A stretch of 42,444 nt of DNA from an uncultured Verrucomicrobiales bacterium (GTDB lineage Bacteria; Verrucomicrobiota; Verrucomicrobiia; Verrucomicrobiales; Akkermansiaceae), in contig CALBVY010000022.1 in assembly GCA_937969495.1 (NCBI GenBank), positions 1 through 42,444 of the forward strand, read 5' to 3'. The position numbers were made by a program, and so were the translations under genes. The notes under the pieces are model-generated. The model searched no databases. It saw only the letters and a program-made list of their open reading frames with translations, and was not told the origin of the DNA. Within the stretch, counting starts at the first letter, position 1. Every line of letters begins with the position of its first letter. Of the stretch, positions 1 through 42,444 are shown in pieces.

Positions 1-51
1 TCCAGTCGCTAGTAGAGCGAGAGATTTTTCCCCGAAGCTATGCTTAGCCAT
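1..51 (-). CDS. 5' fragment of a gene running off the left edge
   Basis: An ATG at 51 on the minus strand opens a frame that stays open to the window edge (17 codons, beginning MAKHSFGEKSLALLATG). It lies 35 bases downstream of the porin-like gene on the same strand, so the two may be co-transcribed. The short peptide has a basic start followed by a hydrophobic run, which could be the beginning of a signal peptide or membrane segment. Too little is visible to identify it. Porins of this type often sit beside ammonium-transporter genes, but that is only a guess. Confidence 0.4.
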   Translation of the reverse strand, partial: MAKHSFGEKSLALLATG

Positions 52-86
52 GATGATGTCTAGCAGCGGAAGAACTGCTTGTGTGG

Positions 87-809
87 TTAAAATCTAACGA
101 TAAACCAGAGCCCTCCATAGGTGCTGTCATCATTGATCACTCCTGGCGTAGTGCTGTCATCATCTATCAAAATGGAAGTGCCTATAAATGGGGTTATGGA
201 TACGGTGTCTGAGATGTGGTAGGTGTAAGAGAGACGTGCGTAGAGATCGTTGATGCCATCGCGGCCATAGTAATCGTTTACGTAACTAACACCTGTTTTT
301 AATGCAATGTATGATTTATCGGATAGTGATTTAGACCAGTTACTTTCTAAATGGGCATACGATGCTTCTGCACCAAAATCGTGATAAGCTCCAGCGGTGA
401 TGTTAAAGTCTTGGTTAAACTGATAGATGCCGTAAATGCCGAGATCTACACCGCTTTCAAAGACGGAGCCATTAAAATCACGGTAGGTGGCACTGAGGCC
501 AATGGTGAATTCATCAGATTGTTGGAAGTTCAGCTTGGTGAAAAAGGCAGCTTCATCGTAGTCGCCACGGCCAGTTTCAGTGGCATACCATCCACCTATG
601 TTGAGGTAGGTATGATCGTTGAGTGCGATTTCGGCTTCGATCTGAAAGTCCAGCACACTGTCTTCAGCCAGAGTGAATCCCCGGTAAACATACTCGCTAC
701 GGAAGCCTGTGACAGCTTCTACACCTAAAGGTATTTCATTTTCAACATCGGCAGAAAGCTGGGAGGTGAAGCAGCAGACGAGGAGTGTGAGAGGAAAGAT
801 GAATTTCAT
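87..809 (-). CDS. putative outer-membrane beta-barrel protein (TorF-like porin family)
   Basis: A 240-residue exported protein. Residues 1-20 form a clear signal peptide (MKFIFPLTLLVCCFTSQLSA, with cleavage after LSA). The mature part is built of alternating short amphipathic strands rich in Tyr, Gly, Asp and Asn, and the chain ends in aromatic Phe (WFIVRF), the usual C-terminal signature of barrels inserted by the BAM machinery. The opening of the mature part (EAVTGFRSEYVYRGF) resembles the conserved TorF-family/gcw_chp putative porins: a first strand with SxYxxRG. Function is inferred to be an outer-membrane channel of unknown substrate. The start has no Shine-Dalgarno motif. The family assignment is moderate; the outer-membrane barrel call is stronger. 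Confidence 0.75.
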   Translation of the reverse strand: MKFIFPLTLLVCCFTSQLSADVENEIPLGVEAVTGFRSEYVYRGFTLAEDSVLDFQIEAEIALNDHTYLNIGGWYATETGRGDYDEAAFFTKLNFQQSDEFTIGLSATYRDFNGSVFESGVDLGIYGIYQFNQDFNITAGAYHDFGAEASYAHLESNWSKSLSDKSYIALKTGVSYVNDYYGRDGINDLYARLSYTYHISDTVSITPFIGTSILIDDDSTTPGVINDDSTYGGLWFIVRF

Positions 810-841
810 GGCAATGCGTAGAGATTATAATGTTTATGGGC

Positions 842-1987
842 TTAGGCAATGACATTAGCCATTTTATCAAGTCCTTCAAGCACCCGGCTATGAGGGCAGC
901 CGTAGTTGAAGCGGACGTGACCAGGTGCGCCAAAGTAAGCGCCGTCAGAGAGGTAAAGTGCGGATTTTTTTTCAAAGAACTGCGCAGGATTATCATGTCC
1001 AAGTGCGCGGCAGTCTATCCATGCGAGGTAGGTGGCTTCGATATCGGGGATGCTACACCCCGGCATACGTGTGCGCACGAAGTCTGTGATGGTATCGCGG
1101 TTTTTGGCTAGATAGCTGATGAGCTCTTTACGCCATGGTTCTCCGTGACGGTAGGCGGCTTCTGCGGTGTAGTAGGAAAGACAGCCGATTTCTGGTTGAG
1201 TGTGGCCTCTTGCCTGGGTGAATTTTCTCCTTAGAGAATCATCACGGATAACAGCAAAGGCGTAGCCCATGCCGGCGATGTTGTAGGTCTTACTGGGAGC
1301 TAACAGGGTGATGATACGCTTTTGTAGCTCATCTGGTAGGCCAGCACCACAGATGTGTGGAGTCTTGGTTTCGTCAAAAATAAGATCACAGTGGATCTCA
1401 TCAGAAACGAGGATGATGTCATGCCGATCACAGAATACGGCGAGTTGTTCCAGTTCTGCGCGCGTAAAGACGCGGCCAAGTGGGTTCTGCGGATTACTGA
1501 GTAGGAAAATGGCAGTGTCTGGAGTGACGGCGGCTTCCATGGCATTCCAGTCGAACTCCCATCTGCCGTTTACTTCGATGTGTGGGACGGTAATACATTT
1601 TTTCTCTGCATCATGATGTACCCCGATAAATGGTGGGTAGATTGGTGTGCAGGTCATGATCTCTCCTCCTGGCTTTCCGATGGCCTGAGCGATCATCGAT
1701 AGGGCACAGACGAGACCGCCAAGGTGGACGATTTCATTTTCCTCCACTGCCACGCTGTGGCGTTTCTCCATGTATTCGAGTAATGCTTCAATTAAGCCTC
1801 GGTGAGGTAAGGCGTAGCCAAGCACGCCATGTGCCGCGCGTTCCTGCAGAGCCTCTAACACAGCAGGAGGTGATGTGAAGTCCATATCCGCTACCCAGAA
1901 AGGATCTAACGTAGGAAGCTTATCCCATTTCAGAGAGCCGGTGCCACGACGCGGAACCACATGATCAAAATTAAAGAGAGATGCCAT
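842..1987 (-). CDS. MalY/PatB family PLP-dependent aminotransferase or C-S lyase (cystathionine beta-lyase type)
   Basis: A 381-residue fold-type I aminotransferase, the usual length for the MalY/PatB family. Visible family motifs include the N-terminal WVADMDF segment (residues 31-37), SNPQNPLGR (about 164-172) with the cofactor-contacting Asn, VSDEIH (194-199) with the Asp that pairs with the pyridine nitrogen, and SKTYNIAG (232-239), in which Lys233 is the expected PLP-binding lysine. Family members cleave C-S bonds in cystathionine or cysteine conjugates, giving homocysteine or thiols plus pyruvate and ammonia. Some act as transaminases, so the physiological substrate cannot be fixed from sequence. 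It is a cytosolic enzyme, upstream of the porin gene on the same strand with a 32-base gap. Confidence 0.9.
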   Translation of the reverse strand: MASLFNFDHVVPRRGTGSLKWDKLPTLDPFWVADMDFTSPPAVLEALQERAAHGVLGYALPHRGLIEALLEYMEKRHSVAVEENEIVHLGGLVCALSMIAQAIGKPGGEIMTCTPIYPPFIGVHHDAEKKCITVPHIEVNGRWEFDWNAMEAAVTPDTAIFLLSNPQNPLGRVFTRAELEQLAVFCDRHDIILVSDEIHCDLIFDETKTPHICGAGLPDELQKRIITLLAPSKTYNIAGMGYAFAVIRDDSLRRKFTQARGHTQPEIGCLSYYTAEAAYRHGEPWRKELISYLAKNRDTITDFVRTRMPGCSIPDIEATYLAWIDCRALGHDNPAQFFEKKSALYLSDGAYFGAPGHVRFNYGCPHSRVLEGLDKMANVIA

Positions 1988-2097
1988 GTGGATGTGCTAT
2001 CGGATACGCTTGAATCTGGCGAGTATTATTCCAGTCAGGTTTTGTTACTTATGATGTTTACACTGGGAGGTTCGGCCGATGAGGGAGAACTTCAGTG

Positions 2098-3216
2098 CTA
2101 GGGATTCCCTTGATCAGTATCCTGCGCGGCTTTGTTCATAGCGGCTTGTGCTTTTTTGACGCGAGCTGGCCATTTGAAGGTGGGTGCCTTTGTTGGGTCA
2201 TAGCCTTCAAGGTGACCGGTGAGACGCGTGGCAGGCTTGGTGTAGGTGAATTCTGTGTCCCGAAAGACCTCTTTGCAAAAAGCAGCCAGAACAGGGTCAT
2301 AGGCGATGAGTTCCTCACGAGTGTTTACGTGGTTGTGATCATGATCATTTTCACGGTTGTTATTAAACCATGATTGGACACCTTCTGCGAAGTATTCGAA
2401 ATGATTGGTCGCTGCATATTTGTTTTTCCACAGGCCTTTTTTCATCGCTTCTTGGTAAGCCGTTTGTAGCCGTTGATCAAAAGTGGGATCTACATTTAAC
2501 ATACCGCGAAGGTGGATATTATGGGCGAATTCATGAATGAGAATACTCTCAGCGTGGTAAGGGTCACCCTCATAGCCGAGCAGATTTTCCTCGCCACAGG
2601 TGCAGAGGGGATTGGCAACACTGCCGCCAGTGCCACGTGCACGCACATCCCAGAAATTCTTAGCACTGATGCCGGGGAGAGGTGATTTTAATGTCGAAAA
2701 ATGCTGAAACTCAGGTAGATCGGTGGTGTATTCGTTATACGCCATAATACATATGCGAGCCCCACTTTGAATCATGGCCTCTCGAATATCAGTTCGCTGA
2801 ATGAGCATGAGATTGACGAGATAGGCGGCTTCTTTGAGGGCGTAAGGGTTTACCGTGGTGGATGCTACGATTGGGAAGCCTCCTGCCTTGATGCGCTGAG
2901 TATAGAAGTTAGGTATGCCGTCTTTTTCATCTGGGGCGTAGCGGACTGCTTGCACGAGTAATTCTGATTTAACCTCCCTACGCGTTTTGCTTTTCTGGCC
3001 AACAATGGCAAAACGATGGCCTAGGGTGGTGCTGATGATCGTATGTGCGTTGGGTTCAATAGGTTTTTGAGGTACCTCTTTATCATCTTGATCGAGCCAA
3101 TAAACATCAATGGTCTCTGTGCTGGCATTGATGATCTGGAGTTTAGCGCTCGGTGTTTCGCTGGCGGAAGCCAAGCTGCTGATCAGGAAGAGGATGAGAA
3201 TGAAGGAGCGGTGCAT
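2098..3216 (-). CDS. secreted zinc metallopeptidase with an N-terminal VHL-beta-like domain
   Basis: A 372-residue protein with a signal peptide (MHRSFILILFLISSLASA). Residues about 25-72 resemble the von Hippel-Lindau beta domain: a stretch reading INASTETIDVYWLDQDDKEV, then a Pro/Asn turn and a T-x-x-GHRF ending. The rest contains a zincin site HEFAHNIH (H228, E229, H232), with downstream acidic candidates for the third ligand in HFEYFAEGV (E274 or E278), which suggests a gluzincin. A CTCGEENLLGY segment immediately precedes the active site. It is presumably exported to the periplasm or beyond. A His/Asp/Asn-rich patch (NNNRENDHDHNH) follows the acidic motif. Substrate unknown. Confidence is high for a secreted HExxH protease and moderate for the VHL-like fold. 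Confidence 0.8.
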   Translation of the reverse strand: MHRSFILILFLISSLASASETPSAKLQIINASTETIDVYWLDQDDKEVPQKPIEPNAHTIISTTLGHRFAIVGQKSKTRREVKSELLVQAVRYAPDEKDGIPNFYTQRIKAGGFPIVASTTVNPYALKEAAYLVNLMLIQRTDIREAMIQSGARICIMAYNEYTTDLPEFQHFSTLKSPLPGISAKNFWDVRARGTGGSVANPLCTCGEENLLGYEGDPYHAESILIHEFAHNIHLRGMLNVDPTFDQRLQTAYQEAMKKGLWKNKYAATNHFEYFAEGVQSWFNNNRENDHDHNHVNTREELIAYDPVLAAFCKEVFRDTEFTYTKPATRLTGHLEGYDPTKAPTFKWPARVKKAQAAMNKAAQDTDQGNP

Positions 3217-3288
3217 GTGGCGAATAAGATGGTTTGAGAAAGTTACTGAATGGCAGATAGCTCAAATTGCAAATTTTACATGTCGTTT

Positions 3289-4686
3289 TTATGAGGCATT
3301 GATGGTGAGTTCATAGCCATCTGAGCTATCTTTGATGGTCCAGCCTAGGGAGGTGATTTCATCGCGGAGTAGATCAGATGCTGCCCAGTCTTTGTTTTGC
3401 TTTGCGGCTAGGCGTTTCTCGGCCAGTTCTTTGACTTCGCAGGGGATGTCTGAGGTGGTTTCTTCTGCGGGTAAAGTAAGCCCAAGGGCGCAGAGAATGA
3501 TATCAAATGCCATGAGGCTGGCGGCTGCTTCTTCAGGAGCTAACTTCTGGGCGGCTTTGAGGCCGGAGAAGAGGTGGCCTAGTGCTGCTGGGGTATTAAG
3601 GTCATTGTTTAATGACTCCCAGGCTGCAGCGAAGGTGGAATTTGGTATATCGGCAGATTTTGCCTTATGGTCTCCAGCGTTTTCTGAGAGATTAGCGCGT
3701 CCTTTGGTAAGTTTTTGAAGTGCTTCTTTAGCGGCGTGAAGGGAGTCTAAGGTAAAATTGAGCTGCTTGCGGTAGTGGCCTGAAATAAGGACGTAGCGGA
3801 CCTCCATAGGGGTGTGGCCTTTTTCTGCTAGATCATCGATGGTGTAGAGATTTCCTAGAGACTTGGACATCTTCCCGCCATCGACCATGAGGTGCGTGCT
3901 GTGAAACCAATGGGCAGCAAAATTACCGCCACAGGAACACTGGCTTTGGGCGATTTCGTTTTCGTGGTGAGGGAAGACGAGGTCTTCACCTCCGCTATGG
4001 AGGTCAAAGTCTGTGCCGAGGTATTCTTTAATCATTGCGGAGCACTCGAGGTGCCAGCCGGGGCGACCATCACCCCATGGTGAGTTCCAGTAGTTTTCTC
4101 CGTCTTCTTCTTTGCGTGATTTCCAGAGAACAAAGTCAGCGATCGAGTCCTTCTCATATTCATCGGCATCGGCACGTTGGTTTTGAGTTTTTCCGAGATC
4201 AAGCTCACGGGTATCGAGGTGGGAGAGTTTTCCATAATTTGGAAACGAAGAGACCTTGAAGTAAACAGATCCATCCTCTGAGGCATAAGCGTGACCTTTG
4301 GCAATAAGCTCCTCGATCATGGTAATCTGCTGGGGGATATGTTCGATGGCACTGGGCTCAATATGTGGCTCCAGGCAGCCGAGAGCTGTGCAGTCGGTAT
4401 GGAATTTATCTGTCCACCCAGCGGTGAATTCTCTGAGAGTTTTACCAGACGCCTGTGCATCACGGATGGTTTTATCATCTACATCGGTGATGTTTCTAAC
4501 ATGTAAAGTCTTCATGCCTCCAGCTTCAAGGACACGGCGGAAAACGTCATTGATCACAAAGGTGCGGAAGTTACCTATGTGCGCTGGGCCATATACGGTG
4601 GGACCACAGCAGTAAAAGCGGAAGGTTTCCCCGTCGATAGGCTTGAGTTCGCGAGAGCTGCGTGTGAGGGTGTCATATAAAAGCAT
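3289..4686 (-). CDS. cysS: cysteinyl-tRNA synthetase
   Basis: A 465-residue class I aminoacyl-tRNA synthetase, the normal bacterial CysS length. It shows the [15 protein letters not shown] segment (HIGH-type motif at 36-39, zinc-ligand Cys in CCGPTVY), the GWHLECSAM and [11 protein letters not shown] segments that carry the remaining zinc ligands, and [10 protein letters not shown] (KMSKS loop). It charges tRNA-Cys with cysteine in the cytosol, and zinc provides discrimination against serine. No Shine-Dalgarno sequence is visible upstream of the ATG (the preceding bases read ccacttcaaagcaac). The MscS gene lies 16 bases upstream on the same strand, so the two may share a transcript. Confidence 0.97.
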
Positions 4687-4702
4687 GTTGCTTTGAAGTG
4701 GT

Positions 4703-5980
4703 TTAGGGTGAAATTTTCAGGAAAGAATGATCAGACGGGCTTTGAAAGGCGCGTAGGCCGAACTCAGGGAGGATGGAGAGAAAATGATCAAAGATATCGC
4801 TTTGAATGTCTTCATACTTTGCCCATGCGTTATCATTGGTAAAGACATAGAGCTCGATGGGGAGACCGTGTTCGGTGGGTTGAAGCTGGCGGACGAGTAA
4901 GGTTTCCTCGGAAGAGATCTTGGGGTGATTTTGAAGATATTCACGCATGTAAGCGCGGAAGGTGCCTAGGTTTGTGAGTGAGCGTGCGTTTACGGTATTA
5001 AGCGTATCTGTATTTTGTTGGTTCCATTTTTTTATCTCGGCTTCTTTCTCAGCGAGATACTGACTAAGGAGGGAGATTTGTTTCATGTTTTTCATCTGAT
5101 CATCATTCAGAAAACCTACCGTTGACATATCAATATTCACTGAGCGTTTGATCCGGCGGACACCGCTGTTGCTCATGCCTCTCCAGTTTTTAAAACTGTC
5201 CGAGATGAGGGCGTAGGTGGGAATGGTGGTGATAGTTTTATCCCAGTTTTTGACTTTAACGGTGGTTAGTGCTACCTCCATGACTTCTCCATCGGCGCCA
5301 AATTTAAGCATTTCTATCCAATCTCCCCGTGCGATCATTCGGTTTGCCGAGAGCTGGATGCCAGCGACGAGACCTAGGATGGAGTCCTTGAAAATAAGCA
5401 TCATCACCGCAGTCATCGCCCCAAGGCCAGAGAAGATCAGTACGGGGGATTTTCCAATCAGTGTGGAGATGATAAAGATGATCGCGGCGATGAGCAGCAG
5501 GATCTTGATCACCTGAAAGAACCCCTTGATTGGCAGCTCACGGGAAATATCAAAACGCTGGTAGAGCCGTTCAATAATGTTGAGTACGGAATTAAACGCG
5601 AGGAAGGAAAGAATGATGATGAAGACCTTGGCTGCGATCTGGACACCGTTGGAAAAAAGGGCGTTACCATCGTGTAGGGTGACGATGGCATGAGGGGCGG
5701 CATTGAAGATCACCACTGCTGGGACGAGCATGGAAAGCCATTTGGAGAGTCTGCTCTTAAGGAGCTCATCATCCCAGGTGTTAGCGGTTTTTTTGACTAC
5801 CTTGTAGACGATCCTTACTAAGATTTTACGGACGAGAAGAAAGGAGAGAAATGCTGTGATTAATACACAGAGGAAGAGCACGCCATCGATGATAAGACCT
5901 TGGTGCCAATCGAGCTTCGTAAAGTTATTCTCTCCAAAAAGCCAGCGAGAGAGTTTATCATGCCATGTATGCATCGGCAT
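4703..5980 (-). CDS. mechanosensitive ion channel, MscS family (YbdG-like)
   Basis: An integral inner-membrane protein of about 425 residues. Five hydrophobic segments occupy the N-terminal half, followed by the MscS pore and beta-domain region. The pore-lining stretch reads IFSGLGAMTAVMMLIFKD, and the beta-domain stretch has NRMIARGDWIEM. The C-terminal cytoplasmic domain is consistent with the YbdG/MSL-like branch, about 415 residues in E. coli. The channel would release small solutes on hypo-osmotic shock. I chose the ATG at 5980 (MPMHTWHDKL); the frame extends to a TTG at 6010 with no better ribosome site, and another ATG lies at 5974. It is divergent from the lipoprotein gene starting at 6081. 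Confidence 0.88.
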   Translation of the reverse strand: MPMHTWHDKLSRWLFGENNFTKLDWHQGLIIDGVLFLCVLITAFLSFLLVRKILVRIVYKVVKKTANTWDDELLKSRLSKWLSMLVPAVVIFNAAPHAIVTLHDGNALFSNGVQIAAKVFIIILSFLAFNSVLNIIERLYQRFDISRELPIKGFFQVIKILLLIAAIIFIISTLIGKSPVLIFSGLGAMTAVMMLIFKDSILGLVAGIQLSANRMIARGDWIEMLKFGADGEVMEVALTTVKVKNWDKTITTIPTYALISDSFKNWRGMSNSGVRRIKRSVNIDMSTVGFLNDDQMKNMKQISLLSQYLAEKEAEIKKWNQQNTDTLNTVNARSLTNLGTFRAYMREYLQNHPKISSEETLLVRQLQPTEHGLPIELYVFTNDNAWAKYEDIQSDIFDHFLSILPEFGLRAFQSPSDHSFLKISP

Positions 5981-6080
5981 TGGGTTGCCATATCCACGCA
6001 CATGGAGCAAGAGGGAATCTCGTTAAGGAGCTGTTTTTCGAGATTGCAGACTGTGGCTGATAGGGCAAGGTGTCGTTCAG

Positions 6081-6803
6081 ATGAAACAATTTTGCATACT
6101 TATTCTTGCTCTGTTTGTGGTGATGCTTAGTAGCTGTATCGATGGGGATGAGGAAATTTTTCTTCATGCAGATGGTTCAGCTAGAATGATTGCTATCTAT
6201 TCCTTACCGGCGATGATTTTTTCTGATGAGGATGCGGCGAAACTCCAGCAGCAAATAGCCGAGGGAATTGGCGGAGAAAAAAAAGTCCGTTTACTTACCA
6301 ACAAGATTGAGCGGATCAATGGTAAGCAGGTGATTACTATTGAAGTGGAAACAGCAGATCTGATGGAGCTGGGAGACCTCATGGGCCAGGAGCCTGATCA
6401 GAAAAAGGAAGAAAAGTCAGGGCAGGTGCTGGATGCTTTGTTAGGAGACTTTATCTTTCGTAGGGAGGGGCTCGCCGTGGGGGTGAACCGCAAGGTGGAC
6501 CTGGCGCCGCTATTGGATCAATTTGTGGGTGAACAATGGCCATCCATGCTGGGTGATTCAGAGTTTCGTTATACCATTCATTTTCCTAAGGCTGTGAAGG
6601 AGAGTAATGCACATGCAGTCTCTAACGGTGGGAAAACAGTGAAGTGGGTCTACCAGCTGGGTGAGTGTAAGAAGACTCCTATTGAACTTGATATGGTGGC
6701 ACCTATCCCTCTGCCGTGGTGGGTCTATGCGGGGCTGGGGTTAGTTGTCTTGCTGCTTTTGTGGGTGATCGTTAAGCTGCTTTGTAGAAAAAAGAAGGCG
6801 TAA
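6081..6803 (+). CDS. putative lipoprotein with a C-terminal transmembrane anchor
   Basis: A 240-residue protein with a lipoprotein signal: a hydrophobic n-region followed by the lipobox LSSC with Cys19 (VVMLSSCIDGDEE). The Asp residues just after the Cys could favour inner-membrane retention if the E. coli Lol rule holds here. A second hydrophobic helix lies near the C-terminus (about 214-236), followed by RKKKA, so the protein may be tethered at both ends with a periplasmic domain between. The mature opening (an EEIFLHADGSARM pattern of a strand plus D-G-S) recalls LppM-type lipoprotein domains, but the match is weak. Function unknown. It is a single-gene unit followed by a terminator at 6851-6886. 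Confidence 0.75.
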   Translation: MKQFCILILALFVVMLSSCIDGDEEIFLHADGSARMIAIYSLPAMIFSDEDAAKLQQQIAEGIGGEKKVRLLTNKIERINGKQVITIEVETADLMELGDLMGQEPDQKKEEKSGQVLDALLGDFIFRREGLAVGVNRKVDLAPLLDQFVGEQWPSMLGDSEFRYTIHFPKAVKESNAHAVSNGGKTVKWVYQLGECKKTPIELDMVAPIPLPWWVYAGLGLVVLLLLWVIVKLLCRKKKA

Positions 6804-6850
6804 ACCTAGATGATGTATTTCTTTCATGATCTCATGCATCAGCTGAAATA

Positions 6851-6886
6851 AAAAAACCTGCACCGAATCAACGGGGCAGGTTTTTT
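6851..6886. terminator. bidirectional intrinsic terminator
   Basis: A perfect 11-bp inverted repeat (aaaaaacctgc / gcaggtttttt) with a 14-base loop. It carries a T-run on both strands, so it can stop the lipoprotein transcript on the plus strand and the bL36 transcript on the minus strand. Confidence 0.88.
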
Positions 6887-6912
6887 CTGAAAATTGAAAT
6901 ATAGAGGGTGAA

Positions 6913-7077
6913 TTACTTCACGCCCTTTTTACTTAGGCGAGTGCCCTTGGTAGCACCTTGACGAGCTTTGAACTTAGGGTTGCTCTTACAGATGACGTAG
7001 AGGGTGCCTTTGCGCTTAACGACTTGGCAGTCTTCGTGGCGCTTTTTCATGGAGAGAAGTGAGGAAAGAACTTTCAT
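6913..7077 (-). CDS. rpmJ: 50S ribosomal protein bL36 (YkgO-type, with C-terminal tail)
   Basis: A 54-residue basic protein. It begins [17 protein letters not shown] and continues with the bL36 core [24 protein letters not shown]. It resembles the YkgO-type paralogue (start MKVLxSL, core RHxDC and VICKSNPRFKARQ) and not the classic C-C-C-H zinc form. I see only two of the Cys positions (DCQ and ICK) and no complete four-ligand set. After the usual end (KARQG) there is an extra basic tail of about 13 residues ([13 protein letters not shown]). It is part of the large ribosomal subunit. I chose the ATG at 7077 because it preserves the family N-terminus; an internal ATG at 7050 would remove it. 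Confidence 0.9.
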
Positions 7078-7236
7078 GGTGAAATATAGGTTAGAGAAGG
7101 TGTATCGTAGGAAAAGTATCTCGCAGCAGTGAGAATGATCTCAGGAGCAGGTCGGGGCGAGGAAAATACTCAGATTGCTTACTGTGTAAAGTCTATTTCT
7201 GGCAAAAATAAGATTAAATCCAATGCGTCATCTGGG

Positions 7237-8841
7237 TTAAACATCAATGGCTGTGACGGAGAGAACGCCAGGTTCTTTACTGAGGTGCTCAATAAGCTCA
7301 TTACTGGGGCTGGAGTCGAGCTCGATGACGTTCAGTGCATTACCTTCGGATTTGTTACGAGCAAGTGACAGATTGGCAATGTTGAATCCTGCACTGCCTA
7401 GTGCGGTGCCAACAAGACCTACGATGCCAGGGCGGTCATCATTGCGGACGATGAGGAAGTGGCCTTCGATATTGGTATCTACGTATAGACGATCGATTTC
7501 TACAATTCTTGGGGACTGGCCAATGATGGTGCCTGCGACGCGGAATTTCTTTTTCCCCTTACGGAGTTCAGCGACGACGAGTTCTGCATATTCGGTCTGT
7601 GAGGTGATGGTGGATTCCACCGTTTCGAGCCCCATGTCACGAGCCACGGCAGGTGCGTTTACGATATTCACTTGGCCATCAGCGCGTGCTGTTGCTAAGT
7701 AGCCTGTGAGGACGGTGCGGGAAATAAGTGAGGTGTCCTTCTCGGCAAGGTCTCCGTGAAAGGAGACTCTCAGTGAGTCAGGGTTAGCTGGGCCGAGTTT
7801 GGCGAGGAATTTACCGAGAGATGAGGCGAGATCGAGATAATCACCAATTTCTCCCAAAGCGGTGGCATCTAGTGAGGGCATGTTGATGGCGTTACGGATT
7901 TCGCCCGTGCTGAGGAAGTCGCGTAGTTGTTCGGCTACTTGGATGCCTACGTTTTCCTGTGCCTCATTAGTAGATGCACCGAGGTGCGGTGTGAAGGAGG
8001 TGTGTTTGGGGAGATCAAAGAGGATGTGGTCAGATGATGGTGGCTCGTCCTCGTAGACATCGAGTCCACAGCCAGCGATGTGTCCAGACTCGATAGCGGC
8101 CTTGAGTGCTGGTTCATCGATGAGTCCACCACGTGCACAGTTGATCACCAGTGCGCCTTGGTTCATCAGAGCGAGGCGTTCTGCGTTGATGATGTGTTTG
8201 GTATCATCTGTGAGAGGGACGTGGAGGGTGACTGCGTCTGCTCCTGTGAGTGCTTTTTCAGGGCTGTCTGCAAGCTCTACTTTGAGCTGGTCAGCACGCG
8301 CTTGGGTGAGAAATGGGTCATAGGCGACCACGGTCATGCCAAATGCTTGTGCACGTTTGGCAAACTCAGCACCAATGCGTCCCATGCCGATGACGGCTAG
8401 ACGTTTTTCGTTAATTTCAATGCCTTTATAGGCCTTGCGTGCAGCTGGGAAATCGCCACTCAGCACCTTGGCGTGCGCTGGGCCAATATTACGTGCCGCG
8501 GAAAGCATTAGGGTGAAGGCAAGCTCTGCGGTGGAGATTGTATTACCCGTAGGGGTATTCATGACGATGACGCCGTGATTGGTAGCTGCATCACGATCGA
8601 CATTATCCACGCCTACGCCAGCACGTCCTACTGCCTTAAGCTCTGTGGCTGCTGCGAGAACTTCAGCGGTAACTTTCGTCTGTGAGCGGATGATTAGCCC
8701 ATGATAGGATGGAATGATCTGGATGAGTTCTTCAGGACTAAGTCCAGTATTTACATCGACCTCTAGATCGGGATGATTACGGAGAAGATCAATACCTTTA
8801 TCGGAAATAGGATCTGAAACAAGAATACGCTGCTTAGCCAT
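7237..8841 (-). CDS. serA: D-3-phosphoglycerate dehydrogenase (long form with ASB and ACT domains)
   Basis: About 534 residues. It oxidises 3-phosphoglycerate to 3-phosphohydroxypyruvate, the first committed step of serine synthesis. The order is catalytic domain, Rossmann NAD domain (GMGRIG at about 152-157), return to catalytic domain, intervening (ASB) domain and a C-terminal ACT domain (RNDDRPGIVGLVGTALG), as in the long SerA type. The catalytic residues fit R237 (NCARGG), E266 (YEDEP) and H286 (FTPHLGAS). I chose the ATG at 8841 (MAKQRILVSD) because homologues begin there; the frame extends to an ATG at 8892. No Shine-Dalgarno is visible at either. The ACT domain suggests feedback control by serine. 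Confidence 0.95.
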   Translation of the reverse strand: MAKQRILVSDPISDKGIDLLRNHPDLEVDVNTGLSPEELIQIIPSYHGLIIRSQTKVTAEVLAAATELKAVGRAGVGVDNVDRDAATNHGVIVMNTPTGNTISTAELAFTLMLSAARNIGPAHAKVLSGDFPAARKAYKGIEINEKRLAVIGMGRIGAEFAKRAQAFGMTVVAYDPFLTQARADQLKVELADSPEKALTGADAVTLHVPLTDDTKHIINAERLALMNQGALVINCARGGLIDEPALKAAIESGHIAGCGLDVYEDEPPSSDHILFDLPKHTSFTPHLGASTNEAQENVGIQVAEQLRDFLSTGEIRNAINMPSLDATALGEIGDYLDLASSLGKFLAKLGPANPDSLRVSFHGDLAEKDTSLISRTVLTGYLATARADGQVNIVNAPAVARDMGLETVESTITSQTEYAELVVAELRKGKKKFRVAGTIIGQSPRIVEIDRLYVDTNIEGHFLIVRNDDRPGIVGLVGTALGSAGFNIANLSLARNKSEGNALNVIELDSSPSNELIEHLSKEPGVLSVTAIDV

Positions 8842-8926
8842 GGCGTGCGTGTAGGGGGTGAGATTAGATTTGTCAAAGCGAAGGCGCGACATTCTTGCGG
8901 AGATTTTTCATCAAGTAGGTGATTCT

Positions 8927-10042
8927 CTATTTTTCCATTTCCAAAACCATAAAACGGGTACCGAGCATCGCTGGATGAGTTAGAGTTTGAAACTGGCGTA
9001 AAAGGGCGGCGCTCTCAGGGGTGAATTCCAGCTCCATCGCCATGAGCCAGTGCTTAGCCTGATGGGTGAGGTAGCTGGCTTGAGTGCTAAGGCTACGCAG
9101 CTGGAATCCTACTGCTTCAAGCTCGGTGGTGAATCGGGTGAAATCAACATGTGCAGTGATATCAATCTCTCCAGGTGCGAGGAGAGGGTTGTCTGATTTC
9201 TGGTGGCTATGGTAGGTCTGGAGGGTTCCTTCTGTGCGGTCTTTGTGGTAGTAATCCTCTGTGTGGTAACCGTAATCAATGGTGATGAGTAGACCTTTTG
9301 TGAGTGCCTGGGATGTGTCTTGAGCAAGGGATCTGAGGTGGGGCTGAAACTCAGTGGTGTAGCCCTCTGGGAAATCTGGATGTTTTTTACAGAAATCAAT
9401 AAGCTCGGTATGTGTATCGGGGATAGAAGCAGGCGAGAAAATAAAGTCACCGTGAGCATCAAGATCCACCATGAGTAGGAGCCAGGTATTGTCTTGCCGG
9501 CGGATGATGTCTACGGGGAGGGCATCGATGAGCTCGTTAGAAATGATTGCCCCAGTAATATCTGAGAGCTGCTGGATGTGGGAGAGAGTCTTAAATTTTT
9601 CAGCGTGTTCTGGAGTCAGTTTCGCTGTCTGTGCGAGGCGTAGTTTGTCTGTGGTTTCGATGAGGTTGTAAATGACGACGCGGTAGAACTCGGGGAATGT
9701 AAGTCTGATTTCAGATAGGATATCATGACACAGAGCTCCATCATGGGCACCTAGTTCGATAATTTGAAAATTTTCCGGGCTGCCAAGCTCCCTCCAGTAG
9801 CGTTCTAGACGGTGTGCTAGGATGAGGCCGAAGCACCTGCCCACACTGACACTGGTGATAAAGTCGCCATCTCTTCCGACGCGCTGATGATTGCTGGCGT
9901 AGTAGCCATGATCGGCATCATAGAGGGCGGAGGCCATGAACTCGCGAAATGGGATCGGGCCGCTGCTTTGAATACGCTGGCGTATTTGCTCTGTCAGTGA
10001 CGATGGGCTATTGTTTTCTTCTGTAAAAGCGGTGATTGCCAT
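8927..10042 (-). CDS. class I SAM-dependent methyltransferase, MidA/NDUFAF7 family
   Basis: A 371-residue protein of the MidA (DUF185, COG1565) family. The N-terminal segment PIPFREFMASALYDADHGYY, the GRDGDFITS motif and FGxxLAxxLxxxW are the standard family signatures. The SAM-binding motif I is IIELGAHDGAL, and an SNELIDALPV segment follows. In mitochondria the homologue dimethylates an arginine of a complex I subunit; the bacterial target is not settled. The GGEIDITAHVDF-like C-terminal segment is also present (GEIDITAHVDFTRF). It is an isolated gene between serA and the divergently transcribed PBP. No ribosome-binding motif is visible. Confidence 0.9.
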   Translation of the reverse strand: MAITAFTEENNSPSSLTEQIRQRIQSSGPIPFREFMASALYDADHGYYASNHQRVGRDGDFITSVSVGRCFGLILAHRLERYWRELGSPENFQIIELGAHDGALCHDILSEIRLTFPEFYRVVIYNLIETTDKLRLAQTAKLTPEHAEKFKTLSHIQQLSDITGAIISNELIDALPVDIIRRQDNTWLLLMVDLDAHGDFIFSPASIPDTHTELIDFCKKHPDFPEGYTTEFQPHLRSLAQDTSQALTKGLLITIDYGYHTEDYYHKDRTEGTLQTYHSHQKSDNPLLAPGEIDITAHVDFTRFTTELEAVGFQLRSLSTQASYLTHQAKHWLMAMELEFTPESAALLRQFQTLTHPAMLGTRFMVLEMEK

Positions 10043-10122
10043 TATCCTGTTCTGTGAGTATAAATAAAAAAGTTCTGGGTTACTTCACACGATGAGTTGC
10101 TCGGTTATGAAACATCAGGCCC

Positions 10123-12579
10123 ATGGGTAATACACGTTCCAATAAAGGAAAAGCAAATGATGCTAGCGGTAAGAAGCGCCGTAAGAAGAAATTCTTCAAG
10201 CTCAAATGGCTGCTTTACCTGTGTCTCTTTGGGATCATTCTCGCTGGCATTGGCTTGTTAGTATTTCATATTAAGACGCAGCCTTTTAAAGATCGAGCAG
10301 CGGAATATGACCTCAGTAAAATCAATGATGTGGAGGTAGTGAGCTTGATCCTTGACCGTAAAGGGCGTGAGTTGGGCCGTATTTTCGTAGAAAATAGAGA
10401 TGTTGTTACGATCAAAGAAGTTCCTCAGATACTCATCGACGCATTGATTGCTGGTGAAGACCAGCGCTTTTTAGAACACGATGGAGTTGATAGAGTAGGT
10501 GTTGCTCGTGCTGTTTGGCTTAACTTCCGAGCGGGTAGGCAGACCCAAGGTGCCAGTACCATTACCCAGCAGCTTGCTCGTAATGCCTTTCACCTTAAAG
10601 AAGAAGCGGATGAGGAAGGCTGGACGGGACTTGAACGTAAAGCGGTGGAGGCCTATCTCGCGCAACGAATTGAGAAACATTATGGCAAGTCTCAGATTTT
10701 GGAATTTTATTTAAATCGAATTCCATTTGGGAGTGGTTTCTACGGTATCCGCTCTGCTTCGTTAGGTTACTTCGGTAAAGAGCCCAGCGAGCTAACTATC
10801 TCCGAGTGTGCTTCGCTCGTGGGCTGTATCAAAAACCCCACAAAGATATCTCCTCTCAATAACCTAGAGATGAATAAAAAAGCACGGAATCAGGTGCTCA
10901 AGCGTTTAGCCGCAGAGCGTTTCATATCCGAGGCTGTCAGTGAGGAGCTGCAATTAGAACCAGTGGTGGTGAACTCTAAGCCGATTCAGCGTGGAGCCTC
11001 TCACCTCTACGAGCGCATCGCTAAGGAAGTGCGTCAGCAGCTTGGTGAAGACGCTCTAACCGAAGGAGGGTTTAAAATATTTACTACGATTGATCTTGAT
11101 GTGCAAAAGGCCATGGAAAAACGTATGCTTGAGCAGCTTACATCCATTGAACTCAAGGAAGGCTATAAGCATCCTAAGTATGAAGATTATCGCCGTAAAG
11201 ACGGTAGACCTAAGTATTTGCAAGGTGCAGGACTAATGGTGGAAAATGACAGTGGGGCTGTGATTGCTTACGTGGGCGGTAGAGATTTTACACACAACCA
11301 ATTTGATATTGTTCAGCTTGGCCGAAAGCCGATAGGTACGGCATTTTTACCCTTTATCTATGTGGCAGCGCTTGAGCAGAAGATGTCTCCAGCATCCATC
11401 TTAGTCGACGCGCCATTAAATAACCGCGCTATTATGCTGGCTGGACGTGAGGGTGTGTTAGGGGAGTGGGGGATGGAGATTCTCCGCCCTGAATATGAGG
11501 GGGAAATTACCATGAGAAGAGCCTTGGAGGTTTCTAAAATAGCGTCTTCTGTTCGTTTGGGTAAACAACTAGGTCTTGGCACCGTGATGGAAACAGCGCG
11601 AAAGTTCGGGCTGAGTTTTCCTGAGACAAAGCTGTTAACTCGGATGCTGGTGGGAACGAATGAGTTTTCACTACCCGATTTGGTAAGAGCCTACTCTGCA
11701 TTTCCCAATGGAGGTAAAGCATCCCAGCCGCTTTATATTGTCGAGCGTATTCTAGATTCCTCTGGCGGAGAACGATATCATTTGAAATCCCGCAGTGCCA
11801 CCAAGCAGATCCTCGATGAAGAAACAGCATTTGTCACCCACACCATGCTTCAGAGTGCTTTGCAGAAGGGTGTGGCTGGAGATCCTCAAGATGAGCCGAT
11901 AAGACTTATCAATGATCCTTCTCTAGCAGGGAAGACAGGGACTACCTATGACTTTGCTGATAACTGGTTTGTGGGCTATAATAAAAATATTACCTGTGGT
12001 GTATGGATGGGCTTTCTCCACGGGCGGCGTGATCCTATTTATCCTGGAGCATTTAGTAGACAGACTGTTTTCCCTGTCTGGGCAGATAGTATGAATCTGG
12101 CGTTAACTCATTTCTCTGGCCAGCAGCTACCTACTCCTGAGGGGGTTGTGAAGTTAGAGGTCTGTAAGGTTTCCGGTTTAAGAAAAACGAAATACTGTCA
12201 GGAAGATAAGCGTGATCCAGTGAGTGGTGCCGAGACCTATGTCCCTACAAGTTTCGTAGAATATTTCATCAAAGGCTCTGAGCCATCAGGATATTGTGAC
12301 GTGCATGGCCTCATCGATGACGGTCTAGCAGATAATCATGACTTTTCTCCAGATGGTAATCAGGCAGCCCTGGCGCGTGCCATACCTGTGCAGCCCAAAG
12401 CACCGTTGTTATTGGGAGAAGATCCCTATGGGACAGAGCAGCCAGATTTTGTACCGCGAGATATTATATTACGGGGTGGCAGTAATGTGTTGCTGAATCT
12501 GGATCAACTAGAGTCAGAGGATAAGGAGGCAGCGATTATTCTAGATCGCCCTCGGCGAGTGGAGATTTTAGAGGATTAG
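10123..12579 (+). CDS. class A penicillin-binding protein: GT51 transglycosylase with a degenerate transpeptidase domain
   Basis: An 818-residue bifunctional-type PBP. It has a basic cytosolic tail and one membrane helix (about 25-50). The GT51 domain carries EDQRFLEHDG (Glu112 expected catalytic), GASTITQQLARN and RIPFGSGFYGI. The C-terminal half is a transpeptidase-like domain with KTGTT (Lys604) intact. The nucleophile motif that should read SxxK is T406-A-F-L409 (context RKPIGTAFLPFIY), and the SxN motif is S471-K-I473. The lipid-II polymerase should work, while peptide cross-linking by this domain looks lost. Its gene leads a plus-strand group, and an AT-rich palindrome follows the stop. 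Confidence 0.93.
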   Translation: MGNTRSNKGKANDASGKKRRKKKFFKLKWLLYLCLFGIILAGIGLLVFHIKTQPFKDRAAEYDLSKINDVEVVSLILDRKGRELGRIFVENRDVVTIKEVPQILIDALIAGEDQRFLEHDGVDRVGVARAVWLNFRAGRQTQGASTITQQLARNAFHLKEEADEEGWTGLERKAVEAYLAQRIEKHYGKSQILEFYLNRIPFGSGFYGIRSASLGYFGKEPSELTISECASLVGCIKNPTKISPLNNLEMNKKARNQVLKRLAAERFISEAVSEELQLEPVVVNSKPIQRGASHLYERIAKEVRQQLGEDALTEGGFKIFTTIDLDVQKAMEKRMLEQLTSIELKEGYKHPKYEDYRRKDGRPKYLQGAGLMVENDSGAVIAYVGGRDFTHNQFDIVQLGRKPIGTAFLPFIYVAALEQKMSPASILVDAPLNNRAIMLAGREGVLGEWGMEILRPEYEGEITMRRALEVSKIASSVRLGKQLGLGTVMETARKFGLSFPETKLLTRMLVGTNEFSLPDLVRAYSAFPNGGKASQPLYIVERILDSSGGERYHLKSRSATKQILDEETAFVTHTMLQSALQKGVAGDPQDEPIRLINDPSLAGKTGTTYDFADNWFVGYNKNITCGVWMGFLHGRRDPIYPGAFSRQTVFPVWADSMNLALTHFSGQQLPTPEGVVKLEVCKVSGLRKTKYCQEDKRDPVSGAETYVPTSFVEYFIKGSEPSGYCDVHGLIDDGLADNHDFSPDGNQAALARAIPVQPKAPLLLGEDPYGTEQPDFVPRDIILRGGSNVLLNLDQLESEDKEAAIILDRPRRVEILED

Positions 12580-12582
12580 TGG

Positions 12583-12605
12583 ATCGATTTTATGTATAAA
12601 TCGAT
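12583..12605. other. AT-rich palindrome between the PBP gene and the next gene
   Basis: An 8-bp perfect inverted repeat, atcgattt / aaatcgat, separated by tatgtat, four bases after the PBP stop codon. There is no T-run after it, so it is a weak terminator at best. It could instead be an operator or an mRNA-processing hairpin. Confidence 0.35.
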
Positions 12606-12651
12606 GAACTGCTAGCTTGCACTTTGCTAAGTGCTATAACATCGTTTTTAG

Positions 12652-13929
12652 GTGCCTGATGGAACTCCAATAAAACGAACTTGGGCGGCCTGTGTTTGTC
12701 CAGTATGCCGCTTTGTTTTTCGTATCCCTAAGCAGCATGATGGGAACGGTGTTGTCTGCCCAGCATGCCATTATCTTCTGAAAATTCCACAGGAAGGAAA
12801 GATGGCAGAGGTGAGGTCAACAGGGAGTGATACGCATATTCACCCTGCGCCGGGAGATAAGCAGGAGGTCAAACCGATCAGTGCCCGCCCTATGGAGCAG
12901 GCAGAGCATAGCGCTGATGGTGTGGTGGATGTTGAACAAAAATCAGCGCGTAGAAAAAGAGTGCAAAGGCAACGATCTGTGAAGCCCGATCAACCCGAAT
13001 GGGAACAAGCACCAAGCCAGCAACACGCCAACCAAAAAGATCGTGGTAGTCCACTCCCTTGGCTTGTGGCAGGAGGTCTTTTAGGACTCACTTTATTAGC
13101 CATAGGAGCATGGGTAGTAATGAGTTCCGCCGATACTACATCTTCCGCAGTCACTGATTTTACTGAGCAATGGGAGCCTCAGAATATCTCAATAACTGGA
13201 GAGAACACTGAGGAAGAACTAACTGAAGAGGTGCAAAAAGCCCGTGAGAATCTTAAGAAAACTATTTATTCAGTTAATGAGACCCTTAAGGAATCTGAGG
13301 CTGTTTTTGCTGAGTTTTTAGCGGTTAAAAAAGTAGAGGATTTCCGTAAAATGATCCGTTTTCCTGATAGAGTCATGCCACTTGTCAAGGAGTGGTATAA
13401 AAACAAACCCATCGGAGAAACTTCATTGAGAAAGTTTAATTATGACGGGCGTGCGAAAATGTATGGGGTATTGGCTATCATTGCTGTACAAATGAGTGAT
13501 TTTTCAATCAAGGAGGCCGCCATTGAGAAGACTCCGGATGGGTATAAGATTGATTGGGAAAGTTGGGTTGGTTGGACGGAGATGGACTGGGATAAGCTGT
13601 TTGAAGTGCGCCCAGTGAAGCCTAAGACACTGCTGGTTCGTTGTAATAAAGCTAATTATTACAATCGTCAATTTAGTGACGATAACCGCTGGCTTGCTGT
13701 TCAAATGGCAAACCCTCAATCTGACCGCTCTCTTTATGGATACGTTGACCGTCAAGACCCTAAGATGGCTGACTTTATAACAGATATCAACTTAGGGCGG
13801 TTAGCTGCGCGAATTAAAATTCGCTATCCAGAAAATTCTGTAGTGGATAATCAAGTGATCATCACCGAGTACCTTTCCGCTAAGTGGGCGGCTGCTGCAG
13901 AGGAGGGCAATGATGACCCAAAAGAATAA
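12652..13929 (+). CDS. hypothetical membrane protein with an N-terminal zinc ribbon
   Basis: A 425-residue protein starting at GTG. It opens with a double CxxC knuckle (C16-x2-C19 and C36-x2-C39, each followed by a hydrophobic KIP/RIP turn), typical of a small zinc ribbon. A charged low-complexity linker (about 50-130) follows, then one transmembrane helix (about 135-157) and a C-terminal domain of about 260 residues with a coiled-coil-like Glu/Lys-rich beginning. The topology would place the ribbon in the cytosol and the large domain outside the inner membrane. The layout recalls PVC-group proteins that pair a zinc-ribbon head with a membrane helix. Function unknown. Its end overlaps the next gene by 20 bases. 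Confidence 0.75.
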   Translation: MPDGTPIKRTWAACVCPVCRFVFRIPKQHDGNGVVCPACHYLLKIPQEGKMAEVRSTGSDTHIHPAPGDKQEVKPISARPMEQAEHSADGVVDVEQKSARRKRVQRQRSVKPDQPEWEQAPSQQHANQKDRGSPLPWLVAGGLLGLTLLAIGAWVVMSSADTTSSAVTDFTEQWEPQNISITGENTEEELTEEVQKARENLKKTIYSVNETLKESEAVFAEFLAVKKVEDFRKMIRFPDRVMPLVKEWYKNKPIGETSLRKFNYDGRAKMYGVLAIIAVQMSDFSIKEAAIEKTPDGYKIDWESWVGWTEMDWDKLFEVRPVKPKTLLVRCNKANYYNRQFSDDNRWLAVQMANPQSDRSLYGYVDRQDPKMADFITDINLGRLAARIKIRYPENSVVDNQVIITEYLSAKWAAAAEEGNDDPKE

Positions 13930-15355
13930 TCACGCCGGAATATCTACCTATTTACCAATGACCAAAGAACTAGCGCAAGAAAGCCTCAGCACCTATGATA
14001 AAGCACTCCGCATTAATCTGGATTCGGAAAAATACGGAACCTTTGCAGAAATAGGAGCAGGTCAGGAGGTGGCAAACTGGTTTTTCCGAGCCTCTGCCTC
14101 TGCTGGCACTGTTGCAAAGACCATCTCGGCTTATGATATGACTATGAGCGATGCTATTTATGGCAAAGCTAAACGTTATGTCTCCCGTGAGCGTATTGGT
14201 GCCATGCTCAAGTATGAATATAATCTTCTCGTTGAGCGCCTGGGTGCTGCAAGGGGGGATTCGACAACTTTTTTCTCATTTTCTAACACAGTAAGAGCGC
14301 GTGGCTATAAGGATACAGGGGAGTGTCATGGCTGGTTGGGTATTCACTTCCAGCTTAAGCCTCATATGGAACCTTGCCAGATACTTATTCATGTGAGGTT
14401 GTTGGATCAGACCAATCTCGATCAGATGGAGGCCTTGGGTATCATTGGGACGAATTTAATTTTTGCCGCATTTTATTTCCGAGATGATCTGAAGCGTTTT
14501 ACAGAGTCACTGATGGATGGCCTGAGTAGAGATCAGGTAGAGGTAGATATGCTGAAGTTCAGTGGGGAGGGGTTTGAGATGATCGATAACCGCCTCTGTC
14601 ATCTCCAGCTAGTAGAAAGTGGGCTCACAGATGCAGCAATGTTTTTGCCCGATGGGGAAGTGGTTCAGCCAGCCGAGGCGTTGTATAAAAAGCCCCTGAT
14701 TCTATTGCGAGGGAGTTTTAATCCGGTGACGAATTTGCACATGGATATGTTACAGCAGACACGTGAGGTGTTTCATCAAAGCTTACCGGAGGGGCAGCAT
14801 GATGAAACGATTGAGCTCTGTGAGATTTCGATGAATAATTTGTTGAGAGATGGTGGTGTGGATCAGCTTGCTTTCATTGATCGTGCTGATGCTCTACAGG
14901 CACTTGGCAAAACAGTGTTGATTTCTCGCTGTCCTGAGTTTCACCGTATTGCTAGTTATTTGAGCCGCTACACAAGTAGCCCTATTGGTATCGTGCTTAG
15001 CATCGGTTTGCTAAACGAGCTCTTTAAGGCTAAGTGGTCTGAGAATCTCTCTGGTGGTATTCTCGAGTCATTTGGTCGTCTTTTTAAACATGAACTCTCT
15101 CTTTACGTGTATCCTTGGCAAAATAGAAAAACAAGGCATCTAGTGACAGCGGAGAATTTCCGAACTCCAGAAAATCTCACTCACCTTTATAACTATCTGC
15201 GTGAGGAGGGAAGGATTCACTCAATTCCCTGTGGTGATGATCACTTACTGGAACATACAGGCCGTGATGTTCAAAGAATGATTGCCGCAGGTGATGAAAC
15301 GTGGAAGTCTCTTGTGCCAGAGCTGGCTCAATCTACGGCAGTGGTGCTTCGTTAG
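13910..15355 (+). CDS. conserved protein of unknown function
   Basis: A 481-residue cytosolic protein with no signal peptide or membrane helix. It matches a conserved bacterial family I recognise by its blocks: FAEIGAGQEVANWFFRA, GTVAKTISAYDM, YVSRERI, ECHGWLG and GGILESFGRLFK. Homologues have been labelled with unrelated names such as TonB-dependent receptor, which its sequence does not support. The role is unknown. The start is set by a good ribosome site (gaggagggca before ATGATG), one of the few clear ones in this window. It overlaps the preceding gene by 20 bases, so translation is probably coupled. A segment reading LRGSFNPVTNLHMDML looks superficially like a nucleotidyltransferase but lacks the conserved HxGH. 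Confidence 0.8.
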   Translation: MMTQKNNHAGISTYLPMTKELAQESLSTYDKALRINLDSEKYGTFAEIGAGQEVANWFFRASASAGTVAKTISAYDMTMSDAIYGKAKRYVSRERIGAMLKYEYNLLVERLGAARGDSTTFFSFSNTVRARGYKDTGECHGWLGIHFQLKPHMEPCQILIHVRLLDQTNLDQMEALGIIGTNLIFAAFYFRDDLKRFTESLMDGLSRDQVEVDMLKFSGEGFEMIDNRLCHLQLVESGLTDAAMFLPDGEVVQPAEALYKKPLILLRGSFNPVTNLHMDMLQQTREVFHQSLPEGQHDETIELCEISMNNLLRDGGVDQLAFIDRADALQALGKTVLISRCPEFHRIASYLSRYTSSPIGIVLSIGLLNELFKAKWSENLSGGILESFGRLFKHELSLYVYPWQNRKTRHLVTAENFRTPENLTHLYNYLREEGRIHSIPCGDDHLLEHTGRDVQRMIAAGDETWKSLVPELAQSTAVVLR

Positions 15356-15401
15356 CTCTCATGCTAGTTTGATCGATTTAATATTTACTACCTAAAATTC
15401 A

Positions 15402-16442
15402 GTGTCCTGGGGAGATGTTAGAGGTTTATTGCAATACGTGCCGCAATTTCGCGGTAAGGTATTTGTAATTCTCGTGGATGCCCCTGAGCCTGCATTGGCT
15501 GAGGTGATGCTGGATTTGCTCGCTCTGCAGGGAGTGGGTGTGCATCTGGTTATTGGGAGTACAGTGCATAGCACGGATGCGTTATTGGATCGTGCTGCTG
15601 AGGTGGAGTTGAAGTATAGTCAGACGGTTTATCAGTCTGATGAAACAGAGCTTTTGGCCGCATTAGGCCGTGGTCAGGCCGTGGTCGCGCGCTTTCAGAG
15701 TTCTGATCCATTCTCCACGCAGATTGCCAGCCTCGCAGCTTCTATATCAGCCGCTAAGTTAGTATTACTGCATGGAGCGGGTGGGATTTCTGCTCAGGGA
15801 GCAGTGAGGGCGGCGGAAGTGACGGAGAACGCTCCAGAATTAATCGTGGCTGCCGCAGATGCTTGCCATGCTGGGGTGCCACGGGTGCATATTCTGGATG
15901 GAGGTTCTCCCGCCGTTTTACTGGATGAGTTCTTTTCAAACGAAGGTGTGGGCACGATGGTTTACGCTGATAGTTATCGCGTGATTAGACCTCTGAGGGA
16001 GGATGATATTGTAGAGTTGTTAGGCATGATTGGTCGTTCAGTGAGGAACTCCACGCTTGTGCCTCGTGGGTATGCGGATATTGAGAAGAATCTTGGCGAT
16101 TACTTTGTCATGGATATTGATGGGAATGTGGTCGGTAGTGTGGCTTTACATCGTTATCCTGATGATGATCGGGCAGAAATTGCCTGTCTCTATGTTAAGC
16201 AAGCTCATGAAGGGCTTGGGTATGGGCAAGAGCTTGTGTTACATGCCCAGAGAGCTGCGCAAAGATCAGGTGTAAAGACGGTGTTTGCGCTGACGAACCG
16301 AGCGGCCAAGTTTTTCCAAAATGAACTTGGTTATCAGCCTTTGAGTTTGGACGATATTCCAAGTGATAGACGCGAGCAGCTTATTACAAGTGGTAGAAGC
16401 TCGCAGGTATTTGGACAAACGCTATCAACTGAAGCTGGATAA
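15402..16442 (+). CDS. argA: ArgA-like N-acetylglutamate synthase with a degenerate kinase domain and GNAT domain
   Basis: A 346-residue protein starting at GTG. The N-terminal part (about 1-190) has the amino-acid kinase fold pattern of ArgA: LLQYVPQFRGKVFVILVD, then LLALQGVGVHLVIGS. The glycine-rich nucleotide-binding motif present in true acetylglutamate kinases is absent, and the domain is about 100 residues shorter than in E. coli ArgA (443 residues). Residues about 197-346 are a GNAT acetyltransferase with FVMDIDGNVVGSVAL and a CLYVKQAHEGLGYGQELV acetyl-CoA-binding segment, ending in NRAAKFFQNELGY. It would acetylate glutamate to start arginine synthesis. In ArgA the kinase-like domain binds the arginine inhibitor. 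It ends 59 bases before fusA's stop on the opposite strand. Confidence 0.85.
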   Translation: MSWGDVRGLLQYVPQFRGKVFVILVDAPEPALAEVMLDLLALQGVGVHLVIGSTVHSTDALLDRAAEVELKYSQTVYQSDETELLAALGRGQAVVARFQSSDPFSTQIASLAASISAAKLVLLHGAGGISAQGAVRAAEVTENAPELIVAAADACHAGVPRVHILDGGSPAVLLDEFFSNEGVGTMVYADSYRVIRPLREDDIVELLGMIGRSVRNSTLVPRGYADIEKNLGDYFVMDIDGNVVGSVALHRYPDDDRAEIACLYVKQAHEGLGYGQELVLHAQRAAQRSGVKTVFALTNRAAKFFQNELGYQPLSLDDIPSDRREQLITSGRSSQVFGQTLSTEAG

Positions 16443-16447
16443 GCAAA

Positions 16448-16475
16448 AAGCACCGACTCTTTCGAGCCGGTGCTT
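16448..16475 (-). terminator. intrinsic terminator after fusA
   Basis: A strong hairpin (aagcaccg with ctc on one arm, gag with cggtgctt on the other, one mismatch, tttc loop) between the convergent argA and fusA genes. Read on the minus strand it is followed by tttttgctt, so it mainly serves fusA. On the plus strand no T-run follows. Confidence 0.75.
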
Positions 16476-16501
16476 GGTAAAATGGATAGAAGAAAAAACG
16501 A

Positions 16502-18622
16502 TTAGCTCTTTTCTTCTTCGCGCTTCTTAACTTCAGCAATCACTTCCTCAGCTACGTTCTTAGGACAAGCTGCGTAGTGTGAAAACTCCATGGAGAACTG
16601 ACCACGGCCAGATGTCATGGTGCGGAGGTCACCGATGTAGCCGAACATATCGCTCAGAGGAGCATCTGCTTTTACACGGATACCGGTAGGAGTAGACTCC
16701 TGCTCTTTGATCATACCACGGCGGCGGTTAAGGTCACCGATGACGTCACCCACGTTATCTTCAGGTGTGAAGACATCGAGCTTCATAATGGGCTCAAGGA
16801 GTGTTGGGCCTGCTTTAGGAATGGTCTGGCGGTAGCCAGCCTTTGCTGCGATTTCAAATGCAATGGCGGAGGAGTCAACAGCGTGCTGTGCACCGTCCAC
16901 GAGAGTTACCTTGAAGTTCAAGCAAGGGAAGCCAGCGAGGACACCTTTTTCCTTGGATGTTTTGAAGCCTTTTTCAATGGCGGGCCAGAACTCTTTAGGA
17001 ACGTTACCACCGACAACTTTGGATTCGAACGCGAAGTCAACGCCTTCTTCTGGATCAAGTGGCTCGATGATGTAATCGATCTTACCATACTGACCAGAAC
17101 CACCGGACTGTTTCTTGTGCGTGTAGCTGTCTTCTACGCGTTTGGTGATGGTCTCGCGGTAGGCTACCTGAGGCTTACCCACTTCGACTTCCACCTTGTG
17201 CGTGCGCTTGAGGATATCTACCTTAATATCGAGGTGAAGTTCACCCATACCCTTAAGGATGGTTTCTCCGGAGTCCTGATCGGTTTCTACGATAAATGTG
17301 GGGTCTTCCTTAACCATCTTACCAATGGCTGTGCCAAGCTTCTCAGCGTTAGCTTTGTCTTTGGCAGCAACGGCGATGGAAATAACCGGATCTGGGAATA
17401 CCATCGGCTCAAGAGTGGCTGGGTGGTCTTTGTCACAGAGTGTGTGACCTGTTTGCACGTTCTTGAGACCTACAAGGGCGACGATGTCACCTGCTTGAGC
17501 TCCATCGAGCTCGATACGATCATCAGCAGACATCTCCACGATACGGCCAACACGCTCGGTTTTACCGGTGAAGGTATTCAGAATAGTAGAGCCTTTTTCG
17601 AGTTTACCGGAGTAAATACGAGTGAAAGTAAGAGCACCATATTGGTCATCCATGATCTTAAAAGCAAGTGCGCGGAGTGGGCCATCAGGTGTGACGGTGG
17701 CGAACTCACCAGTCTCATTACCCTCAGGGTCAACCTCAGGTTGAGCAGGAACTTCGGTAGGTGATGGAAGGTAGTCAACCACAGCATCAAGAACGAGCTG
17801 CACACCTTTATTTTTGAAGGCTGAACCACAGAATGTTGGGAAGAAGGCAAGTTCGATGGTGCCTTTGCGGATGCATTTCTTGAGGTCTTCGATGCTGGGC
17901 TCGTTACCATCAAGGTATTCCATCATTAACTCATCATCCTGCTCAACAGCAGTTTCAATGAGCTCGGCGCGGTATTTTTCTACATCATCTACCATGTCAG
18001 CAGGGACATCTTCGATAGAGTAGTTCTCAGGTTGGCCGCTTTCGTCCCATACCCATGCTTTACGGGTAAGAAGATCAACAACACCTACCATATTATCTTC
18101 AATACCGATGGGGAGAACCATTACGAGAGGCTTGGCTGCAAGCACTGTCTTAATTTGATCAACCACGCGGTAGAAGCTGGCACCTGTGCGGTCTAGCTTG
18201 TTCACAAAAATGATACGGGCTACCTTGGAGTCGTTTGCGTAGCGCCAGTTTGTTTCAGACTGTGGTTCTACACCGCCAGATCCACAGAATACACCGATGC
18301 CGCCATCAAGAACTTTCAATGAACGGTAAACCTCTACGGTGAAGTCTACGTGACCAGGAGTATCAATGACGTTAAAGCGGTATTTATCTTTATCCCACTG
18401 ATTGCTGCTACCTGCCCAGAAGCAGCTTACAGCAGCTGATTGAATGGTGATACCGCGTTCTGCTTCTTGCTCCATGAAGTCAGTGGTGGCCTCACCATCA
18501 TGCACTTCACCGATTTTGTGAGATTTTCCGGTTAGCTTAAGGATACGTTCTGTGGTTGTGGTTTTACCAGCGTCCACGTGGGCGAAGATACCGATATTTC
18601 TGTAGAGAGACAGGTCTGACAT
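16502..18622 (-). CDS. fusA: translation elongation factor G
   Basis: A 706-residue GTPase, normal for bacterial EF-G. It catalyses tRNA/mRNA translocation and, with RRF, ribosome recycling. The G motifs are present: G1 AHVDAGKT (14-21), G2 around ERGITI, G3 DTPGHVDF and G4 NKLDR. Domains II-V follow, ending with [21 protein letters not shown], the conserved domain V segment. It is not in a classic str operon here: no rpsL, rpsG or tuf adjoins it. The 222 bases before the tRNA gene would hold its promoter and leader, though I could not assign a convincing -35/-10 pair. The ATG has no Shine-Dalgarno in front (gaacacaaagct). Confidence 0.97.
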
Positions 18623-18793
18623 AGCTTTGTGTTCTTATTTAGTTGGGTCATCCTCAGAAAATGAGGGCGATGGAGTCTTGCCGAATCATCGAAGCGGCGG
18701 CGTGTAACTAGCGGATTGTGAACATTTGGCAACCTTAGAGTGATAAATATACAGATTTTAGGTTATTTTTTATCGACAAATACCAGCCATGGA

Positions 18794-18824
18794 TTTACTT
18801 CGCTCCCGCGCCAGAGGTTATACT
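18794..18824 (+). promoter_or_regulatory. candidate sigma-70 promoter of the tRNA gene
   Basis: TTTACT (18794-18799) as -35 and TATACT (18819-18824) as -10, separated by 19 bases, with the -10 ending 20 bases before the tRNA 5' end. The -10 is close to consensus but the spacer is long, so this is a candidate only. Confidence 0.4.
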
Positions 18825-18844
18825 TCTGGTTTCATAGATGGAAC

Positions 18845-18919
18845 GGCAGGGTAGCTCAGGGGTAGAGCAGAGGACTCATAAGCCTTTTGTCGGGAGTTCG
18901 AATCTCCCTCCTGCTACCA
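18845..18919 (+). tRNA. tRNA with CAT anticodon (elongator Met, or Ile2 if lysidine-modified)
   Basis: A 75-nt cloverleaf with encoded CCA. Acceptor ggcaggg pairs with tcctgct, D-stem gctc pairs with gagc, the anticodon loop is ctcataa (CAT at 18877-18879) and the T-arm is gggag-ttcgaat-ctccc. It lacks the three G-C pairs in the anticodon stem and the 1:72 mismatch typical of initiators, so it is not fMet. Two oddities are a G1-T72 wobble and an A31/G39 mismatch at the base of the anticodon loop. Whether it carries Met or Ile2 depends on modification of C34 and cannot be read here. Confidence 0.92.
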
Positions 18920-19019
18920 TTTAGTTTTGCAAAGATTACCCCGATCTAGGGGTGCATTTCCTCCCAAAGTTGAGTCGCAAGCTGTTTGCTCAATCTCTCT
19001 TAAGTCTAAATAAGAGCCT

Positions 19020-19051
19020 AAAAAACCCGCCGTGCTCGGGAGCAGGGCGGG
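19020..19051 (-). terminator. intrinsic terminator after rpsB-tsf
   Basis: A GC-rich hairpin (cccgcc/ggcggg plus tgct/agca around a cggg loop). Read on the minus strand it is followed by a run of six T, 36 bases downstream of the tsf stop. Confidence 0.85.
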
Positions 19052-19086
19052 CTTTGAAAATGTGGGGGATTTCAGAGGTAGAAGAA

Positions 19087-19956
19087 CTAGCTGCCGATGC
19101 TGAAGCGCACGTAGCGTACGATGTCTAGGGTATCACCGAGTTCTTTGCTCTTAGCTGCGAGGAGCTTTTTGATGCTTAACTCTGGATCTTTCACAAAGGC
19201 TTGATCGATCAAGCATGACTCTGAGAAATACTTGTTGATCTTACCGATGAGGATCTTGTCGATAATCTCAGCAGGCTTCCCTTCAGCTTCCAGCTGCTTA
19301 CGGTTGATTTCATTTTCTTCCTCAATAGTGGAGGCGTCAATATCGTCACGAGTAAGTCCTGCAGGATTAGATGCTGCAATGTGGAGGCAGATGTCACGTG
19401 AAAGCTCTTGGAAGATTGCGTTGTCCTTTGTGTCTGCATTCTCTGCGCTGAGCTCAAGGAGGACGCCTACCTTGCCACCCATGTGGATGTAGCTGGAGAT
19501 GGCTCCGTTACCAGTAGCGTCAAAGCGTGCAACTTGTTTGATTTTAATCACTTCACCAAGCTCGGTGAACTTAGCACCAAGAGTGTCTTGGATGGTTCCG
19601 TCTTCGTAGGAAACTTCAGCAGCAGCGGCTGCATCCGCTGCATCAGATTCAGCAATGGTCTTGGTGATGTCTGTGACAAAGGCGCCAAAGCTTTCGTTTT
19701 TAGCGACAAAGTCTGTTTCACAGTTCACTTCAGCGAGAAGTCCGCTCTTGGCACAGGCTGATACGTGTGCAGAGATGAGGCCTTCAGATGTTTCACGGTC
19801 TGAGCGACCTGCGGATTTAACGATGCCTTTTTCGCGAAGAAGCTTCACGGCAGCGTCCATGTCACCTTCAGTTTCAGTGAGGGCTTTTTTACAGGCCATC
19901 ATGCCTGCGTTGGTGATTTTACGGAGCTCTTGAACAGCAGATGCGGTAATAGCCAT
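19087..19956 (-). CDS. tsf: translation elongation factor Ts
   Basis: A 289-residue EF-Ts, the nucleotide exchange factor that regenerates EF-Tu-GTP. The N-terminal UBA-like domain begins MAITASAVQELRKITNAGMM and contains the family signature MACKKAL..EGDMDAAVKLLREKG. The core follows with the signature ETDFVAKNE. The C-terminal subdomain ends around RYVRFSIG. Length and order match the family. It is the second gene of the classic rpsB-tsf operon, 40 bases after rpsB, and is closed by the terminator at 19020-19051. No Shine-Dalgarno precedes the ATG (aaactaatattacc). Confidence 0.97.
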   Translation of the reverse strand: MAITASAVQELRKITNAGMMACKKALTETEGDMDAAVKLLREKGIVKSAGRSDRETSEGLISAHVSACAKSGLLAEVNCETDFVAKNESFGAFVTDITKTIAESDAADAAAAAEVSYEDGTIQDTLGAKFTELGEVIKIKQVARFDATGNGAISSYIHMGGKVGVLLELSAENADTKDNAIFQELSRDICLHIAASNPAGLTRDDIDASTIEEENEINRKQLEAEGKPAEIIDKILIGKINKYFSESCLIDQAFVKDPELSIKKLLAAKSKELGDTLDIVRYVRFSIGS

Positions 19957-19996
19957 GGTAATATTAGTTTAGGAAATAAGTGATAGAGGAAATAGA

Positions 19997-20677
19997 TTAG
20001 TCCTTAGCAACGGCGATGGAGTCGACGAGGTTCTGAAGGATTAGGCGGATGGAGCGCGTAGCGTCATCGTTGCCTGGGATAGGGTAGTCAACGACAGCAG
20101 GGTCAGCATTAGTATCTACGATAGCAATTACTGGGATGTTGAGGCGGCGTGCTTCAGCGACGGCGATGGTCTCACGAGCAGAGTCTACGATGACCATGGC
20201 GGCTGGGAGTTTGTCCATATCACGCACACCACGGAGGTTACGCAGGAGCTTTTCACGCTCACGACCAAGGGCGGAGAGTTCTTTTTTGGACATTTTTTTG
20301 AAATCAGGTGATTTCTCAATGTCTTCAAGGAACTTGAGGCGCTCAACAGAACGGCGGATGGTGGCGAGGTTGGTGAGTGTGCCACCAAGCCAGCGGTGAT
20401 TGACATAATATTGTCCAATGGCTTCTGCTGCTTCACGTACGGCGTCTTGTGCCTGGCGCTTACAGCCAACGAAGAGAACTTTCTTGTCCTTGCTGGTAAG
20501 TTCACCGAGGAAATCTGATGCTTTATCAAGGCATCTGACGGTTTCCTCAAGGTTGATGATGTAGATGCCGCCTTTGTCCTTCATGAGGTAAGGCTTCATC
20601 TTAGGGTTCCATTTGCGAGTCTGGTGTCCGTAGTGAACGCCAGCTTCGACCATTTCGTTAATTAGTTCGTTGACCAT
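19997..20677 (-). CDS. rpsB: 30S ribosomal protein uS2
   Basis: A 226-residue S2 protein. Family blocks visible are MLEAGVHYGH-like (MVEAGVHYGHQTRKWNPKM), the mid-protein VLFVGCKRQAQDAV, RWLGGTLTNLATI and the C-terminal IPVIAIVDTNADP followed by IPGNDDATRSIRLI. It binds on the back of the 30S head-body junction and is needed for bS1 and mRNA recruitment in many bacteria. It is the first gene of rpsB-tsf. The upstream 313 bases are gene-free and contain a small perfect hairpin that could belong to the leader. No Shine-Dalgarno precedes the ATG. Confidence 0.97.
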   Translation of the reverse strand: MVNELINEMVEAGVHYGHQTRKWNPKMKPYLMKDKGGIYIINLEETVRCLDKASDFLGELTSKDKKVLFVGCKRQAQDAVREAAEAIGQYYVNHRWLGGTLTNLATIRRSVERLKFLEDIEKSPDFKKMSKKELSALGREREKLLRNLRGVRDMDKLPAAMVIVDSARETIAVAEARRLNIPVIAIVDTNADPAVVDYPIPGNDDATRSIRLILQNLVDSIAVAKD

Positions 20678-20990
20678 TGTATTAGGTAGTTGTCCGCCCT
20701 TGAAACAGGGTGGCTCTGGGTGGGTTGGGAAATCCGCCGCATTTTATAGCTCAAATCGAGCTAAGTCCTTTAATTTCCCATAGTTGGTAAGGCGGCGTGC
20801 CAAAGGCTGGCCGGTTCCTAGTGGATGGGTGTAGTTTTTACAAGGTAATTTTCTCTTTAGATGAGAAAAAATAAATGAGGGGGAAGGGCGGCTCAGTGCT
20901 TAGTGTCAAAGCGAATGACGGTTTTGATGGCGTAGGGGTGCGTCTGTTTAAGCGGGATTTGATGCTATTTTTTTTGCTTCGTGGATACCT
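20678..20990 (-). promoter_or_regulatory. gene-free rpsB upstream region with a small hairpin
   Basis: 313 bases without a supportable gene, between divergent rpsB and dinB. It must hold the promoters for both. A perfect 6-bp inverted repeat tagctc/gagcta with loop aaatc lies at 20747-20763. In many bacteria the rpsB leader carries a structured element for autoregulation by S2; I cannot show that structure here. Confidence 0.4.
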
Positions 20991-21014
20991 GTGGTGGATG
21001 ATGCCGGTGGAGGG

Positions 21015-22052
21015 ATGAGAAAGTGTATTCACATAGATATGGATTGTTTCTACGCGGCGGTGGAGGAGCGGGAGCAGCCTGAGCTCTGTGGTCTGCCAGT
21101 GGCTGTAGGGGGATCGAGTAGGAGGGGGGTGATTTGTGCGGCGAATTATGAGGCGCGGAAATATGGTGTGCGCTCAGCGATGCCGGGGTTTAAGGCGGTG
21201 AAGCTCTGTCCGCAGTTGATTATGTTACCGGTGCGTTTTGATCTTTATCGGGCAGAGTCTGTAAAGATTCGCGCTATTTTTGGCAGGTTTACTGAGCTTA
21301 TTGAGCCTTTGTCTCTGGATGAGGCGTATCTGGATGTGAGCCATTGGCAGAGCTCTGCCTCGGCGATTGCGCGGGAGGTGCGGGCGCAGATTTTTGAAGA
21401 GACGGGGCTGAGGGCATCGGCTGGTATTGCTCCTAATAAAATGCTGGCGAAGATTGCTAGTGATTGGAATAAACCTAATGGGCAGTTTGAGGTGAAGGTG
21501 GAGGAGATTGATGTCTTTATGCGTGAGCTCCCAGTGGCAAAGCTCTGGGGGGTGGGGAAGCGGATGCAGGAGAAGTTGACTCGGATCGGAGTGCAGACCT
21601 GTGGTGATTTACAGAAGTTAGATAAGTTTGAGATGTCGCGCCGGTTCGGTAAGTGGGGGATGGAACTCTACCGGCTATGCCGTGGTTGCGATGAGCGTGA
21701 GGTGAAGCCGCACCGTAGTCGTAAATCGATTAGTAAAGAAAACACCTTTACTGAAGACGTGAGGAATTCTGCGGAACTGCTGCCGGTGATCCAGAGAATG
21801 CAGGAGCAAATCAGTGAGTTGCTTCAAAGGAGATACGGTGATCGGCAGGTGCGGGCGTTGGTGGTGAAGCTGAAGTTCTCAGATTTCACCAGAACTACTG
21901 CTGAGAGTGCGCACACTCAGATGAGTGATGAGGTTTTCCGGGTATTGTTAGAAGAGGCCTGGTCACGTGGTGGAGGCAAGTCTGTGAGGTTGTGCGGTAT
22001 TGGGGTCCGCCTGATGGATGAGAAGGATGATCCGCAGTTGGAAATGTTTTGA
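21015..22052 (+). CDS. dinB: DNA polymerase IV (Y-family translesion polymerase)
   Basis: About 345 residues from the ATG at 21015 (MRKCIHIDMDCFYAAVE); the frame extends to a GTG at 20991. Catalytic acidic residues are visible in HIDMDCFYAAVE and in SLDEAYLDV, followed by the RxxIxxxTGLxASAGIAxNKxLAKIASDxxKPNG block typical of palm and fingers. The C-terminal little-finger domain follows. The last residues (PQLEMF) fit a beta-clamp binding peptide (QL-x-MF type). It bypasses damaged template with low fidelity. A GGAGG stretch sits just one base before the ATG, too close for a normal Shine-Dalgarno. It is probably a single-gene unit. Confidence 0.95.
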   Translation: MRKCIHIDMDCFYAAVEEREQPELCGLPVAVGGSSRRGVICAANYEARKYGVRSAMPGFKAVKLCPQLIMLPVRFDLYRAESVKIRAIFGRFTELIEPLSLDEAYLDVSHWQSSASAIAREVRAQIFEETGLRASAGIAPNKMLAKIASDWNKPNGQFEVKVEEIDVFMRELPVAKLWGVGKRMQEKLTRIGVQTCGDLQKLDKFEMSRRFGKWGMELYRLCRGCDEREVKPHRSRKSISKENTFTEDVRNSAELLPVIQRMQEQISELLQRRYGDRQVRALVVKLKFSDFTRTTAESAHTQMSDEVFRVLLEEAWSRGGGKSVRLCGIGVRLMDEKDDPQLEMF

Positions 22053-22142
22053 TTGCATCCAATGCGCGAGCACTTTCCTATGGTGAAAGATACGGGCTAA
22101 GGCGGCAGTGATGGTCGCTACGGTGAAGGGGGGGCTTATTTT

Positions 22143-23144
22143 TTACCATTCAATGGCAGCTGCGGCCCACGTAAGGCCAGCTCCGAAGGCAACCATGATA
22201 ATATTATCACCACGCTTGAATTTACCTTCACGATGAGCCTCATCTAAGGCGATTGCGATCGCCGCCGCTGAGGTATTACCGTATTTGTGGAGGTTAACAA
22301 AAACTTTTTCGTTAGGGATAGCGAGGCGATCTGAGATGGCATCGATAATGCGTAAGTTCGCCTGATGCGGCACGACTAGAGTGATATCATCTGGTGTAAG
22401 TCCAGCGCGCTCGATGACTTTTTCTGAAGCTTGGCGCATAGCTGTCACTGCCAGTTTAAAGACCTCACGGCCCTGCATGGCGAGGGTGGCTAGATTGTCT
22501 GTGGCATTGGCCATGGTGATGGGGCAGGCTGAGCCTCCGCCTTTGATGTCGAGAAGCCCTGCGTGACGACCGTCTGAGCCAGTTTCTGAGGCTAAGATAC
22601 GCCCTTCTCCTGGCTCTGATTTTCGTAACACAGCGGCTCCAGCGCCGTCACCGAAAAGTACGCAGGTGTTTCTATCTTTCCAGTTGATAAATGAGGAGAG
22701 CTTCTCTGCGCCGATGATAAGAGCATTTTGATAAGCACCATCAGAAATGAGACGTTTAGCCAGCTTCATGGCATAGAGAAAGCCAGAGCAAGCAGCGGAA
22801 ATATCAAAAGCAACCGCAGAAGAGGCTCCGAGATTGGCTTGCACGTAACATGCGGTAGAGGGTGTTAGGGTGTCTGGTGTGATGGTAGCTACAATGATGA
22901 GGTCGACCTCTTTTGCGGTGATTCCCGCTTGTTCCAAGGCGCGTTCTGCTGCTTTGGTAGCCATGTGTGAGGTGAATTCGCCCTCGGCAGCGATACGGCG
23001 TTCCTTGATGCCTGTGCGGCTAAAGATCCATTCGTCACTGGTATCGACGATTTTTTCTAGATCCGTATTGGTGAGGATTTTTTCCGGAACGTAGCTACCG
23101 GTACCGGAAATGGTGACAGGGGTGACAGAAGTGGATTCGTTCAT
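22143..23144 (-). CDS. fabH: beta-ketoacyl-ACP synthase III
   Basis: A 333-residue KAS III that condenses acetyl-CoA (or another short acyl-CoA) with malonyl-ACP to start fatty-acid synthesis. The triad is visible: C119 (ISAACSG), H260 (VVPHQAN) and N290 (KYGNTSAA). The fold signatures DEWIFSRTGIKERR and GDGAGAAVL are also present. It is the last gene of the minus-strand group selD-yceD-rpmF-plsX-fabH, the order known from E. coli and many other bacteria, and lies 72 bases after the plsX stop. The acyl-carrier substrate AcpP is encoded nearby at 27306 but in a separate unit. Confidence 0.96.
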   Translation of the reverse strand: MNESTSVTPVTISGTGSYVPEKILTNTDLEKIVDTSDEWIFSRTGIKERRIAAEGEFTSHMATKAAERALEQAGITAKEVDLIIVATITPDTLTPSTACYVQANLGASSAVAFDISAACSGFLYAMKLAKRLISDGAYQNALIIGAEKLSSFINWKDRNTCVLFGDGAGAAVLRKSEPGEGRILASETGSDGRHAGLLDIKGGGSACPITMANATDNLATLAMQGREVFKLAVTAMRQASEKVIERAGLTPDDITLVVPHQANLRIIDAISDRLAIPNEKVFVNLHKYGNTSAAAIAIALDEAHREGKFKRGDNIIMVAFGAGLTWAAAAIEW

Positions 23145-23216
23145 AAAAATAGTTCGCGTAATTTGCTGGCGAAAACTTAGCCATGATTAAACGGATGAAC
23201 AAGCCTATCGATCAGT

Positions 23217-24275
23217 CTATTTTACAGGAAGGCATTCTTGAGGGTCTTCTCCTGAAGGTCGATTGACTTGAGCTAGTTCATGCTCAATGTGTGGATTGAC
23301 TTTCATGCTGACTGTTTCACGTGCTACACGGAGGGCGTTCTGGATGGCTAAAGCCGATGAAGAACCGTGACCGATGATACAGACGCCATTGACGCCAAGA
23401 AGGGGAGAGCCGCCTACATATTCATAGCTGCTTTTCTTTTTGACTGCTTTGAAGGCTCCTTTGGCCATAGAGGCTCCAAGGATACGAAAGGCGCTTCGTT
23501 TAAATTCTAGCTTCAGCCATTTTGACATTGCCTTGGCGGTGGCTTCACAGCTTTTTAAGATGATATTACCAGTGAAACCATCACAGAGCACAACATCGAG
23601 CTTGGTTTCAAAAAGATCGTGTCCCTCGACGTTACCAACAAATTCAAAGGGTGCCCGCCCTGTGGACTGGAGGTGCTTGAGGAGAGCGAAGGTTTCTTTG
23701 GTAAATGTGGTACCTTTTTCGTCTTCTTCGCCATTGGACATCAGCCCCACACGCGGACGCTCAACACCTAACACGGTTTTGGCATAGATAGCTCCCATAA
23801 CCGCATAGGTAATCAGGTGGCTAGGTTTTGCCTCAGGGTTAGCGCCGGCGTCTAGGATTTGGCAAATGCCGTGTTCATTGGGGATTGCGGAGGCGATCCC
23901 TGCGCGGTCGACACCTTTGAGGGTGCGAAGCTTGACGGTGGCAGCGGCTACAGCAGCTCCGGTGTTACCAGCGCTTACAACAGCATTTGCATCACCAGAT
24001 TTAACAAGGTCTGTAGCAATGGAAATAGAGGATTTTTTCTTTTTCCGGAGAGTCTTTGCCCCTGATTCTTCCATACCCACAACTTCTGGCGCGTGAATGA
24101 TGACCGCGCGTGAGTCCGTAAGTTTGCACTCCGCCATTTCCTTTTCCAGCAGAGCGGCATCACCTACTAAAAATAGGCGATCGATATCTGGATAGAGCTT
24201 AAGCGCATTGCGAGCGCCCATGACAGTTACTTTGGGGGCGTGATCGCCACCCATGGCATCGAGTGCGATTTTCAT
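23217..24275 (-). CDS. plsX: phosphate acyltransferase PlsX
   Basis: About 352 residues. PlsX converts acyl-ACP to acyl-phosphate for phosphatidic-acid synthesis, acting at the membrane surface. The N-terminal MKIALDAMGGDHAPKVTV block is diagnostic, and the SAGNTGA and LDAGANPEAKPSHL segments are also present. I chose the ATG at 24275, where homologues start. The open frame continues to an ATG at 24314, but that lies inside the hairpin at 24296-24321, so it is unlikely to be used. Genes on either side (rpmF, fabH) are the usual partners. Confidence 0.95.
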   Translation of the reverse strand: MKIALDAMGGDHAPKVTVMGARNALKLYPDIDRLFLVGDAALLEKEMAECKLTDSRAVIIHAPEVVGMEESGAKTLRKKKKSSISIATDLVKSGDANAVVSAGNTGAAVAAATVKLRTLKGVDRAGIASAIPNEHGICQILDAGANPEAKPSHLITYAVMGAIYAKTVLGVERPRVGLMSNGEEDEKGTTFTKETFALLKHLQSTGRAPFEFVGNVEGHDLFETKLDVVLCDGFTGNIILKSCEATAKAMSKWLKLEFKRSAFRILGASMAKGAFKAVKKKSSYEYVGGSPLLGVNGVCIIGHGSSSALAIQNALRVARETVSMKVNPHIEHELAQVNRPSGEDPQECLPVK

Positions 24276-24295
24276 GAGAAGTTTAGATATGAAAC

Positions 24296-24321
24296 AAGCG
24301 GAATGCCGTGGCATTCCGCTT
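24296..24321 (-). terminator. long perfect hairpin between rpmF and plsX
   Basis: Inverted repeat aagcggaatgcc / ggcattccgctt with a two-base centre (gt). It lies 34 bases after the rpmF stop. Only a short T-containing run (gttt) follows on the minus strand, so it may attenuate and not fully stop transcription, allowing some reading into plsX-fabH. Confidence 0.6.
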
Positions 24322-24354
24322 TATCGAATTCAAAGCTAGAAGCTTAATGATCCC

Positions 24355-24537
24355 TTAGAGGGCATCTACTTCAAGTACCTGACGCTCGCGGTAAGTGCCG
24401 CATTGGGGGCAGGCAATGTGTGAAGGCACGCGGCTCTCGCACTCAGGGCAAGTCTTGAGCTTGGGGATGCGCCAACGATTTGCGCCGCGACGCATTTTTT
24501 GCTTCATTTTGGATGTTCTACGCTTTGGAACGGCCAT
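24355..24537 (-). CDS. rpmF: 50S ribosomal protein bL32
   Basis: A 60-residue basic protein with the L32 signature MAVPKRRTSKMKQ at the start and a zinc-binding CPEC ... CPQC pair (TCPECESRVPSHIACPQCG). The start ATG lacks a Shine-Dalgarno (ccacataatacc). It is a large-subunit protein sitting between the DUF177 gene and plsX, as in many bacteria, with a hairpin after it that could separate its output from plsX. Confidence 0.97.
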   Translation of the reverse strand: MAVPKRRTSKMKQKMRRGANRWRIPKLKTCPECESRVPSHIACPQCGTYRERQVLEVDAL

Positions 24538-24593
24538 GGTATTATGTGGTTAAGTGTTTGAGGTTGAGTTAGTTGAAATTTTTGATTGGTTGA

Positions 24594-25109
24594 TTAGCTA
24601 TGCTTGTTAGCTGCATCATCAAAGGAATCAAGGGCTGCCCATGGATTGGGTGCTTCGTCGTGGGGAGGGGTCTTTACATCAACCTCTGTAGGTTTGTCCA
24701 CTGCTAAATAGTGGGAATCTAAAATACATTCCTGTTCGGTATCACCTTGATCACAGTGGGGGTAGTCAGGGAATAGGATGACGAGCTCCTCGCGCAGCTC
24801 ATCGGCTAGGTTAAGCTGTGAGTTGGTAATCTCATGGGAGAGTGCGCATTCCTCAATTTGGATAGTTTTAAGGTATTTGCTTAAACAACGCACACAGGTA
24901 AACTCCATAAGCACGGAGATGCTGCCACGGATGAGGAGTTCTTGATCAAAACGCTGTATGTAGAGATCGTAGAATAACGGCTCAGAAGCGCGTGGCTCAT
25001 CGGCTGAAGAGCGTGCCGCATCATCAAAAATTGAGGTGTCAAGCTCGCCGGAGAATGTTTTTCCCTCCTCAGGAAGTGAGTTTAAGTCAATGGTGAGATG
25101 TTTTTTCAC
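24594..25109 (-). CDS. yceD: DUF177/YceD family protein (large ribosomal RNA accumulation protein type)
   Basis: A 171-residue protein starting at GTG (25109). It has the YceD pattern: an N-terminal beta-rich region, then EFTCVRCLSKYLKTI with a CxxC pair, followed by an acidic segment and an ILDSHYLAVD-like end. The E. coli member affects 23S rRNA accumulation, and the gene is nearly always upstream of rpmF, as here. The molecular function is not settled. It begins 14 bases after selD stops, so the two are likely co-transcribed. Confidence 0.85.
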   Translation of the reverse strand: MKKHLTIDLNSLPEEGKTFSGELDTSIFDDAARSSADEPRASEPLFYDLYIQRFDQELLIRGSISVLMEFTCVRCLSKYLKTIQIEECALSHEITNSQLNLADELREELVILFPDYPHCDQGDTEQECILDSHYLAVDKPTEVDVKTPPHDEAPNPWAALDSFDDAANKHS

Positions 25110-25123
25110 AAGGTGATCGAGTT

Positions 25124-26185
25124 TTAAGCTGAAGTGGTGACGTAGACAGATTTCTCACGGCGCTCTGTGGTTTTTCCAATTACGGTAGCACAAGGCGCGG
25201 AGGTTTCTTCAAGAGTTTCCAGCACGGCGTTGAGGTGTTCATCTGGCACGCTGATGAGTAGGCCGCCAGATGTTTGGGCGTCCGCGTAGATGATTTTTTC
25301 ACTGTCGCTGACTTGATCGGAAAAATGTGTGCTTGTCTCTGTGTGGGAGAGGTTTTTCCTGCTGCCTCCTGGCACGCAGCCTGCGGCAATGAGATCGGAG
25401 ACCTCGGGTGACATCAGAGGGAGAAGCGCGGCGTCGATCTCTGCCGATACATGACTGCCATCACAGAGTTCAATGAGGTGTCCGCCAAGACCGAAGCCTG
25501 TGACGTCTGTGCAGCAGTTTGCCAGTCCACGTTCTGCGATAACCGCCCCAGGTTTATTGAGTGTGGCCATCAGCTGGCTGGCTGTCTGTGCTAGTTCGGC
25601 GCTGCATTCACCGCGTTTAATCGCTGTGGAAATAATTCCACTGCCAAGGGGTTTGGTGAGTATGAGGTGTTCACCAGGTTGTGCGTGAGCATTGGCGAGA
25701 TGTCTTTCAGGATGCACGATACCTGTGACGGCTAGTCCGTAGATAGGTTCTGGATTTTTAATGGTATGGCCGCCTAGTAGGCTGCACTCGGCCTCCACGC
25801 ACATTTCTGCACCACCTTGGAAAATACTGCGTATGGTATCGTTATCGATGATGTCTGAGGGCATTCCTGCAATGGCGAGCGCGGTGATGGGGCGTCCTCC
25901 CATGGCGTAGACATCTGAGAGGGCATTGGCCGCTGCGATACGGCCGTAGAGGACAGGGTCATCTACGATGGGGGTGAAGAAATCTGTTGTTTGAACCAGT
26001 GCTAGTTCTTCATTGATTTTAAAAACACCAGCGTCATCGGCAGTGGCTGAGCCGACGAGTAAGCGATCATCTTGGTGCTGAGGTAGTCCACGCAGAACCT
26101 GCGTAAGAGACTCGGGGTCAAGCTTAGAGGCTCATCCAGCACAGGATGCTAGAGAGGTGAGGCGGTGAATATCTTCGCGATTCAT
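25124..26185 (-). CDS. selD: selenide, water dikinase (selenophosphate synthetase), selenoprotein with UGA-encoded Sec
   Basis: About 353 residues, matching the usual SelD length. It makes selenophosphate from selenide and ATP for Sec or selenouridine synthesis. The frame is broken by a TGA at 26134-26132, but the reading is uninterrupted in the same frame on both sides: upstream RLTSLASCAG, downstream ASKLDPESLTQVL. The stop sits exactly where E. coli SelD has Cys17 (GCGCKI), so it most likely encodes selenocysteine. Later blocks are canonical: ADDAGVF, TTDFFTPIVDDP, ANALSDVYAMGGRP and LLGGHTI. The ATG at 26185 puts Sec at residue 18; an in-frame ATG at 26239 would add 18 residues. Neither has a Shine-Dalgarno. 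Confidence 0.92.
26088..26134 (-). promoter_or_regulatory. candidate bacterial SECIS element in selD
   Basis: Downstream of the TGA (26134-26132) there is a perfect hairpin acgcag-gtt-ctgcgt (26104 to 26090), extendable by two T-G pairs to 26106-26088. The apical loop starts with GT, 33 bases after the TGA. The tip gcaggttctgc closely resembles the SelB-binding tip of the E. coli fdhF SECIS (gcaggtctgc). This is the expected arrangement for Sec insertion at the UGA. Confidence 0.75.
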
Positions 26186-26295
26186 AAGGATGGCTGGAGT
26201 CTTATTACTGTGAGCGTGCTTGGCCAGTTCATATTGCATTGTTTTTTTGCTTCTAGCTGATGAGATTTTTAGCCAAGCTCTGTTCACAATAACCC

Positions 26296-27183
26296 ATGAG
26301 CGCAGATTTATCCAAAGAAGAGAAGATAGTATGTAAACCTACCAAGTGGTTTCTCTGGCGCGCATTAGCTATGCTAACGATGTTTAGCATTTTTGCTGTT
26401 TTATTTTTTATGGATGGGATGTGGGGGTATCGAGAGAAGAATCTTCATTTCTATGTAAACCAAGCATTTATCGAGGCTGGTGTTGATTTTCAGAAATTAC
26501 AAAACAAGAAGTTAGAAAATGATGAGAAACTCACCGAATCACAATGGAGAGATTATGCCGCAGAGAAAAAAGTGGTATTTCCCGATGGTGCCGTAGAAAT
26601 TTTACCAAGGGGAACTAATGTAGATATGCCATGGCCTGGGGTGCTTTTAGAGGGGTTCGAGGTAATGGATAAAAAAGGTGGGCAATCTGGATCTGCCAGC
26701 CTGTGGGAGGACTACACAGCCTCCAGAAAAGATGTCGAAGGGAAAGCCTGGGATATCGATCCTGGTGAAGAGCCAATGAATAAAGATAAGATTCGCGAGC
26801 AGTTTATTGCTCTAGGAGTTACCCTGATATTGGTATCGATTACCTTATTTTTCTTTATTCGTACCATGTGCCGTAAAATGGAGGCAGATCATGAGGCTCT
26901 TTATACTCAGGAGGGTAAAAAAATTCTCTACTCAGATATGGTGCGGGTGGATAAACGCAAGTGGGATACTAAGGGGATTGCTTTAATTTACTACACACAA
27001 GGTGGTGAGGAGAAGAAAGCCAAGGTCGACGGAATGGTCTATGGTCAATTTAAAGAGGAAGATGGTGCTCCTGCGGAAAAACTTTTTAGTAAGATCATGG
27101 AAAACTTTAAAGGTGAGGTGCTGGAATATGTCAGTATCGATGATGAAGATGATCTACCAGAAGACTCTGTTACAAAGAGCTAG
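26296..27183 (+). CDS. hypothetical membrane protein
   Basis: A 295-residue protein of unknown function. It has two hydrophobic helices: one near the N-terminus (about 18-42, WFLWRALAMLTMFSIFAVLF) and one at about 172-193, with a charged stretch after each. The segment between contains W/G/D-rich turns, including a MPWPG turn. The C-terminal domain is charged, with strong Glu/Asp content near the end (EYVSIDDEDDLPED). It could be an inner-membrane protein with the N- and C-terminal parts in the cytosol and the middle loop outside. It is divergent from selD by about 110 bases. I do not recognise a family. Confidence 0.7.
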   Translation: MSADLSKEEKIVCKPTKWFLWRALAMLTMFSIFAVLFFMDGMWGYREKNLHFYVNQAFIEAGVDFQKLQNKKLENDEKLTESQWRDYAAEKKVVFPDGAVEILPRGTNVDMPWPGVLLEGFEVMDKKGGQSGSASLWEDYTASRKDVEGKAWDIDPGEEPMNKDKIREQFIALGVTLILVSITLFFFIRTMCRKMEADHEALYTQEGKKILYSDMVRVDKRKWDTKGIALIYYTQGGEEKKAKVDGMVYGQFKEEDGAPAEKLFSKIMENFKGEVLEYVSIDDEDDLPEDSVTKS

Positions 27184-27227
27184 GATATAGATGATCGCAG
27201 CTAGAAAGATTATTCATCATTTCTGGG

Positions 27228-27256
27228 TTGCCAAGACTCCATTGCGGGTCTAGATC
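27228..27256 (+). promoter_or_regulatory. candidate sigma-70 promoter of acpP
   Basis: TTGCCA (27228-27233) as -35 and TAGATC (27251-27256) as -10, separated by 17 bases, about 50 bases before the acpP start. The -10 matches only four of six consensus positions, so this is tentative. Confidence 0.3.
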
Positions 27257-27305
27257 TTCTGCAAGTAACACACGTTATTAATCAACCCAATAAACACCTA
27301 TCAGC

Positions 27306-27542
27306 ATGTCTGACAATATTGAAGCTAAAGTAAAAGATATCATCGTCGAGCAACTCGGCGTAAGCGCCGACCAAGTAAAGCCTGAAGCCAAGTTCATTGA
27401 AGATCTTGGAGCTGACTCTCTCGACACCGTTGAGCTTGTCATGGCTTTTGAAGAAGAGTTTGGTATCGAAGTTCCTGACGAAGACGCAGAAAAACTGCAA
27501 AGCGTAGGTGATGTAACCAGCTATGTTGAGAAAGCTTCCTAA
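27306..27542 (+). CDS. acpP: acyl carrier protein
   Basis: A 78-residue acidic protein with the DSL phosphopantetheine site (GADSLD, Ser38). It carries growing acyl chains in fatty-acid synthesis and supplies acyl groups to PlsX. It is a single-gene unit closed by a strong terminator. The ATG is preceded by cacctatcagc, without a Shine-Dalgarno, which is notable for such an abundant protein. The fabH and plsX partners are 3-5 kb away on the opposite strand, not adjacent as in E. coli. Confidence 0.97.
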
Positions 27543-27575
27543 CATGTGTTAGGTCTGTCTTCATTTTTTTAACAG

Positions 27576-27605
27576 GGCGGACTCCTTAAGAGTCCGTCTT
27601 TTTTT
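27576..27605 (+). terminator. intrinsic terminator after acpP
   Basis: Hairpin gcggactc/gagtccgtc around loop cttaa, then a run of T (27599-27605), 34 bases after the acpP stop. Confidence 0.9.
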
Positions 27606-27676
27606 ATTTATTACAACGCTTTACCATTGCCTCATTCAGCCATTGTAAGAGGCTAGGAGGACACCTCATCGGACCC

Positions 27677-28204
27677 ATGAACCACTCACCAGACAGTATT
27701 CAGTATGCCATGGAAACGGCACGGCTTCTCCGTGAACCAGATAGGAGGATAGATACGTTTGGGAGTACGCGATTTAAATTTACGATGTTAAGTGAGCCTA
27801 TGGATGCGATCGGGCAGGTGCGTGTTAGGCGTGGTGAAATGGAGGCTCAGAAGCCGCAAATTATTCGCCCACAGGATATGGGTGGAGTAGGCCTAGAGGG
27901 GTTTGATGAAAAGGCATCAGAATTTCTTGATTTTCTACGTGAGCAGAATCTTGAACCAGTATTTTTCCAATACGGATTTATGTTTAAGCGAGGTAATGTC
28001 ACTGAGGAATTAGTGCATGAAGAAATCGAAGCTGTACGTGAACGCGTGATGGAGGATGTCCGGATTAGTGGAGATCCGATGTTGGCGGTGATGGAGGGGG
28101 TGGATGATGCTTGGGAAATTGCCTTGCTCAAATTTGCCATCGAAATGATTGGGAAATCCTCTGACATCAACACATTTGATTTTAAGCGAAAAGGTTTGCT
28201 TTAG
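27677..28204 (+). CDS. conserved hypothetical protein
   Basis: A 175-residue soluble protein with no signal peptide or helix of membrane type. It has a strand-rich first half (RIDTFGSTRFKFTMLSEP, then IGQVRVRRGEMEAQKP) and a helical, acidic second half (NVTEELVHEEIEAVRERVM). I do not recognise a domain. It lies upstream of a LysM protein and accA on the same strand, so it may be co-transcribed. The reading frame is well supported by its length and by codon use like its neighbours. Its function is unknown. Confidence 0.75.
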   Translation: MNHSPDSIQYAMETARLLREPDRRIDTFGSTRFKFTMLSEPMDAIGQVRVRRGEMEAQKPQIIRPQDMGGVGLEGFDEKASEFLDFLREQNLEPVFFQYGFMFKRGNVTEELVHEEIEAVRERVMEDVRISGDPMLAVMEGVDDAWEIALLKFAIEMIGKSSDINTFDFKRKGLL

Positions 28205-28240
28205 AGTAGCGCCAAGGAGATTTTTCACTATTATTCATGC

Positions 28241-29122
28241 ATGCGCACGATGCTCATCATTAAGTCTGTTGCTGCATTGCTCATGGTTGGGGCAATGGGT
28301 GGCACAGCTTATCTGATGGATAAGTACACTGGCACGGTAAAAAATATGCCAGGAACTATGATGCAGCTTCAGCGACAAAAAGAAATCGTCCTCAAGCAAA
28401 AGGCAGAAGCAGGTGCAAAATCTGACAATGAGCCAGGGGAAAAGGCATTTCAGCGTGCGCGTGAATTACTCGCTATTGAATCGATGGTGGAGGCTGAAGA
28501 GAAGCTTAAGTATATTATCAGCTTTTACCCATCTGCAAAGTCTGCTCAAGAGGCTAGGAAGATCCTAGGTGAGATAAATTTGGATAAGTTATTAGACCCT
28601 GAGTGGAAAGAGGGTAAAAAGGTCATTACGGTAAAAAGTGGCGATAGTTATTCCGCTATTGTGAGGAAGTATCAAACTAGCATGGATAACCTTACCTATC
28701 TGAGTAAGCTAAAAAATACCGATAGTAGGAACCTGCGTCCTGGTCAGAAGCTCACCGTCATGCCACTTGGGAATCGTGCCGTCATTGACCTTCGCAGAAA
28801 CTACCTCACCATCATGAATGGGGGTGAGTTTGTGAAACAATATGCATTGCAAAAAGTAAATTACCAGCACAGTGGAAAAGCCCAACATCTAGAAGTAAGA
28901 AGCATCCGAGGATGGTATCAGGATAGGCTTGTCTCAGTACATTCAGCGAACTACCGTGGTGCCGCTAAGGTGATTCAGCTCAGTGATAAATCACTCGCTA
29001 TGCGTGCTTTGATAGAGGAAAACGATGAGAATATAGACCGTGGCTTTTACCTTAGCATGGCCGATATGGAAGAGCTCACACTCATTCTTCGTCCAGGTAA
29101 TGATATCGAAATCAAAAACTAA
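28241..29122 (+). CDS. LysM protein with a YkuD-like (L,D-transpeptidase) fold lacking the catalytic Cys
   Basis: A 293-residue protein anchored by an N-terminal helix (about 5-26). Residues about 66-110 form a helical TPR-like segment. LysM lies at about 128-175 (VKSGDSYSAIVRKYQTSMDNL ... LRPGQKL). The tail (about 179-291) aligns by pattern with the YkuD domain: VIDLRRNYLTIMNGGEFVKQY at its start and a final ELTLILRPGNDIEI. Where YkuD enzymes carry HGC-x-R this protein has DRGFYLS, with neither the His nor the Cys. It therefore looks like a peptidoglycan-binding, non-catalytic relative. It is presumably periplasmic and lies between the unknown 175-aa gene and accA. Confidence 0.8.
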   Translation: MRTMLIIKSVAALLMVGAMGGTAYLMDKYTGTVKNMPGTMMQLQRQKEIVLKQKAEAGAKSDNEPGEKAFQRARELLAIESMVEAEEKLKYIISFYPSAKSAQEARKILGEINLDKLLDPEWKEGKKVITVKSGDSYSAIVRKYQTSMDNLTYLSKLKNTDSRNLRPGQKLTVMPLGNRAVIDLRRNYLTIMNGGEFVKQYALQKVNYQHSGKAQHLEVRSIRGWYQDRLVSVHSANYRGAAKVIQLSDKSLAMRALIEENDENIDRGFYLSMADMEELTLILRPGNDIEIKN

Positions 29123-29154
29123 TCTTTCCAACGCAATATTTTATTAAGCCAAGT

Positions 29155-30108
29155 ATGAAACCTCTCGATTTTGAAAAGCCCATCGCCGAACTTGAACACG
29201 AGCTCGAAAAACTTAAAAGCAAAGCGCAGACTCAAAATATTGATATGAGTAGCGAGATCTCTGCGATGGAAGGGAAATTGAGTGAAACGAGAAACCGTAT
29301 TTACGACGACCTCTCTCCATGGCAACGTGTGCAGATCGCACGTCATACCAATCGTCCATTCATGCTCGATTACATCGCCCATGTGTTTGATGATTTCTGT
29401 GAACTTCACGGAGATCGACACATCGGAGATGATAATGCGATGCCGGGTGGCTTTGCGACACTGGGTGGGCAGCGCGTGGTGGTGGTAGGGCACCAGAAAG
29501 GCCGTGATACCAAGGAGAATTTAAAACGAAACTTTGGTAGTGCACACCCAGAAGGTTATCGTAAGTCACTCCGCCTCATGAAGCTCGCGGAGAAGTTTAA
29601 TCTCCCCATTGTTGCTCTCATTGATACTCCGGGTGCCTTCCCTGGTATTGGTGCTGAGGAGCGTAATATTGCCGAGGCTATTGGCTTTAATCTTAAGGAA
29701 ATGATGCTGCTAAAGACTCCCACCGTGGCTGTTGTGCTTGGTGAAGGTGGTTCTGGTGGTGCATTGGGCATTGGTGTTACTGATCGTGTGCTGATGATGG
29801 AAAATGCCTACTACTCAGTGATTAGTCCTGAAGGTTGTGCTGCTATTCTCTGGAAGCACCGTAAGCATGCACCTGATGCTGCGGAAGCGATGAAGATCGC
29901 AGCACCTGATCTCGGCGCGCTTCATCTCATTGATGAAGTGATCCCTGAACCCAAAGGAGGAGCTCATCACGATCACCGTAAAACTGCTGAAAACCTGCGT
30001 GACGCAGTTAGTAATCAGATTAAAAGTCTCCAGCAGCTCAGTATCGATGAGCTTCTTGATCAACGGTATAAGAAGTTTCGCCAATACGGTGAGTGGCAGG
30101 GTGAGTAA
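29155..30108 (+). CDS. accA: acetyl-CoA carboxylase, carboxyltransferase alpha subunit
   Basis: A 317-residue subunit that, with AccD, transfers CO2 from biotin-BCCP to acetyl-CoA, giving malonyl-CoA. Family blocks include MKPLDFEKPIAELE at the start, DDFCELHGDRHIGDD, RNFGSAHPEGYRKSLRLM, ALIDTPGAFPGIGAEERN and GEGGSGGALGIG. It has the normal length. The start follows the LysM gene by 32 bases with no Shine-Dalgarno (tattaagccaagt). It is convergent with the exonuclease gene, whose stop begins six bases beyond. AccD is not in this window. Confidence 0.97.
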   Translation: MKPLDFEKPIAELEHELEKLKSKAQTQNIDMSSEISAMEGKLSETRNRIYDDLSPWQRVQIARHTNRPFMLDYIAHVFDDFCELHGDRHIGDDNAMPGGFATLGGQRVVVVGHQKGRDTKENLKRNFGSAHPEGYRKSLRLMKLAEKFNLPIVALIDTPGAFPGIGAEERNIAEAIGFNLKEMMLLKTPTVAVVLGEGGSGGALGIGVTDRVLMMENAYYSVISPEGCAAILWKHRKHAPDAAEAMKIAAPDLGALHLIDEVIPEPKGGAHHDHRKTAENLRDAVSNQIKSLQQLSIDELLDQRYKKFRQYGEWQGE

Positions 30109-30114
30109 CAATAC

Positions 30115-30711
30115 TTAGTGTCTGAGCTTGTGCCACTCTGAAGTGTCAGGGTGAAGAAGAAGATCAATAGTAGATGACTCTAGTCTAAAATCTACAATAA
30201 GGTGTTCGAGTAATACTAGTGAAGCAGTGGCGTCATAGAGAGCGTCATGCCATTTTTTGTTAGGAACGAGTTGATTGATCTTTTTGGTTAGCTGAAGGTG
30301 TGTGCATAGATCGCCAAGAGCATGGGAGGGTAGCTCTGGCCATGCTGCGCGCGCGAGGTGTAAGGTGTCTATCCATGGGCCAAAGCCATGTGCTGGGAAG
30401 GCGCGTAAGTAGCGTTTCTCTGTTCCATGACCATGGGCGATTACGATGTTATTGCTGAGGCGTTTTTTAACCTCTGGCCACAGTAACATGAGTTGTGGTG
30501 CATCTGCTAGGTCGGCACTGCTAATGCCATGGACTTGCTGCGCTGCCCATGTGATCGGGCGATCGGTGTGAATGAAGGAGGTAAAGTGGTCTGCGTGGCC
30601 AGCGGTGCGCGTCCAAGTGGCCATGCCGATCTGTACGGGGACATCTGTTTTTCCTCGTTCTGCACCAGCGGACTCGAAGTCAATGGCGGCAAAGGTGCAG
30701 TTTGCTATCAT
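30115..30711 (-). CDS. DnaQ-like 3'-5' exonuclease (DEDDh family)
   Basis: A 198-residue exonuclease. The DEDDh motifs are visible: D11 and E13 (FAAIDFES), the middle Asp/His segment around AHGHGTEKRYLRAF and the terminal HDALYDA, which carries the general-base His and the last Asp. The size and motifs fit a single-domain DnaQ/RNase T-like nuclease, not a full polymerase III epsilon, which also has a C-terminal alpha-binding tail. It would trim 3' ends of DNA or RNA; the substrate cannot be told. It ends close to accA's end (convergent). Confidence 0.88.
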   Translation of the reverse strand: MIANCTFAAIDFESAGAERGKTDVPVQIGMATWTRTAGHADHFTSFIHTDRPITWAAQQVHGISSADLADAPQLMLLWPEVKKRLSNNIVIAHGHGTEKRYLRAFPAHGFGPWIDTLHLARAAWPELPSHALGDLCTHLQLTKKINQLVPNKKWHDALYDATASLVLLEHLIVDFRLESSTIDLLLHPDTSEWHKLRH

Positions 30712-30720
30712 TGGTTTATT

Positions 30721-31782
30721 TTACTGAGGGTTGGCAGCCTCTTTAAGCTGTTGGGCAGTTTCACGGACGAGGGTCAGTGTAGTATCCCAATCGATACATT
30801 GATCGGTAATCGATTGACCATAAGTTAACTCCTCCAATGGGCGAGGAAACTTCTGATTTCCAGCAATGAGATTACTTTCTAACATGGCGCCAATAACATG
30901 AGGATTACCAGAGGTGCGCTGACGGATGATCTCTTGGAAGACAGCTGGCATTTTTTCCTGCTGTTTACCACAATTTGCATGTGAGGCATCGATCATCACG
31001 GCGGGCTGGAGGTTATGTTTTTTGAGGAGAGAGGTGGTTACCGCTACATCATCAGCTCCATAGTTAGGGCCTGAGTCTCCGCCGCGGAGGATAATGTGGC
31101 AGTCCGGATTTCCTGAGGTAGTTACAGCGGATGCTACACCTTGCTCACTGACGCCAAGGAACGTCTGCGGCTGGGTGGCGGCCTTGATGGCATTGACGGC
31201 CGCGATGAGGTCTCCTGTGGTGGTGTTTTTAAACCCTAAGGGCATGGACAAACCGGAGGCCATCTGGCGGTGGGTCTGGCTCTCAGTTGTGCGTGCACCA
31301 ATAGCAGACCAGCTGATAAGGTCAGCGATGTACTGGGGAGTAATAGGGTCTAGCAGCTCTGTGGCGGTAGGGAGGCCGAGGTTGATCACTTCACGTAAAA
31401 ACAAGCGTGCCTGCCTTAGCCCCTCAGGGATATCGTCTGAGCCATCAAGTGCTGGATCCATAATCAGTCCTTTCCAGCCTGTTGTTGTTCGCGGTTTTTC
31501 AAAATAGACGCGCATGACAATGTAGACGTGATCTTTGACTTCCTTAGCGAGTTCAGCGAGTTTTTTAGCATACTCGATGCCGGCAGCGGTGTCATGAATA
31601 GAACAAGGGCCGCAGATGAGAAGTAAGCGCTGGTCTGAGCCGTTCAGGATATTACGGATGTGCTGGCGTGACTCTGCCATGAATTCTGCTTGTTTCTGAG
31701 TGCGCTCAATTTCAGACATGAGTGATGCAGGAGCAGGTAGGGGAGTATTACTGGAGATGTGGAGGTCGGAGACTTTTGCCAT
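30721..31782 (-). CDS. aroG: 3-deoxy-7-phosphoheptulonate synthase (class I, AroG/F type)
   Basis: About 353 residues from the ATG at 31782 (MAKVSDLHISSNTPLP), a usual class I length. It condenses phosphoenolpyruvate and erythrose 4-phosphate, the first step of aromatic synthesis. Visible blocks are LLLICGPCSIHD (metal/PEP region), YFEKPRTTTGWKG, SWSAIGARTTESQTHRQMASGLS and IDASHANCGK. I cannot tell which amino acid inhibits it. The frame continues to ATGs at 31833 and 31935, but the extra residues are hydrophobic and unlike homologues, and the longer form would overlap the divergent M42 gene. Confidence 0.93.
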   Translation of the reverse strand: MAKVSDLHISSNTPLPAPASLMSEIERTQKQAEFMAESRQHIRNILNGSDQRLLLICGPCSIHDTAAGIEYAKKLAELAKEVKDHVYIVMRVYFEKPRTTTGWKGLIMDPALDGSDDIPEGLRQARLFLREVINLGLPTATELLDPITPQYIADLISWSAIGARTTESQTHRQMASGLSMPLGFKNTTTGDLIAAVNAIKAATQPQTFLGVSEQGVASAVTTSGNPDCHIILRGGDSGPNYGADDVAVTTSLLKKHNLQPAVMIDASHANCGKQQEKMPAVFQEIIRQRTSGNPHVIGAMLESNLIAGNQKFPRPLEELTYGQSITDQCIDWDTTLTLVRETAQQLKEAANPQ

Positions 31783-31844
31783 GCGCAGAGGCTCAGCTTT
31801 GTATTTAGAAGTTTCAAGTTTCAAGTTACGCATGACTCTGATAA

Positions 31845-32930
31845 ATGATGCATATGCGAGAGAGAGCGATAGGGCTACTAAAGGAGCTGACTGAGGCACA
31901 TGGGGCACCGGGTTTTGAAGATGAAGTGAGGGCAATCTTTGCGGATGAACTGGCGGATACGGGAGAAATCAGTACGGATGGGAATGGCTCAGTCTTCTGT
32001 GAGCGAGGTGAGGGACCACGTGTGATGCTCGCTGGTCATATGGATGAGGTGGCATTTCGAGTCCGTAATATTACACCTGATGGGTTTATTCAATTTGTCA
32101 CTCTGGGGGGCTGGTGGCCTCATACGCTACTTGCTCAGCGTGTTGAGGTTAGGACGCGCGATGGGCGTAAGATTCTTGGGGTGGTATCCTCTAAACCCCC
32201 ACATTTTCTAGCGGAAGCGGAACGCAATAAGGTGTTAAGCATTGAGCAAATGTTTATCGATGTAGGAGCTACAAGTCAGAGTGATTTGGAGGCGCGATAT
32301 GGTATTCGCGTGGGCGACCCCATCGTGCCAGCCACGGCATTTTCTGTGATGGAAAATAGTGATATCTTTTTAGCAAAGGCATTCGATAACCGTGTGGGGA
32401 TGGCGTGCGCTATTCAGGCGTGCCAAACGCTTGCAGCCACGGGTCATCCTAATCGACTGATTTCTTGCGGAACTGTGCAGGAAGAGGTGGGGGTGCGTGG
32501 TGCGACGACTGCTGCTGTTTATGCCAAGCCTGACGTGGTGATTGTGTTAGAAGGTGCTCCTGCAGACGATACCCCAGGGTTTAATCGTGGGGAGGCACAG
32601 GGGGCTCTGGGGTGTGGTGTGCAAATTAGAATGCAGGATCCCACCGCCATTATGAATCCAGCATTAGTGGATCTCGCGGTGAGTGTAGCTGAGGAAGAGG
32701 GAATTCCGTATCAGGTGACTGTCCGTAGTGGAGGTGGAACGGATGCGAGGGCATTCCAGCTCTCGGGGAGTGGTATTCCCGTGATTGTGCTTGGTGTGCC
32801 AGCGCGCTATATTCACTCGCATAACTCGATGATTGATATCAATGACTATTTGGCGATGGTGAATCTTGCGATGGCGATGGCGCAGCGACTTGATCAGACG
32901 GAGGTCGATAGCCTGACGACCTTTCTTTGA
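31845..32930 (+). CDS. M42 family metallopeptidase (aminopeptidase/FrvX type)
   Basis: A 361-residue cytosolic peptidase. The M42 metal and catalytic sites are visible: H65 and D67 (AGHMDEVAF), D181 (KAFDNRVG), E213/E214 (VQEEVGVRGA), E236 (VIVLEGAPADDTPG) and H324 (RYIHSHNS). These enzymes usually form dodecameric tetrahedra and clip N-terminal residues. Specificity cannot be read here. The start could be the ATG at 31845 or one codon later. It is divergent from the DAHP synthase and separated from lgt by 61 bases. Confidence 0.92.
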   Translation: MMHMRERAIGLLKELTEAHGAPGFEDEVRAIFADELADTGEISTDGNGSVFCERGEGPRVMLAGHMDEVAFRVRNITPDGFIQFVTLGGWWPHTLLAQRVEVRTRDGRKILGVVSSKPPHFLAEAERNKVLSIEQMFIDVGATSQSDLEARYGIRVGDPIVPATAFSVMENSDIFLAKAFDNRVGMACAIQACQTLAATGHPNRLISCGTVQEEVGVRGATTAAVYAKPDVVIVLEGAPADDTPGFNRGEAQGALGCGVQIRMQDPTAIMNPALVDLAVSVAEEEGIPYQVTVRSGGGTDARAFQLSGSGIPVIVLGVPARYIHSHNSMIDINDYLAMVNLAMAMAQRLDQTEVDSLTTFL

Positions 32931-32991
32931 AGGTGATATGTGGATAAAGACGGCTCTTGCATGAGTGAGTGAAATGGTGTGAGTTAGCGCT

Positions 32992-33942
32992 GTGTTAGCG
33001 ACTTATATTCACAACATGGATCCGGTGCTCTTGGATGTTGCTGGACCTATCAAACTGCGTTGGTATGGACTAGGCTATCTGCTTGGTTTTGTTTTTGCAT
33101 ACTACTTACTACGCTGGCAGGCACGTAAGAGTCTTTGGGTTTTACCGGAGAATAAGGTATCGGATTTCATCACCTATGCAGCGGTGTTTGGAGTTTTTAT
33201 CGGCGGGCGGCTGGGCTCTGTGTTGATTTATAATTTTGATGCCTTTCTCAGTGATCCGAGCATGATCTTTAAGGTCTGGGATGGGGGGATGGCGAGTCAT
33301 GGTGGGATTTTAGGATTGATGATTGTTACTTTTGTCTATGCTAGGAAAAACAATGTGTCGTGGACGGGCGTAGGCGATGGTCTTTGTGTGGTGGCGCCCA
33401 TTGGGATATTCTTGGTAAGAATCGCAAACTTTATCAATGGTGAGCTATACGGGAGGGCGGTAAATGGAGTCAGCTGGGCGATTAAATTTCCAGCGTCACT
33501 TTATACGGACTTAGAAAATGACCCTGTTAAGTTGAGCGAAGCATTTACCTCCTGTCAGGCGGTTGATCCATCGATTGGTGAGCAGCCATACAGCTATTTA
33601 GTTGCTCAAGCGCGAGACAATCCAGAGCTCCTTGAGACTCTGGGTGGGTACCTAAAAGCTAGGCACCCGTCTCAGCTTTATGAAGCGTTACTTGAGGGTT
33701 TGGTCTTATTTCTCATCCTATTTATGACACGGATCAAATTCCCCAAATTGGCAAACGGAGTCTTAACGGGTATGTTTTTTATTTTCTACGCCGTATTCCG
33801 TATTATTGTAGAAGGGTTTAGAGAACCAGATTCTGCGATGATTGGCGTGTTTACCAAGGGGCAGTTTTATTCACTCTTTATGGTGATCGCAGGTTTAGCC
33901 TTTCTTGGCTATGCTTACCGAACTAGCAAAAAAGTGGCTTAG
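32992..33942 (+). CDS. lgt: prolipoprotein diacylglyceryl transferase
   Basis: A 316-residue inner-membrane enzyme with seven hydrophobic segments. It transfers diacylglycerol from phosphatidylglycerol to the lipobox Cys of preprolipoproteins. The conserved blocks are KLRWYGLGYLLGF, GGRLGS, MASHGGILG, RIANFINGELYGR (active-site region) and RHPSQLYEALLEG. The start is GTG at 32992 (MLATYIHNMDPVLLDV), matching homologues. An insertion-like segment (about 160-215, between YGR and RHPSQLYE) is longer than I expect. It would act on the lipoprotein encoded at 6081. Its stop overlaps that of hisK on the other strand (shared TTAG). Confidence 0.95.
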   Translation: MLATYIHNMDPVLLDVAGPIKLRWYGLGYLLGFVFAYYLLRWQARKSLWVLPENKVSDFITYAAVFGVFIGGRLGSVLIYNFDAFLSDPSMIFKVWDGGMASHGGILGLMIVTFVYARKNNVSWTGVGDGLCVVAPIGIFLVRIANFINGELYGRAVNGVSWAIKFPASLYTDLENDPVKLSEAFTSCQAVDPSIGEQPYSYLVAQARDNPELLETLGGYLKARHPSQLYEALLEGLVLFLILFMTRIKFPKLANGVLTGMFFIFYAVFRIIVEGFREPDSAMIGVFTKGQFYSLFMVIAGLAFLGYAYRTSKKVA

Positions 33943-34733
33943 AGCTGCTCAAAACTACGTTGCCGATTTTGAAATAAAAGTGTCTCCGTGTAGCCAGCAT
34001 CTTGGGCATGGCGAATGGCATGGCTGAAGTCACGGGCAACTTCATTAGGATGGTGTGCATCAGATGAGATCACGAGAGGGATTCCGGCGGAGAAGGCCAG
34101 ATCGAGAAAGTCAAACTCTGGGTATACTTCTTCGCAAGGTTTGTGGAGTCCTGCGGTATTGATTTCAATAGCACAGCCGCTCGCTGCGATCGCATCGATG
34201 GTAGGCTCATAGAAACGCCGTAAGTCACCACTTGGTCTGTAGCCAAATTTCTTAATGAGGTCTGGGTGAGCTAGGATATCAAACAGCCCACTTTCTGCCA
34301 TGGTGGAGTAAGTTTGCCAATATTGCGCCCAGGCATCTTCCACGTCAGTTTCTGCCCATTTTTTGAGCCAAGCTGGGTTATCAAAATCCCAGCCAGACAG
34401 GTAGTGAACGGAGCCAATGAGGTAGTCCCAGTTATACTTTTCAGTGAGTGTTACTATCCATTTTTCACAACCAGACAGCCAATCGCACTCCATACCTGCG
34501 CGAATAGGGAGATGATCGCCGGCGGCAGCACGGGCGCGTTCTATCCATTCAAAATACTCCGGGAGCTGCTCTGAGCGCATCCGCCAATCGTCAAAAGGCT
34601 CTGGTAAAGCTGGCGCATGATCTGATATGCCGTATTCCGTTAGTCCAGCTGTGATGGCGGCATGAACATATTCCTCTGGTGAGCCCTCTGCGTGCATACA
34701 GAGGGGGGTATGGGTATGGTAATCAGCTGGCAT
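33939..34733 (-). CDS. hisK: PHP-domain histidinol-phosphatase
   Basis: A 264-residue PHP-superfamily phosphatase. The N-terminal DYHTHTPLCMHAEGSPEEYV gives the first metal ligands (H6, H8), and SDHAP, H38-type and later HPDLIKKF, IEINTAG and SSDAHHPNEV carry the remaining ligands. It removes phosphate from L-histidinol phosphate in histidine synthesis. Its length matches the HisK type, not the HAD-type HisB. Its stop overlaps the lgt stop by four bases. hisG, the first enzyme of the pathway, lies 1.2 kb further along. Confidence 0.9.
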   Translation of the reverse strand: MPADYHTHTPLCMHAEGSPEEYVHAAITAGLTEYGISDHAPALPEPFDDWRMRSEQLPEYFEWIERARAAAGDHLPIRAGMECDWLSGCEKWIVTLTEKYNWDYLIGSVHYLSGWDFDNPAWLKKWAETDVEDAWAQYWQTYSTMAESGLFDILAHPDLIKKFGYRPSGDLRRFYEPTIDAIAASGCAIEINTAGLHKPCEEVYPEFDFLDLAFSAGIPLVISSDAHHPNEVARDFSHAIRHAQDAGYTETLLFQNRQRSFEQL

Positions 34734-34801
34734 GATAGAATTAACTTAGACGGTATACATTTCTCGAAAGATCAATGTATACTTTGGGTTTAAAGTAAGC
34801 A

Positions 34802-34838
34802 GAAAAAGGGACACAGCGCGTGGCCATGTCCCTTTTTC
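34802..34838 (-). terminator. intrinsic terminator after the mS38-like gene
   Basis: A perfect 12-bp inverted repeat gaaaaagggaca / tgtccctttttc. It lies 33 bases downstream of the mS38-like stop on the minus strand and upstream of the hisK start. Confidence 0.82.
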
Positions 34839-34871
34839 AGAAGTGCAATATCTACACTACAAATCCTGAAA

Positions 34872-34976
34872 CTAGGACTTGTAACGAAGACGCTTCTTAT
34901 GGCGATTAGCCTTCATGCGCTTTCTGCGCTTATGTTTGCTAATTTTCGTCTTACGACGTTTTTTAAGACATCCCAT
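34872..34976 (-). CDS. AURKAIP1/COX24-domain (mS38-like) small basic protein
   Basis: A 34-residue protein too short for most gene finders. It begins MGCLKKRRKTKISKHKRRKR and ends MKANRHKKRLRYKS. It is almost all Lys/Arg/His, matching the AURKAIP1/COX24 motif (KKRRxKKxxKHKxxKRxKxxRHK). That motif is shared with the mitochondrial ribosomal protein mS38 and with small proteins in other bacteria. A ribosome-associated role is inferred from that relationship. It has its own ATG at 34976 and a good terminator downstream, so it appears to be a true transcription unit. Confidence 0.75.
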   Translation of the reverse strand: MGCLKKRRKTKISKHKRRKRMKANRHKKRLRYKS

Positions 34977-35051
34977 GGTAGTTCGGTGTTAGTTTGGGTT
35001 GATCAGCTTGATTACAGCTGGAGATTTGGCGGAAAAAAGTGTGTGTGAGGC

Positions 35052-35927
35052 TTAGAGCACGATTTTTGAGAGGGGATACTCAATTAATCCTTCAGCTCCA
35101 AGAGCTTTTAGATCGGGGATGAGCTCGCGGGCTACAGAGTCTTCAATGATGGTTTCTACGGCTACCCAGTTATCTTCAGCGAGGCGGTTGACGGTGGGGC
35201 GGCGGAGAGATGGTAGGGTATCAAGGACAGCTTGCAAAGACTTTTCAGGAAGGTTCATTTTTAATCCTACTTTACCACGTGCTTCAAGAGCAGCTTTGAG
35301 CATGAGGACCATGCGATCCATTTTATGGCGTTTCCATTCGTCTTGATAGGCTGTTTTAGAGCCGTAGAAGTGAGGGAAAGAGGTGAGTAGGGTGTCTACG
35401 ATGCGGAGATTATTGGCTCGGATAGAAGATCCAGTCTCGGTGACATCGACGATGGCATCGACGAGATCCGGTACTTTCACCTCGGTAGCACCCCAGGAGT
35501 ATTCTACCTCGGCATTGACACCGTGTTTTTTCAGGTAGTTTTCAGTGATTTCTACTCCTTCCGTGGCGATGCGTTTACCCTCTAGATCCTGCACGCTTTG
35601 AACAGGTGAGTCTTCTGGCACGACGAGGACCCATTTGGTAGGGCGAACCGTAGCACGAGAGTAGGGGAGCTCGGCGAGATCTACTAAGCTGCTCTCATGA
35701 GCCGATGCCCAGTCTAACCCAGTGATACCACAATCGATAAACCCTTGAGAAAGATAACGTCCAATTTCCTGAGCACGGATAAGGTAAATGTCCAAATCCC
35801 CATCATCGGAGTCAGGACGCAGCCCGCGGGATGATAGGTGCACGTTGTATCCAGCTTGCTTCAAGAGCTGAATCGTAGGATCTTGAAGTGAGCCTTTTGG
35901 GAGTGCGATTTTAAGCGACTGGGACAT
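35052..35927 (-). CDS. hisG: ATP phosphoribosyltransferase (long form)
   Basis: About 291 residues from the ATG at 35927 (MSQSLKIALPKGSLQD); the frame extends to 35990. It condenses ATP with PRPP, the first step of histidine synthesis. The catalytic half contains LPKGSL, RAQEIGRYL, DCGITGLDW and DVTETGSSIRANNLRI. The C-terminal about 75 residues (GLKMNLPEKSL ... LIEYPLSKIVL) are the regulatory domain of the long, HisZ-independent type. In that type histidine binds the C-terminal domain and inhibits the enzyme. It is divergent from tkt, with 173 bases between. Confidence 0.94.
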   Translation of the reverse strand: MSQSLKIALPKGSLQDPTIQLLKQAGYNVHLSSRGLRPDSDDGDLDIYLIRAQEIGRYLSQGFIDCGITGLDWASAHESSLVDLAELPYSRATVRPTKWVLVVPEDSPVQSVQDLEGKRIATEGVEITENYLKKHGVNAEVEYSWGATEVKVPDLVDAIVDVTETGSSIRANNLRIVDTLLTSFPHFYGSKTAYQDEWKRHKMDRMVLMLKAALEARGKVGLKMNLPEKSLQAVLDTLPSLRRPTVNRLAEDNWVAVETIIEDSVARELIPDLKALGAEGLIEYPLSKIVL

Positions 35928-36100
35928 GGGGCTTGTGTGGTCGACGACGACGACGGGCGGCTTGTTTAACTTCAAAATCAGAGGAATCAACGCGAAATTT
36001 CAGATTTCTAGAGAAAATAGGTTTGAAAAGGTGATATTCTCGCGAGTTGTCTCGATTCATGCTTGCCGCCGAGTGCTCTTCTGTGGATTCTCCGCACGTC

Positions 36101-38083
36101 ATGAATCAAGAAATTTTAGCACAAGCCGCCAACGAGGCCCGAGGTCTCGCTATTGATGCCGTTCACGCATGCTCATCTGGTCACCTAGGCCTCCCGCTTG
36201 GGTGTGCTGAGATTGGGGCTGTTTTATTTGGGAGTTCACTGAGCTATGATCCTTCAGCGCCCAAGTGGCTGAACCGTGATCGTTTTATTCTCTCCGCAGG
36301 GCATGGCTCAATGTTTCTCTATAGCTGGCTGCATATGGCTGGCTATGACCTTTCACTTGAGGAGGTGAAGAATTTCCGTCAGCTTCATAGCATCACTCCT
36401 GGTCACCCAGAGTTTGATGAAACTCCAGGAGTAGAGGCTACCACTGGTCCTCTGGGGCAGGGTGTGGCGAATGCAGTAGGATATGCACTTAGTGGTAAGC
36501 ATGCGGCAGCGAAGTTTAATACCGCTGAACATACTGTTTTTGATAACCATGTGCTGGCTTTGTTAGGTGATGGTTGCTTGCAGGAAGGTGTGGCCAAAGA
36601 GGCTATTGCCTTTGCCGGGCACAACCATCTCGATAACCTTATCCTCATTTACGATAGCAATGACGTCACTCTTGATGCCATGGCGGATGTGAGCCAAAGT
36701 GAAGATGCGGAACAATACTTTACTTCTCAGTGCTGGGATGCGGTGACCGTTGATGGTCACGATCTGGCTGCTTTAGCCAATGCTCTAACTGAGGCCAAGA
36801 ATAATGACAACGGTAAGCCTAAGGTGATCATTGCAAAAACAACGATTGGAAAAGGTATCCCAGAAGTTGCAGGAACGGCAAAAGGTCATGGTGAAGGTGG
36901 TGCGAACTTTGCTGAATCAGCGCGTAAGGGTTTGGGGCTGCCTGAAGAGACGTTCTTTGTTTCTGAGGCTACCAAGGCATTTTTTGCGGACCGTCAGAAA
37001 GAGCTTAACGCGGACTTTAAGGCGTGGAATGATACGTATGATGCCTGGGTATCTGCCAATCCAGAGCTAGCAGCGGAACTCTCAAGTGGTGTTGCCAAAA
37101 CAGTGCCAAGTGATCTCATCGATCAGATTCCTGAGTTTGCAGAGGATTACAAAAATGCCACCCGTGCTTCTGGTGGTGATGTGATTCAGTCTGTAGCCGC
37201 TGCCATGCCATCGCTGATTACAGGTTCTGCAGATCTCTACGGATCTACCAAGAACTACATCAAAGGCGCGGGCGATTTTAGTAAGGATAACTACGCTGGA
37301 AGAAATATCTGGTATGGTATCCGTGAGCACGCCATGGGCGCGATCAGTAACGGTATTGCTTATGATGGCCTATTCCGTGCCAGTGCTGCTACTTTTGCTG
37401 TATTTGCAGATTATCTGAGACCGTCTATCCGTCTTGCTGCTCTCGCTAAGCTTCCTGTAACCTATATTCTTACGCACGATTCCGTGGGAGTTGGTGAAGA
37501 CGGTCCTACCCACCAACCAGTGGAAACAGTGAGTGGACTTCGCGTGATTGCAGGGCTTGACGTTTTCCGCCCAGCGGATGCGGAGGAAACTGCTGGTGCC
37601 TGGGCTGCCTCCATGCACCGCACTGATGGGCCGAGCGCACTTTTCCTCACACGTCAAACAGTTCCTAACTACACGGAAACTTCCGTGCGAACGCGCCGCG
37701 AAGGAGCTTATTTCGGTGGTTATATTCTGAAAAAGGAAACCGCTGAGCTAGAAACCATTCTCATAGCGAGTGGCTCTGAGGTAGAGCATATGATGAATGC
37801 TGCCAAGGAGCTTGGTGACGGTGTCCGCGTAGTATCCATGCCTTGTATGGAGAGATTTGATCGTCAGAGTGCTGAGTATAAAGAAAGTGTTCTGCCAGCA
37901 GCGTGTCGCCGCCGTGTATCCATTGAAGCTGGTGTCTCTGGACTTTGGTGGAAGTATGTCGGTGATCAAGGGCAAGTCTTAGGAATTGATCGATTTGGTA
38001 TTTCCGCTCCAGGTAATGTCGTTATGCAAGAGTTGGGAATGACTGCTGAGAATGTTGTTTCTGCTGTGAAGTCACTTGCTTAA
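36101..38083 (+). CDS. tkt: transketolase
   Basis: About 660 residues from the ATG at 36101 ([15 protein letters not shown]); an in-frame ATG at 36047 would add 18 residues not expected for the family. It is a ThDP enzyme moving two-carbon units in the pentose phosphate pathway. Motifs: GHLGLPLG near the N-terminus, [13 protein letters not shown], the ThDP/Mg motif [25 protein letters not shown] and [21 protein letters not shown] and [18 protein letters not shown]. It is the usual bacterial length. It lies 36 bases before the RpiB-GlyA gene, so these pentose-pathway genes are probably co-transcribed. Confidence 0.95.
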
Positions 38084-38119
38084 GCCTTTGTTTTTTAAAA
38101 GCTCACTGTTATAAATATT

Positions 38120-39778
38120 ATGAACATTGCCCTAGGAGCCGATCACGGAGGTGTTGATCTAAAACACGCTATCGTTACCTACTTACAGTCTACAGGTCAT
38201 ACGGTAAAAGACTTTGGAACTACGAGTCCAGATTCCGTAGATTATTCTGATTATGCAGATCAAGTAGCTCGCGGTGTTGCAACTGGTGGCTTTGACCGAG
38301 GTATTCTTATCTGCAAGTCAGGTATTGGCATGTGTCTAGCTGCAAACCGTTTTCACAATGTGCGCGGAGTGAATGTTCGTAATGTGGATGAGACCATTAC
38401 CACACGCGAGCATAACGATGCTAATGTACTCTGCTTAGGTGCCGGGCACCTTGATGCCGATGTTACGATTAAAATGGTAGAGGCTTTTCTCACCACAGAG
38501 TTTGCTGGTGGTCGCCACGAGCGCCGCTTGATGAAGGCTTCCGGGAGCCGTTTAGCCATCACTGATCCTGAGTTATTTGATGTGATCGCTAAGGAAACAC
38601 TGCGCCAGAATCAGAATATTGAACTGATTGCCTCTGAGAACTTCACCAGTGGTGCTGTGATGGAAGCGCAGGGGAGCTTACTGACTAATAAATACGCGGA
38701 GGGTTACCCTGGGCGTCGGTGGTATGGTGGTTGTGAACACGTTGATGTAGCAGAGCAGTTAGCTATTGATCGGGTAAAGGAAATTTTTGGCGCAGATCAT
38801 GCCAACGTGCAGCCGCACTCAGGCTCACAGGCTAATACCGCGGTTTACTTTGCCGTGCTTAAGCCAGGGGATAAAATCCTTACCATGGATCTTGCACATG
38901 GAGGTCATCTAACACACGGCCATAAAGCCAACTTCTCAGGGAAATTCTACGAGGTCACTCACTACGGTGTCCGCGAAGAGGATGAGAGAATCGATTACGA
39001 TGCCCTTGAGAAAGTGGCCGAGGAGCTGAAGCCTAAGCTGATTACCACTGGAGCTAGTGCGTATCCACGTGAGATTGATTTTAAGAGGATGGGGGAGATT
39101 GCCAGAAAGGTAGGAGCCTATCTCTTTGTCGATATGGCGCACATTGCGGGTCTGGTGGCCGCTGGAGTACATCCAAATCCTGTGCCACATGCGGATTTTG
39201 TAACATCCACCACTCACAAGTCTCTACGTGGACCTCGTGGTGGCATCATTCTGTGCAAAGAGGAGTATGCCAAAAAAATCGATGGCACGGTCTTCCCTGG
39301 TATTCAAGGCGGGCCACTGATGCATGTCATTGCCGCTAAAGCCGCGTGTTTTGGTGAGATTCTCAACACTGATTTTAAAGGCTATTCAGAGCAGGTGGTC
39401 AAAAATGCTCAAGCCATGGCTGCGCGCCTCGCGGAGCACGGCTACCGGATCGTCTCCGGGGGCACGGATAATCACCTGATGTTAGTAGACCTTCGTCCAT
39501 CTGGTCTTGATGGCTCTATCGCTCAACATGCGCTTGATGAGTCCGGTATCACAGTGAATAAAAATTCTATCCCCTTTGATACTGCTGGTCCATTCAAGCC
39601 AAGCGGTATCCGCATAGGAACTCCCGCTGTTACCACCCGTGGTATGAAAGAAGCGGATGTGGAGCAAGTAGCGGACTTCATTCACGAAGCCCTGCAAAAT
39701 AATGATCAGGACGAGAAGCTACACGAGCTTCGTGAGCGAGTTTTTGCATTTAACCGGAGCTTTCCGCTGCCGAAGTAA
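38120..39778 (+). CDS. fusion of ribose-5-phosphate isomerase B and serine hydroxymethyltransferase
   Basis: A 552-residue protein with two complete enzymes in one frame. Residues 1-137 are RpiB: GADHGG (6-11), the SGIGM segment after the catalytic-type Cys ([11 protein letters not shown]65), NDANVLCLG and the usual ending [10 protein letters not shown]. Residues about 146-552 are serine hydroxymethyltransferase, beginning [28 protein letters not shown], with the PLP lysine K367 in [12 protein letters not shown]. The linker is only a few residues. It would interconvert ribose and ribulose 5-phosphate and serine/glycine with tetrahydrofolate. The internal ATG at 38531 has no ribosome site, so separate initiation looks unlikely. 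Confidence 0.93.
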
Positions 39779-39787
39779 AGTGTTCGT

Positions 39788-40153
39788 CTACTCCGTTATT
39801 GGCTCTTTGATTCTAAACTCCTCCACTGGAACACCACCGATGAGATGTTCATCGATGATTCGTTCCAGTGTGTAGGGGGTGCAGGAATGATACCAGACAC
39901 CTTCTGGATACACTACGGCGATAGGTCCCTGAGCACACACGCGGAGGCAGTTCGCCTTACTCCGGAATATCTTCCCAGCGGGTTTGATGTGGAGCTCATT
40001 GAGTCTATTTTTAAGATAGTTCCATGCCGTGATGCTGTCACCCTTACGGCAGCATTTGTCCTTGGTTTGGTCTGCACATAGAAAAATATGCCGTTCTATT
40101 TGATGGGGGACGCCTAAGCTATGCGCCGTCTTTTCTGTCTCTGGATGAATCAT
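39788..40153 (-). CDS. thioredoxin-like [2Fe-2S] ferredoxin-domain protein
   Basis: A 121-residue protein of the thioredoxin-like 2Fe-2S type. The cysteine pattern is visible: [12 protein letters not shown] followed later by [10 protein letters not shown], with the invariant-looking end block [14 protein letters not shown] and EHLIGG. These small proteins are related to the NuoE ferredoxin fold and to CbiW-like proteins, and are often annotated only as (2Fe-2S) ferredoxin domain-containing. The physiological partner is unknown. It is downstream of a secreted-protein gene and gatB on the same strand, and convergent with RpiB-GlyA. Confidence 0.88.
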
Positions 40154-40183
40154 GGATGCGAGATGATATGGGTGAGTTTTTTG

Positions 40184-40726
40184 TTAGCGAGTGCGCACAG
40201 GTTTGATGTGTTTGTTGACAAAGCGAATCGCGAGAAAACATTTCTTTTTAATGATGCCTGGTCCGATGAGGATGGACTGTGCATTACCCTTGTGCCAGAT
40301 ATGAGTCATTAAGATATCATGCGTTTTGAAATCCTCAGTGGCCGGGTAGTGAACGGCTTGTGCGGGAGGGTTGTATACTTGCGTAAATAACGTACTTGCT
40401 TCCGCCCAGGCTTCCTTGAGTGCCCTGTTGTATTGATCGAGATTAAGCTCATCAGAGCGGAGAGTGATTTCCTTGAGGCCTCCTTCATCATCCCAATCGA
40501 AGTAAAGACGGTAGCTGAGACCTGCTAGTTTAGCCTTACACTTAAAAGCACCATTGAGGGCAGTATTTCCAAAAAAATCACCATCAAGCTGTTGTTCCAC
40601 CATGGTACTAGCTTGTAGTTTCTTGGTGACTTCTGCACGCGTATCACCAAATTCTAAGGTGTCATACACCCCTGCATGACATAGAGAAGCGATGGTAAAA
40701 TAGAGCGTAGCAAGGATGCGCAACAT
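40184..40726 (-). CDS. secreted hypothetical protein
   Basis: A 180-residue protein with a signal peptide (MLRILATLYFTIASLCHA). The mature part opens VYDTLEFGDTRAEVTKKL, resembling the N-terminus of secreted proteins built on one repeated strand-helix unit, then an ALNGAFKCKAKLAGLSYRLYFD segment that could bind a ligand. Two Cys are present, one in KCKA and one in KKKCFL near the end. I recognise no family with confidence. It starts 13 bases after gatB stops and is followed after 30 bases by the ferredoxin gene. Confidence 0.7.
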   Translation of the reverse strand: MLRILATLYFTIASLCHAGVYDTLEFGDTRAEVTKKLQASTMVEQQLDGDFFGNTALNGAFKCKAKLAGLSYRLYFDWDDEGGLKEITLRSDELNLDQYNRALKEAWAEASTLFTQVYNPPAQAVHYPATEDFKTHDILMTHIWHKGNAQSILIGPGIIKKKCFLAIRFVNKHIKPVRTR

Positions 40727-40739
40727 TGGTTCTAGGCGG

Positions 40740-42200
40740 TTATAAAATTTTCCCCTTAATGGTATCCGTCACCATTTTGGGATTTGCTTTCCCTTGAGAC
40801 GCTTTCATGACTTGACCTACGAGGAAGTTGATGAGTTTTTCATTTCCGCCCTGAATTTCCGTCACTTTATCAGGGTTTGCGGTGATGACTTCATCAATGA
40901 TCGTTTCAATTGCGCTGTTATCAGCAGGCTCAAAGCCCATTGATTTTGCCATTTCTGACGCTTTGACATCAGGCTTCTCCCACAGTGCGGCGAAGACTTC
41001 GCGTGCTTGGTTGTTAGAAATCGTTCCTCCCTCTACCAGCTGGACAAGCTCAAGGATATGCCCAGCGGGTAGTGGGCAGTCTGTGATGCTTGTATTGTCT
41101 TCATTGAGTTTGGCGAGCAGGCTGTTGGTGATCCAGTTAGCCACTTTTTTCCCTAGTTTAGGATCGCTGGCAGCTTTTTCAAAGTAGTGAGCGAGTTCTT
41201 GATCACTGGTAAGAACGCCAGCGTCATAGGCGTTGATGCCAAAGTCTTTTTCAAATCGATCACGCTTCTCATGAGGTAGCTCAGGGACTTGAGGTCGCAT
41301 TTTTTCTACCAATGCAGCAGTGCGGATGGGGAGTAGATCTGGTTCTGGGAAATAGCGGTAATCATGAGCGTCTTCCTTGGTGCGCATCATCTGAGTTTCA
41401 CCAAGGTCAGCATCCCAACGGCGGGTTGATTGTATTTGTGCGATACCTGCATCTAACTCCTCTGCTTGTCGCTCTATCTCATAATGTAATGAGTTTCTTA
41501 CAGCAGAGATGGAGTTAAGATTCTTAAGCTCTATTTTTTCACCCAGTTCCTCTTGCCCATGTGGACGCAGCGAGACGTTGACATCACAGCGCATCTGACC
41601 TTTTTCCATATCCGCATCAGAGACGCCTCCGTAGATGAGGATCTGCTGGAGGGACTTCAGGTAGGCGTAGGCTTCTTCTGGGGTGTCAATATCAGGATCT
41701 GAAACAATCTCCATGAGGGGAGTGCCAGCGCGGTTAAAATCAATGGTAGAGTTTTTGGCATGGTGGGTGGACTTGGCCACGTCTTCTTCCAAGTGAATCC
41801 GTGTTAGTTTAACGGTTTTTCCAGGGTTGGGGATATTTTTTTGCACCTCCTTGGGGTAAGCGAGGTCATAGAGTGGCACGCCTCCACCCATGCAGAGAGG
41901 AAGGTCAAACTGCGTGAGCTGATAGTTCTTTGGCATGTCGGGGTAGAAGTAGTTTTTTCTATCCCACTTGGAAATCTCCGGCGTTTTGCAATCGATCATC
42001 ATCCCTGCGAGGATGGTTTGTTCAATGGCGTGTTTGTTGAGCACCGGCATAGCGCCGGGTAATCCTAGGCAAACAGGGCAGACATTGCTGTTCGGCTCTT
42101 CACCAAAACTGGTGGGGCAGGCACAGAACATCTTGCTCTTTGATTTGATCTGGCAGTGGACTTCAAGTCCGATGGTAACAATGTAATCTGAAACAGGCAT
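40740..42200 (-). CDS. gatB: aspartyl/glutamyl-tRNA(Asn/Gln) amidotransferase subunit B
   Basis: A 486-residue GatB. It phosphorylates Glu-tRNA(Gln) and Asp-tRNA(Asn) and amidates them with ammonia from GatA. The signature YIVTIGLEVHCQIKSKSKMF, the CACP...CPVCLGLPGAMP zinc-binding Cys pair, KNYFYPDMPKNYQLTQFDLP, the central AGTPLMEIVSDPD and the C-terminal YqeY-like domain (LINFLVGQVMKAS) are all present. GatA and GatC are not in this window. The gene starts a minus-strand group with two small genes downstream. No Shine-Dalgarno precedes the ATG (cctctccacatcc). Confidence 0.97.
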   Translation of the reverse strand: MPVSDYIVTIGLEVHCQIKSKSKMFCACPTSFGEEPNSNVCPVCLGLPGAMPVLNKHAIEQTILAGMMIDCKTPEISKWDRKNYFYPDMPKNYQLTQFDLPLCMGGGVPLYDLAYPKEVQKNIPNPGKTVKLTRIHLEEDVAKSTHHAKNSTIDFNRAGTPLMEIVSDPDIDTPEEAYAYLKSLQQILIYGGVSDADMEKGQMRCDVNVSLRPHGQEELGEKIELKNLNSISAVRNSLHYEIERQAEELDAGIAQIQSTRRWDADLGETQMMRTKEDAHDYRYFPEPDLLPIRTAALVEKMRPQVPELPHEKRDRFEKDFGINAYDAGVLTSDQELAHYFEKAASDPKLGKKVANWITNSLLAKLNEDNTSITDCPLPAGHILELVQLVEGGTISNNQAREVFAALWEKPDVKASEMAKSMGFEPADNSAIETIIDEVITANPDKVTEIQGGNEKLINFLVGQVMKASQGKANPKMVTDTIKGKIL

Positions 42201-42342
42201 GGATGTGGAGAGGAATTAAGCGGAATTCACACCAATCATCAACGCTGGAATTAAAAAGGCTCTGACATGCCAGGGCTACCTCATTTTGAAATGCTAGAAA
42301 ATTAGCCTTGTACAAGTGAACAGATTAGTATACTTGAGCCGC

Positions 42343-42444
42343 ATGGCTCAAAAAAACACTCGATCTAATAAGTTTGCAGGAGGTTTCCCTCCTGCGATTA
42401 AAGTCTTTGAAATTCTTACCGATCCAAGAGACGGAAAGGCTAAA
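42343..42444 (+). CDS. 5' fragment, probable ISAs1-type transposase
   Basis: An ATG at 42343 opens a frame that stays open to the window edge (34 codons). The visible residues end in IKVFEILTDPRDGKAK. That pattern, a short helix then F-x-x-x-x-DPR-x-x-x-x-K, resembles the N-terminus of ISAs1-family transposases (DDE_Tnp_1-associated domain). The upstream stretch contains catgccagggctacctcatt, which could be the outer end of the element. Only the first residues are visible, so this is a family guess, not an identification. Confidence 0.5.
   Translation, partial: MAQKNTRSNKFAGGFPPAIKVFEILTDPRDGKAK

Follow-up and report, generated by a model that had tools for sequence, protein, structure and literature searches.

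A selD gene with an in-frame UGA and a conserved SECIS-like hairpin in a Verrucomicrobiales bacterium: a very probable selenocysteine-containing selenophosphate synthetase

Does the TGA that interrupts a selD reading frame in an uncultured Verrucomicrobiales bacterium mark a truncated or defective gene, or does it specify selenocysteine (Sec)? Sec-containing SelD is a classical prokaryotic selenoprotein (PMC13188914, PMC4561486), is listed among those verified experimentally and carries its Sec in a UxxK motif (PMC13188914).

The interrupted selD frame and its relatives

The stretch of DNA analysed here (the window, 42,444 nucleotides) carries on its minus strand a 353-codon frame that runs from an ATG at 26185-26183 to a terminal stop ending at 25124. 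A first-pass annotation, made from the letters alone, had described this frame as open save for one TGA (26134-26132), had matched the flanking residues SCAG-TGA-ASKL to the catalytic site of SelD and had warned that a stop-only gene finder would report a short protein starting at 25903. Direct reading and the mechanical list of open reading frames bore out all of this; the TGA is the sole interruption, with no frameshift and no second stop. The features of the locus are as follows.

25124-26185, minus strand: coding sequence of selD, 353 aa, a single in-frame UGA (TIGR00476, NF002098, Pfam AIRS/AIRS_C)
26132-26134, minus strand: UGA codon, predicted Sec18, at the catalytic position (SCAG-U-ASKL); the same codon in every TGA-type SelD aligned
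26123-26125, minus strand: codon of Lys21 in the translated frame, the K of the UxxK motif (motif as in PMC13188914)
25124-25903, minus strand: 259-aa truncated open reading frame in the mechanical list, an artefact of stop-only gene finding

Read through the TGA, the protein matched the selD family TIGR00476 with 383.2 bits (residues 8-316), compared with a curated cut-off of 125 bits, and matched NF002098 with 374.2 bits, again far over the cut-off; the family matches span residues 6-349. Both AIRS and AIRS_C domains were present, and the UxxK motif was found as U18-A-S-K21. Solved SelD structures matched nearly the full length (residues 4-339). One of them, 2yye/2zod (Selenide, water dikinase), belongs to the same family and aligned with 205 bits over residues 8-339; its solved chain has Cys at the position where the window gene has UGA. 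No other selD-type match in its genome exceeded the cut-off. The closest named relatives, with 76-80% identity, were found in Akkermansiaceae and Verrucomicrobiales metagenome-assembled genomes (MAGs), and the five named MAGs in this range also have a TGA in their SelD.

A survey of 142 genomes of the order detected SelD in 41, comprising 32 with one TGA, four with a stop-free gene and five in which the match lies in a longer frame. In an alignment of 31 TGA-type sequences of the window SelD subtype (26 from the order and the five named MAGs), the TGA was at exactly codon 18 in all 31, and its position was also identical in two more distant SelD (L049 and L050). Two of the four stop-free genes were read (L043 and L045), and both have TGC at the codon of the UGA. 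The UGA is thus aligned with Cys or UGA codons of homologues, as is looked for in a bacterial selenoprotein gene. Across the order, the first 94 codons show conservation at the protein level straight through the TGA, with 54-80% identity over the whole match.

An extra TAA in the SelD of one genome (G133) was considered as an additional interruption and rejected, as it is the ordinary C-terminal stop. The five longer frames (in G023, G043, G099, G102 and G131) are stop-free, span approximately 750-800 aa and may be fusions. All five of these genomes have selB, and no other SelD match was found in them.

The SECIS-like hairpin downstream of the UGA

A stem-loop resembling a bacterial Sec insertion sequence (SECIS) lies just 3' of the UGA.

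26088-26106, minus strand: SECIS-like stem-loop, two U-G pairs added to a core of six pairs (26104-26090), supported by covariation
26096-26098, minus strand: apical loop GUU; G37 and U38 are the same in all 30 sequences compared

The core reads ACGCAG-GUU-CUGCGU and the two U-G pairs extend it to 26106-26088. The distance of 33 bases given for the hairpin at first pass holds for the interval from the UGA to the apical loop, while the six-pair stem begins only 27 bases after the UGA. The bSECIS model calls for a loop of 3-9 nt with a G in the first two positions, a stem of 4-16 bp, a spacing of 16-37 nt and a minimum free energy at or below -7.5 kcal/mol (PMC13188914). With its GUU loop, stem of 6-8 bp and spacing of 33 nt the window hairpin falls within these bounds, and its energy does so only when both U-G pairs are counted (-8.6 to -8.8 kcal/mol, against -6.3 for the six-pair core alone).

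In single-sequence folding the stability of the region was not above that of shuffled sequences (z -0.03 to -0.67), and a cross-species comparison was therefore needed. For the window selD alone, the chance of all six pairs forming under synonymous recoding was 1.6%. Over the 31 TGA-type sequences a mean of 5.87 of the six pairs was present, compared with 3.71 after synonymous recoding (maximum 4.29 in 2000 trials), and conservation of the protein alone therefore does not account for the stem. The stem was present in all relatives of the window SelD subtype, and RNAalifold recovered it unprompted. Among the 30 distinct sequences, five pairs of the stem had changed on both sides. Pair 31-45 was found as A-U, G-C, G-U, U-A or U-G, pair 32-44 as C-G or U-A (with a C-A mismatch in four close relatives), pair 33-43 as G-C or A-U, and pair 36-40 as G-C, A-U or G-U. 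In the same 30 sequences 97.1% of cells were paired, compared with 89.3% in shuffles and 26-59% with slid partners. Cells changed on both sides numbered 25 against 6.1 in shuffles, with none of 500 shuffles reaching 25, in controls that ignore the relatedness of the sequences.

Neither of the two Cys-type orthologues with TGC (L043 and L045) has an intact stem. In the two distant TGA-type SelD (L049 and L050, approximately 40% identity) the window stem is absent at the same place, and their SECIS must therefore be different or shifted.

The likeness to the SECIS of Escherichia coli fdhF noted at first pass stands for the sequence of the tip (GCAGGU-CUGC in fdhF and GCAGGU-U-CUGC in the window, each with a GU loop). 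It does not extend to the spacing, as the fdhF loop is approximately 18 nt after the UGA, 15 closer than the 33 in the window. The fdhF gene is also unrelated, and the window hairpin, in contrast to that of fdhF, has a loop of three bases and a stem of six uninterrupted pairs.

Selenocysteine machinery and other in-frame TGA genes

The genome that contains the window is a draft of 2,467,859 bases in 98 contigs, is 96.26% complete and is a relative of Akkermansiaceae MAGs. The first-pass annotation had predicted selA, selB, selC and further selenoproteins elsewhere in it, and had named absence of the three machinery genes as evidence against its reading. All three were looked for and found: selA in C16 (500.8 bits), selB in C53 (308.4 bits) and tRNA-Sec at C17:4244-4334 (57.6 bits, above the Rfam cut-off), which ARAGORN called independently as tRNA-SeC with anticodon TCA (UCA). 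The set expected alongside a bacterial selenoprotein gene is thus present. A tRNA 2-selenouridine synthase gene (selU, G000:C76:7940-8857, minus strand, L060, 346.9 bits) is also encoded, indicating a second use for selenophosphate in the organism.

Across the order, selB was found in 28 of the 32 genomes with a TGA-type SelD, in each of the five long-form genomes and in one of the four with a stop-free gene. Overall, 34 of the 41 genomes with any SelD have selB, compared with one of the 101 without (Fisher p ~1e-24). No selB was detected at the threshold used in four TGA-SelD genomes (G105, G125, G136 and G139), three of which are only 79-85% complete.

Selenoproteins were sought in the window genome via four families (TIGR01591, TIGR00476, PF00578 and PF00085), and the resulting list is a lower bound. 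The PF00578 and PF00085 searches yielded two further in-frame TGAs, each in place of the first Cys codon in a CxxC motif, in line with the first-pass prediction.

G000:C13:80260-80826, minus strand: thioredoxin-like protein (L079), FYSDT-U-GPC, in-frame TGA, lipoprotein-type signal
G000:C38:2494-3222, plus strand: TlpA-like redoxin (L075/L117), YWGTK-U-PPC, in-frame TGA; its C-terminal part gives a weak SHD1-like match

A separate hairpin, CAUCUG-GUU-CAGAUG, is present in the redoxin gene, where the loop follows the UGA at a distance of 30 bases. Many genomes of the order that have selB encode homologues in which this codon is likewise TGA, and an identical or similar hairpin accompanies most of them; in homologues where the codon is TGC or TGT, the hairpin sequence is missing. 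TGA-containing homologues of the thioredoxin-like gene in two other genomes (G133 and G092) share a common hairpin with a CGUGUU or CGUGAU loop; the copy in the window genome can form the stem only if one bulge and one mismatch are allowed. Two independent UxxC genes with an in-frame TGA strengthen the case that UGA is read as Sec here. Sec-type formate dehydrogenase was not found in the genome; four places matched, with no TGA and none over the family cut-off.

Weighing the explanations and a proposed mechanism

The locus is almost certainly a functional selD encoding a Sec-containing selenophosphate synthetase, with Sec insertion and catalysis themselves inferred. One might suspect that the TGA was originally a TGT or TGC, altered by mutation or by a misread base, and that the gene is truncated or defective, given that the window is a single contig of a 98-contig draft assembly and that UGC or UGU differs from UGA by a single base. 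This is contradicted because independent genomes carry the same TGA, namely 31 others of the order and the five named MAGs. The 353 codons without another stop or frameshift and the hairpin maintained with compensatory changes are also against it, and both a pseudogene and a sequencing error can, for practical purposes, be dismissed. An ATG-started frame does exist at 25903, from which a real restart would give the 259-aa protein lacking the catalytic N-terminal segment. SelD requires the N-terminal Cys/Sec and Lys, and this requirement, with the preservation of the 94 N-terminal codons as protein through the TGA, makes a restart extremely improbable.

The UGA could instead be decoded without Sec, by near-cognate read-through or as a reassigned codon, and read-through of this kind has been proposed for the UGA-containing SPS1 of some insects (PMC4561486). 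The genome, however, has tRNA-Sec(UCA), selA and selB, the TGAs of the interrupted genes found sit at redox-active positions, and TGA-free homologues of the same families have Cys at the site with one exception, a Ser. Decoding without Sec therefore has a negligible probability, and UGA is very probably a Sec codon in the window genome and in many of its relatives in the order.

By analogy with established bacterial Sec biology, SelB-GTP with Sec-tRNA-Sec would bind the hairpin just 3' of the UGA and insert Sec at residue 18 of SelD. The enzyme would then convert selenide and ATP to selenophosphate, to be used by SelA for Sec-tRNA synthesis, including that for SelD itself, and by the tRNA 2-selenouridine synthase.

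The chemistry and mechanism of Sec-SelD are already known. As Sec-SelD has long been recognized as a selenoprotein, this is a correct but ordinary annotation, and it puts right a gene that standard gene finding would cut short. Compared with Sec-containing SelD/SPS2 (TIGR00476), the window SelD is alike in its UxxK motif, its full domain match and its UGA with a SECIS just downstream; nothing essential differs, and the host belongs to a Verrucomicrobiota lineage. The searched literature on Verrucomicrobia and Akkermansia selenoproteins holds no dedicated description of this gene or lineage, for which there is now a SECIS alignment that is well supported and includes Cys-type counterexamples. 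A speculative and rather doubtful extension is that the order may have a lineage-specific SECIS (a long spacing, 23-33 nt, and a GUU or CGUGUU loop, in selD and redoxin genes) with a co-adapted SelB, and a small selenoproteome of SelD and exported thioredoxin-fold proteins with no Sec formate dehydrogenase.

In the window itself, an Rfam scan returned tRNA-Met alone. Downstream of selD on the minus strand (22143-25109) are a 171-aa open reading frame, whose match to YceD falls below the threshold, and the genes plsX and fabH.
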